Source of the DNA: Actinospica robiniae DSM 44927
Lineage (GTDB): Bacteria; Actinomycetota; Actinomycetes; Streptomycetales; Catenulisporaceae
Assembly: GCF_000504285.1 (NCBI RefSeq)
Contig: NZ_KI632511.1
Location: 124,001 to 188,000, forward strand
Length of the DNA: 64,000 nucleotides
Direction: 5' to 3'
Both the position numbers and the translations under genes were made by a program. Under the pieces are notes generated by a model, which searched no databases, was not told the origin of the DNA, and saw only the letters and a program-made list of their open reading frames with translations. Positions 1 through 64,000 of this stretch are shown here, piece after piece (position 1 is the stretch's first letter; the number at the start of each line of letters is the position of its first letter).

Positions 1-551
1 GATTGGTCCGCAGCGGCCGCGTCAATCCGCTCGGCGCGGCAAGCGAGCTACGCCCTTTGGCCAGCGCCGCGCGGCCCGTCTACACCATGGCCGAGTACGC
101 GTACGGCATCGAGCTCACCCCCGAGACTGTCCGGCACCCGCTCCTGCGCAAAGCCGATTCGGTGGGCACCGCCGCGATCGCCTACGCCAATGACATCATC
201 GGCTTGAAAGCGGATCTGCTGCGCGGCATCCGGGACAACCTCGTGCTGTCCCTGCAGCACGAGCACGGCGGCACGCTACAGGCGAACGTCGAGCGGGCCG
301 CCGCGAAGTTCCACCAGAAGGCCGCCGAGTTCCTCGACGTGCAGGAGCAGTTCCGCAGCGGCTCCGGCCTCTGCGACGCGACGATCGCCGGCCGGGCCGA
401 TGTGGCGACGTACCTACAGATCCTGGAGGACTGGCTTTTCGAGGGCGTCAAGTGGCAGCTGCGCGAGACCGACCGCTACGACACCACGGTGCGGCTGACG
501 GATCGGGAGAATCCGAACCAGCTTCTGCTGCTGAGCGGCGCGGCTGCGTAG
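1..551 (+). CDS. Terpene synthase, C-terminal part (cut by window edge)
   Basis: This is the last ~180 residues of a class I terpene cyclase, which would cyclise a prenyl diphosphate (C10 or C15) in the cytoplasm. The reading frame is open to the window edge, so the gene begins upstream; the TTG at position 3 is not taken as a start. The metal-binding NSE triad is recognisable as N-D-I-I-G-L-K-A-D. Gly stands at the usual Ser/Thr position and Asp at the usual Glu. The Arg-Tyr pair that contacts diphosphate is near the C-terminus (D-R-Y-D-T). The aspartate-rich first metal motif lies outside the window, so the product cannot be predicted. The gene converges on the globin gene and ends 2 bp before that gene's stop. 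Family assignment is fairly secure, activity less so. Confidence 0.72.
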   Translation, partial: LVRSGRVNPLGAASELRPLASAARPVYTMAEYAYGIELTPETVRHPLLRKADSVGTAAIAYANDIIGLKADLLRGIRDNLVLSLQHEHGGTLQANVERAAAKFHQKAAEFLDVQEQFRSGSGLCDATIAGRADVATYLQILEDWLFEGVKWQLRETDRYDTTVRLTDRENPNQLLLLSGAAA

Positions 552-553
552 CA

Positions 554-1330
554 TCACTCCTCCGACTTCGCAGCGGGCTTATACGGCGGGGCCACACCCC
601 AGCCCCAGTGCGGGATGGGTGCGTCGTAGGCCTCGCGGCCGGGCTGCGAGTTGATCTCGGCGAGGCGGGTGCCCCATTCGACGTACGAGGCGAACGCCGC
701 GCGGAACGAGGGATCCGTGGGCAGCTCGACCCGGTCCGCCGCGTCCATCAGCAGATTGACCCACCGCCGCCGTTGCTGCTCGGTGATGTGCTTGCCGAGG
801 TGGCGGCTGACCATGTGCCGGTAGTCTCCGCGTTCCGTGCTGTAGTTCTCCGGGCCGCCGAAGACCTCGCCGAGCCAGAGCGCGACGAAATGCGGGTGGT
901 GCTCGTCCATGTCCTTGAACAGCGGATAGAGCAGTTCGTCCTTGAGCACCTCGCCGTAGAAGGACCGGGTGAGCCGCTCGAGCGCTTCGGCGCCGCCGAG
1001 CCATTCGTAGAGGCTGGGGATCGATCCGCCCTGGCCGGCCACGGCGGTCGGGGTGTAGTGCCGCATCTCCTGGATGTTCGAGATGTAGGGCTTGATGGCT
1101 TCCAGGAACGGCGGGAAGTGCTCACTGGCCCGGAAGCCCTGCAGATGCCCTGCCGTGGACGTCCAGGTGATGCGCAGGATGTAGGACTCGAGGTCCTCGT
1201 CGCAGCGGGAGAGCTCGTAGTCCACACACTCCGGCGCCTCGGCCAGCTGCCCCGCGGCTCGCCCGTAGGCCTGCTCGAACCCCTCGGCGGCTTCGGCTGG
1301 GATCTGGTAACGGATGTATTCGACGGTCAT
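554..1330 (-). CDS. ABM domain fused to group II truncated haemoglobin
   Basis: A two-domain protein of 258 residues. Residues ~1-100 resemble an antibiotic biosynthesis monooxygenase (ABM) domain, a small ferredoxin-like fold. Residues ~115-240 are a truncated haemoglobin, with the proximal-side segment around R-H-M-V-S-R-H-L-G-K-H. ABM-trHb fusions are known in actinomycetes; a role in oxidative or quinone chemistry or in NO/O2 handling is inferred. The ATG at 1330 was chosen because A-A-G-G-G-G precedes it and the ABM fold begins directly after it. An upstream in-frame start would add 20 non-conserved residues. The gene is divergent from a TetR gene, with a perfect palindrome between them, so it is probably repressed by that regulator. 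Confidence 0.85.
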   Translation of the reverse strand: MTVEYIRYQIPAEAAEGFEQAYGRAAGQLAEAPECVDYELSRCDEDLESYILRITWTSTAGHLQGFRASEHFPPFLEAIKPYISNIQEMRHYTPTAVAGQGGSIPSLYEWLGGAEALERLTRSFYGEVLKDELLYPLFKDMDEHHPHFVALWLGEVFGGPENYSTERGDYRHMVSRHLGKHITEQQRRRWVNLLMDAADRVELPTDPSFRAAFASYVEWGTRLAEINSQPGREAYDAPIPHWGWGVAPPYKPAAKSEE

Positions 1331-1384
1331 GACAAGCCCCTTCGGGCGTCGGCTCGCGGCCCCGTTGGCCCCGCGTCCATTCCA

Positions 1385-1403
1385 ATACAATACAGTATTG
1401 TAT
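1385..1403. promoter_or_regulatory. 19-bp perfect palindrome, probable TetR operator
   Basis: ATACAATAC-A-GTATTGTAT has 9-bp arms that match exactly around one central base. It sits between the divergent globin (start 1330) and TetR (start 1425) genes and is far more AT-rich than its surroundings. It contains -10-like hexamers on both strands. Autoregulation and control of the globin gene by the adjacent TetR protein is the natural inference. Confidence 0.75.
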
Positions 1404-1424
1404 CACCGAAGCTAAGATGGGAAC

Positions 1425-2051
1425 GTGAACCGACAGCGACCCGCGGCCGAACCTGCGTCCTCCTCGGCCCAGGCCCGTTCGGGGCGGAGCCGCGACAGCA
1501 CGATCGACGAACGGATTCTGACTGCCGCGAGGCGTCAGCTCTCCGTGCTCGGCTTCGAGGGGATGTCGATCGCCTCGGTGGCCCAGGAGGCCGGGACGAC
1601 GCGGCAGGCGCTGTATCGGCGGTGGGCGGACAAGGCGCAGCTGGCTTGCGACGCCGTCGCGGCCATCAGCGAGGAACGCGGCGGATCGGGCGCCCCACAG
1701 GATCCGTTCGACGCGCTCGTCGCGGAGCTGACGGACTTCCAGCGGGGTGTGTCCCGGCCGGGGCGGCTGTCCCTCGTCGGCACGATGCTGCAGGAGACCA
1801 CCGGCCCCGAAGTGCTCGAGCGCTACCGCGCCACGGTCATCCATCCGCGCCGGCAGCGGCTCGCCGCCGTCCTGCGCGCCGCGCAGCAGCTCGGCATGAT
1901 CGACGCGGACGCGGATCTGACCGTCGCCGTGACGATGTGCACCGGCAACTGGTACGGCCGGGCCCTGGCCGGCGAACCGATACCAGAAGACTGGCCCCGG
2001 CGCACGGCCGCGCTGGTGTGGCGGGCCCTGGGCGGCCGGCCACGGCCGTGA
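1425..2051 (+). CDS. TetR/AcrR family transcriptional regulator
   Basis: A 208-residue one-component regulator. After a disordered N-terminus of ~28 residues, a TetR helix-turn-helix occupies residues ~30-75, with a recognition helix around T-T-R-Q-A-L-Y-R-R-W. The C-terminal ligand domain is helical and resembles the TetR_C type found next to oxidoreductases. The GTG start at 1425 lies 22 bp from the 19-bp palindrome. The divergent neighbour, an ABM-globin, is the likely target. The inducer is unknown. Confidence 0.88.
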   Translation: MNRQRPAAEPASSSAQARSGRSRDSTIDERILTAARRQLSVLGFEGMSIASVAQEAGTTRQALYRRWADKAQLACDAVAAISEERGGSGAPQDPFDALVAELTDFQRGVSRPGRLSLVGTMLQETTGPEVLERYRATVIHPRRQRLAAVLRAAQQLGMIDADADLTVAVTMCTGNWYGRALAGEPIPEDWPRRTAALVWRALGGRPRP

Positions 2052-2376
2052 CGACCCTCGCGCGCTTCTCTCGGATGCGCGTCCACGGTCACCGGGAAGG
2101 CACATTTGCGCCGGCGCGGCGGCCGGGGCTGACCGGCACCCTGCAGGCGACCATCAGAACCCTGCGGTAACCTCGTGCCCGAGCGGTTCGACCCCGAGCC
2201 GACGCCGTGGTGGTGCTGCACCTGTTCGATGGTGACAGCGGCCATGCCATCGAAACGTCAGAGAATCCACCACTCACGTACGGGCTCGTCTACACTGGGC
2301 CCGCGCATCCACTGCGCCCGTGCCCTCACGCACTGATCTCGCACCCATGTGCCCGAAAACATAGGATCAGCCACCG
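2052..2376. other. Intergenic region upstream of the carboxypeptidase
   Basis: No supported gene is seen in these 325 bp. A TACACT hexamer at 2291-2296 could be a -10 element for the downstream carboxypeptidase, but no convincing -35 lies at the right distance. AGGA at 2363-2366 serves as the ribosome binding site of the ATG at 2377. Confidence 0.35.
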
Positions 2377-3732
2377 ATGTCTTCCGAGCGCCGCCTTCCC
2401 CGTAGCCGCCGCCGCGCGACCGTCGTCTCCACCGCCGTCGGCGCCGCGGTCGTGATCGGCTGCACCGTGCTGCTCATACCCCGGGGCAGCACCCAGACGG
2501 CAGCCGACCTCCCCGCGAACTCCGCGATCGGTGACGGCTCCGGCGCGCCCGGCGCCTCCGCGACCGGCACGGCATCGGCCGGCGCATCGGCCTCGGCTTC
2601 CAGCTCCGCATCCGCCTCCGCCTCCGCCTCCGCGTCGGCCTCGGCGTCCGGTTCCGCGACACCGACCTCGACGGCGGCGTTCTCCGGCCCGCCCAAACTC
2701 TCGATCGGCTCCAGCCAGAACGTCGCCGGCACCCTGCAACCGACCTGGCCCAACCAAGGCCAAGCCGAAATAGACCTCGACGGCAGCGTCATCAAAAGCT
2801 ACGGACCCGTCAGCAGCTCACAGCCGATCGCCTCGGTCACCAAGACCATGACCGCCTACCTCATCCTGCACGACCACCCGCTCAGCCCGGGACAACAGGG
2901 CCCGACCATCACCCTCACCGCCGCCGACGTCACCGCCTACAAATACGACGTCAGCGAGAACATGTCCTCGGTACCCGTCAAAGCCGGCGAACAGCTGACC
3001 GAGAGCGAGGCGCTCCAAGCCCTCATGCTCGCCTCCGCCGACAACATCGCCGACGTCCTCGCCCACTGGGACACCGGCACCACCACCGACGCCGCGTTCG
3101 TCAGCAAAATGAACTCCGAAGCCTCCGCCCTCGGCATGAGCCACACCCACTACGCCGACGCCTCCGGCTACGACCCCGACTCCGTCTCAACCGCACCCGA
3201 CCAGATCACCCTCGCCCAGCACGCCATGGGCCTCGGCTACTTCGCGCAACTGGTGGACGAGGGCAGCGCGAAAATCCCCGTGGCCGGCACCATCTCCAAC
3301 TACAACAGCCTCCTCGGCTACGACGGCGTCAACGGCATCAAAACCGGATCCACCGGCCAAGCCGGCGGCTGCCTCCTCTTCCACGCCGACTTCACCGTCA
3401 ACGGCCGCACCCTCACCCTCTCCGGCGCCGTCCTCGGCCAAGACGCACCCACCGGCCAGGAACTCGGCGTCGGACTCGCCGCCGCGAAAACCGCGATATC
3501 CAGCACCGAATCCCAAGTCACCGCCCGCACCCTCATCCCCGCCGGCACCGCCGTCGCCACCGCACCCCTCGCCGACGGCACCACCGCCACCCTGCACACC
3601 ACCGCCAACCTCACCGTCACCGCATGGCCCGGCGAAACCGTCACCCTACGCCTGAACACCTCAGGAACCACCCACACCCTCAAGGCCTACGCATCCGACG
3701 GAACACTCCTCGGCAGCACCACTCTCGGGTAA
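2377..3732 (+). CDS. D-alanyl-D-alanine carboxypeptidase, S11 family
   Basis: A 451-residue exported penicillin-binding protein that would trim the terminal D-Ala of peptidoglycan pentapeptides. One N-terminal membrane segment (residues ~15-35) follows an arginine-rich start. A linker of ~45 residues made almost only of Ser and Ala (residues ~60-95) comes next, then the catalytic domain. The active-site motifs are S153-V-T-K156, S220-A-D-N and K322-T-G. The second motif is S-A-D-N rather than the textbook S-x-N, a variant that may be functional. The low-complexity linker probably spans the thick cell wall. The last ~70 residues form a beta-rich tail. The gene stands alone with an AGGA ribosome site. 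Confidence 0.85.
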   Translation: MSSERRLPRSRRRATVVSTAVGAAVVIGCTVLLIPRGSTQTAADLPANSAIGDGSGAPGASATGTASAGASASASSSASASASASASASASGSATPTSTAAFSGPPKLSIGSSQNVAGTLQPTWPNQGQAEIDLDGSVIKSYGPVSSSQPIASVTKTMTAYLILHDHPLSPGQQGPTITLTAADVTAYKYDVSENMSSVPVKAGEQLTESEALQALMLASADNIADVLAHWDTGTTTDAAFVSKMNSEASALGMSHTHYADASGYDPDSVSTAPDQITLAQHAMGLGYFAQLVDEGSAKIPVAGTISNYNSLLGYDGVNGIKTGSTGQAGGCLLFHADFTVNGRTLTLSGAVLGQDAPTGQELGVGLAAAKTAISSTESQVTARTLIPAGTAVATAPLADGTTATLHTTANLTVTAWPGETVTLRLNTSGTTHTLKAYASDGTLLGSTTLG

Positions 3733-3818
3733 CCACAGAGCCCGCGAATCGCTCATCCTCTGCGCGAAACCGCCGTGTCATGGTTCTGCGTCCCCCTGGC
3801 CGGAGGGAGGGCGTCGTC

Positions 3819-4847
3819 ATGGCGGATGCGCCTTTGGTCGAGAGTGCCGCGCTGGCCGATACGGCATCTGAAAATCGGTCAGCGGGCCGCGGCCCGGCTG
3901 TGTGGGTCGCGCAGAGCACTGCTTTCGGTCTGCTGGCCGGCCCACTCACCTCCGCGAGCGTGAACCACGGCCACTTCGTGGCCGGGTCACTGTTCGCAGA
4001 CCTGCTCCTCATCGTATGGACTGTCGTGTTCACCTTCGTGGCGGCAGGCACTCAATGGCATGGAGCGGGTGCGGCCAGTGTGCGGGTCCTCGCGGTGCTT
4101 CTGCTCGGCAGCGTGTTCTTCATGCTCCCCCGTGCCGACTCGCTGGCGGCGACCGGATCGATCACGTCGTGGGATGTGCTGACGCGCTGGCTCCTGTGTT
4201 GCATCCCTTATCCGCTGGTGGCGCTACTCATCCATCCGAGTACACACCGGTATGTCCGGGTCGCTCCCGTGGCGGGCTTGGTCTGCCTGGCGTTGGCATG
4301 GCCTCAACTGCTCCACCATTCGATCGACACGGTCGCAGCGCAGACCCGCGCTCGCTTCGGCATACCCGGCGCCATGCTCCTGATGGTGGATCCGCAATCA
4401 GTCTCAGCCTTCGAAGGGTTCGGCTACTCCGAGGGCGTCCTCTTGAGCAGCTACGATTCCGGCGGCGAGACGCCACTGCCAGTGCCCGACTACGAGGCAG
4501 ACGACCTTGACATGGTCGTCTACAAGGCCGAGGCGTCCACTCCGTGCGCATCCATCGGCAAAATGATCGATAGTACGGTCGGCGACAACGGCGCCAGCGA
4601 CCAGTCGTGCCTCCGCTTGGCGGACGGTCGCTGGCAGTACGTCGGCGTTCCGGAGAACACGGCCGTCACTCAGATCGAGCTCTACGACGGATACTACGTC
4701 GCACTTACCGTCGATAGCGCCTCGCTCACTCCGATCCCTGCTTCCCAGCTGCCGGCGCTGTTCGCAACGCTGCACCATCCAGACAATGCCGAACTGGCCG
4801 CGCTGGGCGAGTCGGCCGATCAAGGGCTGTACGGATGGCTGTTCTGA
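3819..4847 (+). CDS. Hypothetical membrane protein
   Basis: A 342-residue protein of unknown family. The ATG at 3819 is preceded by an excellent GGAGGGAGG; the frame is open further upstream but overlaps the carboxypeptidase gene. Four hydrophobic stretches lie between residues ~30 and ~175. A soluble C-terminal half of ~160 residues follows, with several acidic patches and three cysteines; it is probably extracellular. It converges on dnaE2, with only 4 bp between the two stop codons. No function is proposed. Confidence 0.65.
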   Translation: MADAPLVESAALADTASENRSAGRGPAVWVAQSTAFGLLAGPLTSASVNHGHFVAGSLFADLLLIVWTVVFTFVAAGTQWHGAGAASVRVLAVLLLGSVFFMLPRADSLAATGSITSWDVLTRWLLCCIPYPLVALLIHPSTHRYVRVAPVAGLVCLALAWPQLLHHSIDTVAAQTRARFGIPGAMLLMVDPQSVSAFEGFGYSEGVLLSSYDSGGETPLPVPDYEADDLDMVVYKAEASTPCASIGKMIDSTVGDNGASDQSCLRLADGRWQYVGVPENTAVTQIELYDGYYVALTVDSASLTPIPASQLPALFATLHHPDNAELAALGESADQGLYGWLF

Positions 4848-4851
4848 TCGT

Positions 4852-7800
4852 TCAGGAGAACGAGCGGCTCCTGTCCGGTGCGCCGCCGACGACGATCGGG
4901 GTGAGGCGGCCGGCGACGACGTTGACGGAGCCGTCTTGGGCCTCGATGGTGCCGTAGATGAGGAGCGCTCCGGCGTAACGGGTGCGGCGGTCGAGGGCGG
5001 CCCAGGTTTTGGCGGGGACGATGACGTTGATCATGCCGGTGGGGTCTTCGAGGTTGAGGAAGCAGATGCCGTTGGCCGTGGGCGGGCGTTGGCGGTGGGT
5101 GACGAGGCCTGCGATCCGGACGGGTCGGCCGTGGCGTAGTTCGCCGAGGTGCTCGGCTTCGAGGACACCCAGTCGGGCGAGGCGCGGGCGCATGGGCTGC
5201 ATGGGGTGGTGGGCGGCGTTCTGGCCGGCCCAGAGTTCGGCGAAGGTCTGTTCTTCGAAGGTGAGCGGCGGCAGGGGCGGGGCGTTGGTGCCGGGGGTGG
5301 TGCCGGGGAGGTGGTCGGGGCGGGTGCCGGCGACGGCGCCCACAGCCCAGAGGGTTTCGCGGCGTCCTTGGCCGAAGGTGTCGAGGGCGCCTGCGGCAGT
5401 GAGGTTCTCAAGGATCAGAGTGGGGGTCTGGGTGCGGCGGACGAGGTCCTCGATGTCGGTGTAGGGCCCGTTGGCGTCGCGCTCGCGTTCGATGGTTTCG
5501 GCCAGCTCGGTGCCCATGCCGCGCACGGTGATCAGGCCGAGGCGGACGGGCGGTTGGGGGTGGGGGGAGGCGTGGCGGTGGACGGGCACGTAAGCGGCGC
5601 GATCCGCGTCGGTGAGGGGTTCGAGGCTGGTCTTGGCGCGGCTCTCGTTGATGTGGACGGGGTTCACGGTGACTTGGTGGCGCTGGGCGTCGGCGATGAG
5701 GGTGGGGGTTTCGTAGAAGCCCATGGGCATGTGGTTGAGGATGCCGGTGAGCAGCAGGGCGGGGTGGTAGCGCTTCATCCAGGCGGTGGCTGCGGCGATG
5801 AACGCGAAGCTCAGGCTGTGCGAAAAGGGGAATCCGTAGCCTGAGAAGGATTCGATCTGCTGGTAGAGGTCTTCGGCCGTGGCGCTGGAGATGCCGAGGC
5901 GGTCGAGACCGGCGAGGAAGCGCTCGCGCAGGGCGAGGATGCCGGGTAGGGAGCGTTTGGCGCCCATCGCGCGGCGGAGCCGGTCGGCTTCGGCGGGGGT
6001 GAATCCGGCTCCTTCGATCGCGAGCATCATGGCCTGTTCCTGGAACAGCACGGTGCCGTTGGAGACGGCGAGGATCCGGTCGATCGTGGGGTGGATCTCG
6101 GGGACGGCGTCTTTGCCGGAGCGGCGGCGCAGGTAGCGCCTGCTGGCTCCGGAGGCCCCGGGCCCTGGCCGGATCAGGGCGATCTGCACGGCCAGGTCGC
6201 GGAACGTGCGGGCTCTCATGACCGGGGCGACGGAGATCTGGGCGCGGGATTCGACCTGGAAGACCCCGACGGTGTCCCCGTCGTTGATCATGTCGTAGAC
6301 GAGCGGGTCATCGGCGGGGATGTCGGCGAACTCCATCGGCGTGCCCGCGTCGGCGAGCATCGTCAGGACGTCGGCCGCGGCGGAGAGGGCGCGCAGGGAG
6401 AGCAGGTCGTGTTTGACCAGGCCGGCGTCGACGGCGGCTTCCTTGTCGCCTTGGATGACGCTGCGTCCGGGCATGCGGGCCCATTCGACCGGCAGGACCT
6501 CGGCGATGGGCCCTTCGCAGATGACGATGCCGCCGGAGTGGATGGAGAAGTGCCGCGGCCGGCCTTCCAGGCGTCGGGCGAGGGCGAGGACCTGGCCGGG
6601 GATCTCCGCGTGCGCGGCGGGGATCTGCTCGTGCCGGTCGACCTGGGAGCTGATCGCGTCGACGGCCCCGGGCGAGTAGCCGAGGATGCGGGCGGCTTCG
6701 CGCACGGAGAACTTCGAGGTCAGACAGACCTCGTTGGCGACCATCGCGGCGTTCTCCCGGCCGTGCTTCGCGTAGACGTATTGGAGGACCTCCTCGCGCC
6801 GGTCGGCCTGGATGTCGAGGTCGATGTCGGGCGGCCCGTCGCGCTCGGGGTGCAGGAACCGGGAGAAGAGCAGGTTGTATTTGATCGGGTCGACCGCGGA
6901 GATCCCGAGGGCGTGCACGACGATCGAGTTCGCGGCGCTGCCCCGGCCCTGGACGAGGATCGGCGGGTCCTGGGCGCGGGCGAAACGCACCACGTCCCAG
7001 GAGATCAGGAACCAGCCGGAGAAACCCAGGGCTTTGATGACCTGCAGCTCGTGCTCGGCCTGGGCATAGGCGTCGGGCCGGGAGGCACGCGTGCCGTAGC
7101 GGCGGGCGATGCCCTCGTAGGTGAGCTCACGCAGGTACGTGTTCTCGTCGTGGCCGTCGGGGGCGGTGAATCGGGGCGGGCGCGGGCGGATGTCGGTGTC
7201 GAACTCGATCCGGCAGGCCAGAGCGAGATCGACCGCGTGGCCGACAGCGCCGGGGTAGCGGCGGAAACGGCGTGCGGCCTGGGCCGGCGTGCGGAGGAAC
7301 ATCCCAGGGCCGGGAGGCAGCCACGAGTCGATCTCCTCGAGGGTGGCACGGGCTCGGAGCGCGGCGACGGCGGCGTAGGTGGCGTGCCCGTCCGGGCGGG
7401 CGTAGTGCACCAGCCCGGTCGCCACGGTCGGCAGGCCGATCCGTGCGGCGAGATCGGCGAGCTGGTCGTTGCGCCGGTCATCGCCCGGCAGGCCGGTGGC
7501 GTGCAGTTCGACGTGCACGCGCTCGGGCCCGAACAGCTCCATCAGCGTACGAAGTTCCTTCTCGGCGGCCTCGGCGCCTTTCTCGGCGAGGGCTCGGGCG
7601 ACGGCGCCTTTGCGGCAGCCCGTCAGGATTTCCCAATGCCCATCAGCTGATGCGGCGACATCGTCGAGGTCGTAGACGGGCCTGCCTTTGCCTTCACCAG
7701 CCAGGTGGCCGCGGGTGATGGCGCCGGCCAGACGCCGGTAGCCGTCCGGGTCGCGGGCGAGGATGAGCAGGTGGGTGCCGTGCGGATCGGGCGTGCCGGT

Positions 7801-8043
7801 ACGCTCACCCTCCAGCTGCAGGTTCAGCTCCGCGCCGAACACGGTCGCGAGTCCCGTGCCGCGTGCGGCGACGGCGAGGTGCGGGGCCGCGGCCATCGAG
7901 TCGTGGTCCGTGATCGCCAGACCGGTCAGGCCGAGCCGGACGGCTTCCTCGACCAGGGTCGTGGGCGCGTCGACGCCGTCGAGGAAGCTGTACCAGGAGT
8001 GGGCGTGCAGTTCCGCGTATGCCGGGGTGGTGCGTTCGGTCAC
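4852..8043 (-). CDS. dnaE2: Error-prone DNA polymerase III alpha subunit DnaE2
   Basis: A 1063-residue C-family polymerase that carries out translesion synthesis with ImuB and ImuA' during the SOS response. The N-terminal PHP domain begins A-E-L-H-A-H-S-W-Y-S. The palm carries the catalytic P-D-I-D-L-D near residue 406, with the expected finger regions after it. An OB-fold domain lies at the C-terminus (residues ~960-1050). The length is typical of DnaE2 rather than replicative DnaE1. The GTG at 8043 was chosen because it overlaps the imuB stop (GTGA) and starts exactly at the PHP domain. The open frame upstream is only the shadow of imuB. It is the last gene of the SOS-regulated cassette. 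Confidence 0.95.
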   Translation of the reverse strand: MTERTTPAYAELHAHSWYSFLDGVDAPTTLVEEAVRLGLTGLAITDHDSMAAAPHLAVAARGTGLATVFGAELNLQLEGERTGTPDPHGTHLLILARDPDGYRRLAGAITRGHLAGEGKGRPVYDLDDVAASADGHWEILTGCRKGAVARALAEKGAEAAEKELRTLMELFGPERVHVELHATGLPGDDRRNDQLADLAARIGLPTVATGLVHYARPDGHATYAAVAALRARATLEEIDSWLPPGPGMFLRTPAQAARRFRRYPGAVGHAVDLALACRIEFDTDIRPRPPRFTAPDGHDENTYLRELTYEGIARRYGTRASRPDAYAQAEHELQVIKALGFSGWFLISWDVVRFARAQDPPILVQGRGSAANSIVVHALGISAVDPIKYNLLFSRFLHPERDGPPDIDLDIQADRREEVLQYVYAKHGRENAAMVANEVCLTSKFSVREAARILGYSPGAVDAISSQVDRHEQIPAAHAEIPGQVLALARRLEGRPRHFSIHSGGIVICEGPIAEVLPVEWARMPGRSVIQGDKEAAVDAGLVKHDLLSLRALSAAADVLTMLADAGTPMEFADIPADDPLVYDMINDGDTVGVFQVESRAQISVAPVMRARTFRDLAVQIALIRPGPGASGASRRYLRRRSGKDAVPEIHPTIDRILAVSNGTVLFQEQAMMLAIEGAGFTPAEADRLRRAMGAKRSLPGILALRERFLAGLDRLGISSATAEDLYQQIESFSGYGFPFSHSLSFAFIAAATAWMKRYHPALLLTGILNHMPMGFYETPTLIADAQRHQVTVNPVHINESRAKTSLEPLTDADRAAYVPVHRHASPHPQPPVRLGLITVRGMGTELAETIERERDANGPYTDIEDLVRRTQTPTLILENLTAAGALDTFGQGRRETLWAVGAVAGTRPDHLPGTTPGTNAPPLPPLTFEEQTFAELWAGQNAAHHPMQPMRPRLARLGVLEAEHLGELRHGRPVRIAGLVTHRQRPPTANGICFLNLEDPTGMINVIVPAKTWAALDRRTRYAGALLIYGTIEAQDGSVNVVAGRLTPIVVGGAPDRSRSFS

Positions 8044-9620
8044 TGATAGCCGGCCAGCACGTACCAGGATCCTGCTTCGGCCGCGAGCAGGTACGCGTGC
8101 CCGTCGGCCGTGGTCACCTGCAGGCGCGCGTATCGGCGGCCGCCGTCTTCGTCCCAGGGCCGCTCGTGCACCGGCCACGGCTGGGAGTAGCCGGTCACAT
8201 CCGCGCACACCGCCCCGACTTCGAGCACGGCCGGGGGATCGGGCATCTCGCCGCGCGCGGTCACGACCACGGTGTTCCCGGCCGCATCCAGCAGGCGCAC
8301 GGGGGTGGAGCGGCCGGGGATCATCGCGGGCGCGGGCTCGGGAACCCGGCCCGGCCAAGGACCCGTCCCCCGCGACTCCGGATCGAGATCGCCGAAGGGC
8401 ACCAGCGCGATCTGCTCGCCCACTCCCCTGCCGCCGGACAGAACGGGCCGCGCGACGCGGGTGTGGCCGAGCAGGTCCTGGAGTCGCTCGATCGCCGCCT
8501 CCGCCGTCTCAGGCAACTGCGCCACTCCCCCGAGCAGGTCGATCTGGGTGCCCGTGGCGATCCGCAGCCCGTCCGGACGCAGCGACAGGGAGACGAACCC
8601 CTCGCCGGACTCCACGTGCGGGTCATGGCCGGCGGGCGGCGGGTTGCGCTGCGCCCAAGCCTCGAGCTGCCAGCGCACCCGCTCGGCCACCGCACGCGCC
8701 GAGAGCCGGCCCTCGTGCCGCCACCAGCGCGCCGAACCGCGCCCATCCCCCGTCAGCGCCTCGATCTCGACCCGATCGCACACCAGCCCGAGTCCGGCCA
8801 GCTTCTCGTGCAGCTGCTCGGCCAGGCCCCTGGCGGCGAACACCAGCGGCTCCACCGTCGGCACCGGCTCGAACTCGCGCACCACCGAAAGCTCCCGCGG
8901 CGCACGGCGCGGCGCCGGATCCCGCGCGTCCAGCCCACGCGCCAACCGGTGCGCCCGCAGACCCACCAACCCGAACCGCGTCGCGACCGAGGACGCCGGA
9001 AGCGCGGCGAACTGCCCGACCCGGCGAATCCCGAGCCGGCGCAACTGCTGCGCCAGCTGTGCGTCGGCGAGTGCGGCGATGTCGAACTCCGCCAGAAACC
9101 GCCTGCTTCCGCCCGGCGGAACCAGCGTGTCCGTGCGGGCGGCGAGCACCGCCGCGGCCATCCCGTCCGCGACGCCGACCCCGACCGCCACCGGCCCGAG
9201 CTCGCACTCCACCACCGCCGCGGCATCGCGGATCACCCCGGCGGCCTGCTCCTCCCCGCCGTAGTAGCCCACCGGGCCCGCGGCCAGCAGCACGCACAGC
9301 CCGGGCCGCACCACCTCGACCCCGGCCGCGACCTCCTCCAGCGCGCACACCACCGGCTCGAACACCCGCGCCGCCCGCTCTGAATCCGCCCGATACGCGG
9401 CGAGTTGCGGGCAGATCCGGTGCGCATCACGCGCGCGCATCCCCACCCGCACGCCGGCCCGCGCCGCAGCCGGCGTCACCGCCGTCACCCGGCCCGCCGC
9501 CACCGTCGCCGCCAGCTCGTCCAACGCCGCACCCGCGGCCAGCACCGTGAACGCCGGAGCCCACGCCGCCAGCACTCGAGCAGGTGAACCAGGATCATCT
9601 ATGTCAATGGTGGTATTCAC
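8040..9620 (-). CDS. imuB: ImuB, inactive Y-family polymerase homologue
   Basis: A 526-residue Y-family polymerase-like protein that in mycobacteria acts as the hub bridging DnaE2 and the beta clamp. The fold is recognisable from R-A-G-V-R-V-G-M-R-A-R-D-A onward, through the helix-hairpin-helix region (L-A-Q-Q-L-R-R-L-G-I-R-R-V-G) to the little finger. The acidic catalytic residues of active polymerases are not evident, as expected for ImuB. The GTG at 9620 overlaps the imuA' stop by 4 bp, and its own stop overlaps the dnaE2 start by 4 bp. The three genes are therefore translationally coupled. Confidence 0.9.
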   Translation of the reverse strand: MNTTIDIDDPGSPARVLAAWAPAFTVLAAGAALDELAATVAAGRVTAVTPAAARAGVRVGMRARDAHRICPQLAAYRADSERAARVFEPVVCALEEVAAGVEVVRPGLCVLLAAGPVGYYGGEEQAAGVIRDAAAVVECELGPVAVGVGVADGMAAAVLAARTDTLVPPGGSRRFLAEFDIAALADAQLAQQLRRLGIRRVGQFAALPASSVATRFGLVGLRAHRLARGLDARDPAPRRAPRELSVVREFEPVPTVEPLVFAARGLAEQLHEKLAGLGLVCDRVEIEALTGDGRGSARWWRHEGRLSARAVAERVRWQLEAWAQRNPPPAGHDPHVESGEGFVSLSLRPDGLRIATGTQIDLLGGVAQLPETAEAAIERLQDLLGHTRVARPVLSGGRGVGEQIALVPFGDLDPESRGTGPWPGRVPEPAPAMIPGRSTPVRLLDAAGNTVVVTARGEMPDPPAVLEVGAVCADVTGYSQPWPVHERPWDEDGGRRYARLQVTTADGHAYLLAAEAGSWYVLAGYQ

Positions 9621-10366
9621 GCCGCGATCAGGCGCCTGCGCGCGGCCAACTCGTCCACCGGCGCCGCGGCGCGCACCGGATGCGCCGCGCCGTCAGGGCC
9701 CGGCAGGTACACCTCCGCCGCCCGCGAACCCCCGCCGAGCCCGCGCCCCTCGGCCACCACCGTCGCCCGACGCGCCGTCAACTGCCCATGCCCGGCCTCC
9801 AACCCCGACCACCGCGCCGCCGCCACCCGCAGCCGCACCGGCGCCGGAAACACCGCCGGCCCCGCCACCAGCAACGACGTCCCCACCGTCGCACCACGCC
9901 GCAGCCGAGAGACGATCCGCCGCGCCACGGCGTCACCCACCGCCGCCGGCGGACGCACCAGCACCACCTCCACCGCCCCGATCAGCACCTCCAGCGCCTT
10001 GACCCAACTCGACGCGTCCGGCCGCACCACCACCAGCCGCGAGGTCGGCGCACCCGCCGCCGCCACCGCCTCGATCCCCAGATCATCGACCCCCACCAGC
10101 GCCGCGCTCCCGCCCGAGCGCACGGCCGAACCGACCAGGCTCGCCGCCAGATACCGGTCCTGATCCACCCCCAGCACCCCGCCCCGCTCGAGCCCGCGCG
10201 GCAGCAACCCCGCCAACGCCTCCGGCACCGCCAGCCCGTCCCCGGCCACCGCCCGCACCCGCGCCGTCCCCCGCGACACGCCCTCGATCCCCGCCGCCGC
10301 ACGCGCGAGCCGCGCCGACCTCGACGTCTCGACCGCTGAGATAGAGGTCAAGCTCTTTTCGAACAT
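9617..10366 (-). CDS. imuA': ImuA', mutasome accessory protein
   Basis: A RecA-like but reduced protein of ~250 residues, low in recognisable motifs and rich in Ala/Val/Arg. It is identified mainly by its position as first gene of the imuA'-imuB-dnaE2 cassette and by its size. The start is uncertain: an ATG at 10366 lies inside the SOS box, and a TTG at 10351 follows A-A-A-A-G-A-G. A TTG at 10420 looks more like a -35 hexamer (TTGACA) than a start. Damage-inducible expression is inferred from the LexA-type box over the start region. Confidence 0.78.
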   Translation of the reverse strand: MFEKSLTSISAVETSRSARLARAAAGIEGVSRGTARVRAVAGDGLAVPEALAGLLPRGLERGGVLGVDQDRYLAASLVGSAVRSGGSAALVGVDDLGIEAVAAAGAPTSRLVVVRPDASSWVKALEVLIGAVEVVLVRPPAAVGDAVARRIVSRLRRGATVGTSLLVAGPAVFPAPVRLRVAAARWSGLEAGHGQLTARRATVVAEGRGLGGGSRAAEVYLPGPDGAAHPVRAAAPVDELAARRRLIAA

Positions 10367-10374
10367 AGTTTCGA
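10359..10374 (-). promoter_or_regulatory. LexA-type SOS box of the imuA'-imuB-dnaE2 operon
   Basis: TCGAAC-ATAG-TTTCGA matches the actinobacterial SOS consensus TCGAAC-N4-GTTCGA at 11 of 12 arm positions. On the minus strand a TTGACA lies upstream at 10420-10415, and a weak -10 (GAGACT) follows it after 18 bp. The box would then cover the first transcribed bases, which is a good place for a repressor. DNA damage should relieve LexA and switch on the cassette. Confidence 0.8.
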
Positions 10375-10674
10375 ACGCGGTCACGCGCACAGTCTCGGCC
10401 AATCCCGCCCCGAGTGTCAATCGGGGAAGGCCGTGCCTCGCCGCGCACTGGCGCGCGATGCCGCGCGATCGAGCCGAGCCACGGTAGGCACCTGGCCACG
10501 CAAGCCAACGCCTCCTTCAGCCGACGAACGGGGCCTCCCACGTCGAAGCTTCACCCTTCACGGCCTTCAGAGCGGTGATGGACTGCGGATGCCGCTGGGT
10601 GTACCCGCGCGTAGCGTGGACGGTGTCTTGCTGTTCCGACTCCGAAGTCAACGTGTCCGATCAAAGGAGTCAGC

Positions 10675-11178
10675 ATGGAAGCCACGAGCACGGCGCTCGT
10701 CGTTCAGCCTGGTGAGGCGGGAAAGGCCTCCCTCACCGACGGCGCATTCGAGCTGCTCGCCGATGGTGGCGCGGTCAGCGCCAGCCGGCTGACCCTGGCC
10801 ACGGGCGCCGATGGGGCGCCTCCGCACCACCACAAGCTGTCCCATGAGGTCTTCTACATCCTGGACGGGACTATGGTCTTCCGTCTCGGCGACAGGGTGA
10901 CTTCGGTGGGTAGAGGCGGCCTCGTCATCATCCCGCCAAACCTGCCCCACGCCTTCGGGGCGGCGCAGGGCAGCACGGTCGACGTCGTCGTCCTGCTGAG
11001 CCCGGGTGTCGAGCGGTTCGCGTACTTCGAGCAGCTGGGCGCCATCAGCCGGGGCGAGGCGGAGTTCGACTCCCTGATCCCGGAGCAGGACCGCTTCGAT
11101 GTGCACCTGGTGGACCTGCCCGACTGGCGGACGGCCCCATCGTCTCAGCACGTCCAGCACGTCCAGCCTCGGCCGTAG
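10675..11178 (+). CDS. Cupin domain protein
   Basis: A 167-residue single-domain cupin. The metal-binding motif 1 is visible as P-P-H-H-H-K-L-S-H-E-V-F-Y-I-L-D-G (residues ~49-65), with two or three His and a Glu as ligands. Motif 2 follows as I-P-P-N-L-P-H-A-F (residues ~86-94). Such small cupins include dioxygenases, isomerases and sugar epimerases, so the substrate cannot be named. AAAGGAGT ends 4 bp before the ATG and fixes the start. The preceding 300 bp up to imuA' hold no gene. Confidence 0.8.
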   Translation: MEATSTALVVQPGEAGKASLTDGAFELLADGGAVSASRLTLATGADGAPPHHHKLSHEVFYILDGTMVFRLGDRVTSVGRGGLVIIPPNLPHAFGAAQGSTVDVVVLLSPGVERFAYFEQLGAISRGEAEFDSLIPEQDRFDVHLVDLPDWRTAPSSQHVQHVQPRP

Positions 11179-11309
11179 TACGAGGCTGAGTGGCGCTGCA
11201 CTGCCTGTCGCTGACACCCAGCCGTAGTTGCAACGATGGTCCAGGTCGCGGCCAGCCGAGCCTGGTGGATGCTCGCGCGATGTCGGCGCGATGTGCGATG
11301 GTGGCTCGC

Positions 11310-12230
11310 ATGTTGGAGATCACCGTGCGGGCTGAGATCGGATGGCAGCGATTCGTCCGCCCTGGCATCGAGGAGCTCGGCGCGCTCGTTTCCGGGCTTG
11401 GCGAGCGCGGCAACCGGTTTCTGACCATCCAGCGGATACCGGACCTGCCTGATCACTTTATCCAAACGTGGCATGAGGCCGGCGGAGCGTACGTGGTCGA
11501 ATACCGCGATGGTGGTCAGGATCGTCAGTTCGAATCAACGCTCGACGGTCCGGAGCAGGTGCTCGCTGCGCTGACCGCCTGGGCAGACGGCGGTTCCGAA
11601 TGGGGCTCGGCCTGGGACTGGCGACCTATGGATCTGGAAGCGGCCGAGCCGGTAGCCGCGCTGGACTTGGCAGAGAAGGAACACATCCTGCTTGAGCAGC
11701 GGGTCCGGCTGGCGATCGTCGCGGGTTACGACGGGCGAGAACAGTTGAACGAGCTCGCGCAGGAGTACCTGGTGACCAAGGAGCGTCGCCCGGTGTCGGC
11801 GGCGCAGGCCGGTCAACTCGTCGACCGTCTTTGGCTTGAGCGCGTCGCGGAGCAGTCGGCCTGGGTAGGAGAGACCGATCCAGAACGGTTGACCAGAGCT
11901 TTCCTCGCTCTGGAGGGCTCAGGCGTCACCGCTCGAGAGAACTTCACCTGCTGCCGCTCGTGTGGCCAGGCCGAGATCGGTGCTGCCGGTCCGTCGGATG
12001 CCCGCGGTTTTGTGTACTTCCATCAGCAGTGCACTGACGCCGCCGCGGCCGGCCACGGGTTGATGCTGCTGTATGGCGGGTTCGACGGTACTGCGGAGAC
12101 AACCGCGTCGATCGGCCGCGCGGTGGTTACGGCGCTCGATGCAGTCGAGCTGCCGGCGTGCTGGGACGGCGATCCGTCGCGCGGTGTCGAGGTCAAGCCG
12201 ATGGACTGGCGCAAGCGCCTGGTCGGCTAA
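11310..12230 (+). CDS. DUF6891 domain protein
   Basis: A cytoplasmic protein of ~306 residues. The C-terminal half (residues ~150-300) contains W-V-G-E-T-D-P-E-R-L and C-C-R-S-C-G-Q-A-E-I, followed by Y-F-H-Q-Q-C-T-D. This is the pattern of the DUF6891 family, whose function is unknown. The four cysteines and the histidine could bind a metal. The ATG at 11310 was chosen because the conserved sequence begins there; an upstream in-frame start would add 40 unrelated residues. The gene has no obvious operon partner. Confidence 0.75.
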   Translation: MLEITVRAEIGWQRFVRPGIEELGALVSGLGERGNRFLTIQRIPDLPDHFIQTWHEAGGAYVVEYRDGGQDRQFESTLDGPEQVLAALTAWADGGSEWGSAWDWRPMDLEAAEPVAALDLAEKEHILLEQRVRLAIVAGYDGREQLNELAQEYLVTKERRPVSAAQAGQLVDRLWLERVAEQSAWVGETDPERLTRAFLALEGSGVTARENFTCCRSCGQAEIGAAGPSDARGFVYFHQQCTDAAAAGHGLMLLYGGFDGTAETTASIGRAVVTALDAVELPACWDGDPSRGVEVKPMDWRKRLVG

Positions 12231-12340
12231 CGACGAGCAGCAGCGGTCGGCGGGGCCTGTGGTCAACCTGTGGTCAAGGCCCCACCGATCGACACCGTGG
12301 ATGAGAAGAGTGAAGCCGCTACTGCCGGACCTCGGCGTCG

Positions 12341-13327
12341 TCAGCGGCTCTTCAGGCGGCGTGCCTCGGCGACGAGTTCAGCAGGCAGCGCCGCATTTCC
12401 GCAAGCCAGGTCGATCAGCAGGCCGCGATAGGACCCGTTAGGCAGTTGCGGCGCGAGTGCGATGAGCTCGCGCAGGCCGTCGGGCGACCCGGTGATCCGG
12501 GTACGGTAGGCCGCCCCGGCCGCACGGAGCGTGGGCTCGGTCGGCTCATGTTCCAAGCCTTGCTCAACGAGCTGAACCGCGCTCGCGAAGTCGCCTTGCC
12601 CGGCGCGGATGTCGGCCAGGTCGAGATAGAGCGACCAGTTGGCCGGGTCCAGGACGAGAGCGCGCTGGAATGCGGCAGCAGCCTTATCGGAATCGCCCAG
12701 TCTGCGCCATGTGCCTGCTCGTACGGTCTCTGTCAGCATGATCGGTTCGACGGCGTCCGCCCGATCGCAGAGAGCGAACGACGCGTCGGTGCGGCCGCTC
12801 GCCCGAAGGAATATCGCCATCTTCGCCATCGCCTCCGGAAGGGGCTCGCGGGCGCAGACTACGTCGATGGCCCGGAACCAGGGGCGCAACCGCTTACGCA
12901 TGTCTTCGGTGTCGAGATCGTGGCCGAAGTCCATCGTCCGCATCACGGCCTCGGCCAGCGCATCGGCACTGACCGCGTCCAGGAAGCGGGCGTCGCTGAA
13001 CCATGGGGCGTCGGCCCAGGCGACGGTGGGTCGCGCGCCCGTGACACCGCCGATCGCCATCGCCGCGTCGTCCATATCGTTCTCGAGGAAGCTGATATAC
13101 GAGTGCACCAGTATCGCGCCTGGAGAGTCGGCACCCTTGAGGAGTCCGGCCACGGCCGCACGCTGTTCTTTCCACAGATCGGCGAGGATTGCGTAAGGCT
13201 CAGGATCCTCCGGTGCTGAGGCGATGGCGCCGTTTATGTACTGTATGGCTTGCATGGGGCTGCCCCCACAGTGCGCCATCACCCGTGCGAGACCACTCAA
13301 AGCGGCCGCTGATCGATTCGCCGTCAT
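12341..13327 (-). CDS. TPR-repeat protein
   Basis: A 328-residue soluble helical protein. Tetratricopeptide-like repeats are visible at residues ~205-290. They run from G-T-W-R-R-L-G-D-S-D-K-A through F-Q-R-A-L-V-L-D-P-A-N-W to Q-L-V-E-Q-G-L-E-H-E-P. The N-terminal part is also helical but less regular. A role in protein-protein contacts is likely; nothing more specific can be said. The ATG at 13327 was preferred to longer in-frame starts because those run into repeat element A. The promoter must lie between the start and the element's end at 13423, or in the element itself. Confidence 0.7.
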   Translation of the reverse strand: MTANRSAAALSGLARVMAHCGGSPMQAIQYINGAIASAPEDPEPYAILADLWKEQRAAVAGLLKGADSPGAILVHSYISFLENDMDDAAMAIGGVTGARPTVAWADAPWFSDARFLDAVSADALAEAVMRTMDFGHDLDTEDMRKRLRPWFRAIDVVCAREPLPEAMAKMAIFLRASGRTDASFALCDRADAVEPIMLTETVRAGTWRRLGDSDKAAAAFQRALVLDPANWSLYLDLADIRAGQGDFASAVQLVEQGLEHEPTEPTLRAAGAAYRTRITGSPDGLRELIALAPQLPNGSYRGLLIDLACGNAALPAELVAEARRLKSR

Positions 13328-13687
13328 CCGAGGATGGTAGCGACTCCACACGCGAGACTCAGCGAATCGGCTACTGGCCGAGGTCGATCCCGGGACCTGC
13401 CGGGGCATTACACCTACTGCCCTTTGATGATCGGCTGAGTGTTCGTGGGGCGTGGCGCCTTGTCGGGTCGGGTCGGTTCGGGTCGGGGTGATCGTCGTGG
13501 TGGGGCGGCCGCTTCGCGTCGCCCGTTTCGTCTGACCACCCACCCACCCGTTGCGTTGGCGGGGCGGGCTGCGGTTTCAAGACGAAAATCGCCGCTGGCA
13601 GGCCCTCCTCGGAGAGAGTGCCGGGGTCGTGTGGGTGCTGGCGTTGGCGGGGCGGGCTGGGGTTCGGGGTGGTGGGGTTGCGGGGGT

Positions 13688-13842
13688 GTGCTCTCTCCTC
13701 GGTCGGTCCCCGGAGGCAATCAGGGACCTGTCGGGAGGTCAAGCGGCGGTGGCTGTGGCTGGTGGTGGATTGTGCATGGCGCCGCTTGACCTCCCGGCAG
13801 AACCCTGACCGGGCTTCGCCTGCCCGACCGAGGAGAGAGCAC
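13688..13842. repeat. Nested hairpin, left arm of element A
   Basis: The outer stem is GTGCTCTCTCCTCGGTCGG (13688-13706) pairing with 13824-13842. The inner stem is CGGGAGGTCAAGCGGCG (13732-13748) pairing with 13780-13796, with a 31-nt loop. Between the stems, ATCAGG and CCTGA can also pair. Related hairpins occur in all six arms. Confidence 0.85.
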
Positions 13843-14573
13843 ACCCCCTGAGGTCCGGTGTGAGCTGCGCTCGGGCCGGATCCCGTCCTGTGGCCCGGTC
13901 GTGCTCGGTGCGGAAGGATTCTGCATCACCCTGATCCGACCATCCCGATCCTTGATCCGCGCGAAGGCGTCGGTGCTCTGGTCGCGCCTGATGTGAGATT
14001 CTGCGCCGCCCTCGTGCGATCCACCCCGATCCCAGACCTCGCTGCAGAATCCCGCAGGCCGGCCGTGTTCGATCCGGAAGGATTCTGCATCGCCCCGGTC
14101 CGGCCAACCTGATCCTCGATCCGCGCGGAGGCGTCGGTACTCCGGTCGTGCCTGCGGTGGAGTTCTGCATCGCCCCGGTCGGATCCGCCCGGTGCTCACG
14201 CACTGCGCAGGATCGCGTGGCCCGGTCGCACGCCGAAGGGAGTTCCTGCACCGCTTTCGGCCACACTCCTGACGCTGTCCGCGCGGCCATCCCGTCCACC
14301 ATCCCTCCCGTCGCACGTGCCGATCCCCCGGACTCTTCCATGCTAGACGCCACCACCGACAAAAGCCGCGGATCCGGCTTTCGCCGGAAAAGAAAAATAC
14401 GGGAGTTTTCCGGGCACTCGGGCGCGCTCCCCGGCGTTGAAGTAGGAGAGAAGGAACGAGCGACCCGGGACGGGGATGCAGAATCCTTCCGCATCGTGGA
14501 CTTCCCCCCTTGAGGCCGGGCCACGGGACAGGACTCGGGCCGAGCGCAGCTCGCACCGGACCTCAGGGGGTGG

Positions 14574-14724
14574 GCTCTCTCCTCGGTCGGGCAGGCGAAG
14601 CCCGATCAGGGTTCTGCCGGGAGGTCAAGCGGCGCCCTGCATGATTCACCATCAACGGAAACCTCCGCCGCTTGACCTCCCGGCAGGTTCCTGATTGCCT
14701 CCGGGGCCCGGCCGAGGAGAGAGC
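14574..14724. repeat. Nested hairpin, right arm of element A
   Basis: The outer stem GCTCTCTCCTCGG (14574-14586) pairs with 14712-14724. The inner stem is 21 bp perfect, 14614-14634 with 14666-14686, closing a 31-nt loop. It could also act as a transcription terminator for neighbouring genes, but no U-tract follows. Confidence 0.85.
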
Positions 14725-14962
14725 ACACCCCGGCACCTCACCATCCCGAACCCCAGCCCGCCCCGCCACGCCGGCACCCCACGCAACCCCGGCATCTCTC
14801 TCCGAGGGAAGGCCCGCGCCGGAGGCGAAAGCTTGAAACCGCAACCCGCCCCGCCCACGCAACGGGTGGGCGGGTGGTCAGACGAATCGGGCGACGCGAA
14901 GCGGCCGCCCACACCTACGACGACCACCCCGACCCGGGTACCCAGCCGATCATCAATTTGCT

Positions 14963-16981
14963 CTAGTGGGCCAGGCGTGCCCTGACCGCGCCGAGTGCGG
15001 AATCGAGCTCGCGCACGCGCAGCTTTCGCGCGGCGGCGAAGAAGACCACGGCGAAGATCGGGCCGCCTGCGGCGAGGCCCGAGAGGGCTCCGATCGTGCC
15101 GGCGCCGCGCAGGTCGGTGATGGCGATGCCGACCGGGCCGCTGATCGCGGCGGCGAGGCCGGCGGCCACGCACAGCTTGACGTGCACCCGGGTCACTCGC
15201 CTGCCGTCGAAGCTGCCGACGAGCGTGTGCAGCCGCGTGGCGGTGACGATCAGGCCGATCAGGTAGGAGATCGAGTAGGCGGCGCACATGCCGGCCACCG
15301 CCCACTGGGTGTTGCCGAGCAGGAGGTAGGACAGGTAGGCCAAGGCCGCGTTGGCGATGCCGATCCACAGCGCCAGGATGAACGGGGTCTTCGTGTCCTC
15401 ATACGCGTAGAAGCCGCGGAGCATCACGAAGAACGCCGAGTACGGGATCAGACCGAGGCTGAAGGCCATCAGCATGTAGCCGAGGTTGTGCGACTGGGTC
15501 GGGGTGACGTTGCCGTGGCCGAAGAGGAACGAGACGATCTGCTGCCCGAAGGCCAGGAGCGCGAAGGACGCGGGCACGATCAGGATGCCGGTCGAACGCA
15601 GGCCGTAGGAGATCGAGTCGCCGACCGCGCGCTTGTCCCCGGCCTGCGCGAACCGGCTCATCCGGGGCAGCAGCGCGGTGATGATCGAGACGGTGACGAC
15701 TGACTGCGGCATGATCCACAGCGTCAACGCGTTCGAGTACGCGGCGTAGCCGACGCCCGCCTGCGAGAACCTGGGCTTGTTGCCCATCGAGGTCGCCATC
15801 GCCGTCACCGCCCAGCCGACCACTGTGGTCACTGCGACGGTGGCGAGGGTCCACTTGGCGAGGGTGACGGACCGGCCGAGGCCGGTGCCGCGCCAGTCGA
15901 AGCGCGGACGGAAGCTGACACCGACACCGCGCAGGTACGGCACCAAGGTCAGGGCCTGGAGCACGATACCGAGGGTGGAGCCGACACCGACCAGCAGCTC
16001 CTCGCCCCCGGTGATGGTGGCGGTGGTGTTCGACACGCTGCCGACAACCCACAGATACGAGCCGATGGCGGCGATCTGGACCACGTTGGCCAGCACGGGG
16101 GTCCACATGATGGGGCCGTAGCTGTCTTTGGCGTTGAGGATCTGCCCGAGCATCACCGAGAGGCCGTAGAAGAAGATCTGCGGCAGGCAGTAGCGCGCGA
16201 ACATGATGGTGACCTGGCGGTCCGTGCCGTGCGCGCTCGGCGCGTAGAGGGTCACCAGCTGCGGGGCGAGGGCCACCGCGAGCGCGGTGATCGCGCCGAC
16301 GACGACGATCGTCATGGTCAGCAGCCGGTTGATGAACGCCTGGCCGGCGTCGTCATCGTCCTTCATAGCGCGCACCAGCTGCGGGACGAAGATCGCGTTG
16401 ACCGCGCCGCCGATCACGATCCCGTAGACGATGTTGGGCAGGTTGTTGCCGACGGTGAAGCTGTCGGACAGGCTCGCCGTGCCGAGCGCGGCCACCAGCA
16501 GGGAACCGCGGATCATGCCGGTGACGCGGGAGGCCATGGTGCCCATGGCCATCACGCGGCTCGCGCGCGAGACACTGGTCTTCGCAGCCGCCGGAGCCTT
16601 GGACTCGACGCTGACGCCCACCTCGTCCGGCCTGGTGCCGGGACCCTGTACCTGGCCACGCCGCGGCGGGATGAGGTGCTGGAGCGAGACCGGATCGAGG
16701 AAGCCGGCGCTGATCGGCGGCAGATAACTGGTGGCCTCCACCGCTTCCGCGTAGGCGGCCCGGCGTATCGCGCGCGCCTCAGGCGCCTCGTCCGCCGGTA
16801 TGTCCGGGTACCAGAGCGCCTGCTGATCATGACGCGTCTGCCGGTACCAGTCGTCGGTGCGGTCGATGAGGTCCCCGCCCGCGTTCACGGCCGGGGATTG
16901 CCCGGCGGTGTTCTCCGCATGATATTCCGTCGCATAGTCGGGGCTCCGATACGACTCGCCCTCGGGGCGCCACCCTGACAT
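14963..16981 (-). CDS. murJ: MurJ/MviN lipid II flippase homologue
   Basis: A polytopic MOP-superfamily protein of 672 residues expected to flip lipid II for peptidoglycan synthesis. A cytoplasmic N-terminal extension of ~120 residues, polar and rich in Asp/Arg/Pro, precedes the membrane domain. That domain begins at S-R-V-T-G-M-I-R-G-S-L-L-V-A-A-L-G. It contains the typical N-N-L-P-N-I-V-Y-G and P-Q-L-V-R segments and about 14 hydrophobic helices. The ATG at 16981 was chosen over one at 17032 because AGGAAGAG precedes it at good spacing. The TAG stop lies in the CTAG that borders repeat element A, so the last codon has been remodelled or captured by the insertion. No pseudokinase domain follows, unlike the mycobacterial MviN. 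Confidence 0.88.
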   Translation of the reverse strand: MSGWRPEGESYRSPDYATEYHAENTAGQSPAVNAGGDLIDRTDDWYRQTRHDQQALWYPDIPADEAPEARAIRRAAYAEAVEATSYLPPISAGFLDPVSLQHLIPPRRGQVQGPGTRPDEVGVSVESKAPAAAKTSVSRASRVMAMGTMASRVTGMIRGSLLVAALGTASLSDSFTVGNNLPNIVYGIVIGGAVNAIFVPQLVRAMKDDDDAGQAFINRLLTMTIVVVGAITALAVALAPQLVTLYAPSAHGTDRQVTIMFARYCLPQIFFYGLSVMLGQILNAKDSYGPIMWTPVLANVVQIAAIGSYLWVVGSVSNTTATITGGEELLVGVGSTLGIVLQALTLVPYLRGVGVSFRPRFDWRGTGLGRSVTLAKWTLATVAVTTVVGWAVTAMATSMGNKPRFSQAGVGYAAYSNALTLWIMPQSVVTVSIITALLPRMSRFAQAGDKRAVGDSISYGLRSTGILIVPASFALLAFGQQIVSFLFGHGNVTPTQSHNLGYMLMAFSLGLIPYSAFFVMLRGFYAYEDTKTPFILALWIGIANAALAYLSYLLLGNTQWAVAGMCAAYSISYLIGLIVTATRLHTLVGSFDGRRVTRVHVKLCVAAGLAAAISGPVGIAITDLRGAGTIGALSGLAAGGPIFAVVFFAAARKLRVRELDSALGAVRARLAH

Positions 16982-17192
16982 CGCACAGTCTCTTCCTGTG
17001 ACACACTGCTCCGGCGACCCACCATCCGCCATCCGCCCGGACCGCGGTCATGAATCCCAAGGCTATCGTGCCGTGTTGGTCAACGCCCGATCTTCAGCCA
17101 CGCCGGCAAGGTGAAGCAGCACTCGTACACGCCCTGCCCGCCGTCCGTCATTGCTTTGCGGGCTGCCGGATGGACAGCCCCGGGGCACATCG

Positions 17193-17645
17193 TCAGGGGC
17201 GGGCGGTGAGCTCGCTGAGATATGAGGTCACGGCCGCGACTTCGGCGTCGGTCCGCTTCGCGTTGAGCTTCTTGATCTGCTGGACCTTGCCGAGATAGTG
17301 CCGCGCGACCTCGGCGGCCTTCTCCTGGACGACCTCCACGCCGACCTTGCGACGATCGCCCGGGACGGCGCTGCGCACGACGTATCCGGCCTGCTCGAGC
17401 CGGTCGAGCACCCGCGTCGTGGTGCTGGCCGGCAGGCCGGTGCGGGCCGCGACCTCGGTCGGGCTGATGGGGCCGTCGTAGCGGGAGATGACCCCGAACG
17501 CCTGCAGGTCGACTGCGCCGATCCCCAGAGCCCGGGCGACCTGCTCGTTGAACAGGATCGCCTGCCCGACCAGGGAGGCCAGCAATTCGGCCACCGCGGC
17601 AACGGAGCCCTCGGGCGGTGCGGGCTGATTTGAACGTCGCTCCAT
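17193..17645 (-). CDS. MarR family transcriptional regulator
   Basis: A 150-residue winged-helix repressor. Residues ~50-110 form the MarR core, with S-P-T-E-V-A-A-R-T-G-L-P-A-S-T-T-T-R-V-L-D-R-L as the helix-turn-helix and G-D-R-R-K-V as the wing. It is divergent from an alpha/beta hydrolase gene across 53 bp containing two short perfect palindromes. It probably represses both itself and the hydrolase, with the hydrolase's substrate or a phenolic as inducer (inference). Confidence 0.86.
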   Translation of the reverse strand: MERRSNQPAPPEGSVAAVAELLASLVGQAILFNEQVARALGIGAVDLQAFGVISRYDGPISPTEVAARTGLPASTTTRVLDRLEQAGYVVRSAVPGDRRKVGVEVVQEKAAEVARHYLGKVQQIKKLNAKRTDAEVAAVTSYLSELTARP

Positions 17646-17654
17646 GGTCCCCCA

Positions 17655-17682
17655 TACTAGTACTACCGAAATGGAAATTTCC
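17655..17682. promoter_or_regulatory. Two short palindromes, candidate MarR operator
   Basis: TACTAGTA (17655-17662) and GGAAATTTCC (17673-17682) are each perfect palindromes. Both are AT-rich for this genome and lie in the 53-bp gap between the divergent MarR and hydrolase genes. Their centres are 19 bp apart, about two helical turns, which would suit a dimeric winged-helix repressor. Confidence 0.5.
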
Positions 17683-17698
17683 CGGAATGGAAGAACTC

Positions 17699-18571
17699 AT
17701 GACCGTCAGCGCACCGACCATCGGCCACGCGGTCTCCGCGGACGGCACCCGGATCGGCTTCGAGCAGTTCGGCTCCGGTCCGGCGCTCGTCCTCGTCCAG
17801 GGGACGATGGGAACCGCGTACAACTTCCGCGAACTCGCCGAAGCCCTTGCCGACACTTACACCGTGGTCGTCCCCGACCGGCGCGGCCGCGGCCTGAGCC
17901 CGCACGCCTTCAGCGCCGCCTACACCGTCGACGACGACGTCCGGGACCTGGACGCCGTCCTGGCCGCCACCGGCGCTCGCCACGTCTTCGGCCTCAGCTC
18001 CGGCGGCGACATCCTCCTCAAAGCCGCGCGCTCCCTGCCCCGGATTGAGAAAATCGCGCTGTACGAGCCCGCGATCCTCCCGGGCGGTATCCCGCGCAAG
18101 GGCGCCGAACGCTTCGACGCCTACTCCAAGGCCGACGACCTGCGCGGCATGCTCACCACCGGAATGAAGCTCGCCGAGTTCGGACCGGCGCTCATGCGCG
18201 CGATGCCGGACTGGGTGGTCAAGGCGGCCATCGGCTGGATCATGAAGCAGGAAGCCAAGAGTGGCTCCGATCAGTACGCCTCCATGGCCGACCTCGCCCG
18301 CGCCTTCCGGTACGACTTCGTGGTCGTGGCATCGATGGACGGCTCGATCCCGACGTTCAAGGACATCACCCAGCCCGTGCTGCTGCTCGGCGGCAGCAAG
18401 AGCCCGGGCTACCTCGGCCAGGCACTCCGCGCGCTGGAGAAGGTCCTGCCCGGCGTCCGCCGCGTCGAACTCGCCGGCCTCGACCACGGAGCCGCCTGGA
18501 ACATCGACCGGCAGCGCAACAAGCTCGGGAACCCGAACGCCGTCGCCGAGCGACTCAAGGAGTTCTTCTGA
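17699..18571 (+). CDS. Alpha/beta hydrolase
   Basis: A 290-residue cytoplasmic alpha/beta hydrolase. The oxyanion region is V-Q-G-T-M-G-T, where the usual HG is QG. The nucleophile elbow is G-L-S-S-G-G at residue ~100. A late Asp and the His of L-A-G-L-D-H-G would complete the triad. The substrate is unknown. GGAAGAA precedes the ATG at 17699, which is why it was chosen over the ATG at 17687. It is divergent from the MarR gene that probably controls it. Confidence 0.8.
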   Translation: MTVSAPTIGHAVSADGTRIGFEQFGSGPALVLVQGTMGTAYNFRELAEALADTYTVVVPDRRGRGLSPHAFSAAYTVDDDVRDLDAVLAATGARHVFGLSSGGDILLKAARSLPRIEKIALYEPAILPGGIPRKGAERFDAYSKADDLRGMLTTGMKLAEFGPALMRAMPDWVVKAAIGWIMKQEAKSGSDQYASMADLARAFRYDFVVVASMDGSIPTFKDITQPVLLLGGSKSPGYLGQALRALEKVLPGVRRVELAGLDHGAAWNIDRQRNKLGNPNAVAERLKEFF

Positions 18572-18688
18572 GATCGCGTGCACGCGACGGACACACGACT
18601 CCACCGAGGCCGAGGCTCCGCGCAGTTCGACGCGTCGAACCGGCCTCGCCATCGAACAACGCGAAGGGACTGCGTTCGCGCCGCTGCG

Positions 18689-19360
18689 TCAGCGTGCCGG
18701 CCGCAAGACCATGAGCGAGCTTTCCAAAGTCGCCACCATGGCGAAGGGGAACCGGTCGAGTTCAAGACAGAGCTCGACGTCATCGGGATGGACTCCTTGA
18801 CGCACTCCCGTTGCCAGCTCAGCAGCGGCGCGTGACTCGGCAGCGCGGCGCAGGAATCCCGCCGCATCCGTTTCGGCCGCCATCGCCCTGCGAGCGATGT
18901 ATTGAGCGCACGCCAGATCTTCATCGGCCTGCCCGTCTTCGCCCGTGACCACGAACGTGACGCCGTCACCACCGCGCGTCCGCAGAAGCCGAGCCGTCGC
19001 CTCCGCCACCACGAAGCTGGCGCACAACACCAGCGACGCCTCCTTGACCGCGAGGGCGCCGACCGTCCCTGCCGTGGTCTTCTGCACGACGGTCCGTCCG
19101 CCGAGGTCAAGGGACCGCAGCAGGCCCGGCGAGTTGACGGCGTCGAATCCGGGCGCGGGTGGACCGTCTTTGAGCGTCACCCAATCGGGGCGGCCGGCCT
19201 TGAGCGCCAGGGCGTCCTGCAGCGACTCGGCAAGGACGATCTTTTCCGCGCCCTGGCCGAAAGCCCAGGCTGCGACCGTGAAGGCGCGCATGACGTCGAC
19301 TACGACCGCCACGGACGGGGTTTCGACGAGCTCGGCGATGCCAAGGAAACGAGCGTCCAT
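18689..19360 (-). CDS. 2-phosphosulfolactate phosphatase (ComB) family protein
   Basis: A 223-residue protein with the ComB pattern: [10 protein letters not shown] near residue 25, T-L-K-D-G, N-S-P, and Q-K-T-T-A-G-T around residue 95. In methanogens ComB removes phosphate from 2-phosphosulfolactate for coenzyme M synthesis. Actinobacterial homologues are common and their real substrate is uncertain. An in-frame ATG at 19378 would add six residues. It stands alone between a hydrolase gene and a GNAT gene. Confidence 0.8.
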
Positions 19361-19429
19361 TCGGCCATGGTCGCGCATGCGCGACTCGAAGAAAAACCGT
19401 TTACAGCGTCAGCGCGGCCGACGGCGCTG

Positions 19430-19990
19430 CTACGAGGGTCGCTTGCGCAGGTGTCGGTGTCCCTGGTCGGGAAACTCCGGCGGCAGCGGCGCGAGCACCG
19501 AATCGAGGACGTAGCCGCACTTCTGGGCGACGCGGCACGAACCCGCGTTGCCGACCGTGTGCAGAAGTTCGATCTCGTCGGCCGGCATGATCTCCTGCCC
19601 GCTGAACAGCCATTCCGTAGCCGCCTCGACGCAACGCGAGGCGATGCCTTTGCCGCGGGCTTCGGCGACGGTCCAGTAGCCCACGCCGGTCGCGAGCGTC
19701 TTCGGCGGGTTGGCCGCCTTGATGACGAAGTAGCCGACGAGCGCGCCTTCCTCTTCGATCGCCCAGCTCAGAAGGGTGTCCGCGGCCCAGCCTGCATCCA
19801 CCTCGGCGAGCCAGGCGCGGGCCTGGTCCTCGTTGCCGATGGAGCGCGTCAGCCAGCGACGCATCGATTCGTCGCGGTGGGCTGCGACGACGGCGGGAAT
19901 GTCCGAGTCCTGCCATGGTCGAAGGGTCAGGGCCGGGGCGGTCGCGGAGGGGCCGACGGTCAAAGTCATGGGCGACGTCATACCCGTCAT
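19430..19990 (-). CDS. GNAT family N-acetyltransferase
   Basis: A 186-residue acetyltransferase of the RimJ/RimL type. It opens with L-T-L-R-P-W-Q-D-S-D-I, typical of the family. The acetyl-CoA site reads G-V-G-Y-W-T-V-A-E-A-R-G-K-G-I-A-S-R, with the C-V-E-A-A-T helix after it. N-A-G-S-C-R-V-A-Q-K-C-G-Y is the conserved C-terminal segment. The acceptor may be a protein N-terminus or a small amine; nothing decides between them. Confidence 0.86.
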   Translation of the reverse strand: MTGMTSPMTLTVGPSATAPALTLRPWQDSDIPAVVAAHRDESMRRWLTRSIGNEDQARAWLAEVDAGWAADTLLSWAIEEEGALVGYFVIKAANPPKTLATGVGYWTVAEARGKGIASRCVEAATEWLFSGQEIMPADEIELLHTVGNAGSCRVAQKCGYVLDSVLAPLPPEFPDQGHRHLRKRPS

Positions 19991-20038
19991 CCAACCGGAT
20001 CACAGCCTGCTGAGTTGCCGGCCAAGTGGCTCGCGTGG

Positions 20039-20668
20039 CTATCGTCGACGTTGCGGGTGCGCACGTGCGGTGGCCAACGCTTCGATGCCTGCGACCATAC
20101 GGGCCAGCCCGAAGTGCAGGGCATCATCGTGTTCTGATCCGCTCGGTTGACTGAATGCCGCCACAGTGAGCGGGAACGCGTGCGCGTTGCGCATGAGGAC
20201 CGGTGCGAGCGCCTTGGCGAGGTCTTCCTCGGGCGCCGGACCGGCAGCCTGCTGACGAACGATCGAGACGACGTGGCCGGCCAGCATCGCCAACACGTCG
20301 AGCTTCTCCCGTCCATCCAGGTTCAGCTCCTGCAGAGCGGCAAGCCCGGCTTCGTACCAGCCGAGCTCGTTCGGTCCGGGCAGGTGGGGGCGCTGGATGA
20401 GTTCGACGGTCCACGGACGCTGCGATGCGCGTTCATACAGCGCGGTCGCCCAACGCGTGAGCGCGCTCGCCCATTCCCCGTCGCCGAAGGTGTCCGGCGC
20501 GCCCAAGGCGCGGTCGAGCATCACGGCCTCGAGCTCTGCCCGCCCAGGCAAGTAGCGATAGAGCGCCATCTTCGCGGCACCGAGGCGCTCGGCCACGACC
20601 TGCATGGTCACGGCGTCCAGGCCGTCGTGGTCGGCGATCGCAGTGGCGGCGTCCGCGATCTGCTCCAA
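20039..20668 (-). CDS. TetR family regulator with N-terminus at a deletion junction
   Basis: A ~209-residue TetR protein. The helix-turn-helix follows E-Q-I-A-D-A-A-T-A-I-A-D-H-D-G-L, with recognition helix A-A-K-M-A-L-Y-R-Y-L-P-G-R-A. The coding frame continues upstream of the TTG at 20668 with S-R-R-G-P-K-P-K-F-T, which is the usual family N-terminus. It then runs without a start codon into the neighbouring truncated gene at about 20700. The native start and promoter therefore appear to be lost, and expression from the TTG is doubtful. Confidence 0.7.
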   Translation of the reverse strand: MEQIADAATAIADHDGLDAVTMQVVAERLGAAKMALYRYLPGRAELEAVMLDRALGAPDTFGDGEWASALTRWATALYERASQRPWTVELIQRPHLPGPNELGWYEAGLAALQELNLDGREKLDVLAMLAGHVVSIVRQQAAGPAPEEDLAKALAPVLMRNAHAFPLTVAAFSQPSGSEHDDALHFGLARMVAGIEALATARAHPQRRR

Positions 20669-20700
20669 GGTGAACTTCGGCTTCGGCCCTCGTCGGCTCG

Positions 20701-21372
20701 GTGACGACCCTCGGGCACTACTACGCCCTCGCCAGCGGGCCGGTACCCACCGCGGGCCTCGAGACGCGACGGCCGGACGGGCGCGCGGTCGCCTACGCCT
20801 TCAACACGCCCGGGCGCCTGGTCGTGCTCGGCGGGCACAAGGCCCCCAACCTGTTCGTCTTCAAAGCCGAGCAGCCGGACTACGACCGATCCGACATCCC
20901 GTCACAGCGGCGATTCCTCGAAGCCCACTTCGACGGCGTCGGCTGGCGCGTCGCGCAGATGCTCGAGGCCTGCCGCGAGGATCCCGACTTCTACCTGGAC
21001 GAACTCGCCCGGACCCGGATGACGTCGTTCACCCGCGGCCGCGTCGCCCTGCTCGGCGACGCCGGCTACGCGAACACGCTCGGCGGCTTCGGCACCGGAC
21101 TCGCCCTGATCGGCGCCTACGTCCTCGCCGGCGAGCTCGTCGCGGCCCGCGGCGAGCACGCCGCCGCTCTAGCCTCCTACAACGAGAGGATGCGCAAGCC
21201 CACGAAGATCGCGCGATCCGGCAACGCGGGCCCGTTCCTGGCGCCGCCCACGCACCGGCGCATAAAGCTGCGCGACTGGGCGTTCGCGCACCGGCTGGTT
21301 GCGCGCACCATGATCCGGGCCGCCGACGCGTTCGCCACCGAAGCCTCGATCCCCACCTACTCCATGCGCTGA
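20701..21372 (+). pseudogene. FAD-dependent monooxygenase, 5'-truncated remnant
   Basis: The C-terminal ~220 residues of a PheA/TetX-type flavin monooxygenase. The conserved FAD motif G-R-V-A-L-L-G-D-A-G-Y-A-N-T-L-G-G-F-G is intact. The N-terminal GxGxxG dinucleotide fold and the first ~150-170 residues are missing. The gene begins directly at the 5' end of the divergent TetR gene. This suggests that one deletion removed the shared promoter region and the starts of both genes. It is almost certainly non-functional as a flavoenzyme. Confidence 0.75.
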
Positions 21373-21414
21373 CGCGGTTGAGCAGCCAAGCAGCGAACGC
21401 GGCCGCCGCGCACG

Positions 21415-22368
21415 TCACATGTCCGGCTCCCACCAGCCGCGCGTGTCGACGTTCGCGGCATCCGCCAACGCCTCCAGTTCCGTGATCTCCTCCTCGGCGA
21501 GCTCGATGCCGCGAGCGCGGACCAATCCGTCGATGTAAGCCGCCTTCGTCACCCCGATGATCGGAGTGGTCCCCTTGGCGATGGCCCAGGCCGTGGCGAC
21601 GTCGGCCGCAGGCGCGCCGCGGTCTTCGCCGATGGCGCCCATCCGGTCCGTCAGCGCCTGCAGTCTGGGCAGCATGCCGTTGTACACCTCCGCCCGGTTG
21701 CTGCCCTCCGGCAACGGGTTGGCCGGGCCGTACCTGCCGGTCAGGGCTCCTTGCTCGAGGACCATGTAGGAGAAGAACCGCACGTCGTGCTCGCGGCAGT
21801 ACTCGAGGATGCCCGCGCGCTCAGAGGCGCGGTAGAGCAGGCTGAAGTGGTTCTGGACCGCCTCCACGCGGAAGCCGGCCTCGCCGAGGATCTGATCGGC
21901 CAGAGCGATCTGCTGCATGTCGTGGTTCGAGACGCCGACATGCTTGACCTTGCCGCTCCTCAGCAACGGGATCAGCAGCGGCGTCCATCGTGCCACGCCG
22001 CGGGGGTTGTGGATCCAGTACAGATCCACGTGGTCGGTGCCCATGCGCTCGAGACTCTGCTCCAGCATGTCCCCGACCGGATCATCGCTGTCGCCGGCGG
22101 CCTGTGGCGTGAATTTCGTCGACAGCTGATACTCGCCGCGGTCGTAGCCCTTCAGTGCCTTGGCGAGGACCGTCTCCGAGCGGCCCATGCCGTACACCGC
22201 GGCGGTGTCCCACAAGGTGAACCCGTTCGACTGCGCCTTCTCCACGACCTCCCGCAGCCCGGGCTCGCTCAGCCGGCTGCCGAAGATGCCGTCACCCGCC
22301 TCACCGCTGTCTCCCCAGGCCCACGTGCCCAACGCCACCGCTGGCACCGTCAGCGCCTTGTCCGTCAT
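21415..22368 (-). CDS. Aldo/keto reductase
   Basis: A 317-residue NADPH-dependent oxidoreductase with a TIM-barrel fold. The catalytic tetrad is visible: Asp and Tyr in L-W-D-T-A-A-V-Y-G, Lys in L-S-T-K-F, His in Y-W-I-H-N-P. The NADP-binding C-terminal part is G-T-T-P-I-I-G-V-T-K. GGAG precedes the ATG. It is divergent from a damaged XRE regulator that probably controlled it. The substrate is unknown. Confidence 0.88.
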   Translation of the reverse strand: MTDKALTVPAVALGTWAWGDSGEAGDGIFGSRLSEPGLREVVEKAQSNGFTLWDTAAVYGMGRSETVLAKALKGYDRGEYQLSTKFTPQAAGDSDDPVGDMLEQSLERMGTDHVDLYWIHNPRGVARWTPLLIPLLRSGKVKHVGVSNHDMQQIALADQILGEAGFRVEAVQNHFSLLYRASERAGILEYCREHDVRFFSYMVLEQGALTGRYGPANPLPEGSNRAEVYNGMLPRLQALTDRMGAIGEDRGAPAADVATAWAIAKGTTPIIGVTKAAYIDGLVRARGIELAEEEITELEALADAANVDTRGWWEPDM

Positions 22369-22530
22369 GTCTCATCTCCGTTGCTTGCTCTTGCGACCGG
22401 GTCGGATTATTCGGTCCCCAGAGGGTTCGATCCCATGAGACCGCCATCGCCGCCACCGGAGAAGGCCGCGTCTATCGGGGGTACAAGCTCGACCCCCTTC
22501 GCGCCGTGACCGGTGGCTACCATCAATGGC

Positions 22531-23333
22531 ATGGACCAGCATCCCGGAACCCGCGGCGAAATCCGGGACTTCCTCGCCAGCCGACGCGCCAAAATCACCC
22601 CGGCGCAGGCCGGACTGCCGACCAGCACCGCCGCCGGGTCCCCGGGCTGCGGCGCGAGGAAGTCGCCGTTCTCGCCGGCGTGAGCACGGAGTGGTACACG
22701 CGCCTGGAGAAGGGTCACATCGGCGGCGTGTCCGAGGACGTCCTCGACGCGGTCGCCCGCGCCCTGCGACTGAACGACGACGAACGCACCTACCTGTTCG
22801 ACCTGGCCCGCTCCTCGCGTCAGCAGAGTCGCACGCCGCCGCGCCGCCGGGACGTCGAGGTCCCGCCCCGGGTCCAGTGGCTGCTCGACTCCATGACGAC
22901 GTCCTCGGCGTTCGTACGCAACGGCCGCACCGACATCCTCGCCGGCAACGCCCTGGCCCGGGCGCTGTTCGCGCCGATGTTCGACAGCGCCACCACCGAC
23001 AAGCACGGCCGCCCCAACCTCGCTCGCTACATCTTCCTCGACCCCGACTCCCACGACCTGTTTGTTGACTGGGACGCCGCCGGCATGGCCACCGCCGCCC
23101 TGCTGCGCGCCGAGGTCGGGCGCGAGCCGCGCGACCGGGCACTGCGCGAACTCGTCGGCGAGCTGTTGGAACTGACCTTCCAGTCCCTCGAGCTGCCTCT
23201 GCCGGGCAGAGCCGCACACGACCTGATCATTTACACCGCCGAACCCGGCACTGCATCCGAAGACCGGCTCGATCTCCTCGCCATCTGGGCGGCTACGCAA
23301 TCTGCCGGCCGTATCACGCCGGCCAGGCAGTAA
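22531..23333 (+). pseudogene. XRE/MmyB-type regulator with frameshift
   Basis: A helix-turn-helix regulator with a C-terminal MmyB-like ligand-binding region, of a family usually ~280 residues long. The ATG at 22531 opens M-D-Q-H-P-G-T-R-G-E-I-R-D-F-L, the standard N-terminus. At ~22620-22630 the conserved sequence continues one frame away as R-R-V-P-G-L-R-R-E-E-V-A-V-L-A-G-V-S and runs intact to 23333. One base change in the GCCGCCGGG run would restore the frame. It is either a genuine frameshift mutation or a sequencing error. A GTG at 22506 opens the second frame, but its first 37 residues are unrelated to the family. Confidence 0.7.
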
Positions 23334-23919
23334 GCGCCACCTCGACGGTGCGCTCGAGATCGCTGCGGCTTGCCCCGTCTCTGGCCTGGGTGGACATGCC
23401 CTGAAGGACGGCTGCGTAGAACATCGCCAGCGCGGCCGCGTCCGTGCCGGATGGCAAGATGCCGGCTCGAACGTCAACTTCGATCTTCTCGGCGATTGCG
23501 TGCTTCGTCCTCTCGCGATAACCGCGCAACTGCTCCTTGACCTCGTGTGACGCCTCGGTCGTGTTCGTGGCGCCGTCGATGACGAGGCAGCCGGGCGGAT
23601 GGCCGGCGTCGGCGTACCGCTCCGCGGCCAGGCGCAGCATCGTCTCGACGGTCCCGCGCGCGGTCGGCTGAGCGAGGGCGCGGGCACCGTAGTCGCCGTG
23701 CGTCTCGGCGTAGCGCTCCACGGCCTCGGTGAACAGTCGCCGCTTGTCGCCGAAGCTCGCGTACAAGCTCGGCGGGTTGATTCCCATCGCCTTGGTGAGG
23801 GCGGCTACGGAGGTCGCCTCGTACCCGTGACGCCAGAACTCGGCCAGCGCCGCTTCCAACGCCGCTTCGCGGTCGAAGCCTCTGGGCCGTCCTCGGGCGG
23901 GTCGTTCCGGAGAAGTCAT
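23314..23919 (-). CDS. TetR/AcrR family transcriptional regulator
   Basis: A 201-residue repressor. The N-terminal R-G-R-P-R-G-F-D-R-E-A-A-L-E and the helix-turn-helix ending G-I-N-P-P-S-L-Y-A-S-F-G-D-K are typical of the family. The C-terminal domain contains H-P-P-G-C-L-V and resembles regulators of electrophile or quinone responses. It is divergent from an alpha/beta hydrolase-oxidoreductase pair, with two mirror-image operator sites between. Its 3' end overlaps the 3' end of the XRE gene by 20 bp. Confidence 0.9.
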   Translation of the reverse strand: MTSPERPARGRPRGFDREAALEAALAEFWRHGYEATSVAALTKAMGINPPSLYASFGDKRRLFTEAVERYAETHGDYGARALAQPTARGTVETMLRLAAERYADAGHPPGCLVIDGATNTTEASHEVKEQLRGYRERTKHAIAEKIEVDVRAGILPSGTDAAALAMFYAAVLQGMSTQARDGASRSDLERTVEVALTAWPA

Positions 23920-23931
23920 GACCCCATTCTA

Positions 23932-23978
23932 TAGCGATCGATAAAAAATCTGCTACGCTTCACTTGTATCGATCGCTA
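23932..23978. promoter_or_regulatory. Paired TetR operator sites
   Basis: TAGCGATCGATA (23932-23943) and TATCGATCGCTA (23967-23978) are exact reverse complements, with centres 35 bp apart. They flank an AT-rich stretch with a possible -10 (TACGCT, 23954-23959). They lie between the TetR start (23919) and the hydrolase start (24001), so the TetR protein probably represses both directions. Confidence 0.72.
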
Positions 23979-24000
23979 CAAAATTCTGGAGGGGACTCCC

Positions 24001-24801
24001 ATGCCTGTTTCCGCCCTGCCCAAGCCCACTCTCGCCCGCACGGTGCGCGGTATCGGCCCCGGTCTGGTGCTCGCCCACGGCGCCGGCGGGAGCATCGCGG
24101 ACAACTACGGCCCCATCCTCGACGGGCTGGCCGCCGGCCACACCGTCGTCGGCGTCGACTGGCCCGGCACCGGCGGTTCGCCGCGCTCGGACGCACCGCT
24201 GGATGCCGACGAGCTGGCCGACCAGCTGATCGCCGCCGCGGACGCCGAAGGGCTCGACTCCTTCGCGCTGGCCGGGTTCTCCCTCGGCGGCCCGGTGGCG
24301 ATCCGCGCCGCCGCCCGCCATCCCGGACGGATCAGCGCCCTCATCCTCACGGCGACCTTCGCCTACCGCGACGCACGCCTGGACCTCGCCGCGCAGGTGT
24401 GGGCCGACCTGTACGCGTCGAAGAACACGGAGCTGCTCGCAAGGTTCCTGAGCCTGGTCGCCTTCAGCACCGACGCGCTGCGGGCCACCGATCCCGAGGC
24501 ACTCGCCGCTGGTATCAAGGCTCTGGCCGAGGCGATCCCGCCCGGCACGCCGGAGCACGTCGACCTCGTCCGGCGGATCGATGTGCGCGAGGATCTGGCC
24601 CGCATCACCGCGCCCACCCTGGTGATCTCGACCAGTGCGGACCCGCTCCTATCCCCGCACCTGCACCGGGAGCTCGCCCAGCAGATCCCCGGCGCGCGCA
24701 TGGCCGAGCTGGCGACCGGCCACCTACCGTTCGCCGAGAAGCCGGAGCAGTGGCTCGCGCTGATGACCGATTTCCTCGCCGCGCCCGAGTCCCGCGCCTG
24801 A
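24001..24801 (+). CDS. Alpha/beta hydrolase
   Basis: A 266-residue hydrolase. L-A-H-G-A-G-G-S is the oxyanion region, G-F-S-L-G-G the nucleophile elbow with Ser near residue 99, and A-T-G-H-L-P-F the catalytic His. It may be an esterase or a C-C bond hydrolase. GGAGGGG precedes the ATG. It is followed after 79 bp by an MDR oxidoreductase in the same direction, probably in one TetR-controlled unit. Confidence 0.84.
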   Translation: MPVSALPKPTLARTVRGIGPGLVLAHGAGGSIADNYGPILDGLAAGHTVVGVDWPGTGGSPRSDAPLDADELADQLIAAADAEGLDSFALAGFSLGGPVAIRAAARHPGRISALILTATFAYRDARLDLAAQVWADLYASKNTELLARFLSLVAFSTDALRATDPEALAAGIKALAEAIPPGTPEHVDLVRRIDVREDLARITAPTLVISTSADPLLSPHLHRELAQQIPGARMAELATGHLPFAEKPEQWLALMTDFLAAPESRA

Positions 24802-24880
24802 CCGTCTCCCGCGGTCCTCGTCCTCCCACGCTCCTGTGATCAGCGAATCGACGACAACTTCAATTTCGAGGAGTCCTCTC

Positions 24881-25813
24881 ATGCGTGCCATCTCTCAGCG
24901 CAGCTTCGGTGAGCCCGCCGTCCTGCAACCCGTCGATCTGCCCACGCCGGTCCCGCTCCCCTCCGAAGTCCTCGTGCGCGTTCGCTCCACTGCCGTGAAC
25001 CCGGTCGACGCGATGGTCCGCTCGGGCACGTTCCGCATGCTCGGAGAGCCGCCGTTCGTCCTCGGCTGGGACATCTCCGGCGTGGTGGAAGAGGTCGTTC
25101 CCGGCGTGACCAGGTTCGAGGTCGGCGACGAGGTGTACGGCATGCCCTTCTTCCCCCGGGCGGGAAACGCCTACGCCGAATACGTCGCCGTGCCCTCCCG
25201 CCAGCTAGCCCGCAAACCGACCACGATCGACCACGACCACGCTGCGGCACTTCCGCTCGTCGGCCTGACGGCATGGCAGGCCCTGGTCGACTCCGCGAAC
25301 GTCCGTCCGGGACAGCGGGTCCTGATTCACGCCGGCGGCGGAGGAGTCGGACACCTCGCGGTGCAGATCGCCAAGGCCCGAGGCGCCCACGTCACCGCCA
25401 CGGCCAGCGCCGCCAAGCAGGACTTCGTCAGGAGCCTGGGCGCCGACGAGGTCGTCGACTACCGCGGCACGGATTTCACGGAGAAGGTCGGCGACCTCGA
25501 CGTCGTACTCGACACGGTCGGCGGCCCGGTCGGGCCTCGCTCGATCGGCGTGCTGCGCCCCGGCGGCCTGCTTCTCACCATCGTCGACCGGACCGACACC
25601 GCGCTGCGCGCGGCCACGATCTCCGCCGGAAGGCGCTTCGCGGGAGTGACTGTGGAGCCGGACTACGTCGGTCTCGAGGCGCTCGCGAAGCTGGTCGACG
25701 AAGGCCGCCTCATGCCGTTCGTCGAGCACACACTGCCGCTCGAACAAGCCGCCGTCGCGCACGAGCTCATCGAGTCCGGACGGACGCAGGGCAAGATCGT
25801 GCTGAGCGTTTGA
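24881..25813 (+). CDS. NADP-dependent MDR oxidoreductase (quinone reductase type)
   Basis: A 310-residue medium-chain dehydrogenase/reductase lacking the zinc ligands of classical alcohol dehydrogenases. The GroES-like domain is at residues ~30-120. The cofactor motif is G-G-G-G-V-G-H-L-A-V-Q-I-A-K near residue 150. The C-terminal E-S-G-R-T-Q-G-K-I-V-L is family-typical. The ATG at 24881 follows GAGGAG. It probably reduces quinones or enones. Sharing a TetR-regulated unit with the upstream hydrolase suggests an electrophile-detoxification role (inference). Confidence 0.86.
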   Translation: MRAISQRSFGEPAVLQPVDLPTPVPLPSEVLVRVRSTAVNPVDAMVRSGTFRMLGEPPFVLGWDISGVVEEVVPGVTRFEVGDEVYGMPFFPRAGNAYAEYVAVPSRQLARKPTTIDHDHAAALPLVGLTAWQALVDSANVRPGQRVLIHAGGGGVGHLAVQIAKARGAHVTATASAAKQDFVRSLGADEVVDYRGTDFTEKVGDLDVVLDTVGGPVGPRSIGVLRPGGLLLTIVDRTDTALRAATISAGRRFAGVTVEPDYVGLEALAKLVDEGRLMPFVEHTLPLEQAAVAHELIESGRTQGKIVLSV

Positions 25814-25875
25814 GCGATCCGCTCGCGCCCCGGAAACCCGTTGTGCCTTTGATACGCCACTGATGAGATGAGCAC

Positions 25876-26877
25876 ATGTTCGGGCAGACGGTGTGGGAGC
25901 GGAATCTTCATCAGGCGGGCAGCGCTCGCGGGCTGGCAGCAACCGCCAAGGACATCGTCGTCCACGAGCGAGCCACCCGCCTGGTCGGTCTCGATCCCCA
26001 CGACGGTGCGCAGCGCTGGGATATCCCATGCGGCACCTGGCCACGCGCTACGATCATCGCCGGCGACCGCTGCCTGGTGATCCCACAAAGCCCTGATCAG
26101 CTGTCATGCCTGGACGTGCGCACCGGGGACGTCCTCTGGAGCGCGCAACTGGCGAGGTTCACCGGGCATCTCGCCGCTACGCGAGACACGGTGCTGGTCG
26201 GCGGTTGGCGCGGCTCGACTCCGCTGACCGCGTTCGACCTGCAGACCGGATCGCTGCTGTGGCAGAGTCCGAAGCGAGTGAAGATCGAAGCTCCTGTCGT
26301 GGTGGACTCCGGCATCCTGGTCGGCGAGTCGCACAGCAGCGAGATCAGCTTGATCGAACCGCGTGACGGAAGCGTCAAGGCGCAGTGGTCGCTGCCCGAA
26401 CCTCTGGCTTCGAGCGACAACCATCCGGTCCTCACGCCGCTGGACGGCGATCGAGTCCTTGCTCGGTGCGGGCCGCGTACTGTGGTCGAGTTCTCGCTCT
26501 CCACCGGGACCGTCGCGACCTTCTTCAGATCAGACGACGTCGATCTGGCGCCTCAGGCGGTAGGCAGAACGGGTTCGATCCTCTGGGTACTACCCGTGTG
26601 CGGTTCCCACGCAGTCAGGACCCTCCACACCCACGACGGGACGCCGCTGCGCCGGTTCGCCGCGGCGGACGTCGATCACGCGGTGCAAGCCGGCTCGGGG
26701 TTCGTGGTCGCCGACTTCACCGGGCGACTGGCGCTCGTCGATCCGGACCCGGCGGCGCCGCGGTACTCGACGCACTCCGCGCGCATCGCACAGCGCATCA
26801 GGGTCCTTCGCGACCACGGACCCGGCACAGTACTGGTCATGACCAAGGGCACGCTGCGCGTCGTCGAGGTCGATTAG
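25876..26877 (+). CDS. PQQ-binding-like beta-propeller protein
   Basis: A 333-residue protein made of repeated blades of the form G-L-D-P-H-D-G-A-Q-R-W-D-I, C-L-D-V-R-T-G-D-V-L-W-S and F-D-L-Q-T-G-S-L-L-W. These match PQQ-like or BamB-like propellers. No signal peptide is apparent, so it is probably cytoplasmic, and no enzymatic residues can be assigned. It ends 4 bp inside the convergent ABC ATPase gene. Function unknown. Confidence 0.72.
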   Translation: MFGQTVWERNLHQAGSARGLAATAKDIVVHERATRLVGLDPHDGAQRWDIPCGTWPRATIIAGDRCLVIPQSPDQLSCLDVRTGDVLWSAQLARFTGHLAATRDTVLVGGWRGSTPLTAFDLQTGSLLWQSPKRVKIEAPVVVDSGILVGESHSSEISLIEPRDGSVKAQWSLPEPLASSDNHPVLTPLDGDRVLARCGPRTVVEFSLSTGTVATFFRSDDVDLAPQAVGRTGSILWVLPVCGSHAVRTLHTHDGTPLRRFAAADVDHAVQAGSGFVVADFTGRLALVDPDPAAPRYSTHSARIAQRIRVLRDHGPGTVLVMTKGTLRVVEVD

Positions 26878-27584
26878 GAGCCCGTGAGGGCCCCGTCGGA
26901 GATGGTCAGCACTCTGTCGGCGAGCTCGATCATCGCCTCGTCGTGGGTGGCGACGATGGCGGTGACGTTCTCGGAGAGGACGACGGCGTGGAGCAGTTCC
27001 ATGACGTCGCGGCCGGTCTGGGAGTCGAGTTGGCCGGTGGGTTCGTCGGCGATGAGCAGACGCGGGGTGTGGACGAGGGACCGGGCGATGGCGACGCGCT
27101 GCTGCTGGCCGCCGGAGAGCTCGCCGGGGCGTTGGGCGCGATGGTCGCCGAGGCCGACGAGCTTGAGCAGGAGGCTGACGCGGTCCTCGCGCTCGGCGGC
27201 GGGGGTGCGGCGGACGCGGAGCGGGACGCCCACGTTCTCGGCGGCGTTGAGGATCGGGAGCAAAGAGAAGTTCTGGAAGACGAAGCCGACCGTGTCCCGG
27301 CGCAGGGCGGTCAGCTCGCGGCGGCTGGGGCGCAGGCCGTCGCCGAAGACCTGCTTGCCGTCGATGGAGAGGCTGCCGCTGTCGGGGCGGTCGAGGCCGC
27401 CGAGCAGGTTGAGCAGCGAGGTCTTTCCCGCGCCGGAACGGCCCACCACGGCGCACAGTTGGCCGCGCGGGATGTCGAAGGAGACGTCGTTCACGGCGTG
27501 CACGGCCCGGTCTCCGCTGCCGAAGGTGCGGCGGAGGTTGCGGGCCGAGACCATCACCTCGGACGGGTCGGCGAGCTCAGTCAT
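26874..27584 (-). CDS. ABC transporter ATP-binding protein
   Basis: A 236-residue ATPase of the MacB/LolD type. Walker A is G-R-S-G-A-G-K-T, the signature is L-S-G-G-Q-Q-Q-R, and Walker B is L-L-I-A-D-E-P-T. The H-loop is V-A-T-H-D. The ATG at 27584 overlaps the end of the preceding ATPase gene by 8 bp. It is the last gene of a four-gene exporter operon with two FtsX-type permeases. The upstream in-frame extension is low-complexity shadow of the neighbouring gene. Confidence 0.93.
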   Translation of the reverse strand: MTELADPSEVMVSARNLRRTFGSGDRAVHAVNDVSFDIPRGQLCAVVGRSGAGKTSLLNLLGGLDRPDSGSLSIDGKQVFGDGLRPSRRELTALRRDTVGFVFQNFSLLPILNAAENVGVPLRVRRTPAAEREDRVSLLLKLVGLGDHRAQRPGELSGGQQQRVAIARSLVHTPRLLIADEPTGQLDSQTGRDVMELLHAVVLSENVTAIVATHDEAMIELADRVLTISDGALTGS

Positions 27585-28590
27585 CGCTGGCGTCCTCTCG
27601 GGCGGCACGGGTTTCGGGCTCGATCGGCGTCTGCGTCTGCGGCGGTGTTCGCTGCGGCTGCGGAACGTGGCCGGGCCAGACGCCGACGTGGCCGGGGTCG
27701 AGGGTAAGCCGGACCCGGTCGCGCAGGCCGGCCGCCTCGGTGTAGTCGCGCGGGAGTTGGACGCGGCCCGCCCGGTCGAGGACGGCGTACTGCTCGGCGC
27801 GGACGGCGGGGGCGCCTTCACCGCCCGACTCCACCTCGGCGCGCAGCGTCTCGGTGCTGATACGGCCGTCGCGGATCTCCACGGTGCGGCCGACGTGTTC
27901 GGACACTGCCTTGTCGTGGGTGACGACGAGGATGGTCACGCCGAGTTCGCAGTTGGCGCCGCGGAGGGCTTCGAAGACCTGGGCGGCGGTGGCCGAGTCG
28001 AGCTCGCCGGTGGGCTCGTCGGCGAGCACGACTTCGGGCCGGTTGGCCAGGGCGGTGGCGATGGCGACGCGCTGCTGCTGGCCGCCGGAAAGCTGGGCCG
28101 GGCGGCGGTCGCGGCATTCGCCGACGCCGAGGAGGTCGAGCAGCTCGAGGGCGCGTCGGTGCCGTTCCCGCTTGCCGCCGCCGGCGAAGGCCATGGGGAG
28201 CGCGACGTTGTCGGCGGCGGAGAGGAACGGCAGCAGGTTCTTCGCCGTGTTCTGCCAGATGAAGCCGACGGTGGAGCGCCGGTAGCGCAGCCGGTCGCGC
28301 TTGCCGAGTGCGGCGAGGTCGAAGCCCGCGACGGTGGCGCGGCCGGCGGTGGGGGCGTCGAGGCCGGAGAGGATGCCGAGCAGGGTGGATTTGCCGCTGC
28401 CGGAGGCGCCGACGACGGCCACCAGCTCACCGCGGCCGACCAGCAGGTCAAGGCCCTGCAACGCCACCACCTCCACCTCCTCGGTCTGGTAGATGCGCAC
28501 GACCCGGTCACACACCACGTGCGCGTCGCCGCCGTAGACCTCGCTGGGCCGGTTGGCGGCCGCTTCGAGTCGGTGCAGTTGGCTCGGCAT
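27577..28590 (-). CDS. ABC transporter ATP-binding protein with C-terminal extension
   Basis: A 337-residue ATPase. Walker A is G-A-S-G-S-G-K-S, the signature is L-S-G-G-Q-Q-Q-R, and Walker B is V-V-L-A-D-E-P-T. The core ends near residue 245. About 90 extra residues follow, with a segment (V-R-L-P-like, R-V-Q-L-P-R-D-Y) resembling small regulatory domains and a Pro/Thr-rich tail. The extra part may gate or tether the ATPase. The gene starts 6 bp after the permease stop. Two different ATPases suggest a heterodimer or one per permease. Confidence 0.9.
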   Translation of the reverse strand: MPSQLHRLEAAANRPSEVYGGDAHVVCDRVVRIYQTEEVEVVALQGLDLLVGRGELVAVVGASGSGKSTLLGILSGLDAPTAGRATVAGFDLAALGKRDRLRYRRSTVGFIWQNTAKNLLPFLSAADNVALPMAFAGGGKRERHRRALELLDLLGVGECRDRRPAQLSGGQQQRVAIATALANRPEVVLADEPTGELDSATAAQVFEALRGANCELGVTILVVTHDKAVSEHVGRTVEIRDGRISTETLRAEVESGGEGAPAVRAEQYAVLDRAGRVQLPRDYTEAAGLRDRVRLTLDPGHVGVWPGHVPQPQRTPPQTQTPIEPETRAAREDASDD

Positions 28591-28596
28591 GTCGCC

Positions 28597-31374
28597 TCAC
28601 CCGCCTGTTCGTTGGAAGGAGAGCTGGGCCTCGCGGCCGAACCCGGCGCCGGCGGTGGTGACGAGCACGCCGAGCAGGGGTACGGCGGCCGCGGCGAGCA
28701 GGGACCCGGCGGGCAGGGTGGCGGCGGCCGGTTGCGGCACGCCGCCGATCGCGGACAGCGCGGGGAGCAGCGCCTCGGCCGCGCCGTAGCCGGCGCCGAT
28801 CGCGGCCACGCCGACGGCGACGAGCATGGGCACGGTTTCGAGCACGGAGATGGTGGCGGCCGAGCGGCGCCGGGTGCCCATGGTCAGCAGGAACGAGCTG
28901 GACGCGGCCCTCGCCCGTGCGGTCATGGCAGCCGCGAGAAGCACGCAGGCGGCGGAGAACAGCACGTCGAGCAATCCGGCGAAGCGGCTGATCCAGCCGG
29001 ACAGTCCGGAAAGCAGATCACTGCCGTACCCGCCGACGATCGCGGCCCGTTCGGCGACGGTGGCGCCCAAGACCTGAGCGGCGGCCGCGGGCGGCTTGGT
29101 CGTGCCCGGCTTGTAGGTATACCAGGCGGTCATGATGGGGATCTGGAAGTTCGGCATCGCCTCGTGCAGGGCGGCGGCCGAGAGCACGATATAGGCCTTG
29201 GCGCCCGTGGCCGCCGGGAAGGCGGGGGCGGAACCCAGGGTGTCGAGGTCGAGGGTGTTCTCGGACAGGCTCAGCGTCGCCGGCGAGCTCGGAGGCAGGC
29301 CTTGGACGAGACCGAGCAGGCCGGGCGAGACGAGGGCGGGCACGGTGCCGGCCGTGCTCACGTGGGCGGCTCCGAGTTCGTCGAGCCCTGTTTCGGTCGC
29401 CGCCGAGTCCAGCGGCGTGCCACGGATCAGGCTGCGGTATTCGGCCGGATCGACGACGTAGACGATGACGTCGACCTCTCCCTGCGGCACCACGAATTGC
29501 TGCTGGGTGAAGACGGCGGCCTCGGCGTGCGCGGCGATTCCGGGCGAGGCGGCCACCTTTGCGACCGCGGCCGGGCTGAGCGCGCTGCTGTTGTCCTCGG
29601 TGGAGCTGAGCCGCAGGTCCGCGCCGACGGTCTGCCAGGACTGGGTGACTCGGGCGTGGGCGAGCGTGCCGTTGAAGCAGGTGGCGAAGACGGCGGCGGT
29701 GGCGGCCGCGGTCAGCGCGCCCGCGGTGATCAGGTCGACGGTGGGGCGGCGGGCGGCGCCGGCCGCGGAGAGGTAGCCGACCAGGCCACGGCCGCGCGCG
29801 GCGACCCGGGCGGCGGGGCGCACCGTCAACGGTATCAGCATACTGATTACGACGGCGGCGTCCACGGCCAGGACGGTGGGCAGCAGGGCGCTGAGCGGGT
29901 CGACGCCGGTGGTGCCGGTTCCGGGACGCATCCGCACCTCCGCCACCGCGGCCACGCCCACCAGCAGCGCGGTGCCGCGGCCGATCCACCAGGCGGTCCG
30001 GCGGCGCCGCCGCGTGGCCCGCGCCGGCCGCGAGGTGCGCGACGCGACCGCCAGCGCAGCCAGCAGCGGCGCGCCGAGCGCGGTGGCCACGGCTACGGCC
30101 CACTGCAGGGCGGCATGGCCCGAGGCGGAACCGGACCCTGATATCAGGACCCGGCAGAGCACGACCGCGGCGGCGGTCGCCGGCACGCACACCAGGAGAG
30201 CCTGAATGCCGACCCAGGTCCCCAGCACCGTCCCGGATGCACCTCGCGCCCGGACCAAGGCGACCGCGGCGGTCTGCCGGTCCAGCAGGATCCTGATGGC
30301 CAGTAGGAGTACTGCCAGCGCGATCGCGGCCGTTCCGGCGAGCGCGAAGTCCGCCAGCGCCTCGGCGGCGGCGTCGAGGGTGGTGAAGGACTGGACGGCC
30401 GGGGCCAGCCGCGAGGAGAAGACGGCGTCGGTGAACGCGGCGCCCAGGCCGAGCCCGTTCGCCGAACTGATCCGCGATTTGATCTCGGCGGCCAGCGACG
30501 CCGCGCCGGAGCCGACGAGACCGCTCGGCTCGAGGTGATAGCGCCACGTCGCCTGGGCCGGCTGCCACGCTGTAATGGCGGCCAGCGCAGCCGGGTCGAC
30601 GAGCACCTCGGCATGCCACTGCTCGTTCGTCTTGCCGGCATAGGCGCCCATCGTCGGCACCCACTCGGAGAATTGGGGCGCGAGCAGCGTGGCCAGGTCG
30701 TCGAAGGCGGGCGCGGCGGAACCGGATGGAACGAAGATGCCGCTCACGCGCACGGTGAACGCACCGGATGATGCGACTCCATCGAGAATGAATCGGCTTC
30801 CGACGTCGAGCCCTAGCGCCTTGGCCACCGGTTGCGCGACGGCGATGGGCAGCACGGCGTCGCGGGTGCACCCGCCGGTCGGGCACGCGGGTGCGGATCC
30901 CTGGACGTAGTGCGCGGAGGCCGCAGCTTGCGGCGAGTAGGCGGCGCTGAGCTCAGGCGCCCACATGACCGTGCTCTGCGCGTACACGAGCGGCTTGCGC
31001 CAGACCGCGGGCTGGTCGACCACCGCCGTGTGGATGGGCGTGACCGCGCCGGCCAGGCCGGTAGGCAGCAGGGCGTCGGTACGCGCAGTGGCTTGCGTGA
31101 GCTCCGCGGACGAGGCGGCCGTCATGGCGGACGTCGCGGTCACGTCGGTCTGCGCGGATGGCTGGGCCCTGAGATACGAGCGATACGCGTCCGTCGTGTG
31201 CGCGGCGACCAGCCGGTCGCCGGCGATCATGCTGCCGCTGAGCAGGAAGGCGAGCGCGGACAGGACCGCGAGCGGGCCGCGCACCGCGCCGATCGAGAGC
31301 CACAGCGTGCGGGGCTCGAGCCGGGCGCGCCCGCGCGGGACGCCGGACCGGGCCGGGGACCGGGTGGCGCTCAT
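28597..31374 (-). CDS. FtsX-like ABC permease (925 aa)
   Basis: A large membrane protein with an N-terminal transmembrane helix (residues ~35-55), then a long extracytoplasmic domain rich in Ala/Thr/Val. A central group of membrane helices lies around residues 330-520, a second extracytoplasmic domain follows, and a C-terminal three-helix FtsX domain ends the protein. This duplicated architecture is typical of actinobacterial MacB-like exporters that act on lipids, peptides or envelope components. Its ATG overlaps the stop of the upstream permease by 4 bp (ATGA). The substrate is unknown. Confidence 0.88.
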   Translation of the reverse strand: MSATRSPARSGVPRGRARLEPRTLWLSIGAVRGPLAVLSALAFLLSGSMIAGDRLVAAHTTDAYRSYLRAQPSAQTDVTATSAMTAASSAELTQATARTDALLPTGLAGAVTPIHTAVVDQPAVWRKPLVYAQSTVMWAPELSAAYSPQAAASAHYVQGSAPACPTGGCTRDAVLPIAVAQPVAKALGLDVGSRFILDGVASSGAFTVRVSGIFVPSGSAAPAFDDLATLLAPQFSEWVPTMGAYAGKTNEQWHAEVLVDPAALAAITAWQPAQATWRYHLEPSGLVGSGAASLAAEIKSRISSANGLGLGAAFTDAVFSSRLAPAVQSFTTLDAAAEALADFALAGTAAIALAVLLLAIRILLDRQTAAVALVRARGASGTVLGTWVGIQALLVCVPATAAAVVLCRVLISGSGSASGHAALQWAVAVATALGAPLLAALAVASRTSRPARATRRRRRTAWWIGRGTALLVGVAAVAEVRMRPGTGTTGVDPLSALLPTVLAVDAAVVISMLIPLTVRPAARVAARGRGLVGYLSAAGAARRPTVDLITAGALTAAATAAVFATCFNGTLAHARVTQSWQTVGADLRLSSTEDNSSALSPAAVAKVAASPGIAAHAEAAVFTQQQFVVPQGEVDVIVYVVDPAEYRSLIRGTPLDSAATETGLDELGAAHVSTAGTVPALVSPGLLGLVQGLPPSSPATLSLSENTLDLDTLGSAPAFPAATGAKAYIVLSAAALHEAMPNFQIPIMTAWYTYKPGTTKPPAAAAQVLGATVAERAAIVGGYGSDLLSGLSGWISRFAGLLDVLFSAACVLLAAAMTARARAASSSFLLTMGTRRRSAATISVLETVPMLVAVGVAAIGAGYGAAEALLPALSAIGGVPQPAAATLPAGSLLAAAAVPLLGVLVTTAGAGFGREAQLSFQRTGG

Positions 31375-34300
31375 CGGCCGGCCTCCGACTCGCTGCGCAG
31401 CAGAACACTGATGGACAGGCGGGCGGCGACGACGCCGACCCAGCAGGCGGCCGCGAGGACACAGAGCAGGGCTAGGCCGGCGCTGCCGATGGCTTCGGGC
31501 CAGGGCGGGACGGCGACCGGTGTGGGCACCGCGGCCGAGCCGTCGCGGGCGACGATGGCGACCGGCACGATCCGGTCGGCGAGTACCGACCCGACCAGGC
31601 AGCCGCCGATCACCGCCACGGCCACCTCGAAGGCCTGCTGCACGCCGAAGGCCAGCGCCACCCGGCCGGGGTCGAGGCCGAGCGCGCGGGCGATGGCGAT
31701 CTCGCGGGCGCGCGAGCGCACCTCGTTGGCCAGCCGGGTGGCGAAGCCGATCAGGGCCAGCAGCGCGACCGCCACGGCGGATATGCGCAGCGCACCGACC
31801 GGTCCGCCGCGCACGGGATCCGCGACGTAGTCGGCGCGCACCGCGAGCCGGTTCTGGACCGCGCCGCCTAGCCCCGGCACCGCGGCCGCCTCAGCCGCCA
31901 CCGCGTCGATCCGGCCAGGCTGGGCCGCCAGCCACCATTCGAGGGTGCCGACGGGGCCGGTCCCGGTGCTCTGTTCGTACGCGTCCACGTCCGCCCGGTC
32001 GAGTAACAGTCCGTCGGCTGCCGGCGCGATGGTCGGGATCGCGCCGGCCTCGCCGTAGATGTGCACGGGGATCTTGGCGGCGCCGACGAGGATGACGACC
32101 GTGTCACCGACGTGCTTGCCGGCCGCGGACAGGAAGCCCGAGGTGGCCACGGCGCCGATCGCCACGGTCGGATTGCGCGGGACCGCCATCGCGGAGACGA
32201 TCGTGGTGCCCTGCTCCTGTTCCGTCGCCATGCTCCAGACCTGCGACGCGGGCAGCGCCGCCGTCACGCCGTCGGCGGTGACGGAGCGGACCGTCATGCC
32301 GGCGTCCGCGCTGGAAGAATCCGCGGCCCCCTGGCCGGCGGACGACGCTGGGATCAGAAGGTTCAATCGCGTCAGACGTAGCGGCCAGGCGACCTCGGCG
32401 CCGCTGCCGACGATGCGCGAAAGCGAGACTTGGACGCGAGCCGTCGAGCCGGCGGGCACCGGGACGTCGAGCGGCTCGGGCTCGCCGGTGCCGGCGGCGA
32501 AGGTCAGTTCAAGTCTGCCGCCGCCACGAGCTGCGCTGCCGGTCAAGCCGAGTTCGAGTGCCACCGTCTGCGGCCTGCCCGGCAGGACGAGTCCGTGCTC
32601 GGGCGCTATCCGGCCGGCCGCAGCCGCGGCCGTCAACGGCTGGGTCAGGCCGTGGACACCGCCGGGGCCGAGGTCGGTGCGCAGCTGCCCGGCCGCGGCC
32701 AGCTCCGCCGGATCGGCCACGAGTATCTGCGTGCTGCCTTCTGAACCGTCGGCGCCGATCGAGGCGGTCAGGCGGATCACCTCGGCCGCCCCGGCCACGC
32801 CGGGCAACGTGGCGGGATCCCCTGCCACGGTCAACGCCTGGGCGTTCACTCCGGACACACGCACGTCTGTGCCGACGCTGTAGTCGGCCTGATCGAGCGC
32901 GGAGCGCTGGGAGGCGGAAAGGTAGCTGCCGGCCAAAACGACCGTGCCGATCGCCATGACCAGCAACACCACCGGGCCCGCCGTCGCCCGCCCGGCCCTG
33001 GCCGCGGACCACGCGCCATACGGTGCGGCCCAGCTGCGCGCCCGCGCGGCCAGCAGCTGCATCGCCTTGCCTGCCAGCGGAATCACCCGCAGGCTCAGCA
33101 CGGCGCAGGCGAGCACGGCGAGGGCGGGGGCGAGCACCACCACCGGGTCGACCAATCCTTGCGCCGCCTCGGCCGGGCCGTGTGCGGCCAGCTCCCAAAG
33201 CGCCAGCGCGCCGAGCGCCACGAGAGCAATCTCGGCGCCCAGTCCGACCACGACGTTGCCGCGAGTACGTTCGGCGTCGACCGGGAGCTGCGCGGCGTAC
33301 CCGGCGAGGGTGATCGTGCCGGCCAGCCAGGCGGCCGCGGCGGCGGCCCACACGCTCGGACCGAAGCCCGGCACCGCGCCCGCGCTGGAAACCGTGCTCG
33401 CCAACGGCCCGGCCAGCAGAACCGCCGGCACCTGGGCCAGCGCGCACAGGACAAGCGCCTCCGCCGCGCCGCAGCCGGCCAGCTGGGCCGGCCTCGCCCC
33501 CCGCGCGAGCATCAGCGCCGTGCTACGACGGCGGTCGATCGCGAGCAGCCGCGCGGTGAACGCCAGCGTGCAGGCGGCCACGGCCAGCAGCAGCACACAG
33601 GGCAACGCGATCGCGGTGCGCGCCACCGCCAGCGCCTTCACCGTGCCGCCGAGCAGGGCGGTCAGACCGGTCTGGACCGTCGCCGAGGCGCCCAGCTTCT
33701 GGTCCGCGACGAGTGCGCCGGTGAACGTGTCGACCGCGGAGGAGACCGCGTCGAGGTTCGCGCCGGTCAGCGTGCTGAAGTCCGGCCGCACCAGGTAGGC
33801 GCAGCCGCCGAGGCCCAGCGTGGCTCCGTTGAAGTCCCCGGTGTCGACGAGCATCGGCAGGCCCGTGCCCAGATTCGAACGCAGCAGAGCGGAGTACGGG
33901 TCCGAGCTCGCATCGAGACGGTAGACCCCGACGACGACGAACTCCCCCTGCGCGCCGACCGAGGAGAACGGATAGCTCGAGCCGACCCGAAGATGCCGGG
34001 CCGCCGCGTCACTCTGCGACAAGGCCACCTCGATCCGGCTGCCGGCGCTGACGGTCGGCAGGCGCCCCTCGACCAGCCGCACATGCGCGGAAATCGTCGG
34101 CGACGACCAGAAACTCAGCTCAGTAGAGCCGGCCGGTATCGCGCCGGGATCGTCGCCCAGTCCCCCGTCCCCCGCCGGCGGCGACGCGCCGAGCAGCGAG
34201 AAAGCGTCCTGGCCGGTGAACAGCGCCTCCGACCGCGCGGAAAGCTGCGGGAGGTACTTCCGTACGTCATGGGCCAGTTCCGTCGGCGCGGTGACCGGAT

Positions 34301-34523
34301 CGACGTTGCTGGGGCCCGCTGTCAGCTCGATCCCCAGCTGGTCCGGGCTCGCCGATCGCAACATCCTGACCACGGACTGCTCGCGGGTCGCCGAGGCGAA
34401 CGCGGCGATGGTCGTCATGGCGGTGCTCGCGGCCAGCACGGAGAGGAACGCCGCCAGCAGCACCCAGACCTGGGTGCGAGCGCGGTGTACGGTCATCCCC
34501 CACAGCCCCCACACGTGTCCCAC
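31371..34523 (-). CDS. FtsX-like ABC permease (1050 aa)
   Basis: First gene of the exporter operon. An N-terminal helix (W-V-L-L-A-A-F-L-S-V-L-A) is followed by an extracytoplasmic domain of ~240 residues, a central helix cluster (residues ~280-510), a second large outside domain, and a C-terminal FtsX domain with three helices. The start is uncertain between GTG 34523, GTG 34514 (GAGAGG upstream) and ATG 34496. The permease resembles its 925-residue partner only loosely, so the two probably form a heterodimer. A 17-bp palindrome 50 bp upstream may control the operon. Confidence 0.88.
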   Translation of the reverse strand: MGHVWGLWGMTVHRARTQVWVLLAAFLSVLAASTAMTTIAAFASATREQSVVRMLRSASPDQLGIELTAGPSNVDPVTAPTELAHDVRKYLPQLSARSEALFTGQDAFSLLGASPPAGDGGLGDDPGAIPAGSTELSFWSSPTISAHVRLVEGRLPTVSAGSRIEVALSQSDAAARHLRVGSSYPFSSVGAQGEFVVVGVYRLDASSDPYSALLRSNLGTGLPMLVDTGDFNGATLGLGGCAYLVRPDFSTLTGANLDAVSSAVDTFTGALVADQKLGASATVQTGLTALLGGTVKALAVARTAIALPCVLLLAVAACTLAFTARLLAIDRRRSTALMLARGARPAQLAGCGAAEALVLCALAQVPAVLLAGPLASTVSSAGAVPGFGPSVWAAAAAAWLAGTITLAGYAAQLPVDAERTRGNVVVGLGAEIALVALGALALWELAAHGPAEAAQGLVDPVVVLAPALAVLACAVLSLRVIPLAGKAMQLLAARARSWAAPYGAWSAARAGRATAGPVVLLVMAIGTVVLAGSYLSASQRSALDQADYSVGTDVRVSGVNAQALTVAGDPATLPGVAGAAEVIRLTASIGADGSEGSTQILVADPAELAAAGQLRTDLGPGGVHGLTQPLTAAAAAGRIAPEHGLVLPGRPQTVALELGLTGSAARGGGRLELTFAAGTGEPEPLDVPVPAGSTARVQVSLSRIVGSGAEVAWPLRLTRLNLLIPASSAGQGAADSSSADAGMTVRSVTADGVTAALPASQVWSMATEQEQGTTIVSAMAVPRNPTVAIGAVATSGFLSAAGKHVGDTVVILVGAAKIPVHIYGEAGAIPTIAPAADGLLLDRADVDAYEQSTGTGPVGTLEWWLAAQPGRIDAVAAEAAAVPGLGGAVQNRLAVRADYVADPVRGGPVGALRISAVAVALLALIGFATRLANEVRSRAREIAIARALGLDPGRVALAFGVQQAFEVAVAVIGGCLVGSVLADRIVPVAIVARDGSAAVPTPVAVPPWPEAIGSAGLALLCVLAAACWVGVVAARLSISVLLRSESEAGR

Positions 34524-34572
34524 CCCTCTCTGGTCCCCCGATTTTGATTCAGGTTAGAAGGGCACGCAGTTA

Positions 34573-34589
34573 TATGCAAGGCTTGCATA
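34573..34589. promoter_or_regulatory. 17-bp palindrome upstream of the ABC exporter operon
   Basis: TATGCAAG-G-CTTGCATA has perfect 8-bp arms around one base. It is AT-rich in a GC-rich genome and lies between the divergent permease gene and a frameshifted hypothetical gene. It is a candidate operator for a TetR, GntR or PadR-type regulator not encoded next to it. The rest of the 272-bp gap holds no gene. Confidence 0.55.
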
Positions 34590-34795
34590 AGAGACGTTAG
34601 CTCCTGAACCGGCAGGAAACAGCCCTCTCCGTGCCCACTGCCCCATTTGAGTCTCTTCCACGGCTCTCACACACTCACGGCCAACTCCACGCCGACGACT
34701 GACCCCGGAAAAGCCGATAGCCCCTGACAGCAACCGGCGCCTATCGTCAGATCCGTGGAAGACAACCCGCCACCGGAAGTAGTGGAGCTGAATAC

Positions 34796-35436
34796 ATGTT
34801 GACGATGGCATTTCCCGCCGCCCTCGCCAACGACGTGCGCGCCGTCCAAGCCATCATGCCGCCGGCCGACTATGCCCCTGCCCCGACTGAGGCGTTCGGC
34901 GTGTCGGTCGACGGTGAGGCCATCTCCATCCCGTACCGGATCCACCACCCCGAACCGGCCCACGCCGCCACCCAGGCCCTGACTCCCCGACAGACGGCGA
35001 TCCTCGGGTGCCTCTACACCCGGCACCACGACGGGTACGTGAGACAGCGCCACATCGAACAGGTCATCCGCACCCCCGAGCCCTGGACGCACCCTTCGTG
35101 GTCCGGCTCGCAGGCGAGTACGTCCTCCAGATCCTCGTCAGCATCGCTAACGGGCTGACGCAGGCAGACGCCGCCGGCACAAACCACCGTGCGCTCTACG
35201 GGCGCTTCCTCGCCGCCAACCCGGACTTCTTCGCCCTCACCGAACGCCGCACGACCAGCTACTGGGCCTGCTACTACAGGTGGAAATACCCCGACTTCCA
35301 GCGCTACCCCGGCAGCGACCTGCTCACTCAGTTCCACGCGATGGCAATAGAGCAGTCCAACCGCCGCCTGCCCAGAAACAGCCCCGCCCGCAGGGCACGG
35401 GAGTCCTCTGGCGCATCTGGCCCAGCTCGCCAATAA
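34796..35436 (+). pseudogene. Conserved hypothetical protein, frameshifted
   Basis: Two overlapping frames together read as one protein of ~205 residues. The first covers 34796 to ~35090 and ends ...R-T-P-E-P-W. The second continues with A-P-F-V-V-R-L-A-G-E-Y-V-L-Q-I-L to 35436. The join at ~35085-35095 requires a one-base shift. The C-terminal part carries Y-W-A-C-Y-Y-R-W-K-Y-P, a distinctive aromatic block that I associate with a conserved actinomycete hypothetical family. No function is known. The second frame would lack the N-terminus and the first lacks the aromatic block, so the gene is probably dead. Confidence 0.6.
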
Positions 35437-35833
35437 GGCTCACGTCGCCCAACCAGCCGTTCAGCCGGACCAGCGTCGACCATTCTCTCGTCCTGCACCA
35501 CAATGAGACGGGCGAAATCGTAGTCGGCGGGTGTCTCCGCGGCACCGAGCTGGTTCCTCAATGGGCGTTGGCTTACTGCGACTTGATGATCGGCTGGGTG
35601 TTGGTGGGGCGTGGTGGCCTCTCGAGTCGGGGTGGTCGTCGGGGTGCGGGCGGCCGCTTCGCGTCGCCCGGTTTGTCTGACCACCCACCCACCCGTTGCG
35701 TAGCGGGGTGGGCTGGGGTTTCAAGCTTTCGCCTCCGGCGCGGGCCCTTCTCTCGGAGAGAGTGCCGGGTTCGTGTGGCTGCTGGCGTTGGTGGGGCGGG
35801 CTGGGGTTGGGGGTGGTCGGGTACCGGGGGTGT

Positions 35834-35984
35834 GCTCTCTCCTCGGTCGGTCCCCGGAGGCAATCAGGAACCTGCCGGGAGGTCAAGCGGCGGTGACTTG
35901 GGTTGATGCTCGATTCTGCATGGCGCCGCTTGACCTCCCGGCAGAACCCTGATCGGGCTTCGCCTGCCCGACCGAGGAGAGAGC
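35834..35984. repeat. Nested hairpin, left arm of element B
   Basis: The outer 17-bp stem GCTCTCTCCTCGGTCGG (35834-35850) pairs perfectly with 35968-35984. The inner 21-bp stem, 35872-35892 with 35924-35944, is perfect and closes a 31-nt loop containing GATTCTGCATGG. Confidence 0.86.
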
Positions 35985-36704
35985 CCACCCCCTGAGGTCC
36001 AGTGCGAGCTGCACTCGGGCTGATTCCCATCCCGCGGCCCGGCCGCGCCCGACGCGGAAGAATCCTGCATCACCGTTCTGGGCCGCTCTTTTGTTCTCTA
36101 CTGTTCCAACGCCGGGGAGCGCGCCCGAGTTCCTCGGAAGTGTCCGTAATTCTCCATAACAGGTAAAGGCCGGATTCACGGTTTTTGTCGGTGGCGGCGG
36201 CTAGCATGGAAGCGTACGAGGAATCGGGGCTTGCGTCGGGAGGGAGGTGGACGGGGTGGATGGGCAGATGACGTCAGGGGTGAGGCCGAAGACGGTGCAG
36301 GAATTCCCCTCGGAGCGCGATCGGGCCACGCGATCCCGCGCAGTGCGTAAGCACCGGGTGAATCACACCAGGGCGATGCAGAATTCCACCTCAGGCACGT
36401 CCCGAGCACCGACCCCGTCGCTCAGACCGAGGATCGGGATGGCCGGATCACGACGATGCAGTCTCCCGCATCGAACGCGGCCAGTCCGCGGGATTCTGCA
36501 GCGTGATCTGGGACCGGAGTCGATCGCAGCACGGCAATGCAGGATGCAGCATCAAGCGCGACCGGACCACCGACCCTTCGCACCGATCGAGAATCGGGAT
36601 GACCCGCCCAGAACGGCTATGCAGGATCCTTCCGGATCGAGCGCAACCGGGCCACCGGACGGGACCGGGCCCGAGCGCAGCCCGCACCGGGCCCCAGGGG
36701 GTGG

Positions 36705-36855
36705 GCTCTCTCCTCGGTCGGGCAGGCGAAGCCCGGTCAGGGTTCTGCCGGGAGGTCAAGCGGCGCGACGCAAGATCGACCACCAGCGGAAGCTACCGCC
36801 GCTTGAGCTCCCGGCAGGTTCCTGATTGCCTCTGGGGACCGACCGGGGAGAGAGC
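36705..36855. repeat. Nested hairpin, right arm of element B
   Basis: The outer stem 36705-36719 pairs with 36841-36855 with one mismatch. The inner stem 36745-36765 pairs with 36797-36817 with one mismatch (GAGCTC in place of GACCTC). The loop is again 31 nt. Confidence 0.84.
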
Positions 36856-37153
36856 ACGCCCCCGCAACCCCACCACCCCGGACCCCAGCCCGCCCCGCCG
36901 ACGTCAGCACCCCACAGACCTCGGCACTCTCCGAGGGAAGGCCCGCGCCGGAGGCGAGATCTTGAAACCCCAGCCCACCCCGCCAACGCAACGGGTGGGC
37001 GGGTGGACAGACGAACCAGGCGACGCGAAGCGGCCGCGCAAGCCGTGGGCCGGTTCGGGGCCTCGCTGCCGACGCCTGTACATCCGGGGCCGTGTGGCAT
37101 GATCCGGGCATGGGCCTCGAGCTCGACCCGCCACGCGCGCTGGAGTCATCAGA

Positions 37154-37690
37154 ATGAACACCTGGGATACGTGGGTGGCAAGTCACCGGTTCGACTCGGC
37201 TGCCTGGGCGCAGGTCAGAGCCGATGAGGAGCACGAGCTGTGGGATCGTTTCGACGCCGCGTTCTGCTTCCGTCCGAGCATGCACGAGCTTCCAGGGATC
37301 AACGAACCCACGCCGTCGATCACTTACGACCTCGTATACGAGGACGCAACCCGCGTCGAACCGGTATGGGTGAACCGCACTCTGCTCACGGCGCTGCGCC
37401 GCGTCACGGGTATCGACGATAGCGTGGTCGTGTTGAACTGGCACCACCAGACTTACCGGTGTCGGCCACACCGAGTCCGGGACGAAGAGCCCGTCGATGA
37501 CACGTGGCCGACCGAGATCTACCCCGATTACGACTACTACATCTGGCTAGCCGAGGACATGCGATACGGCACCTTCGGACATCCCTGGGAACCGAGCCTG
37601 TGCATCTTCGGTGAAGAGCTCATCGCGGCCGTGACCGAGGTGGGCGATGAGGCACTGGGACGAATCCTGCGACGCAACGGCCGCCCGTAG
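37154..37690 (+). CDS. DUF2716 family protein
   Basis: A 178-residue soluble protein. L-W-D-R-F-D-A-A-F-C-F-R-P-S near residue 30 and the later H-P-W-E-P-S-L-C-I-F-G are the hallmarks I recognise for DUF2716, a family of unknown function common in actinomycetes. It is acidic and rich in Trp/Tyr (D-Y-D-Y-Y-I-W-L). It starts 117 bp after repeat element B. No partner gene is visible. Confidence 0.75.
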   Translation: MNTWDTWVASHRFDSAAWAQVRADEEHELWDRFDAAFCFRPSMHELPGINEPTPSITYDLVYEDATRVEPVWVNRTLLTALRRVTGIDDSVVVLNWHHQTYRCRPHRVRDEEPVDDTWPTEIYPDYDYYIWLAEDMRYGTFGHPWEPSLCIFGEELIAAVTEVGDEALGRILRRNGRP

Positions 37691-37784
37691 GCGAACGGCA
37701 GAGCTGTGCCGAGACCTCCGGGACAGGCGAGGGGATGACAGGGATGTTGCTATACGACGTGGTTTTCCCGGCGTTGCTGGCCGG

Positions 37785-37991
37785 AGCGCGGCGGACGACG
37801 ACCGGGCTGGGTTCGCCGAAGTCAGAGCGGCGCTGCGCGAGCCCCGGGCGAAAATGAAGATCGTGATCCTGGACTGCTGTTTCTCCGGGCAGGCAACCGC
37901 TACGGCACACAGCCTCGGAGGCGATGGCGCCGACGTCATCACCATGCCGGACGGGACCGGGGCTTTGACCATTAACGTGATCCCAGGTTGA
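37785..37991 (+). pseudogene. Caspase-like (peptidase C14) fragment
   Basis: About 65 residues retain the catalytic-cysteine strand of a caspase-family peptidase: K-I-V-I-L-D-C-C-F-S-G, preceded by F-A-E-V-R-A-A-L-R-E. The catalytic histidine region and the rest of the p20/p10 fold are absent, and no good start codon or ribosome site exists. It looks like the decayed remnant of a caspase gene of the type found in actinobacterial conflict systems. The surrounding ~350 bp hold no other recognisable gene. Confidence 0.5.
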
Positions 37992-38057
37992 GAGTTTGAC
38001 AGAGCGCGTGGGACCGCGCCTGGTCCCACATCCCAGGCGCAGTCACGGCGCAAGCGC

Positions 38058-38351
38058 GTGTTCTGGCGGGCACTCGTTCTCGGGATCCCGGTGACACCCG
38101 CTCTACTGGGACTCGCCGTCAACCAGTGGACGTCAGCCCGGCACCTCGACCTCGGCGGTTACGACAGACTCACGCCGGTGTATGTCGAGTACGAAGGTTG
38201 GTTCGTCGACCGTTTTCTACCTCGCCACATGTTGCTACACAGACCGTGCATCATCGTGGGCGCATTCCTTCTTATGTATTACAAGGCTCCCGAGCTCCAT
38301 CTGGCGCACGCCGGCGCTGACGTCCTGAACTGGTTCGTCTGGCGCTTCTGA
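38058..38351 (+). CDS. Small hypothetical membrane protein
   Basis: A 97-residue frame starting at GTG 38058 with two hydrophobic segments (residues ~4-22 and ~63-80) separated by a polar, Tyr-rich stretch. No family is recognised and no clear ribosome site precedes it. It lies just after the caspase remnant and may itself be a fragment of a larger membrane protein. Codon-position GC bias is modest, so the call is tentative. Confidence 0.3.
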   Translation: MFWRALVLGIPVTPALLGLAVNQWTSARHLDLGGYDRLTPVYVEYEGWFVDRFLPRHMLLHRPCIIVGAFLLMYYKAPELHLAHAGADVLNWFVWRF

Positions 38352-38419
38352 CCTGTAGCGCCGGGCTCGGCGACGGTGGTCTTGCCTGCGCCCGGAGCGC
38401 TGCGTCAGACTGTCGATTC

Positions 38420-38797
38420 ATGGGTGATGGGACGCTCCAGGGGTGGTGGGGCGGCGGGTTGTTCCATGTTCGGGGTGAAGGGTTTGAAGCGGGGTTCGCG
38501 CTCGGTTCTGCCGAGGGGGTCGAGAACGTCGAGAACGTCGAGAACGTCGATGTGTTCGTCCGGCGCTCGGACGGGAGCGAGTGGACTGCGACGGTCTTCA
38601 CGCTCGCCGAGGTGCATAGGTTGATGGACCGGTGGGCCGAGTCGGGCGAGGCCCAAGCGGGTGCCTACTTCTGGTGCTCGGACGGACTGATCGTCCGGGA
38701 TGCGGGCGTGGCCGCGATGGTCGAGGTGCTCGCCGGGCTGGTGGCCTCGGATGATGCGCGCACGATACTGCGGCCGGTGGCCGAGGAACCGGAATAA
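38420..38797 (+). CDS. Conserved hypothetical protein with internal Val-Glu-Asn repeat
   Basis: A 125-residue soluble protein. S-D-G-S-E-W-T-A-T-V-F-T-L-A-E-V and G-A-Y-F-W-C-S-D-G-L-I-V-R-D suggest a conserved actinobacterial family of unknown function. A 9-bp unit is present three times in tandem and encodes V-E-N-V-E-N-V-E-N, probably a replication-slippage expansion. The start at 38420 has only a weak ribosome site. Confidence 0.55.
   Translation: MGDGTLQGWWGGGLFHVRGEGFEAGFALGSAEGVENVENVENVDVFVRRSDGSEWTATVFTLAEVHRLMDRWAESGEAQAGAYFWCSDGLIVRDAGVAAMVEVLAGLVASDDARTILRPVAEEPE
38519..38545 (+). repeat. Tandem repeat, GTCGAGAAC x3
   Basis: Three perfect 9-bp units in frame within the small hypothetical gene, followed by a partial fourth (GTCGA). 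They add Val-Glu-Asn three times. Copy number may vary between strains. Confidence 0.85.
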
Positions 38798-38873
38798 GGT
38801 ACGGCACCTGCGACCCACGACCGGGCGCTAATCCGTTGTCTCCCGCACGGGTCCGTGCCCCATCCTGTACGTC

Positions 38874-39470
38874 GTGGAAGAAGAACCCAGACACCGAATC
38901 CGCGCCCACTACGCCGCGGACACGATCACCGTGTACCAGGCGTACAGACCAGAGATCGGCCTGGCTGCCGCACACGACGGACGGTTCCCGGACAGCTGGC
39001 AGCGGGACCGGATGACGTGGGTCAAGCCCTCCTTCCTGTGGATGATGTATCGGTGCGGTTGGGCGACGAAGGAAGGCCAGGAGACGGTCCTGGCCATTGA
39101 GGTCACTCGCGACGGGTTCGAATGGGCGCTGAGACACGCATGCCTTTCGCACTACGAGCATGGACTGCATGACGACCGAAGCTCATGGCAGCGCACCCTG
39201 AAACGGGCGCCGACACGTGTCCAGTGGGACCCCGAACGCGATCTGCATCTCCAGCCGCTGCCCCACCGATCCCTTCAGCTCGGGCTGGCAGGTGAAGCCG
39301 TGCGCCTCTTCGCCGACAAGTGGACGGTCTCGATCCGCGACGTGACGCCGCTTGCACGCGAGATCCACGCGCGCGTCGTCGAAGGCGACCTCCACGCCGC
39401 GGCCCGCCGGCTACCACCCGAGCGCCCCTACCCCGCGAGCGAAGAACTGCTCGCTCATCTGCGGCGATAA
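38874..39470 (+). CDS. DUF4291 family protein
   Basis: A 198-residue protein with a clear DUF4291 signature. R-I-R-A-H-Y-A-A-D-T-I-T-V-Y-Q-A-Y appears near the N-terminus, then R-M-T-W-V-K-P-S-F-L-W-M-M-Y-R-C-G-W-A-T-K and V-L-A-I-E-V-T-R-D-G-F. The family has no known function. The GTG at 38874 starts directly before the conserved block. It stands among unrelated orphan genes, typical of an accessory region. Confidence 0.85.
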   Translation: MEEEPRHRIRAHYAADTITVYQAYRPEIGLAAAHDGRFPDSWQRDRMTWVKPSFLWMMYRCGWATKEGQETVLAIEVTRDGFEWALRHACLSHYEHGLHDDRSSWQRTLKRAPTRVQWDPERDLHLQPLPHRSLQLGLAGEAVRLFADKWTVSIRDVTPLAREIHARVVEGDLHAAARRLPPERPYPASEELLAHLRR

Positions 39471-39588
39471 GCTGCGACGGCGCGGGGTGTGCGGCACGCT
39501 GCCACGCAGGAAACCACGCCGGTGGGCGCCGACGGACGGCGGCAATCTACTGGATCAGACTGTCGTACCAGGTCCCTACGCTTACCCC

Positions 39589-40089
39589 ATGAGCATGATC
39601 GGTGAGTACCTGAGAGTCACGCCATCGGAGCTGAGCCGGGCGATCGAGGACCCGCAATGGGCACTGGACCACGCGGAGCAGATCCAAGACGCGCAAGACG
39701 AGAATGAGCAGTCGCCAAAGGAAGCCAAGCACTTCAGCACCTACAAGACCTGGGACATGCTCGGGTTCCTGCTGCGCCGCTTCCATTTCCCGGTCGATGT
39801 GGTCCACGGCGAGGAGGACTTTGCTGACGACGAGGACTGGGGCTACGGCCCGCCACATTTCCTCACCGTCGAACGCGTTCGGCACGCCGCCAGGGAATTG
39901 GCCCGAACCTCCTATGACGACCTGATCCGCGACGTCGACCACACAGAGCTCGCGGCCGCGAACGTCTATCCCCTGAGTTGGGACTCACCAACGTCGCTGG
40001 AGTGGGCGCGCGACTACTACGGCCAGCTCACGGCATTCTTCAGCGCCGCCGCCGACGCGGGCGACGCCGTGCTCGTCTGGCTCGACTAA
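39589..40089 (+). CDS. DUF1877 family protein
   Basis: A 166-residue protein beginning M-S-M-I-G-E-Y-L-R-V-T-P, with T-W-D-M-L-G-F-L-L near residue 60. The late part reads V-Y-P-L-S-W followed by L-E-W-A-R-D-Y-Y. These match DUF1877, a small family of unknown function. The upstream open frame belongs to non-coding sequence, so the ATG at 39589 was chosen. No operon partner. Confidence 0.8.
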   Translation: MSMIGEYLRVTPSELSRAIEDPQWALDHAEQIQDAQDENEQSPKEAKHFSTYKTWDMLGFLLRRFHFPVDVVHGEEDFADDEDWGYGPPHFLTVERVRHAARELARTSYDDLIRDVDHTELAAANVYPLSWDSPTSLEWARDYYGQLTAFFSAAADAGDAVLVWLD

Positions 40090-40180
40090 GGGCCCTTACC
40101 CGCTGAAGGCGGCCGCTGCGCTACCGGAGCCCGCCGGAACGATCGTTGCGTGCGGGCCATCGGTGGTGCCACCATGCCCG

Positions 40181-40207
40181 TTAGCACTCTAACCATGAGA
40201 GTGCTAA
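40181..40207. promoter_or_regulatory. CIRCE-like operator upstream of MFS remnant
   Basis: TTAGCACTC-N9-GAGTGCTAA is an exact match to the CIRCE element bound by the heat-shock repressor HrcA. The arms extend by a further G/C and T/A pair to 11 bp. The position is odd: no chaperone gene is near, and the next gene is a broken MFS transporter at 40218. It could instead be a TetR-type operator with a similar sequence. A good GGGAGGGG ribosome site follows. Confidence 0.65.
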
Positions 40208-40217
40208 CGGGAGGGGC

Positions 40218-40854
40218 GTGAGGATGCTCAAGGTCCTGCGAATCCGCGACTATCGGCTGCTGCTCGTCGCCGCGCCCTTCTACGTGTTCAGCCTGACCGG
40301 CTCAACCCTGGCCACCGGGCCGACGCTCACCGCCGAAGCCGTTCCCGCCATCGTGCTCGGGCCGATCGCGGGCGTGCTCACCGACCGCTGGAATCGGCCC
40401 CGTCGGCGACGTGCTGTAGGTGCTCTGCGGCTTCCACTACGTGGTCGTCATCGATGTCGCCAGCTACCTGTCGTCCGCCGCATTCACCGCCCTGATCCGC
40501 CATCGTGCCCTGCTGCAGCCGCCATCGGTCGGCGGCGACGAGCCGCAGCGGGCGTGGCACAGATTCCGGTCTGAGCTGCACGACGGGCTCGCCCACATCC
40601 GACGCACCTCGGACCTGCCGATCGTCTTCGGTGTCGCAGCCCCCTTCGTCACCGGCAACGCCATTCTCACCGCGCTCCTCGTGCCCTACCTCGGCGGCGT
40701 GCTGCACGCCGGAGCGCAGAGCCTCGGCGTGCTCTTCGGCGCTCTCGGCCTCGGCTACGCGATCGGCGCTCCACTCAATGAACCTGGCAGCCGGCCTCGT
40801 CGCCGCTTCCGCCGGGACGGCCCTCCTGCTGCCGCCGACCCAAGCAGCAACTGA
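40218..40854 (+). pseudogene. MFS transporter, deleted and frameshifted
   Basis: Remnant of a major facilitator (DHA3-like) exporter that normally has ~400 residues and 12 helices. The first frame gives L-R-I-R-D-Y-R-L-L-L-V-A and one or two helices, then P-I-A-G-V-L-T-D-R-W-N-R-P, the conserved loop 2-3 motif. It goes out of frame near 40400. A second frame from 40420 gives V-I-D-V-A-S-Y-L-S-S-A-A-F and helices up to ~40780. The C-terminal half is missing. Several mutations are needed to explain it. Confidence 0.75.
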
Positions 40855-40878
40855 AGAGCGGATGCGACATGTTCGTTT

Positions 40879-41325
40879 CTACGCCTGCGCTGCGTAGCTG
40901 AGCAGGCTCCGGCGGCAGAAGTCCGCGAGGCGTAGTTCGAGAGCCGAGGCCAGGTCGAAGACGCCGAGCGCCTGTCCCTCGGCCAGTGTCAGCTCTCGCG
41001 CATGCCGGTGCGTGCGCGCCTCGAAGATCGTGAGCTGACGCCCGTCGCCGTCGAGGTCGACTACGCGCCACAGGGGGCGCAAGTTCACCTCATCAAGGGC
41101 GAGCTCTTCACGTAGCTCCCGGCGGATGGTCTGGTCGGGCAGTTCGCCGTCGTCCGTCGCACCGCCGAAGAGGGACCAGCACGCGGGATGCGGGATTTCA
41201 GGCTTGTCGTCTCGCAGGTGCAGCACTATTCCAGCGGGGGTTGTGACGATGGCCATCGCACCGGAGGCGGTCGTGCTCGCGGCGGACTGTTCGTCCTCCG
41301 GGGAGAGATACGGCGGAAGGTTCAT
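40879..41325 (-). CDS. NUDIX hydrolase
   Basis: A 148-residue NUDIX protein. The box is visible as G-A-T-D-D-G-E followed by R-R-E-L-R-E-E-L-A-L, with the catalytic Glu pair intact. It would hydrolyse a nucleoside diphosphate derivative with Mg2+; the substrate cannot be told. The ATG at 41325 was chosen because the upstream in-frame sequence is not conserved. Isolated gene in the accessory region. Confidence 0.85.
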   Translation of the reverse strand: MNLPPYLSPEDEQSAASTTASGAMAIVTTPAGIVLHLRDDKPEIPHPACWSLFGGATDDGELPDQTIRRELREELALDEVNLRPLWRVVDLDGDGRQLTIFEARTHRHARELTLAEGQALGVFDLASALELRLADFCRRSLLSYAAQA

Positions 41326-41522
41326 GACGGCAGTTTTCCACGGGGTGATCTGATCGGGAGTCGATCGAGCCCCGGGAAAGCCGTGCTGGACCCGGCCGCC
41401 GCGCATGGTTCAGCCGATTCAGGGGACCGGGTAACCCGGCTGCCTCAGGGCACGATGTGGCCTCCCGATGGCACACTCGGCCCTGGCCCTTCGAGGGAGT
41501 CTTTCGTATCGAGGAGATAGGA

Positions 41523-42278
41523 GTGGCTGCGACCGCGGGATGGCCGGGAGAACCCGGTGGCACCGGTGATCTGTCGGAGGGCGGGAGCCAGCGCGGTGAA
41601 CCGATACTGCCGGCGGGTCTGCTGGCGGCGGCGGAGGCTGCGGCGCCGCAGTTGTCGGTGACCGACGCCATGGGGCTCGACGTGAACGCGGCCCTGCTGG
41701 CCACCGTGGCGGTCGGCGCATTACGTCGGGCCCGCCGGGCCGGCGCGGACCTGGCCGAACAAGCCCACGAGGCCGACCGCGCCCTGCGCGAGCACGGCCA
41801 TCAGGGCTACGCCACCGGGCAGCTGCTGCGCCTCAACTTGCGGGACGGTACGAGCGAGTTCGTCAACGCCGGTCACCCCTGGCCGCTGCAGATGCGCGAC
41901 GGGAAGGTGTGGGAAATCGTCCCGGAAGTCCACATGCCGTTCGGATTCAGCCACTACTTCCATACGCAGTCCAAGACCGGCTATCGCGTGCAGTCACTCG
42001 ACCTGCGGCCAGGTGACAGGCTCGTGATCGTGACGGACGGGATGCTGGAGCGCAACGCCGCAGGCCTGGATTTGGTGGACTTGGTCGCGCGCACCCGGCA
42101 GTTGCACCCCAGGGAGGCTTCCCGTGCGCTGGTCGGGGCGGTCGTCGATGCCAGCGATGGTCACCTGTGTGACGACGCGACCGTCATGTGCCTGGACTGG
42201 CATGGCTCGGCCCACTCATATCGCGACGCCGCCACCGGTGCCGACCTGAGCAGCGCCTCGCATCGCAACACCACGTGA
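41523..42278 (+). CDS. SpoIIE-type PP2C phosphatase lacking its first metal motif
   Basis: A 251-residue protein. From V-T-D-A-M-G-L-D-V-N-A-A-L-L-A-T onward it matches the RsbU/SpoIIE phosphatase fold, through F-V-N-A-G-H-P-W-P-L, L-V-I-V-T-D-G-M-L-E and C-D-D-A-T-V-M-C-L-D. The preceding G-G-D-x-F/Y-D block that helps bind the two metals is absent. The sequence jumps from an N-terminal A-A-E-A-A-A-P segment straight to L-S-V-T-D, suggesting an internal deletion of about 25 residues. GAGGAGATAG precedes the GTG at 41523. It may be inactive, or a binding-only relative. Confidence 0.6.
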   Translation: MAATAGWPGEPGGTGDLSEGGSQRGEPILPAGLLAAAEAAAPQLSVTDAMGLDVNAALLATVAVGALRRARRAGADLAEQAHEADRALREHGHQGYATGQLLRLNLRDGTSEFVNAGHPWPLQMRDGKVWEIVPEVHMPFGFSHYFHTQSKTGYRVQSLDLRPGDRLVIVTDGMLERNAAGLDLVDLVARTRQLHPREASRALVGAVVDASDGHLCDDATVMCLDWHGSAHSYRDAATGADLSSASHRNTT

Positions 42279-42365
42279 CCCCGGACGACCATCACCGCAG
42301 CTTCCGCGACTCTGCACACTCGCACACCTGCACGCACCTGCACACCTGCACGCCCTGCGCAGCCC

Positions 42366-42668
42366 TCAGGACGTCGACGCGGAGGCCGGGCGGACCGTGG
42401 CGATGCCGGCGAGCCCCGAGTGGGTCAGGACAGGTAGCAACAGGTCTGGGGCTAAGAGCTCCAGGCGATCGGCGTGAGCGAACAGAATGCCCAGGCCGGC
42501 GCTGTCGAGATACTCGACTGCGGTGAGGTCGAGCGTGACCGGGCCGGGCAGCGCCTCGAGCGCGGCGGCGAGCTCGGCCGTGTTCGTCATGTCGATCTCG
42601 CCCGCGGCGGTCAGCAGATCTCTTCCGTCGGGGCGTCGCCCGGATGTGAGGGTCAGCGGCGTGGTCAT
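42366..42668 (-). CDS. STAS domain protein, anti-sigma factor antagonist
   Basis: A 100-residue single STAS domain. G-E-I-D-M-T-N-T-A-E-L and L-T-A-V-E-Y-L-D-S-A-G-L-G-I-L-F are the two signature parts; the Ser of D-S-A-G is the phosphorylation site in this family. Its ATG overlaps the stop of the large hybrid kinase gene by 4 bp (ATGA), so the two are translationally coupled. The STAS protein is very probably the substrate of that protein's RsbW-like kinase and SpoIIE phosphatase domains. Confidence 0.9.
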   Translation of the reverse strand: MTTPLTLTSGRRPDGRDLLTAAGEIDMTNTAELAAALEALPGPVTLDLTAVEYLDSAGLGILFAHADRLELLAPDLLLPVLTHSGLAGIATVRPASASTS

Positions 42669-45600
42669 GGAATCCTCACCTGCAACTGGACGGTGGTGCC
42701 TTCGGCGCCGGGGGTGATGACGGCCTGGTGGGTCAGAGCACGCATGAGGGCGATTCCGCGGCCGCGGTGTACGGAAGCTTCGGCATGCGGGGGCCTCCAC
42801 TGCCCGGAGTCGACGACGGTGACGGACAGTTCGGCGACGGTGGCCGCGGCCCGGAGGTGGACGGTCCCCGGACGGTGGTGATGTCCGTGCTCGATGGCGT
42901 TGGCGCAAGCTTCTCCGACCGCCACCAGGATGTTGTGTGTCGACTGCGGCGGCAGTCCGCACTGTCCGAGCCAGGCGCGCAGAGTTTGGCGGACGGGTGC
43001 GAGCTGGGCGGAGTCGGCGGGGAAGCTCATCTCCAGCGGCGCGGGATGGCGGTAGATGAGCAGGGCGACGTCGTCGTCATAGCCGTCGGCCGGGGCCAGA
43101 TCGGTCATGACGTCGGTGGCCAGTTGGTCGACCGGGGTGGCCCTGCCCTGCTGGATGGCGGCGCTGGCCCGGTCTATGCCGACCGTCAGCGACTGGCGGC
43201 GGCGTTCGACCAGCCCGTCGGTGTAGAGCAGCACGGTGGCGCGGGGGCTGACGGTCGTTTGCGCTTCCGGGCGTTCGGCTCCGACGCGTACGGCCAGCGG
43301 GATGGAGCCGGCCTGGTCCAGGAAGTGGGTGGAGCCGTCGGGATCGACGACGATGCCGGGCGGGTGGCCGGCGCTGGAGTAGGTCAGCTGGCCGTTGGCC
43401 GGATCCAGAACGCCGCAGAACACGGTGGTGCACATGGCGCCGGGGATCAGCGCGGCGAAGCGGTCGAGGGCCGCGAGGACGTGCGCGGGCCCGGCCTCCT
43501 GCAGGAGCAGGGCGCGGCAGGCGCTGCGCAGCTGACCCATGACAGTGGCCGCTTCCAGACCGCGTCCGACGCAGTCCCCGACGACGATGCCGATACGGCC
43601 GTCGGCCAGCGTGACCGTGTCGTACCAGTCGCCACCGATCTTCAAGGGCCGGGCCGCCGGCTCGTACCGCACAGCGAAGCCGTCCGGCAGGTGGGCGGGC
43701 CCGAGGATGGCGCGCTGCAGCGCCAGGGCCGTCTCACGTTGCTGGTCGGCTTGGTGGATTCGGTTCAGCTGCTGGCCGAGGCGGCTTGCGAGCAGCGACA
43801 GCAGGAGCTGGTCCTGGTCGGTGAACGGCCGCCGCGCGCCGAGATCGATCCACAGCGTGAGCAGTCCGGCGGGGTGTTCGAGCGCAACGCCGGCGCCGGT
43901 GCGCTCGGCCGCCGGGGTCAGCAGGGGCCCGTCACGCAGCGCGCTGAGCGCCCGGCGCCGCGGCTCGGGCAGTTCCGGCCAGCTCGCGGTCCCGTCGGTG
44001 GACGCGGTCGCGGGCTGATCGGCGCCGTCGAAGACGGCGGCGATCACGTGCGCGGCGTTCCACAGGTCGCGCAACTCTTCGAGCGCGTCGCCCAGCGCGC
44101 TCGGGACGCTGTCGGACTCGGAAAGGCGGACGGTGAGGGCGGCCATGGCGGATTCGCGTTGAATGGCGTAGTGCTCGGCGGTGACGTCCCGGAACGTACC
44201 GACGATCACACGACGGCCGGTGTCGGGGTCGTACACCTGACTGAACGTCACGGTGATCCATACCCGGTGCCCGGTGCGGTGGACCAGCGGAACGGTGAAG
44301 GTGCCGCGTTCGCGTCCGATGAGCATCGAGAACGCCTCGGCGACCTGGCGGTGAGCCTGGGGATCGGTGTCCGCGTCGGGCCACCAGGGGTGCTGCGGAA
44401 GGTAGGGCAGAAGGTCCGGACCGTACCCGATGATGTCGGTGAACGCGTTGTTGATCTCGATGACCGCGCCGTCCTCGTCGCAGACGAAGAACGCCTCCTG
44501 CAGCGATTCGATCAGGGCATTGCGGTAGCGGGCGTGGTGGTTGCGCAGCCGGGCGAGCTCGATGTTGGCGCGTACACGGGCGAGCAGTTCGGCGGCGGCG
44601 AAGGGCTTGAAGAGGTAGTCGTCGGCGCCGGCGTGCAGTCCCCGGATGGAGGACTCCTGGCCGGCGCGGGCGGAGAGCAGCAGCACCGGCACGGCGACGG
44701 TGCGTGAGTCCGAGCGCAGTCGCCTGACCAGTTCGAGGCCGTCGAGGTTCGGCATCATCACGTCGCTGACCACCAGGTCGGGGGCTTCGGCGCGGGCCGC
44801 GTCGAGGGCCTCGCGCCCGTCTTCGACCGCGCTTACCCGGTAGCCGGCCGTGCCGAGCAGACGGACGAGGTACTCGCGCATATCGGCGTTGTCGTCGGCG
44901 ATCAGCACGCGGGCCGCACGTACCCCGGCGGAGGCCGCCTCGCCGTTCGCCGTGAGGTCCACCATCTCGGGCAGGGCGTGTTCGGTCTCGTGCGGCAGCC
45001 AGCGCAGGGCCTCCTGCACGAAGGGCTCGGCGCTGAGCGAGGCTGCGGAGGCGTCCGACGCCGGCGCCAGGGCTTCGCCGGGAAGATGGTCGTGGCCGAA
45101 CGGGAGCCGGATGGTGAAACAGGTGCCCTGGCCGGTGCGGCTCTCGGCGCCGATGCTGCCGCCGTGCAGCTGGACGAGCTCCTTGACCAGTGCCAAGCCG
45201 ATACCGCTGCCCTCGTTCGAACGGGACCGGGCGTTCTCGATGCGGTGGAAGCGTTCGAACAGCCGCGGCATCTCCGTCTCGGGCACGCCGATGCCGGTGT
45301 CGCTCACGGTGACCACGGCGCGATCCGACTCCGTGCGCACGCCGACGCGGATGGAACCGTCGAAGGTGAACTTCAGGGCGTTGCTCAGAAGGTTGAGGAT
45401 CACCTTCTCCCACATGCCGCGGTCGAGGTAGACGGGCCTGGCCGCGGGCTCGCAGTCCACTTCCAGGCGCAGACCCGCCTTGTCGACGGCGGAGCGGAAG
45501 ACGCTGGCCAGTTCCGCCGTGACCGCCGCCAGGTCGACCGGCTCGTAGCGGGCCTGCATCCGGCCGGCCTCGATGCGCGAGAAGTCCAGCAGGGTGTTGA

Positions 45601-46843
45601 CGAGCTTGCCGAGCCGAAGTCCGTTCCGGCGGACGACCTCGAGCTCCTCGCGCACGCGCGGGTCGGCGTCGGCCAGCTGGTCGCGCAGCTCCTCGACCGG
45701 ACCCATGATCAAGGTGAGCGGTGTGCGGAATTCGTGGCTGACGTTGGAGAAGAACGCGGTCTTGGCGCGGTCCAGCTCGGCCAGTTCCTCCGCGCGCCGC
45801 TGCTGCGCCTGGTAGCTGCGGGCGCTGCCGATGCCCGAGGCCAGGTGGCCTGCGGCCAGCTCGACGAAACCGCGGTAGCGCTCGTCGAGCAGGCGGTAAC
45901 GGTTGAGAGCCGCGACGAAGAACCCGTAGGGCGAGCCGCCCTGCGCCGCGAGCGGCACCGCCAACGCCTGGACCGGCGGCTCCGGCCACGCTCCACGAGG
46001 CAGATCCTTGGACGCCGTCGGCTCGAGATCCACGAGCACCGATTCACCGCGAGCCAAAGCCTCCAGAGGCCACAACGGGTCGGCGTCCTCCGGCGTGATG
46101 ACGGATCGCGCGAGGCGGTGTCCGGCCGCGAGGCCGGTCGCGCCGGCAAGCCGCGCGACCTCGGAGTTCTGCTCGAACAGGTAGGTCGCGGTGAACGGCA
46201 GGTCACGGCCGTTGCGAGCCAGCTGCAGGTCGGCGAACTCCAGCATCTGCGCCTCAGTGCGCACCACGCTGGGATCGGATCCGAGATCGCGCAACGTCGC
46301 CATCTGCCGCTCGCCGATGACCCGCTCCGTCTCCTCGCTCACCACGCAGAGCATGCCGACCACCGCGCCGTGGTCGTCGCGAAGCGGGCTGTAGGAGAAG
46401 GTGTGATAGCTCTCCTCCAGGTAGCCGGAACGCTCCACCAGCAGAAGCAGCGCCTGGTCCCAGGTCGCCTTGCCGGTGCGCAGCACCGTGTCGATGCGCG
46501 GGCCGATGTCCTGCCAGATCTCGGACCACACCTCGCTGGCCGGCCGCCCCAGGGCCCAGGGATACTTGCGGCCCAAGGTGTCGCGACGGTAGGCGGCGTT
46601 GCAGAAGAACGTCATCTCCGGGCCCCAGGCCATCCACATGGCGAACCGGGACGAAAGCAGGATGTCGACCGCCGTCTGCAGGCTCTGCGGCCAGGTTCCG
46701 ACCGGCCCGAGCGGTGTCGCGGCCCAGTCCACGGCCGCGAGGTCGCGCCCGACCTCCTCGTCGGCGGCGAACACGCCCGGGACGGCGTCGACCGGCGCTC
46801 GACGCGTGACGTCCTCGGGGGTTGTCATGTCACTCGTCTCCAT
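42665..46843 (-). CDS. Hybrid histidine kinase-receiver-SpoIIE phosphatase-RsbW kinase
   Basis: A soluble signalling protein of 1392 residues. Order: PAS-like domain (~50-170); GAF-like region (~190-360); HisKA with the phospho-acceptor in N-V-S-H-E-F-R-T-P (near residue 370); HATPase with D-T-G-I-G-V-P (~514); receiver with S-D-V-M-M-P-N (Asp near 693); second PAS (~780-890); GAF-like (~900-1050); PP2C/SpoIIE from G-G-D-W-Y-D (~1071) to D-D-D-V-A-L-L; and a C-terminal RsbW-like ATPase (~1265-1392). Both two-component and partner-switching chemistry are on one chain. The METSDM start at 46843 was used; the ATG at 46828 is as good. The longer open frame upstream is shadow of other genes. The STAS gene overlaps its 3' end. 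Confidence 0.9.
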   Translation of the reverse strand: METSDMTTPEDVTRRAPVDAVPGVFAADEEVGRDLAAVDWAATPLGPVGTWPQSLQTAVDILLSSRFAMWMAWGPEMTFFCNAAYRRDTLGRKYPWALGRPASEVWSEIWQDIGPRIDTVLRTGKATWDQALLLLVERSGYLEESYHTFSYSPLRDDHGAVVGMLCVVSEETERVIGERQMATLRDLGSDPSVVRTEAQMLEFADLQLARNGRDLPFTATYLFEQNSEVARLAGATGLAAGHRLARSVITPEDADPLWPLEALARGESVLVDLEPTASKDLPRGAWPEPPVQALAVPLAAQGGSPYGFFVAALNRYRLLDERYRGFVELAAGHLASGIGSARSYQAQQRRAEELAELDRAKTAFFSNVSHEFRTPLTLIMGPVEELRDQLADADPRVREELEVVRRNGLRLGKLVNTLLDFSRIEAGRMQARYEPVDLAAVTAELASVFRSAVDKAGLRLEVDCEPAARPVYLDRGMWEKVILNLLSNALKFTFDGSIRVGVRTESDRAVVTVSDTGIGVPETEMPRLFERFHRIENARSRSNEGSGIGLALVKELVQLHGGSIGAESRTGQGTCFTIRLPFGHDHLPGEALAPASDASAASLSAEPFVQEALRWLPHETEHALPEMVDLTANGEAASAGVRAARVLIADDNADMREYLVRLLGTAGYRVSAVEDGREALDAARAEAPDLVVSDVMMPNLDGLELVRRLRSDSRTVAVPVLLLSARAGQESSIRGLHAGADDYLFKPFAAAELLARVRANIELARLRNHHARYRNALIESLQEAFFVCDEDGAVIEINNAFTDIIGYGPDLLPYLPQHPWWPDADTDPQAHRQVAEAFSMLIGRERGTFTVPLVHRTGHRVWITVTFSQVYDPDTGRRVIVGTFRDVTAEHYAIQRESAMAALTVRLSESDSVPSALGDALEELRDLWNAAHVIAAVFDGADQPATASTDGTASWPELPEPRRRALSALRDGPLLTPAAERTGAGVALEHPAGLLTLWIDLGARRPFTDQDQLLLSLLASRLGQQLNRIHQADQQRETALALQRAILGPAHLPDGFAVRYEPAARPLKIGGDWYDTVTLADGRIGIVVGDCVGRGLEAATVMGQLRSACRALLLQEAGPAHVLAALDRFAALIPGAMCTTVFCGVLDPANGQLTYSSAGHPPGIVVDPDGSTHFLDQAGSIPLAVRVGAERPEAQTTVSPRATVLLYTDGLVERRRQSLTVGIDRASAAIQQGRATPVDQLATDVMTDLAPADGYDDDVALLIYRHPAPLEMSFPADSAQLAPVRQTLRAWLGQCGLPPQSTHNILVAVGEACANAIEHGHHHRPGTVHLRAAATVAELSVTVVDSGQWRPPHAEASVHRGRGIALMRALTHQAVITPGAEGTTVQLQVRIP

Positions 46844-47095
46844 CCACTCGTCGCGCACGCAGACCGGCGCGGGTGAATGCGACCGCAAGCACCCCGAGGC
46901 CGATAGCTTCGTATGATAAGTCATGGCATGAGCGCCCCAACGGCGGCGACGCGGCCGCCGGCGCTCCGAGATGATTCCGAACGGATTCCGAACGGATGGA
47001 TCTCCTCCTATCCGGGTACTGGCGCGAAGATGACATGAGCCCTGGTCGGCTGCTTCTGTCCGCACGCATCGACCGTGACTACTCGAGGAGCGAGG

Positions 47096-47458
47096 GTGAT
47101 CTTCCGCGTTCTCAGCGGCACCAGCCCTGCCAGGCCCGGTGAAGTGCCGGTCGTGCAAGTCACAGGCGAGCTGGATTTCCACAACGCCGCGCGCCTGCGC
47201 GAGGCGCTGGTGGCCATCCACGTGGACTCGGGCAAAGGACTCGTGCTCGACTTGTCGGAGCTGACTTACTGCGACTCGACCGGCATCACCGTTCTCATCG
47301 GCGTCCACCAGCGCGCCGAGGCGGCCGGTGGCCGGCTCGTGCTCGCGGCGATGAACACCGAACTCAGCCGCACGTTCGCGATGATCGGGCTCGACCAGAT
47401 CTTCTCCACCGAACCGAGCGTCGAGGGCGCCGTCGAGCGCCTGGAATCGGCCGGCTGA
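47096..47458 (+). CDS. STAS domain anti-sigma factor antagonist
   Basis: A ~120-residue STAS protein. V-T-G-E-L-D-F-H-N-A-A-R-L is the first signature and L-T-Y-C-D-S-T-G-I-T-V-L the phosphorylation loop (Ser of D-S-T-G). GAGGAGCGAGG directly precedes the GTG at 47096; an in-frame GTG at 47075 is possible. It is divergent from the hybrid kinase gene, and may be a second client of its kinase and phosphatase modules. Confidence 0.88.
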   Translation: MIFRVLSGTSPARPGEVPVVQVTGELDFHNAARLREALVAIHVDSGKGLVLDLSELTYCDSTGITVLIGVHQRAEAAGGRLVLAAMNTELSRTFAMIGLDQIFSTEPSVEGAVERLESAG

Positions 47459-47493
47459 CACCGGTTCGCGCCCAGCTCTCCGCCGACCGGTTT

Positions 47494-48678
47494 TCATTCT
47501 CCCGGCCCGGGCCCGACCGGAAGAGCGGACCGCCCCGTTGCCGCCGAGTCCGCCTCGACTGCGGACGTATGGCCGTCGTCGGCGTCGGCTCCGTCGTCCT
47601 CGTCCGGATCCGGTTCGCCGTTCCCGCGCAGTTCCTTGATCACCGCCCAGGCGATGGAGACCAGCGGGACCGCGGCGACGGCCCCGAGCAGTCCCGCGCA
47701 GATCGTGCCGGCGATGACGGACAGCGCGATGACGACGGGATGGAGCCGCACTGACCAGCCCATCACGAAGGGCTGGAGCACGTGTCCTTCGATCTGGCCG
47801 AACACCACGATCAAGACGAGGACGATTGCGGCCGTGGTCACGCCTCGCCCGGCCAGTGCGACCACCGTGGCCACCGCCATCGCGATCGGGGAGCCGATCA
47901 GGGGGATGAAGCTGGCCGTGAACTCCAGCAGGGTCAACGGCAGTGCCAGCGGGACGCGCAGGATCTCCAGCGCGATCCCGACCATGATCGCGTTCACGGC
48001 GGCGATCAGGACGATGCCGCGGGTGTAGCCGGCGAAGGTGTGCCAAGCCACGCTGCCGGCCCGCCGCCAGGTCGGGCGCGCGGTGGCGGGCAGTTGGTCC
48101 TGGAACCAGAGCCACATCCGTTCGCCGGAACTCGTGAAGAAGATCGAGCAGAACAGCGCCAGCGCGAGCACCGTGACCACGTCCACGACCCGGCCCGCGT
48201 TGTTCAGCACCTGGCTGACGAGCGCGGAGCGGTGCGCCTCGATGTAGGAGCCGGCCTTGCCCTGCAGGTTGGTGAGCGTGTCGGGCTTGATGTGGAACGG
48301 CCGCTTCTCCAGCCACTGCTCTATATGCCGGATCCCGCCGCTGAACTCGGCGGACAGCGCGCTCCACTCGTTCGTCACCGACTCGGTCATCTGCCACACG
48401 ATGAGCGCGATCAGGCCGAGAACACCGAAGGCGGTGACCGTGGCGGCGAGCCGCCTCGGCAGGAACCGGGACAGCAGATTGACCGGAGGCCGCAACAGCG
48501 AGGCCACGATCAGCGCCATGAACACGGCGACGACGACCGCCTCGAACCGAAGCAGCACCCTGAAGACGACGTACGTGGCCACCCCCAGCACGAGCAGTCG
48601 CCAGGCGTAGCCCGAAGCTCGATCGAGACGGCCGCCGACACCGCGGTCGGCGGTCGTCGGCACAGGGCGGTCGGGCAT
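47494..48678 (-). CDS. AI-2E family transporter
   Basis: A 394-residue membrane protein with about eight helices. Conserved segments include F-M-A-L-I-V-A-S-L-L-R-P-P-V-N, T-S-S-G-E-R-M-W and F-I-P-L-I-G-S-P-I-A. The family (also called YdiK/PerM) is named for AI-2 export, but many members are Na+/H+ antiporters or of unknown substrate. The C-terminus is a cytoplasmic acidic tail (D-P-D-E-D-D-G-A-D-A-D-D). GAGGTG precedes the ATG at 48678. Confidence 0.87.
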   Translation of the reverse strand: MPDRPVPTTADRGVGGRLDRASGYAWRLLVLGVATYVVFRVLLRFEAVVVAVFMALIVASLLRPPVNLLSRFLPRRLAATVTAFGVLGLIALIVWQMTESVTNEWSALSAEFSGGIRHIEQWLEKRPFHIKPDTLTNLQGKAGSYIEAHRSALVSQVLNNAGRVVDVVTVLALALFCSIFFTSSGERMWLWFQDQLPATARPTWRRAGSVAWHTFAGYTRGIVLIAAVNAIMVGIALEILRVPLALPLTLLEFTASFIPLIGSPIAMAVATVVALAGRGVTTAAIVLVLIVVFGQIEGHVLQPFVMGWSVRLHPVVIALSVIAGTICAGLLGAVAAVPLVSIAWAVIKELRGNGEPDPDEDDGADADDGHTSAVEADSAATGRSALPVGPGPGE

Positions 48679-48972
48679 CGCGCACCTCACAGCTTTCGCA
48701 GCTCTCGCAGCCGGCTATCGACGTCGCGATCGGGCGGCGAACGGCGGTGTCCGTCCGTATCACGCCGGGATCGGCGCATCCGCGTGCCCGGTCCCGCCGA
48801 GCGCAAACACCGCCGCGCACACCACGCGCCGTCTGCCTTCGGCGCCGGGCGTTCGTGGGCCAGCCCGTTCATGTGCCCACGACCGTTCGTGTGTCCACGC
48901 CGGTTGCGGGTAGACGAGAGCGAAACGGACGATGCCGTGCCGCAGGACGCGAGGACGCGAGGACAGATACCG

Positions 48973-49590
48973 ATGGCTACCGACCGACCGTCCGGACAGG
49001 CCGGCCCCGCCAATCTTCACGCAGACGGGTACGCCCCGGATGCACCCTCCCGCCCGCTGATCCCCCGGTGGTGCAGCGTCCTGCTGCTAGCCCTCGGCGC
49101 TGTCACCCTGCCGTGGACCGCGGGCCTCGCGGTCGTACTCCCCAGCAGCGAGCGCACCGCCCACTACGACGTGTCCTGGGCAGGTTTCGATCTCATGCTC
49201 TGCGCGCTGCTCCTGTACACAGGATGGAATACGCTGCGCCGTCGGGAGCAGAGCGAACTGTCCGCAGCCATGACCGGCACGCTGCTCATCGTCGACGCGT
49301 GGTTCGATGTGCTCGGTGCCCCCGACACGGACCAGTTCCTCACGGCACTGGCCATGGCGCTGCTCGTCGAACTCCCCCTCGCAGGCTTCTGTTTCTGGAT
49401 TACGAAACATGTCGATGCCGTCCGTGTGCAGCGCGAGTCGGCGCTTTCCCACTCCCTCCGACGCGTCGCACAGCGCACACACTCCGCCCTCAAGCCGCAC
49501 TCGGCATCGGCTGACGACGGCCACGGCCCCGCTGCGGCGAAGTCCGGGACCCGTCAGAAGTCCGAAAGCGCGAGGAGGCGAGAACGGTGA
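48973..49590 (+). CDS. Hypothetical membrane protein
   Basis: A 205-residue protein with four hydrophobic helices between residues ~30 and ~145, and charged ends. W-A-G-F-D-L-M-L-C-A-L-L-L-Y-T-G-W lies in helix 2. No family name is known to me. The ATG at 48973 was chosen since the frame upstream is a shadow of the AI-2E gene. Its stop overlaps the start of the lipid-kinase gene by 4 bp (GTGA), which suggests they act together. Confidence 0.7.
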   Translation: MATDRPSGQAGPANLHADGYAPDAPSRPLIPRWCSVLLLALGAVTLPWTAGLAVVLPSSERTAHYDVSWAGFDLMLCALLLYTGWNTLRRREQSELSAAMTGTLLIVDAWFDVLGAPDTDQFLTALAMALLVELPLAGFCFWITKHVDAVRVQRESALSHSLRRVAQRTHSALKPHSASADDGHGPAAAKSGTRQKSESARRRER

Positions 49591-50507
49591 GCGCGATTCC
49601 GGCGGCGCAGGGGTCCGATACAGCAGACGTCCTCGTCATCCACGGCGCCAAGGCCGACGCCGCGGCCGTCGCCGACCTGCTCTCGCGCTACAGCGACCTG
49701 TGTGCCCGGGGCGGACGTCCGAAGCCCCGCGCCGTGACCACGACCCCAGATGACCACGGCGCCGGTCTCGCCGCGGACGCCGTGCGCTCCGGCGCCCGCC
49801 TCGTCGTGGCCTGCGGCGGGGACGGCACGGTCAACGAGGTCGCCTTTGCGTTGGCGGGGACGGATGCGACCCTCGGCATCGTGCCGCTGGGCACCGGCAA
49901 CCTGCTCGCCCGCAACCTCGGCATATCCGCCGACACCGACGCCGCGCTAGCCGTGCTCGTGGACGGCGCGGAGCGGCGTATCGACGCCGGCCGCATCGAT
50001 GGCCGGATCTTCCTCGGCATGGCCGGGATGGGCCTGGACGCGGCGATGATCGAGGGCGCGCCGGAGACGCTCAAGCGACGTGCCGGCTGGGCCGCGTACG
50101 CCGTCGCCCTTGTCAGGCATCTGTCCGACCGCATCCAAGCCGTGAGTGTCGAAGTGGACGGTCGACGCACGCGGCATCGTAACGTGAGCATGCTGCTGGT
50201 GGGCAACATCGGCCGGCTCCAGGTGGGGCTCGAGCCGCTGCCGGACGCCGAAGTCGACGACGGCCTACTCGATCTCGCCGTGGTCCTACCGCGCGGCCCG
50301 CTCGCGTGGCTACGCGTAGCTGCCGCGCTGCGCGGCGGCCAAGCCGGGACAGCCGAGCGCACGATCCACCGTGACCGAGGCGTGCGGATAACCATCCGAA
50401 CGCGTCGGCCGGTGCCCCGGGAGTTCGACGGTGAACTGCTTCCTGCCGCCACGAGCATGGACGTGGAGGTGCTTCCCGGCGCCTTGCGGGTCCGCGTGGA
50501 AGGCTAG
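49587..50507 (+). CDS. Diacylglycerol/lipid kinase family protein
   Basis: A 306-residue DAGK catalytic-domain protein. The nucleotide-binding motif is V-A-C-G-G-D-G-T-V-N-E-V-A, followed by L-G-I-V-P-L-G-T-G-N-L-L-A-R-N-L-G. Conserved D-A-G-R-I-D-G-R-I-F-L-G-M-A-G-M-G-L-D marks the second lobe. It would phosphorylate diacylglycerol or a related lipid at the membrane. Translationally coupled to the preceding membrane protein. Confidence 0.88.
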   Translation: MSAIPAAQGSDTADVLVIHGAKADAAAVADLLSRYSDLCARGGRPKPRAVTTTPDDHGAGLAADAVRSGARLVVACGGDGTVNEVAFALAGTDATLGIVPLGTGNLLARNLGISADTDAALAVLVDGAERRIDAGRIDGRIFLGMAGMGLDAAMIEGAPETLKRRAGWAAYAVALVRHLSDRIQAVSVEVDGRRTRHRNVSMLLVGNIGRLQVGLEPLPDAEVDDGLLDLAVVLPRGPLAWLRVAAALRGGQAGTAERTIHRDRGVRITIRTRRPVPREFDGELLPAATSMDVEVLPGALRVRVEG

Positions 50508-50564
50508 CGGCTTCGGCGCGTAGACAGCAGGGTCGCCCTCGATCGCAGTCCACACATCAGGCGG

Positions 50565-51272
50565 CTACTTGGCCAGTCCAGACAGGAGATTGATGGTGGC
50601 CGCGATCACCACGGCACCCAGCGGGTAGGACAGCAGCGCCTGCCGAAGCGCGGTTCTGCGGATCTGCTTGGCCTGGATGTCGGTGTCGGAGACCTGGAAG
50701 GTCATGCCGATGGTGAAGGCCAGGTAGGCGAAGTCGGAGTACTGCGGATCATCATCCTCGTTGAAGCTGATACCCCCGACAGCCCCGGATGAATAATACA
50801 AACGTGCGTACTTCAAGGCGAAGATCGTATGGGTCAGCATCCAGGACACGAAGACGGAGAACAACGCCAGCCCGGCGAGCGAATACTGAGCAGCCCCGTG
50901 AGCATGACCGGCGCCGAAGACGACGACCCCCACTCCGGCAAGGCTCGCCACGGCCGCGGAGAGCAGCACGAGATCAGCCTGGCCGCGGCCGGGATCCTCG
51001 CTCTTGGCATGCTTGGCGGTGGTGGCCGGATCCAGCGGCCACACCGCAGCCCACACCCACACGCCGAACACCAAGGCCATCGCGTCCCACCCGATCAACG
51101 CCGCGACCTTCTCCGCCCCGAGCACCGCGCTTGCCACACCGACGAAAAGCCCTGCGATCGCCGAGCCGACGAACTGGATGCGCGCCGAGGCCCTCGGCTG
51201 CCGGGTGGCACGCGAGGGTGCCGACGATGTCGGTGTCACGGCGTAAGCCTGGCAGACGCCAGAGACGAGCAC
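50565..51272 (-). CDS. DUF1345 membrane protein
   Basis: A 235-residue protein with five to six membrane helices. The block T-H-T-I-F-A-L-K-Y-A-R-L-Y-Y, then F-N-E-D-D-D-P-Q-Y-S-D-F-A-Y-L-A-F-T-I-G-M-T-F-Q-V-S-D-T is diagnostic of DUF1345. Function unknown. The GTG start at 51272 is 31 bp from the left end of repeat element C, so the promoter must be inside or beyond the element. A GTG at 51239 is an alternative start. Confidence 0.83.
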   Translation of the reverse strand: MLVSGVCQAYAVTPTSSAPSRATRQPRASARIQFVGSAIAGLFVGVASAVLGAEKVAALIGWDAMALVFGVWVWAAVWPLDPATTAKHAKSEDPGRGQADLVLLSAAVASLAGVGVVVFGAGHAHGAAQYSLAGLALFSVFVSWMLTHTIFALKYARLYYSSGAVGGISFNEDDDPQYSDFAYLAFTIGMTFQVSDTDIQAKQIRRTALRQALLSYPLGAVVIAATINLLSGLAK

Positions 51273-51615
51273 CGCAGTCGGGACCGTTTCGGGCGCGTTA
51301 TCGCGATTTGATGATCGGCTGAGTGCTTGTGGCGCGTGGCGGCTTGTCGGGTCGGGGTGGTCGTCGGGCTGTGGGCGGCCGCTTCGCGTCGCCCGGTTCG
51401 TCTGACCACCCGCCCACCCGTTGCGTTGGCGGGGCGGGCTGGGGTTTCAAGATCAAAGGTGCCGCTGGCAGGCCCTTCCTCGGAGAGTGCCGGGGTCGCG
51501 TGGGTGCTGTCGTTGGTGGGGCGGGCTGGGGTTCGGGGTGGTGGGGTGAGCGTCCCCCGGGTTGCCGGTTGATCGGACCCGTGGCGTGATGGATGAGGTG
51601 AAGGGAGTCGGTCTG

Positions 51616-51966
51616 ATGGCTGGTCAGAGGAAGTATCCGCCGGAGTTGCGGGAGCGGGCGGTGGCGATGTATCGGGCGGCGGAGGAGAAGCCGGTGGTGC
51701 GGGCGATGGCCCGTCAGCTCGGTGTGCATCCGGAGGCGCTGCGTGAGTGGATCCGTAAGGACGAGGAGGCCCGGTGCTCGGGTCCGGGCCGGGGTGGTGC
51801 TCGCCGCGGCGCGCTCGTGGATGTGCCGGAGCTTCCGGCGCAGGTGGAGGCGGAGCTGGCGGGGCTGCGCAAGGAGGTGATGGAGCTGCGGCGGGCGAAT
51901 GAGATCCTGCGGGCGGCGAGCGCGTATTTCGCGGTCCAGCTCGACCAGACCGGCCGGCGCTGCTGA
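51616..51966 (+). CDS. IS3-family transposase OrfA
   Basis: A 116-residue DNA-binding subunit. Y-P-P-E-L-R-E-R-A-V-A-M-Y begins a helix-turn-helix, with R-Q-L-G-V-H-P-E-A-L-R-E-W-I-R as the recognition part. A leucine-zipper-like helix follows (A-E-L-A-G-L-R-K-E-V-M-E-L-R-R-A-N-E-I-L). AAGGGAG precedes the ATG at 51616. It ends where the orfB frame, one base back, is already open. Confidence 0.9.
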   Translation: MAGQRKYPPELRERAVAMYRAAEEKPVVRAMARQLGVHPEALREWIRKDEEARCSGPGRGGARRGALVDVPELPAQVEAELAGLRKEVMELRRANEILRAASAYFAVQLDQTGRRC

Positions 51967-52007
51967 GGTTCCTCGAGGAGAACCAGGCGGCGTTCGGGGT
52001 CGAGCCC

Positions 52008-53036
52008 GTGCTCCGGGAGTTGGCGATAGCCCCGTCCACCTTCGGCGACTGGCGCCGGCGGGCTGTGGCGCCGTGCGCGCGGCAGGTGCGTGATGCCGAG
52101 TTGCTCGCGCGCATCCGCGAGGTCCACGCCGACTCGGGCGGGGTGTACGGCTCCCCGCGGGTGCACGCGGTGCTGCGGCGCGAGGGCGAGGCGGTCTCGC
52201 GCAAGCGGGTCGAGCGGCTGATGCGCGAGAACGGCATCGTCGGGGTGAGCCCGGCGCGCAAGGTGCGCACCACGATCCCGGACCCGGATGATCCCCGGCC
52301 CGCGGACGCGGTCAACCGGCGCTTCACCGCGGTGGGACCGAACCGTTTGTGGGTCACCGACCTGACCGTGATCGCCACCGGTGAGGGGCCGTTGTGGCTC
52401 GCCTCGATCCGCGACGCGTTCTCCCGCAAGGTCATCGCGTGGGAGAGCAGCGATGTCGCGGACGCGGACCTGGTGTGCGCGGTCCTCGAGTACGCGCTGC
52501 GCTCCAGGCGCCCGCCTGCCGACGGCAGCCTCGTGCACCACGCGGACCACGGGTCGCAGTACACCTCGATCAAGCTGAGCACGCGGCTGGTGCGGGCCGG
52601 GATCACCGCGTCCATGGGCACGGTCGGGGACTCCTACGACAACGCCCTGGCCGAGAACATGTGGTCCACGCTCAAGACCGAGTGCGTGCGCCGCCGGGAG
52701 TTCGCCACCCGGGCCGAGGCGAACCAGGCCCTGTTCGAATACCTCGACGGGTTCTACAACCCGCGAAGGATCCAGCGCAATCTCGGCTACCGATCCCCGG
52801 ACGAGTACGAAGCCGCCCACGACGCTGGCGAGTTGACCGCGGCCGACCTCGAGCGACTGGCGCGCGATGCGACCCGTCGCCGCCACCGCCGCACCGAGCG
52901 CGCGAAAAGCCCGGCACTACCGGCCGGCCCGCAGGCCCGGCAACTGCCCGGACAGCGACCCACACCCACCGCCAAACGGGTACCCCCATCCGGGCGAACC
53001 CGGCCACAACAAGAAAACACCAGATCAACGGGCTAG
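52008..53036 (+). CDS. IS3-family transposase OrfB (DDE integrase core)
   Basis: Catalytic part of the transposase. In the numbering from GTG 52008, the DDE residues are D118 (W-V-T-D-L-T), D180 (H-H-A-D-H-G-S-Q-Y) and E216 (L-A-E-N-M-W), with the D35E spacing exact. The frame is open back to ~51960 and reads F-L-E-E-N-Q-A-A-F-G-V-E-P there. It is probably made mainly as an OrfAB fusion by -1 frameshifting near 51950. All catalytic residues are present, so the IS may be active. Confidence 0.9.
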   Translation: MLRELAIAPSTFGDWRRRAVAPCARQVRDAELLARIREVHADSGGVYGSPRVHAVLRREGEAVSRKRVERLMRENGIVGVSPARKVRTTIPDPDDPRPADAVNRRFTAVGPNRLWVTDLTVIATGEGPLWLASIRDAFSRKVIAWESSDVADADLVCAVLEYALRSRRPPADGSLVHHADHGSQYTSIKLSTRLVRAGITASMGTVGDSYDNALAENMWSTLKTECVRRREFATRAEANQALFEYLDGFYNPRRIQRNLGYRSPDEYEAAHDAGELTAADLERLARDATRRRHRRTERAKSPALPAGPQARQLPGQRPTPTAKRVPPSGRTRPQQENTRSTG

Positions 53037-53080
53037 ATCACACGGAAAACTCTAGGGAAGCTCAGGGTTGCGGGGGTGTG

Positions 53081-53228
53081 CTCTCTTCTCGGTCGGTCCC
53101 CGGAGGCAATCAGGAACCTGCCGGGAGGTCAAGCGGCGGCGGTTTCCGCTGGTGGCGGATTCTGCAGGGCGCCGCTTGACCTCCCGGCAGAACCCTGATC
53201 GGGCTTCGCCTGCCCGACCGAGGAGAGA
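53081..53228. repeat. Nested hairpin, left arm of element C
   Basis: The inner 21-bp stem 53118-53138 pairs perfectly with 53170-53190 around a 31-nt loop. The outer stem around CTCTCTTCTCGGTCGG pairs with 53214-53227 with one mismatch. It lies just to the right of the IS. Confidence 0.85.
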
Positions 53229-53885
53229 ACCCACCCCCTGGGGGATCGGTGCGAGCTGCGCTCGGGCCGAGTCCCATCCCGCGGCCCGGCCTCAAGGGGA
53301 ACACCCACGATGCGGAAGGATTCTGCATCGCCGTTTCGGGTCGCTTGTTCCATCTCTACTACTTCAACGCCGGAAAGCGCGCTCGAGTGCCCGGAAATCT
53401 CCAGTATTTTTACTTATACGGCGAAAGCTGGATTCACGGCTTTTGTCGGTGGCTGCGTCTAGCATGGAAGAGTACGGGGGATCGGACTTGCGACGGGAGG
53501 GGTGGTGGACGGGATGGCTGCGCGGACGGCGTCAGGGGTGCGGCCGAAAGCAGTGCAGGATTTCCCCTCGGGGGGTGCGACCGGGCCACGCGATCCTGCG
53601 CAGTGCGCGAGCACCGGGCGGCTCGGACCGGGGCGATGCAGAATCCTTCCGGATCGGGCGCGGGCCGGCCCGCGGAGTTCTGCCGCGAGGTCTGGGATCG
53701 GGTCGGACGCACCAGCGCGGTGCAGGATTTCACTTCAGGTGCGACCGGAGCACCGACGCCTTCGCGCGGATCGAGGACCGGGATCGTCGGATCAGGGTGA
53801 TGCAGAATCCTTCCGCGCCGGGCGCGGCCGGGCCACGGGCCGGGCTTCAGCCGAGCGCAGCTCGCACTGCTCCCTAGGGGGTGGG

Positions 53886-54034
53886 CTCTCTCCTCGGTCG
53901 GGCAGGCGAAGCCCGATCAGGGACCTGCCGGGAGGTCAAGCGGCGCCATGCACAATCGACCATCAGCGGAAGCCACCGCCGCTTGACCTCCCGACAGGTC
54001 CCTGATTGCCTCCGGGGACCGACCGAGGAGAGAA
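53886..54034. repeat. Nested hairpin, right arm of element C
   Basis: The inner stem 53925-53945 pairs with 53977-53997 with one mismatch around a 31-nt loop. The outer stem includes CTCTCCTCGGTC (53888-53899) with 54021-54032. Confidence 0.84.
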
Positions 54035-54418
54035 CCCACACCCGCAACCCCACCACCCCCAACCCCAACCCGCCCCACCACGCCAGCACCCCACAGACCC
54101 CGGCACTCTCCGAGGAAGGGCCCCAGCCGGAGGCGAGATCTTGAAACCCCAGCCAGCCCCGCCAACGCAACGGGTGGGTGGGTGGTCAGACAAACAGGGC
54201 GACGCGAAGCGCCCGCCCAAACCCCGACGACCACCCCGACGACCACCCCGACCCGACAAGACACCACATCCCACCAACACTCAGCCGATCATCAAATCGC
54301 TCTAGATTCGATCGCCCTGAGGACTTGCCGCTCGCGTCACACTGGCTCTTCGTGACCTGGCGTCAGTTCAGGGCGGTGGCCGGCCGACCGTGCTCGAAGT
54401 CGCGTCCGGTCGTCGCGG

Positions 54419-55201
54419 TCATGTCGAGATGCCCATGCCACCCGCGACGTCGATGTCGACACCGGTGATATAAGCGGCGCGATCGCTCGCCAGGAACGCA
54501 ACCAGGCCCGCCACTTCTTCCGGCTTGCCGAAGCGGTGCAGGGGGATCTCACTCGCGGCGATCTGCTCGTGGAATTCCGCCCAGGACTTGTCCGGCGCCC
54601 GGCGTTGATGGATCCCCTGCCACTGTGGCGTTTCCACGTACCCGATGTGCACCGTATTGACCAGAATCCCATCGGGGGCGAACTGCATCGCGAGGGCTTT
54701 GCCGAGGTTGTGCCCCGCCGCCCGCAGCGTCGTCGCGGCGAGGAAATTCGGCTTGGGATAATGGGCGAAGACCGCGCCGATATTGATGATACGGCCTGCG
54801 TCAGACTGCTTCAGAAACGGATGGGCCGCTCGGATACACCGGATCATCGAGAACAGTTTGATGTCGATATCGGCTTGCCACTCTTCGTCAGTGAGACTGA
54901 AGAAATCTCCCGGGATCGCCCCGCCGGCATTGTTGACCAGAATGTCGATGCCACTCAGGGTCGTAGCCGCATCCTGGATGAAACGGTCTATATCGGACTT
55001 GTTCGTGACATCGGCCTGGACCGCGTGGACCGGCACGCCCCTGCTCTCGACCTCCCGAGCCACCTCGGCGAGCGGGCCGCCGTCTCGAGCGCACAAAGCC
55101 AGGCCCACTCCCTCGTCGGCCAGGGCCAGCGACACCGCCCGTCCGATCCCCTTCGACGCACCGGTCACGACGGCTCGTCGGCCGGCCAGGTTGAGGTCCA
55201 T
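54419..55201 (-). CDS. SDR family protein lacking the catalytic Tyr-Lys pair
   Basis: A 260-residue Rossmann-fold short-chain dehydrogenase relative. The cofactor motif T-G-A-S-K-G-I-G is at residues ~14-21, and N-N-A-G and the R-I-I-N-I-G strand are in place. The region where YxxxK is expected reads P-N-F-L-A-A-T-T-L-R-A, so Tyr is Phe and Lys is Thr. G-Y-V-E-T-P and the C-terminal D-I-D-V-A-G-G-M resemble 3-oxoacyl reductases. It may bind NAD(P) without classical catalysis. The ATG at 55201 was chosen since the fold starts there. Confidence 0.82.
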   Translation of the reverse strand: MDLNLAGRRAVVTGASKGIGRAVSLALADEGVGLALCARDGGPLAEVAREVESRGVPVHAVQADVTNKSDIDRFIQDAATTLSGIDILVNNAGGAIPGDFFSLTDEEWQADIDIKLFSMIRCIRAAHPFLKQSDAGRIINIGAVFAHYPKPNFLAATTLRAAGHNLGKALAMQFAPDGILVNTVHIGYVETPQWQGIHQRRAPDKSWAEFHEQIAASEIPLHRFGKPEEVAGLVAFLASDRAAYITGVDIDVAGGMGIST

Positions 55202-55290
55202 GTCTATCCCGCCTTCGGTTCGGCATACCGCGCTGGCGCGGACATCGCACCGTATCAGCATCCTGCGCGCACCGCCTGACAACCGGTGTG

Positions 55291-55794
55291 TCAGCGGGCT
55301 CTGACAGTCGTGTCCCCCACGGCTATCCGGGCGACGACCGTCTTCCCGTGCGGATGCACCTCCGTCTCGAGGCTCCCGGCGAGAAGAGCGAGCAGGTGCA
55401 AGCCGAAACCTCCCTCGCCGTCGTACTCCGGCGCTCTCGGGCTGGGGAGGCTACGGGACGTGTCGCTGACGGCGATGCAGACGTGGCCGTCCTCGACGGT
55501 CATGTTGAGCGCGCACGAACCGGGCGTATGGCAGACGGCGTTAGTCACCAGCTCGCTGACCGCGAGCAAAGTGCTCTGCTCCTCTTCCGAGGATATTCGC
55601 GGGCGAAGGCCGTTCAGAAAATCGTGGGCACGCTCACGTGCCCTCCTGATCGAATTCGCGTCGCCTCGCATGTGCCATGCGGGGACGTGCAAGGTCTCGC
55701 CCACCGTTGCTTGAGTCCTATCGGTCGTACGTTTCGTCGGTCCGTCGGCCGACCGAAACACCGGGGTGCTGCTACCCATTCGCTGCGATGGCAT
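55291..55794 (-). CDS. RsbW-like anti-sigma kinase / ATP-binding protein
   Basis: A 167-residue protein with a GHKL ATPase fold of the HATPase_c_2 type. A-V-S-E-L-V-T-N-A-V-C-H-T is the N box, V-S-D-T-S-R a variant of the D-x-G-x-G box, and G-E-G-G-F-G-L-H-L-L the glycine-rich lid. Such proteins phosphorylate STAS antagonists or bind sigma factors. A STAS gene lies 131 bp away in the opposite direction (55925-56281), a likely partner. The exact start is uncertain. Confidence 0.83.
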   Translation of the reverse strand: MPSQRMGSSTPVFRSADGPTKRTTDRTQATVGETLHVPAWHMRGDANSIRRARERAHDFLNGLRPRISSEEEQSTLLAVSELVTNAVCHTPGSCALNMTVEDGHVCIAVSDTSRSLPSPRAPEYDGEGGFGLHLLALLAGSLETEVHPHGKTVVARIAVGDTTVRAR

Positions 55795-55924
55795 TCAGCA
55801 TATGCGGCAGGCGCTGCGGTCGGCGCAGGCACGAGCCACGGGCCCCGGACCGAGTCCGGGTAACGCTCTGCCCGGCACACGTGGGACAATGATCGTCGCA
55901 TGTCGCAGCGACGAGGGGAAAAGC

Positions 55925-56281
55925 ATGATGGAGCAGGGGCCCGAAGCGCTCGAAGTGACTGTTCTCGATGCGGGTGATGGCAAGGCCCTGATCAAAATCG
56001 TGGGCGAGCTCGACCTCGCCCGCGCGGAGCCCCTGCGCGAGGTGCTGACCAGTGCGGTCGCCGCGCACGCGGTGACCGTCCTGGAAATGAGCCGGTGCCC
56101 CTTCATGGACTCCACCGGCCTGCGCGCACTGCTCGCCGGTGCTCACCGCGCCGGCGAAACGGGCCACGCGCTGCGCCTGGCCGCGGTCCGACCGGAGGTC
56201 GCGCGGGTGATCGAGCTCACCGGAACGCACACCCTGCTCCCGGCGTACCCGGACACCACCGCGGCGCTCGAAACGGACTGA
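55925..56281 (+). CDS. STAS domain anti-sigma factor antagonist
   Basis: A 118-residue STAS protein. V-G-E-L-D-L-A-R-A-E-P-L-R is the first signature and M-S-R-C-P-F-M-D-S-T-G-L-R-A-L-L the phosphorylation loop. GAGGGGAAAAGC precedes the ATG at 55925. It is divergent from an RsbW-like gene; together they resemble a partner-switching pair without a linked sigma factor in this window. Confidence 0.88.
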   Translation: MMEQGPEALEVTVLDAGDGKALIKIVGELDLARAEPLREVLTSAVAAHAVTVLEMSRCPFMDSTGLRALLAGAHRAGETGHALRLAAVRPEVARVIELTGTHTLLPAYPDTTAALETD

Positions 56282-56327
56282 CGGCGGTATTTACCCCGGA
56301 TGCTCCAGCCGTCCCGGTCTCAGCCTT

Positions 56328-56831
56328 CTACCCAGCAGCAAGATTCGGCTCGGTGGCGATGATGTACTGCAGCTGCCACCGCGCCTCCTCCCACCGCGCC
56401 GCCGCGTAAGCCTTTTTCGGGTCGTCGAGTGCTCGCTGCGAGGCCTTCTCGGCGACTACCGACTGTGCGTCGTTGGCCAGGTCGCGCAGCGTCTTGTGCC
56501 AGCGCTGAACACTCGTTTCCTCGAAGCGGAGGCAGAGCGCGAGGACACCGCTCACCAGCGTAGGCGTTTCGACCATTCCCCAGCGCTCGCCTCTCGTCTC
56601 GATCTTGCGTATCGCCGCCACTGCTTCGAGCAGCTGTTCGCGCGAGCACTCGCCGTCGATGTAGGCGCCCGTGGCCCGCCAGTGGGCCTCCGAGCTCGCA
56701 GCGAACGCCCCGGCCATCGTGTCTTGCACCTGCGCATACGCATGCTTGGCGAAGCTTCGCCCGAGCTCGAGGCCGCGGTGCTTGTCTCGACCCGCTCGCT
56801 CCAAAGCCTCCGACAGAAGCTCGAAGATCAC
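56328..56831 (-). CDS. Hypothetical protein
   Basis: A 167-residue, largely helical, cytoplasmic protein of no known family. It is rich in Ala, Glu and Arg, with heptad-like stretches near residues 100-150 and a Trp-rich C-terminal segment (A-R-W-E-E-A-R-W-Q-L-Q-Y). It starts at GTG 56831. It ends 46 bp from the convergent STAS gene. Confidence 0.6.
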   Translation of the reverse strand: MIFELLSEALERAGRDKHRGLELGRSFAKHAYAQVQDTMAGAFAASSEAHWRATGAYIDGECSREQLLEAVAAIRKIETRGERWGMVETPTLVSGVLALCLRFEETSVQRWHKTLRDLANDAQSVVAEKASQRALDDPKKAYAAARWEEARWQLQYIIATEPNLAAG

Positions 56832-57034
56832 TTGTCACACCATTCGCCGGGGCCGCATGTTCGACGCCCAAGCATCTCATCTTAAGTTCAGGCCATCTGC
56901 TTACGCCGGACGGTCTTCGCCTCGGGCTTCGCATTCGAGGGCTGCCATGCACCGTGGTTCTATGACAAGATCAAGGCCGGAAGCGCCTGCAATGGCCGAC
57001 TGTCGAAACCGGCCGGGCGCGAAGGGGGATCGTC

Positions 57035-58111
57035 ATGAGCAAGTCCCAGTCAGCGCCCGTGTGCGTGCACCGGCCGGTCTTCGTCGAGGCCGAACACCGC
57101 GTGGGAATCGACGAGGTGGTCGAACGGAGCGGTCTCGCGTACCCGGGCCGCGCCGTGCCCGATAAGTTCGCTGACATCATGCGCAATACCGGGGTGGATA
57201 CCCGAACCTTCATACGCAGCGCGAAAGAGGTCTACACCGACGGCACCGCCCCGGCGCACTGGGCCTCCACAGTGGCGTTGCTCGCCGGCTTGGGCGCACG
57301 CGCGGCCGATGCCGCGTTACGGGCCTCGGGGATCGAGCCGCAGGAGATCGACGCGCTGATCGTCACCAGCGTGACCGGCTACGCCATGCCGGGGATGGAC
57401 GTCGACCTGATCCGCGAGTTGCGGCTGCGACCGGACGTGCGGCGCATCCCGGTCGCCCAGATCGGCTGCGCAGGAGGTCTCTACGGCCTGATCCGGGCCA
57501 GCGAGCAGATCGCGGCACGCCCGGGATCCAAGGTGCTGGTCGTGGCCAGCGAGGCCTTCAGCTCCACCACCCAACCCCACACACGCCGGGCAGACGCGCT
57601 GATCTACAAGGCTCTCGGCGGAGACGGGGCGGCCGCGGCCGTGGTCACCCCCGCGGACCAGGCTCCTGATGGCCCGCACGTGCTGCTCGACGGAGTCGGC
57701 GCGCTCGACTACCTGATCCCCGACACCACCGCCTACTACCGGCTGACCGCCGATGACGAGGGCCGACTCGGTTTCGCGTCCACCCCGGCCGCGCCGGGGG
57801 CGATCCACCTGGCCCGCCCGGCGCTCGAGTCGTGGCTCGGCGAGAGCTCCCCCGGCTTCCTCGTCGCGCATCACGGCGGCCCGGCGATTCTGGAGAACAC
57901 CGCCGAAGTGTTCGGCGCCGATCAGCGGCAGCTGCGTCACTCCTGGGCGTCGCTGCAGAACCACGGGAACATGGGCTCGGTCTCGTTCCTCGACATCTTG
58001 CAGCGAACGCTTGGCGAGACCGGGCCCGACGCCATGTACGGACCGGGCACGGCCGTGACCATCGGCCCCGGCGTGACCGTGTGCGCAGCACGGCTGACCA
58101 GACCCGCGTAG
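57035..58111 (+). CDS. Type III polyketide synthase
   Basis: A 358-residue thiolase-fold enzyme that would condense malonyl-CoA units with a starter CoA to make a pyrone or phenolic. The nucleophile is C145 in Q-I-G-C-A-G-G-L, the catalytic His is in V-A-H-H-G-G-P (residues 279-280), and the Asn is N312 in H-G-N-M-G-S. The length is typical of chalcone-synthase-like bacterial enzymes. The ATG at 57035 is supported by a GGGGG-rich ribosome site. No tailoring oxygenase is adjacent, so a free pyrone product is likely. Confidence 0.88.
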   Translation: MSKSQSAPVCVHRPVFVEAEHRVGIDEVVERSGLAYPGRAVPDKFADIMRNTGVDTRTFIRSAKEVYTDGTAPAHWASTVALLAGLGARAADAALRASGIEPQEIDALIVTSVTGYAMPGMDVDLIRELRLRPDVRRIPVAQIGCAGGLYGLIRASEQIAARPGSKVLVVASEAFSSTTQPHTRRADALIYKALGGDGAAAAVVTPADQAPDGPHVLLDGVGALDYLIPDTTAYYRLTADDEGRLGFASTPAAPGAIHLARPALESWLGESSPGFLVAHHGGPAILENTAEVFGADQRQLRHSWASLQNHGNMGSVSFLDILQRTLGETGPDAMYGPGTAVTIGPGVTVCAARLTRPA

Positions 58112-58132
58112 CCCACCGCGGAGGAACACCCA

Positions 58133-59149
58133 TCACGGGGATGGGCGGCGAACGCGTATCGCGCTGAGGCACAACGCGATCGCCAGCAAACCGCCGAGCA
58201 AGAGGATTGCGACGTAAGGGTCCTGGATCTCACTCCTGCTCTGAGCCAGGTCGTCGGCCCGGGTCAAGGCCACTGGCGCGAGGTCCGGGATCATCGCGGC
58301 TGGCCCGTAGGTGGCAAGGGCGGTGAGCGACTCGACGGCCAGCAGCGCGGCGGACGCTCCGGCGCAGAGCCCTGCGATCAGTCCGTCCTTCGCCCGGCCA
58401 GTCAGTGGGCGGCCGCTCGCTCGGCGGCTGGTCGGTGCGACCACGGCGGCCACGATTACGGCACCGGCGATCAGTGCGATCAGCGGTGCCGTGGCGGTCG
58501 GCATCGGGCGGGCGGTCGCGAGCACCGCCACCCAGATCGCCGCAGCGGCGCCGCCGACGCCCCCGCCGACCGCCAGCGTCCGGGCTGGAACGGCACCGCG
58601 ATGTGCCGTCGCACGAGAGGTGACCGCGAGGAAGGCGAAAAGATAGCCGGCTGAGACGGCGGTGTAGATCGGCACTCCCACCGCCGCCTGCTCGCCGGGG
58701 TTGCTGTTCGACGCGACCGAAGCCGCGCCGGCGAGGACAAGAGCGCAGACGAGCATGCACCCGCAGGCACGCGCCAGCCGCGGCACCCGTCCCGGGCCCA
58801 CCGGACCCAGCGCACCCGGTCGCCGGCCCCACCAGACGAAAGCCAGCAGTGCCGCCGCCGCGGCGAGTACCGCCCAGCGCAACGGCCCATAACCGATCCT
58901 GCCCGACCACCAGACGGCCGCCGCCAATGCGCCGAGCATCAGCGCCGGATATCCGAGCGTGCGCAACGTCGACGGACGGGTCAGCGCGACCCGCAGGCAT
59001 CCGAGCGCGAAACGCCGCCGGGCTGCGGGATCCTCGAGAGCGGCCAATTCGGCGCGCATCGCCTGGCCCCAATCCCGACGGTCCGGGGGAAACAGCGCGA
59101 CGGCGACGCCCAGAATCCGACTGGCCGCATCCTTCCCGGTGCGCGTCAC
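58133..59149 (-). CDS. Hypothetical membrane protein co-expressed with PadR
   Basis: A 338-residue protein with about eight membrane helices and a soluble N-terminal part (W-G-Q-A-M-R-A-E-L-A-A-L-E-D-P). That opening is common in membrane proteins encoded next to PadR regulators in actinomycetes. The GTG at 59149 overlaps the PadR stop by 4 bp, so translation is coupled. It converges on the type III PKS gene, 21 bp apart. Function unknown. Confidence 0.78.
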   Translation of the reverse strand: MTRTGKDAASRILGVAVALFPPDRRDWGQAMRAELAALEDPAARRRFALGCLRVALTRPSTLRTLGYPALMLGALAAAVWWSGRIGYGPLRWAVLAAAAALLAFVWWGRRPGALGPVGPGRVPRLARACGCMLVCALVLAGAASVASNSNPGEQAAVGVPIYTAVSAGYLFAFLAVTSRATAHRGAVPARTLAVGGGVGGAAAAIWVAVLATARPMPTATAPLIALIAGAVIVAAVVAPTSRRASGRPLTGRAKDGLIAGLCAGASAALLAVESLTALATYGPAAMIPDLAPVALTRADDLAQSRSEIQDPYVAILLLGGLLAIALCLSAIRVRRPSP

Positions 59150-59508
59150 CAGGCACCGCACAGTGTCGCGCGGCCGCGCCCGTCGGCCTCGGGTGCCGAC
59201 GCGGCAGGCGAACCCTCGGGCGCGGGTCGCGCGAGTTCAGCGGCCAGCACCTGGCCCACAGCAGTGAGCCGATACAGGTGGCGCGGCGGGCGCCCGGGCG
59301 CAGGCTCGTCCTCCCAACCGGCCTCGACCATGCCCCGGTCGTCGAGCCGGATCAGGATCGGGTAGAGCGAGCCCGCTTTCAAGCCGACCTCGCGGCCCAA
59401 CTCGTAGCCGTAGCGCCACTTGGACGGCTCAGCGGCCAGGGCCTGGAGCACCGCAATGGTCTGCGGTGAGGGTCTGCGGATGCGTCGAGAGCCAGATTCC
59501 CGGGTCAC
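59146..59508 (-). CDS. PadR family transcriptional regulator
   Basis: A 120-residue winged-helix regulator. R-Y-G-Y-E-L-G-R-E-V-G-L-K-A-G-S-L-Y-P-I-L is the PadR signature, with G-R-P-P-R-H-L-Y-R-L-T as the wing. The C-terminal dimer helix is short, as in the PadR-s2 group. It is coupled to a membrane protein gene that it probably regulates, and has an inverted repeat just upstream of its start. Confidence 0.9.
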   Translation of the reverse strand: MTRESGSRRIRRPSPQTIAVLQALAAEPSKWRYGYELGREVGLKAGSLYPILIRLDDRGMVEAGWEDEPAPGRPPRHLYRLTAVGQVLAAELARPAPEGSPAASAPEADGRGRATLCGAW

Positions 59509-59515
59509 GCGATAA

Positions 59516-59531
59516 CTCTATCTAGGTAGAG
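59516..59531. promoter_or_regulatory. Inverted repeat, candidate PadR operator
   Basis: CTCTA-TCTAGG-TAGAG lies 8 bp upstream of the PadR start codon. Within it, the AT-rich centre resembles the TATCTAGATA-like cores of PadR-s2 operators. Autorepression of the padR-membrane protein unit is the likely role. Confidence 0.5.
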
Positions 59532-59608
59532 AAATCTCCGGCAACCGCGTCCGCAATCCGACGCCGCGTCGCTTCATCGCAGCTCGATCGCCATCCACCA
59601 CACCGGCA

Positions 59609-60490
59609 TCAGGATCCGCATACCTGTCGGAGAAGAGCCGTGGCGGCGGGGCTCGGCGGATCGCCGGTGATGGTGACGAGCTCCCAGGCTGGAACGTCTC
59701 CGTCGAGGGGGATGAAGCGGACCTGCTTGGTCTTGCCGGCGAAGGAGGTCGGGACCAGCGCGACGCCGAGGCCGCAGGCGACGAGGTCGAGGAGGGAGTG
59801 GACGTCGGTGACCTCGAGGGCGACGCGGCGTTCGACACCTGCTGCGGCCAGAACCCGGTCCGCATGATCACGGGTGCCCCACGTGGGCGGGAAGTCGACG
59901 AACTGCTCGTCCGTCAGATCCTGCAGCTTGGCACGGTCCTTCGTCGCGGCGGGGTGGCCGGGAGCGCAGGCGAGGACCAGGTCTTCGGCGTCCAGCGGGC
60001 TGACGGCGACGTTCTCGGGCAGGCGGGCCGGCCGGGAGACGAAGGCGATGTCGAGCCGCCCGGTGCTCACGTGCTCGACGAGCTCGTCCGAGCCGCCTTG
60101 CCGCAGCCGGATCTCCAAACCCGGGTGCCGGCCGAGGAAGCCGGAGAGCAGCGTCGGGAGGTGGATGGCGTGCAGGCACTGGAGTGAGCCGATCGAGAGC
60201 GATCCGCGCAGCAGTCCCTGGACGGCGGCGACGGCCTCCTTGGCCGCGTTGCTCGCGGACAGGGCACGCAGCGCCTCGGCAAGCAAGGCCTGGCCGGCGG
60301 CCGTGAGCTGTACCTGGCGCGTGCTGCGGAGAAAGAGGGTGGCGCCCAATTCCTTCTCCAGCGAGCGGATCGAGGCCGACAGCCCCGACTGGGCGATGTG
60401 CAGACGCTGCGCCGCGCGAGTGAAGTGGCACTCCTGCGCCACGGCGACGAAGTGCTCCAGCTGTCTGAGCTCCACGGTCCACGCACCCAT
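59609..60490 (-). CDS. LysR family transcriptional regulator
   Basis: A 293-residue regulator. Residues ~7-65 form the helix-turn-helix, with H-F-T-R-A-A-Q-R-L-H-I-A-Q-S-G-L-S-A-S-I. The substrate-binding domain follows from L-R-G-S-L-S-I-G-S. It is divergent from an aldo/keto reductase, its likely target. GTG at 60475 is an alternative start. Confidence 0.92.
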   Translation of the reverse strand: MGAWTVELRQLEHFVAVAQECHFTRAAQRLHIAQSGLSASIRSLEKELGATLFLRSTRQVQLTAAGQALLAEALRALSASNAAKEAVAAVQGLLRGSLSIGSLQCLHAIHLPTLLSGFLGRHPGLEIRLRQGGSDELVEHVSTGRLDIAFVSRPARLPENVAVSPLDAEDLVLACAPGHPAATKDRAKLQDLTDEQFVDFPPTWGTRDHADRVLAAAGVERRVALEVTDVHSLLDLVACGLGVALVPTSFAGKTKQVRFIPLDGDVPAWELVTITGDPPSPAATALLRQVCGS

Positions 60491-60497
60491 CGGCTCG

Positions 60498-60515
60498 CAC
60501 TCATCAGCTTGAGTG
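60498..60515. promoter_or_regulatory. Inverted repeat, possible LysR-type site
   Basis: CACTCA-N6-TGAGTG lies 8 bp upstream of the LysR start, between the divergent LysR and aldo/keto reductase genes. It has the partial dyad expected of a LysR regulatory site but not the T-N11-A core. Tentative. Confidence 0.35.
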
Positions 60516-60609
60516 CTTAGTGAGATCAGTATCTTCTGTTGGACAGACTAATCGCCGTTGGCAAGGCTGGAGAAGCACACACGAACGAGGACAGAGGAGC
60601 TTCTCCACC

Positions 60610-61470
60610 ATGCAGACTCGTCGGATCGGAGACCGGGCGGTCAGTGCGATCGGGCTCGGCGGCATGCCGATGTCGATCGAGGGGCGCCCGGACGAACAGC
60701 GGTCCGTGGCCACGATCCACGCGGCTCTCGACGCGGGCGTCACACTGATCGACACGGCCGATGCCTACCACCGGGAAGCCGACGAGGTCGGTCACAACGA
60801 GACCTTGATCGCGCGCGCTCTCGCGAGCTACGGCGGCGACAGCTCGGGCGTGCTGGTCGCGACGAAGGGCGGCCACCTGCGTCCCGGCGACGGCTCCTGG
60901 ACGCAGAACGGCGACCCTGGGTATCTGAAGCAGGCCTGCGAAGGCTCGCTCAAGCGGCTCGGCGTCGAGGCCATCGGGCTCTACCAGTTCCACCGGCCGG
61001 ACCCGAGGGTCCCGTTCGCCGACTCGGTGGGCGCTCTGCGCGAACTGCTCGACGAGGGAAAGATCGTCCGCGCCGGCCTGTCCAACGCGAACGCCGAGCA
61101 GATCCGCCAGGCCCTTGAGATCCTCGGGGAGGACCTGGTCAGCGTGCAGAACCAGTTCTCGCCCTCCTTCCGCTCCAGCGAACCGGAACTCGAGCTGTGC
61201 GCCGAGCTCGGTCTCGCCTTCCTCCCGTGGAGCCCGCTCGGCGGCATCACCAGCGCGGCCGGCCTCGGCGACCGCTTCGCCGCGTACGCCGAGATCGGTG
61301 AGGCCCACGCGGTCAGCCCGCAGCAGGTCTGCCTCGCCTGGATGCTGGCCAAGGCCCCCGTCGTCATCCCGATCCCCGGATCCTCACGCCCCGAGACGAT
61401 CCGGGACTCAGTCGCCGCCGAATCGCTCGAACTCAGCGCCGAGGAGATCGGCCGGCTCAACGCCGCCTGA
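60610..61470 (+). CDS. Aldo/keto reductase
   Basis: A 286-residue NADPH-dependent reductase. Asp and Tyr of the tetrad are in L-I-D-T-A-D-A-Y-H, Lys in V-A-T-K-G-G, and His in Y-Q-F-H-R-P-D. The cofactor segment is V-V-I-P-I-P-G-S-S-R-P-E-T. GAGGAG precedes the ATG at 60610. It probably responds to the divergent LysR protein. Substrate unknown. Two hairpins after its stop look like terminators. Confidence 0.9.
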   Translation: MQTRRIGDRAVSAIGLGGMPMSIEGRPDEQRSVATIHAALDAGVTLIDTADAYHREADEVGHNETLIARALASYGGDSSGVLVATKGGHLRPGDGSWTQNGDPGYLKQACEGSLKRLGVEAIGLYQFHRPDPRVPFADSVGALRELLDEGKIVRAGLSNANAEQIRQALEILGEDLVSVQNQFSPSFRSSEPELELCAELGLAFLPWSPLGGITSAAGLGDRFAAYAEIGEAHAVSPQQVCLAWMLAKAPVVIPIPGSSRPETIRDSVAAESLELSAEEIGRLNAA

Positions 61471-61496
61471 CGGGCACAACCCGCGACGGCGAAACA

Positions 61497-61531
61497 GCGC
61501 GGCACCGAGTCCACCCGACCCGGTGCCGCGC
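61497..61531 (+). terminator. Rho-independent-like hairpin
   Basis: GCGCGGCACCG (61497-61507) pairs perfectly with CGGTGCCGCGC (61521-61531) around a 13-nt loop, 26 bp after the aldo/keto reductase stop. No U-tract follows, which is common for actinomycete terminators. Confidence 0.65.
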
Positions 61532-61555
61532 TTGCGTCAGTCGGTCGCGGCGAAG

Positions 61556-61602
61556 CGGCCGGGGACAGCCCATGGAGGGGGCGGTCCGGCTGTCCCCGGC
61601 CG
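61556..61602. terminator. Second hairpin between convergent genes
   Basis: CGGCCGGGGACAGCC (61556-61570) pairs perfectly over 15 bp with 61588-61602. ACTTTAATTCT follows on the plus strand, giving a partial U-tract. It lies between the convergent aldo/keto reductase and CoA-transferase genes and may work in both directions. The remaining 120 bp to 61725 hold no supported gene. Confidence 0.7.
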
Positions 61603-61724
61603 ACTTTAATTCTACACGCTTGTAGATGTTCTCCGCGCCGTCATGGCTCACAAGGCCGAGGTCGACTATCGAGTGCCCGCCGCAGGGGCAGATGGCGATG
61701 GCGACTCGCCACCGCGCGCGGAGC

Positions 61725-62960
61725 TCATAGCCCCGCCGTTTCCGTAGCAGGCCCCTCCTCTTCGGCGAAGCGCACTGGCTCATCGAGCAGATCGAGCCAT
61801 GCGCGCACGACGAAGTCGTGTTGGCCCAGAATCGGCGGTGGAGTGTGAAGCGGCTCCGGCCGTTCGTCGAAGCGCCAGGGCGTCCCCGGCAGCGTGATGC
61901 ACCCGAGGGTGGCGTGCTCGACCTCGACGGTCAACCCCGGCCGGCGGGTCTGCTCGCAGCTGTAGACCTCGTCCAAGGTTCGGATGCGCCCGGCCGGGAT
62001 CCCCGCAGCCGACAGTCGCTCGAGCCAGGTCTGGGCGGACTCACGACTGAACAACGCAGTCAGATCGCGTTCCAATTCGTCGCGGTTGCGCACGCGATCC
62101 GCGTTGGTCAGATAACGCGGGTCGTCCGCGTTCAGGCCGGTGACCTCGGCCAGCGCACGCCACAGGTTCTGGCTGCCGACGGCGATCTGAAGGTCGCCGT
62201 CGGCGCAGTGATAGAGGCCGTAGGGAGCGACCGACGGATGATGGTTGCCCGTGGCCTGCGGCAGCTGGCCCGCGACCGTCCACCCGGTGCCCTGGAAGCT
62301 GTGCACGCCGACGAGCGCCGAGAGCAGCGACGTTCGCACGGTCTGGCCGTGCCCGGTGCTCCGGCGTTCGATCAGGGCGGCCAGGACGGCGCAGACCCCG
62401 AAGACGCCGGCGAGCAGGTCGGCGATGGGCACGCCCGTCTTCGTCGGCCGTCCACTCTCGCCGGTCAGGCTCATCAGGCCGCCCTCGCCTTGGGCGATCT
62501 GGTCGTATCCGGGGCGGTCATCGTCGGGCCCTTCATGGCCGTACCCGCTGATCGAGAGGACGACCAGCAGCGGGTTGAGCTCCTTCAGACGCTCGGGACC
62601 GAAACCGAGGCGGTCCAGCACTCCGGGGCGGAAGTTCTCCACCAGGACGTCGGCGCGCCGGATGAGCCGCTCGACCAGTTCCTTCCCCTCACGGCTCTGC
62701 AGATCGGCGACGACGGACTTCTTGTTGCGGTTGCAGGCCAGGAAATACGTGGACTCCGGAGACGCGCCGACCACCGGCGGGACGACGAACGGCGGACCCC
62801 ATCCCCGCGTCTCGTCTCCCTGCGGCGCTTCGACCTTGATGACTCTGGCCCCGAGATCACCGAGCATCATCGCCGCGTGCGGCCCGGCCAGAGCGTGGGA
62901 CAGATCGAGCACGAGCATGCTGCTGAGCGGCCCGTCCGTCTGGGTGGGTTGCGTGGTCAC
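61725..62960 (-). CDS. CaiB/BaiF family CoA-transferase
   Basis: A 411-residue family III CoA-transferase. L-V-L-D-L-S-H-A-L-A-G-P opens the fold, V-I-K-V-E-A-P-Q-G-D-E-T-R-G binds CoA, and the catalytic Asp is expected in the G-Y-D-Q-I-A-Q-G-E-G-G segment (residues ~150-160). It transfers CoA between carboxylic acids, possibly in formate/oxalate, carnitine or aromatic acid metabolism. No partner decarboxylase or dehydrogenase is adjacent, so the substrate is open. Divergent from a response regulator. Confidence 0.9.
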   Translation of the reverse strand: MTTQPTQTDGPLSSMLVLDLSHALAGPHAAMMLGDLGARVIKVEAPQGDETRGWGPPFVVPPVVGASPESTYFLACNRNKKSVVADLQSREGKELVERLIRRADVLVENFRPGVLDRLGFGPERLKELNPLLVVLSISGYGHEGPDDDRPGYDQIAQGEGGLMSLTGESGRPTKTGVPIADLLAGVFGVCAVLAALIERRSTGHGQTVRTSLLSALVGVHSFQGTGWTVAGQLPQATGNHHPSVAPYGLYHCADGDLQIAVGSQNLWRALAEVTGLNADDPRYLTNADRVRNRDELERDLTALFSRESAQTWLERLSAAGIPAGRIRTLDEVYSCEQTRRPGLTVEVEHATLGCITLPGTPWRFDERPEPLHTPPPILGQHDFVVRAWLDLLDEPVRFAEEEGPATETAGL

Positions 62961-63090
62961 GATTCTCCCTTCGGTTCGGTCACTGTCGTGTGATCATGAA
63001 CCTACGAAGGCGTGGGCGAGCAGAGAGCCAGCGGAAGGTTAAAAATCGTTTACCTTTGGCCACGAAGCAGACACGGTATGTAATGAGGGC

Positions 63091-63837
63091 ATGGCATACG
63101 CTGAACTGCTGGTGGTGGAGGACGATGCGGACATCGCCGCCGAGCTGCTCCAAGCACTGACCGGCCACGGCTACCACCCGGTGATCGCGGCGAACGGGCA
63201 ACAGGCACTCGCTCACGTCCTGGACAGACGTCAGCCGGATCTGGTCCTGCTCGATCTGGGGCTTCCCGACATGGACGGCGTCGCGCTGTGCCGCCGTCTA
63301 CGGGCCCTGCTTCCCGTGGAGAGCATCATCGTCGTACTCACCGCGCGGACACAGGAATTCGAGATCGTCGTCGCCTTGGACGCGGGCGCGGACGACTATC
63401 TCACCAAGCCCTTCCGGTTCACCGAACTTCTCGCCCGCCTACGCGCCCACCTGCGCCGGAGCCGAAATACCGGAGGACCCGCATTCATCCGGCTCGGGCG
63501 CGTCACGATCGACATGCGGGCCCGGCGCGTGTTCGCCGGAGAGCGCGAGATCAATCTTCGTCCCAAGGAGTTCGACCTCTTCACCGCGCTGGCCGGCCGG
63601 GCAGGCGCCGTGGTGAGCCGCGACGAACTGATGGCACTCGTCTGGGACGCGCACTGGTTGGGCCCGACCAAGACCCTGGACGTCCACGTCTCCGCGCTGC
63701 GGCGCAAACTCGAGGACGCCGATCCCGGTTTGGGACAGGCGATCACGACGGTACGTGGGCGTGGCTACCGCTGCGAGCAGCCGACGCCTCCACCTGCGGA
63801 AACCTCGGGCGGGTACTCATACTCCTCCCGATCCTGA
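63091..63837 (+). CDS. OmpR/PhoB family response regulator
   Basis: A 248-residue regulator. The receiver domain (1-120) has E-D-D at residues ~10-12, the phospho-acceptor D55 in L-L-D-L-G-L-P-D, and Lys in Y-L-T-K-P-F. The winged-helix effector (residues ~130-232) has R-P-K-E-F-D-L-F and [15 protein letters not shown] (63055-63060) and TATGTA (63077-63082) pair with 16-bp spacing would start transcription at or next to the ATG, so the mRNA may be leaderless. Its 3' end overlaps a partial histidine kinase on the other strand by 73 bp. Confidence 0.93.
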
Positions 63838-64000
63838 ACGGGCAGGAGGAGACTGAACACCGGCCGCGGCCCGCGTCGGCGCATCACGAGTCGGCCGCCC
63901 TCCGCTTCCGCGAGCGAGCGGGCCAGCGGCAGCCCGATGCCATGGCGGGTCGCCGGGGCGCCGCGTTCGAAGACCGGCGGTTCGTCCGCTGCGCCGCCGG
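63765..64000 (-). CDS. Sensor histidine kinase, C-terminal part (cut by window edge)
   Basis: The last ~78 residues of a two-component kinase on the minus strand. [20 protein letters not shown] is the G2 box and closing helix of the HATPase domain; the start lies beyond the window. It converges on the response regulator and overlaps it by 73 bp, an unusual tail-to-tail arrangement for a kinase-regulator pair. They are probably partners. Confidence 0.75.

Follow-up and report, generated by a model that had tools for sequence, protein, structure and literature searches.

Domain architecture of the fused chain

The window, a 64,000-nucleotide stretch of Actinospica robiniae DSM 44927 (contig NZ_KI632511.1, positions 124,001 to 188,000), contains a gene for a long fused protein, a small STAS gene that overlaps its end and a second STAS gene on the opposite strand (Table 1). 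From its N-terminus the fused protein has the order PAS-GAF-HisKA-HATPase-REC-PAS-GAF-SpoIIE-RsbW, as the earlier note had proposed for its 1392 residues. Pfam supports this order except at the second GAF, for which there was no Pfam match in the window protein. Residues 889-1046 were modelled (mean pLDDT 92.6), and a fold search with this model gave mostly GAF-containing structures, so that the claimed second GAF, and with it the whole architecture, holds. The GGDWYD motif of the PP2C domain lies at residues 1070-1075. In an NCBIfam search the best 25 of 164 families all scored below their cut-offs. The highest hydrophobicity of any 19-residue segment was 1.64, at residue 1129; as this peak falls inside the PP2C domain, membrane anchoring is unlikely, and from its sequence the chain is probably cytoplasmic. 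An in-frame ATG at 46828 (MTTPED...), with GGAG upstream, would give a protein of 1387 residues and is a plausible alternative to the start at 46843.

Table 1. Genes, domains and presumed key codons of the fused chain and its STAS neighbours (positions in the window)
Feature	Residues	Position	Strand	Remarks
Hybrid histidine kinase/PP2C phosphatase/RsbW kinase chain	1392 aa plus stop	42665..46843	(-)	
N-terminal PAS-like sensor	24-180	46304..46774	(-)	boundaries approximate; Pfam PAS_4 in two stretches
GAF 1 (Pfam GAF_2)	228-337	45833..46162	(-)	above Pfam cut-off
HisKA dimerisation/phospho-acceptor domain	360-427	45563..45766	(-)	above Pfam cut-off
His370 codon of HisKA	370	45736-45734	(-)	
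HATPase_c of histidine kinase	479-582	45098..45409	(-)	above Pfam cut-off
Receiver (REC, Response_reg)	646-758	44570..44908	(-)	above Pfam cut-off
Asp694 codon of REC	694	44764-44762	(-)	
PAS 2 (PAS_4)	779-891	44171..44509	(-)	above Pfam cut-off
GAF 2 and long C-terminal helix to PP2C	helix 1009-1046	43706..44146	(-)	models, fold search
SpoIIE-type PP2C	1081-1266	43046..43603	(-)	above Pfam cut-off
RsbW-type ATPase/kinase (HATPase_c_2)	1274-1388	42680..43024	(-)	above Pfam cut-off; E1311, N1315
STAS protein	100 aa	42366..42668	(-)	4-bp overlap (ATGA) with the fused-chain gene stop
Ser56 codon of STAS	56	42503-42501	(-)	
Second, divergent STAS gene	127 aa	47075..47458	(+)	Pfam

The fused chain belongs to a conserved family

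A scan of genome contigs identified 195 stretches that encode relatives of the fused chain. The best 80 of these were fetched (51-71% identity in the best segment); their hosts include Streptomyces, Streptosporangium, Actinomadura, Actinoplanes, Frankia, Mycobacterium and others. Nearly the whole chain aligns in one frame in 77/80, the exceptions being L058 and L083, whose frames are broken, and L074, which a contig end truncates. Occurrence is patchy: 26 of 148 sampled genomes of the class matched at 1e-150, and the sensor part through to the C-terminus was covered in 12/148 (own genome counted; rows read by eye). Within the window's own family a match was present in 6/14 genomes (own included), and in five of the six it extends to the C-terminus. 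A tree of 94 sequences joins the window protein to nine from Actinoplanes and its kin (support 0.775) and keeps it apart from the copies of its own family, a placement that hints at horizontal transfer or an old paralogy. The 195 relatives, together with the recurring STAS overlap described below, argue that the fused arrangement is not due to chance; on sequence grounds it is a conserved family that recurs in many actinobacteria. The one-chain fusion pointed out in the earlier note is therefore real. It is less singular than the earlier note implied, since related HK-REC-SpoIIE-RsbW chains with other C-termini exist and since a hybrid histidine kinase, a receiver, a PP2C phosphatase, a sigma factor and a STAS protein are also encoded by neighbouring genes elsewhere in this genome.

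Catalytic residues are kept in every module

Residue conservation was scored in the best 80 of the 195 relatives. His370 of the H-box and Asn488 of the N-box are invariant (80/80), and the ATP-lid glycines Gly545 and Gly547 of the histidine kinase are each present in 79/80, with one replacement apiece. The receiver residues Asp650, Asp651, Asp694, Ser724 and Lys746 are found in all 80. In the PP2C domain Asp1072 and Asp1090 are kept in 80/80, Asp1209 in 79/80 and Asp1257/Asp1258 in 78/80, the remainder being gaps; we take these to be the metal-binding aspartates of SpoIIE/RsbU-type phosphatases. Glu1311, Asn1315, Asp1345, Gly1347, Gly1361 and Gly1363, presumably the N-box Glu/Asn and the G boxes of the RsbW domain, are present in 78 of the 78 relatives that have this region, the rest again being gaps. 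The chain thus has the H-box, the N and G boxes and the fused receiver with phospho-acceptor Asp of a hybrid histidine kinase, the metal-binding Asp residues of a SpoIIE/RsbU-type PP2C and, by sequence, the N-box Glu/Asn and G boxes of an RsbW-type STAS kinase. Judged by sequence, none of the modules looks dead. The union of two-component and partner-switching modules on a single chain, as the earlier note had described it, accordingly holds, and the catalytic residues of the C-terminal modules, on which that proposal depended, are kept in relatives wherever these could be aligned.

An overlapping STAS gene follows the PP2C-RsbW end

The four-base overlap that had been claimed for the STAS gene was recovered at 42668, where ATGA joins the two reading frames, with a GAGG 5 nt upstream of the STAS start. 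The product matches Pfam STAS_2 (3.6e-9, above cut-off) and has the DS phospho-acceptor Ser of an anti-sigma factor antagonist. We compared 84 loci, namely the best 80 of the 195 relatives and four from the window's family. A normal-length STAS ORF begins at -1 or -4, counted from where the kinase gene ends, in 78/84, and the acceptor Ser56 was present in all of these (78/78) in a search that demanded no motif. Twelve further loci all have an overlapping STAS gene (12/12). A Shine-Dalgarno-like sequence precedes the start codon at 76 of 83 of the -1/-4 positions, compared with a control rate of 0.09, and the 83 include five that are not intact STAS starts; translational coupling of the STAS gene to the fused-chain gene would fit this arrangement. 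Among the exceptions, the STAS gene of L047 starts at -1 but is frameshifted, that of L090 overlaps by 17 bp, that of L066 lies 118 bp downstream of the kinase gene, and in L048 a STAS ORF is found about 1.3 kb downstream (E 9.8e-38). At L097 and L100 a STAS protein of the overlapping family was not found within about 6 kb, which suggests that the fused chain may not always require a STAS partner.

Two relatives, L155 and L160, consist by Pfam only of GAF-GAF-PP2C-RsbW, without a histidine kinase, and both keep the overlapping STAS gene. We also checked twelve distant relatives. Five of the twelve were scanned with Pfam, giving four HK-REC-SpoIIE-RsbW chains and one without RsbW. In 10/12 the 1.1-2.4 kb of downstream sequence gave no match to profiles built for the two STAS families of these loci, profiles which a more divergent STAS protein could escape; L163 has a STAS gene on the opposite strand and L172 an overlapping one. 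STAS coupling therefore marks the present subfamily and L172, and not the architecture as a whole.

Pairwise distances between STAS proteins were then compared with those of each domain of the chain in 70 loci, a set that omits L071 and L086, whose divergent N-termini dominated a first scan, the fragmentary L058, L083 and L074, loci without an aligned STAS, and L104-L107. The distances follow those of PP2C (r 0.87, partial 0.46), RsbW (r 0.82, partial 0.40) and GAF2 (r 0.80, partial 0.32), and the partial correlations for PAS1, GAF1, HisKA, HATPase, REC and PAS2 range from -0.10 to 0.09. By partial correlation PP2C comes first and RsbW second within the 49 non-mycobacteria and within the 21 mycobacteria alike. 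When L071 and L086 were retained, HisKA had a partial of 0.34 and REC of 0.16. Of the top 40 columns that follow a Gly58/Ala switch in the STAS protein, 33 lie in GAF2, PP2C and RsbW; we give these no weight because the switch mostly follows the division between mycobacteria and all other loci. The STAS protein is best tracked by the PP2C-RsbW end of the chain and appears to belong with it, and physical linkage and shared recombination could yield part of the gradient. The overlap in 78/84 and 12/12 loci and this co-divergence bear out the view that the STAS protein is the coupled partner of the fused chain.

Neighbouring genes and sigma factors

The second STAS gene lies divergently from the fused chain, as had been noted, and a similar gene is divergent within 3 kb at 27 of 81 loci (window counted), the match in L102 being weak and distant. 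Pfam also confirmed the further genes at 55-56 kb as HATPase_c_2 and STAS. A transposase-like gene pair (named by eye) separates them from the divergent STAS gene, and the distance of about 8 kb puts them beyond the 6-kb flanks that were compared between loci; relatives of their RsbW were found in those flanks at 6/80 loci. These genes, which the earlier note had listed alongside the fused chain, are thus present, but their distance and their rarity in the flanks led us to reject them as members of the module.

Using a profile built from the genome's six SigB/F/G-type sigma factors, all of which score above cut-off and lie elsewhere in the genome, we found no SigB-type sigma gene in the window at E 1e-4. 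Such a gene was present at 3/81 loci, each time at a distance of over 3 kb from the fused-chain gene, and several of the flanks compared are shorter than 6 kb; a linked sigma factor is not supported. The pattern that we take to represent SigB-type promoters gave no match in the window, where 0.28 were expected. The genome has 31 STAS matches. One of the six sigma factors, at 1.127 Mb, belongs to a cluster that also encodes a STAS protein, a HAMP-rich hybrid kinase ending in a receiver, a further receiver protein and a phosphatase of PAS-PP2C type; an RsbW kinase was not identified in this cluster. Much the same functions as in the fused chain are distributed there over separate proteins, an arrangement that recalls OsaA/OsaB as described in PMC9739842.

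Structure models of the receiver-to-RsbW region

Residues 640-1392 were modelled from 58 sequences (mean pLDDT 87.8); the pTM of 0.53 means that the placement of domains relative to each other is uncertain. In the model a 33-residue helix leaves the receiver, its last part (model residues 134-142) falling under pLDDT 50, a further helix joins PAS2 to GAF2, and a 38-residue helix precedes PP2C. The best fold match was the PP2C-RsbW tandem of Rv1364c from M. tuberculosis (Foldseek 2.5e-25; Z 28.0 over 331 aligned residues, rmsd 11.2), which is also the best sequence match of the PP2C-RsbW end (6.6e-51). The span of receiver and PP2C matches RssB of P. aeruginosa. Coiled-coil or helical linkers that pass the state of a sensor to PP2C dimers have been proposed as a general mechanism, as outlined in PMC12143880, and the long helices of our model are in keeping with it.

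A possible one-chain switch for a dedicated STAS protein

We favour, with some confidence, the reading that the fused chain is a multi-input switch for its dedicated STAS protein, in which a relay from His370 to Asp694 would set the balance of PP2C and RsbW activities; each reaction of this scheme, and its sign, we infer from sequence. The first PAS/GAF pair would control autophosphorylation of His370, and Asp694 of the fused receiver would take over the phosphoryl group. Through the helical linkers the receiver and the second PAS-GAF pair would then act on the PP2C dimer. The PP2C domain would dephosphorylate Ser56 of the STAS protein and the RsbW domain phosphorylate it, and with the two opposed on the same residue the signal would set the unphosphorylated fraction of STAS. 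Free STAS would act in trans, and its likeliest target would be an anti-sigma factor of one of the SigB-type sigma factors encoded elsewhere in the genome. That a phosphorelay biases the balance of kinase and phosphatase is plausible by analogy with RsfS/RsfR and SypE, and the direction of control could be either way. Docking loops on PP2C domains confer substrate specificity according to PMC11418112, and such loops would suit a dedicated STAS protein in a genome with this many STAS matches. A bolder version, which we regard as doubtful, is a conserved class in actinobacteria whose His-Asp phosphorylation switches the chain that carries it from STAS kinase to STAS phosphatase and back; the chain and its overlapping STAS gene of about 100 codons would together form a complete, portable converter of two-component signals into serine phosphorylation, with unlinked outputs that vary with lineage and are not necessarily sigma factors.

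Another reading of the STAS protein is that its gene is a mere operon mate and its product no substrate of the chain. Adjacency is not proof, the genome has 30 other STAS matches and one STAS gene lies divergently; yet the overlap recurs in 78/84 and 12/12 loci, the Ser is invariant, the STAS gene is kept where the histidine kinase is missing, and even the distant relative L172 has an overlapping copy, so that we consider this very unlikely. What the STAS protein acts on allows more latitude. It might feed a protein-protein switch instead of a sigma factor, as SypA does in Vibrio fischeri, and finding no sigma gene at 78/81 loci would agree with such an output. Sigma factors can, however, be encoded far from their regulators, and this genome is rich both in STAS genes and in SigB-type sigma factors, which leaves a non-sigma output improbable in our view. 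We judge about as unlikely a third arrangement, that the RsbW domain works mainly as an anti-sigma factor and holds a sigma factor directly, with STAS as its antagonist and the whole partner switch on the chain. Rv1364c, the closest solved relative, is reported in PMC10950880 to bind SigF in vitro, the OsaC kinase domain mediates an interaction with SigB according to PMC10117811, and six candidate sigma factors are available in the genome, whereas no sigma gene was found in the window and one was present at only 3/81 loci.

Control of the phosphatase could also run differently from the relay that we favour. For B. cereus RsbK the fused receiver has been reported to be an inhibitory element rather than part of a relay, and RsbK that lacks the receiver or is altered at D827 gives constitutive SigB, as described in PMC4574943. 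By the same token the receiver of the fused chain might merely tune the histidine kinase and leave PP2C to PAS2-GAF2 alone, and the kinase-less L155 and L160, which keep GAF-GAF-PP2C-RsbW and the STAS gene, are in line with this. Against it speak the position of the receiver between histidine kinase and PP2C, the helix (partly at pLDDT below 50) that connects receiver and PAS2 in the model, and the precedent of RsfR and RsbY, REC-PP2C proteins known to serve histidine kinases as outputs, as summarised in PMC10950880; on balance we give a purely tuning receiver little credence. The preferred reading remains the relay to PP2C and RsbW.

Comparison with known systems

REC-PP2C outputs, PP2C-RsbW-STAS chains and chains of RsbW, REC and PP2C are all known already, as are hybrid kinases that act in the control of sigma-B. 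The parts and the logic of the fused chain being known, we regard it as an extension and not as a new principle. New relative to the literature searched are the whole relay on one chain and the conserved overlapping STAS gene: among the matches listed, which covered open-licence PMC only, no paper describing an HK-REC-PP2C-RsbW chain was found, and this does not imply absence from print. The presumed catalytic steps from sensor to STAS switch would lie on one chain whose probable substrate is marked by the conserved overlap, and two purified proteins would suffice to study how a receiver governs Ser kinase and phosphatase activities that oppose each other.

The PP2C-RsbW tandem is common to the window chain and Rv1364c (PDB 3ke6). 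Rv1364c has the STAS domain on its own chain, behind PAS, PP2C and kinase, and no histidine kinase or receiver among the domains listed for it in PMC10950880; in our case a gene of its own, overlapping that of the chain, encodes the STAS protein, and a histidine kinase and receiver are fused in front. In the RsfS/RsfR system of M. smegmatis, as described in the same source, control likewise runs from a histidine kinase to a receiver, a PP2C phosphatase and a STAS protein (RsfB), and receiver phosphorylation lowers the phosphatase activity of RsfR, but the proteins are separate, as is the STAS kinase RsbW2. RssB of P. aeruginosa shares receiver, helical linker and PP2C with the window chain and has no kinase modules. 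A 2011 survey of RsbK-type kinases reportedly included actinobacteria. RsbK/RsbY of B. cereus resembles the window chain in linking a hybrid histidine kinase to a REC-PP2C phosphatase that acts on an RsbV-type STAS protein; it differs in that these are separate proteins, RsbK being transmembrane with CHASE3 (described in PMC4574943), whereas our PP2C is on the same chain as the kinase.

The hybrid kinases of S. coelicolor offer a further parallel. Their cascades are called unclear in PMC9739842, which states that no HPt proteins are known and counts SCO7327 as an orphan hybrid histidine kinase with a receiver; our suggestion is that the output of such kinases may be an intramolecular PP2C. SCO7327 is named OsaD in PMC9739823 and is perhaps a parallel of the fused chain. 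SCO7325, an RsbV homologue that acts on SigB according to PMC8346170, is close to it by gene number.

SypE of Vibrio fischeri has the domain order RsbW-REC-PP2C, and the window chain the order HK-REC-PAS-GAF-PP2C-RsbW. Both place RsbW, receiver and PP2C on one chain, in SypE with opposing activities on a separate STAS protein, SypA; as described in PMC12826045, however, SypE carries no histidine kinase.

Domain make-up and STAS gene placement in relatives of the kinase chain

At the locus L154, a histidine kinase (HK)-REC-PAS chain related to the window kinase ends in an ANTAR domain in place of the SpoIIE-type phosphatase (PP2C) and RsbW modules, which makes the output end swappable. At L155 and L160 (two genomes of one genus), GAF-GAF-SpoIIE-RsbW proteins are found without the HK and the same overlapping STAS gene is kept. 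In two mycobacterial relatives, L058 and L083, the kinase reading frame is broken and its C-terminal part lies in a different frame ahead of STAS, reflecting either decay or sequencing error.

At L048 the STAS gene of the window-type family is displaced from the kinase gene, and the intervening stretch looks like an insertion. A second STAS gene is located just downstream on the same strand, rather than divergently, at six loci (L036, L038, L047, L093, L094 and L099), each matching the divergent-STAS profile with E < 1e-20. Within the STAS protein, the relatives from mycobacteria, and certain others, differ at residues 57-59, so that the motif DSAGL reads DSAAI or DSGAI. The Ser is retained, and the Gly of the motif is dispensable in these proteins.

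Locations of the genes and clusters described
Feature	Location	Strand	Remarks
SpoIIE-type PP2C gene	window 41457-42278	+	convergent with STAS gene 42668-42366; Pfam profile match
Transposase-like gene pair, IS3 type	window 51562-53036	+	assigned by eye
HK-REC-PAS chain	L154:1354-4587	-	
Region of the displaced STAS gene	L048:10092-11406		STAS gene ~1.3 kb behind kinase gene, without overlap
L110	G000:C1:9408500-9419500		A. robiniae genome
L111 cluster	G000:C1:1123000-1134500		A. robiniae genome

Neighbouring genes and other loci in A. robiniae

The PP2C gene next to the kinase-STAS pair may be truncated or decayed, because its profile match begins only at profile position 7 and inspection by eye of the bases upstream revealed no GGDWYD-like first motif. 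The transposase-like pair separates the kinase-STAS locus from the RsbW/STAS genes at 55-56 kb.

Elsewhere in the genome, an ANTAR-GAF-PAS-SpoIIE gene at L110 is overlapped by a HAMP-rich hybrid kinase gene and also overlaps a further SpoIIE gene. The L111 cluster encodes a HAMP-rich hybrid histidine kinase-REC, a second REC protein, a PP2C, a SigB-type sigma factor and a STAS protein in separate genes; like OsaA/OsaB, it is a split form with similar logic.
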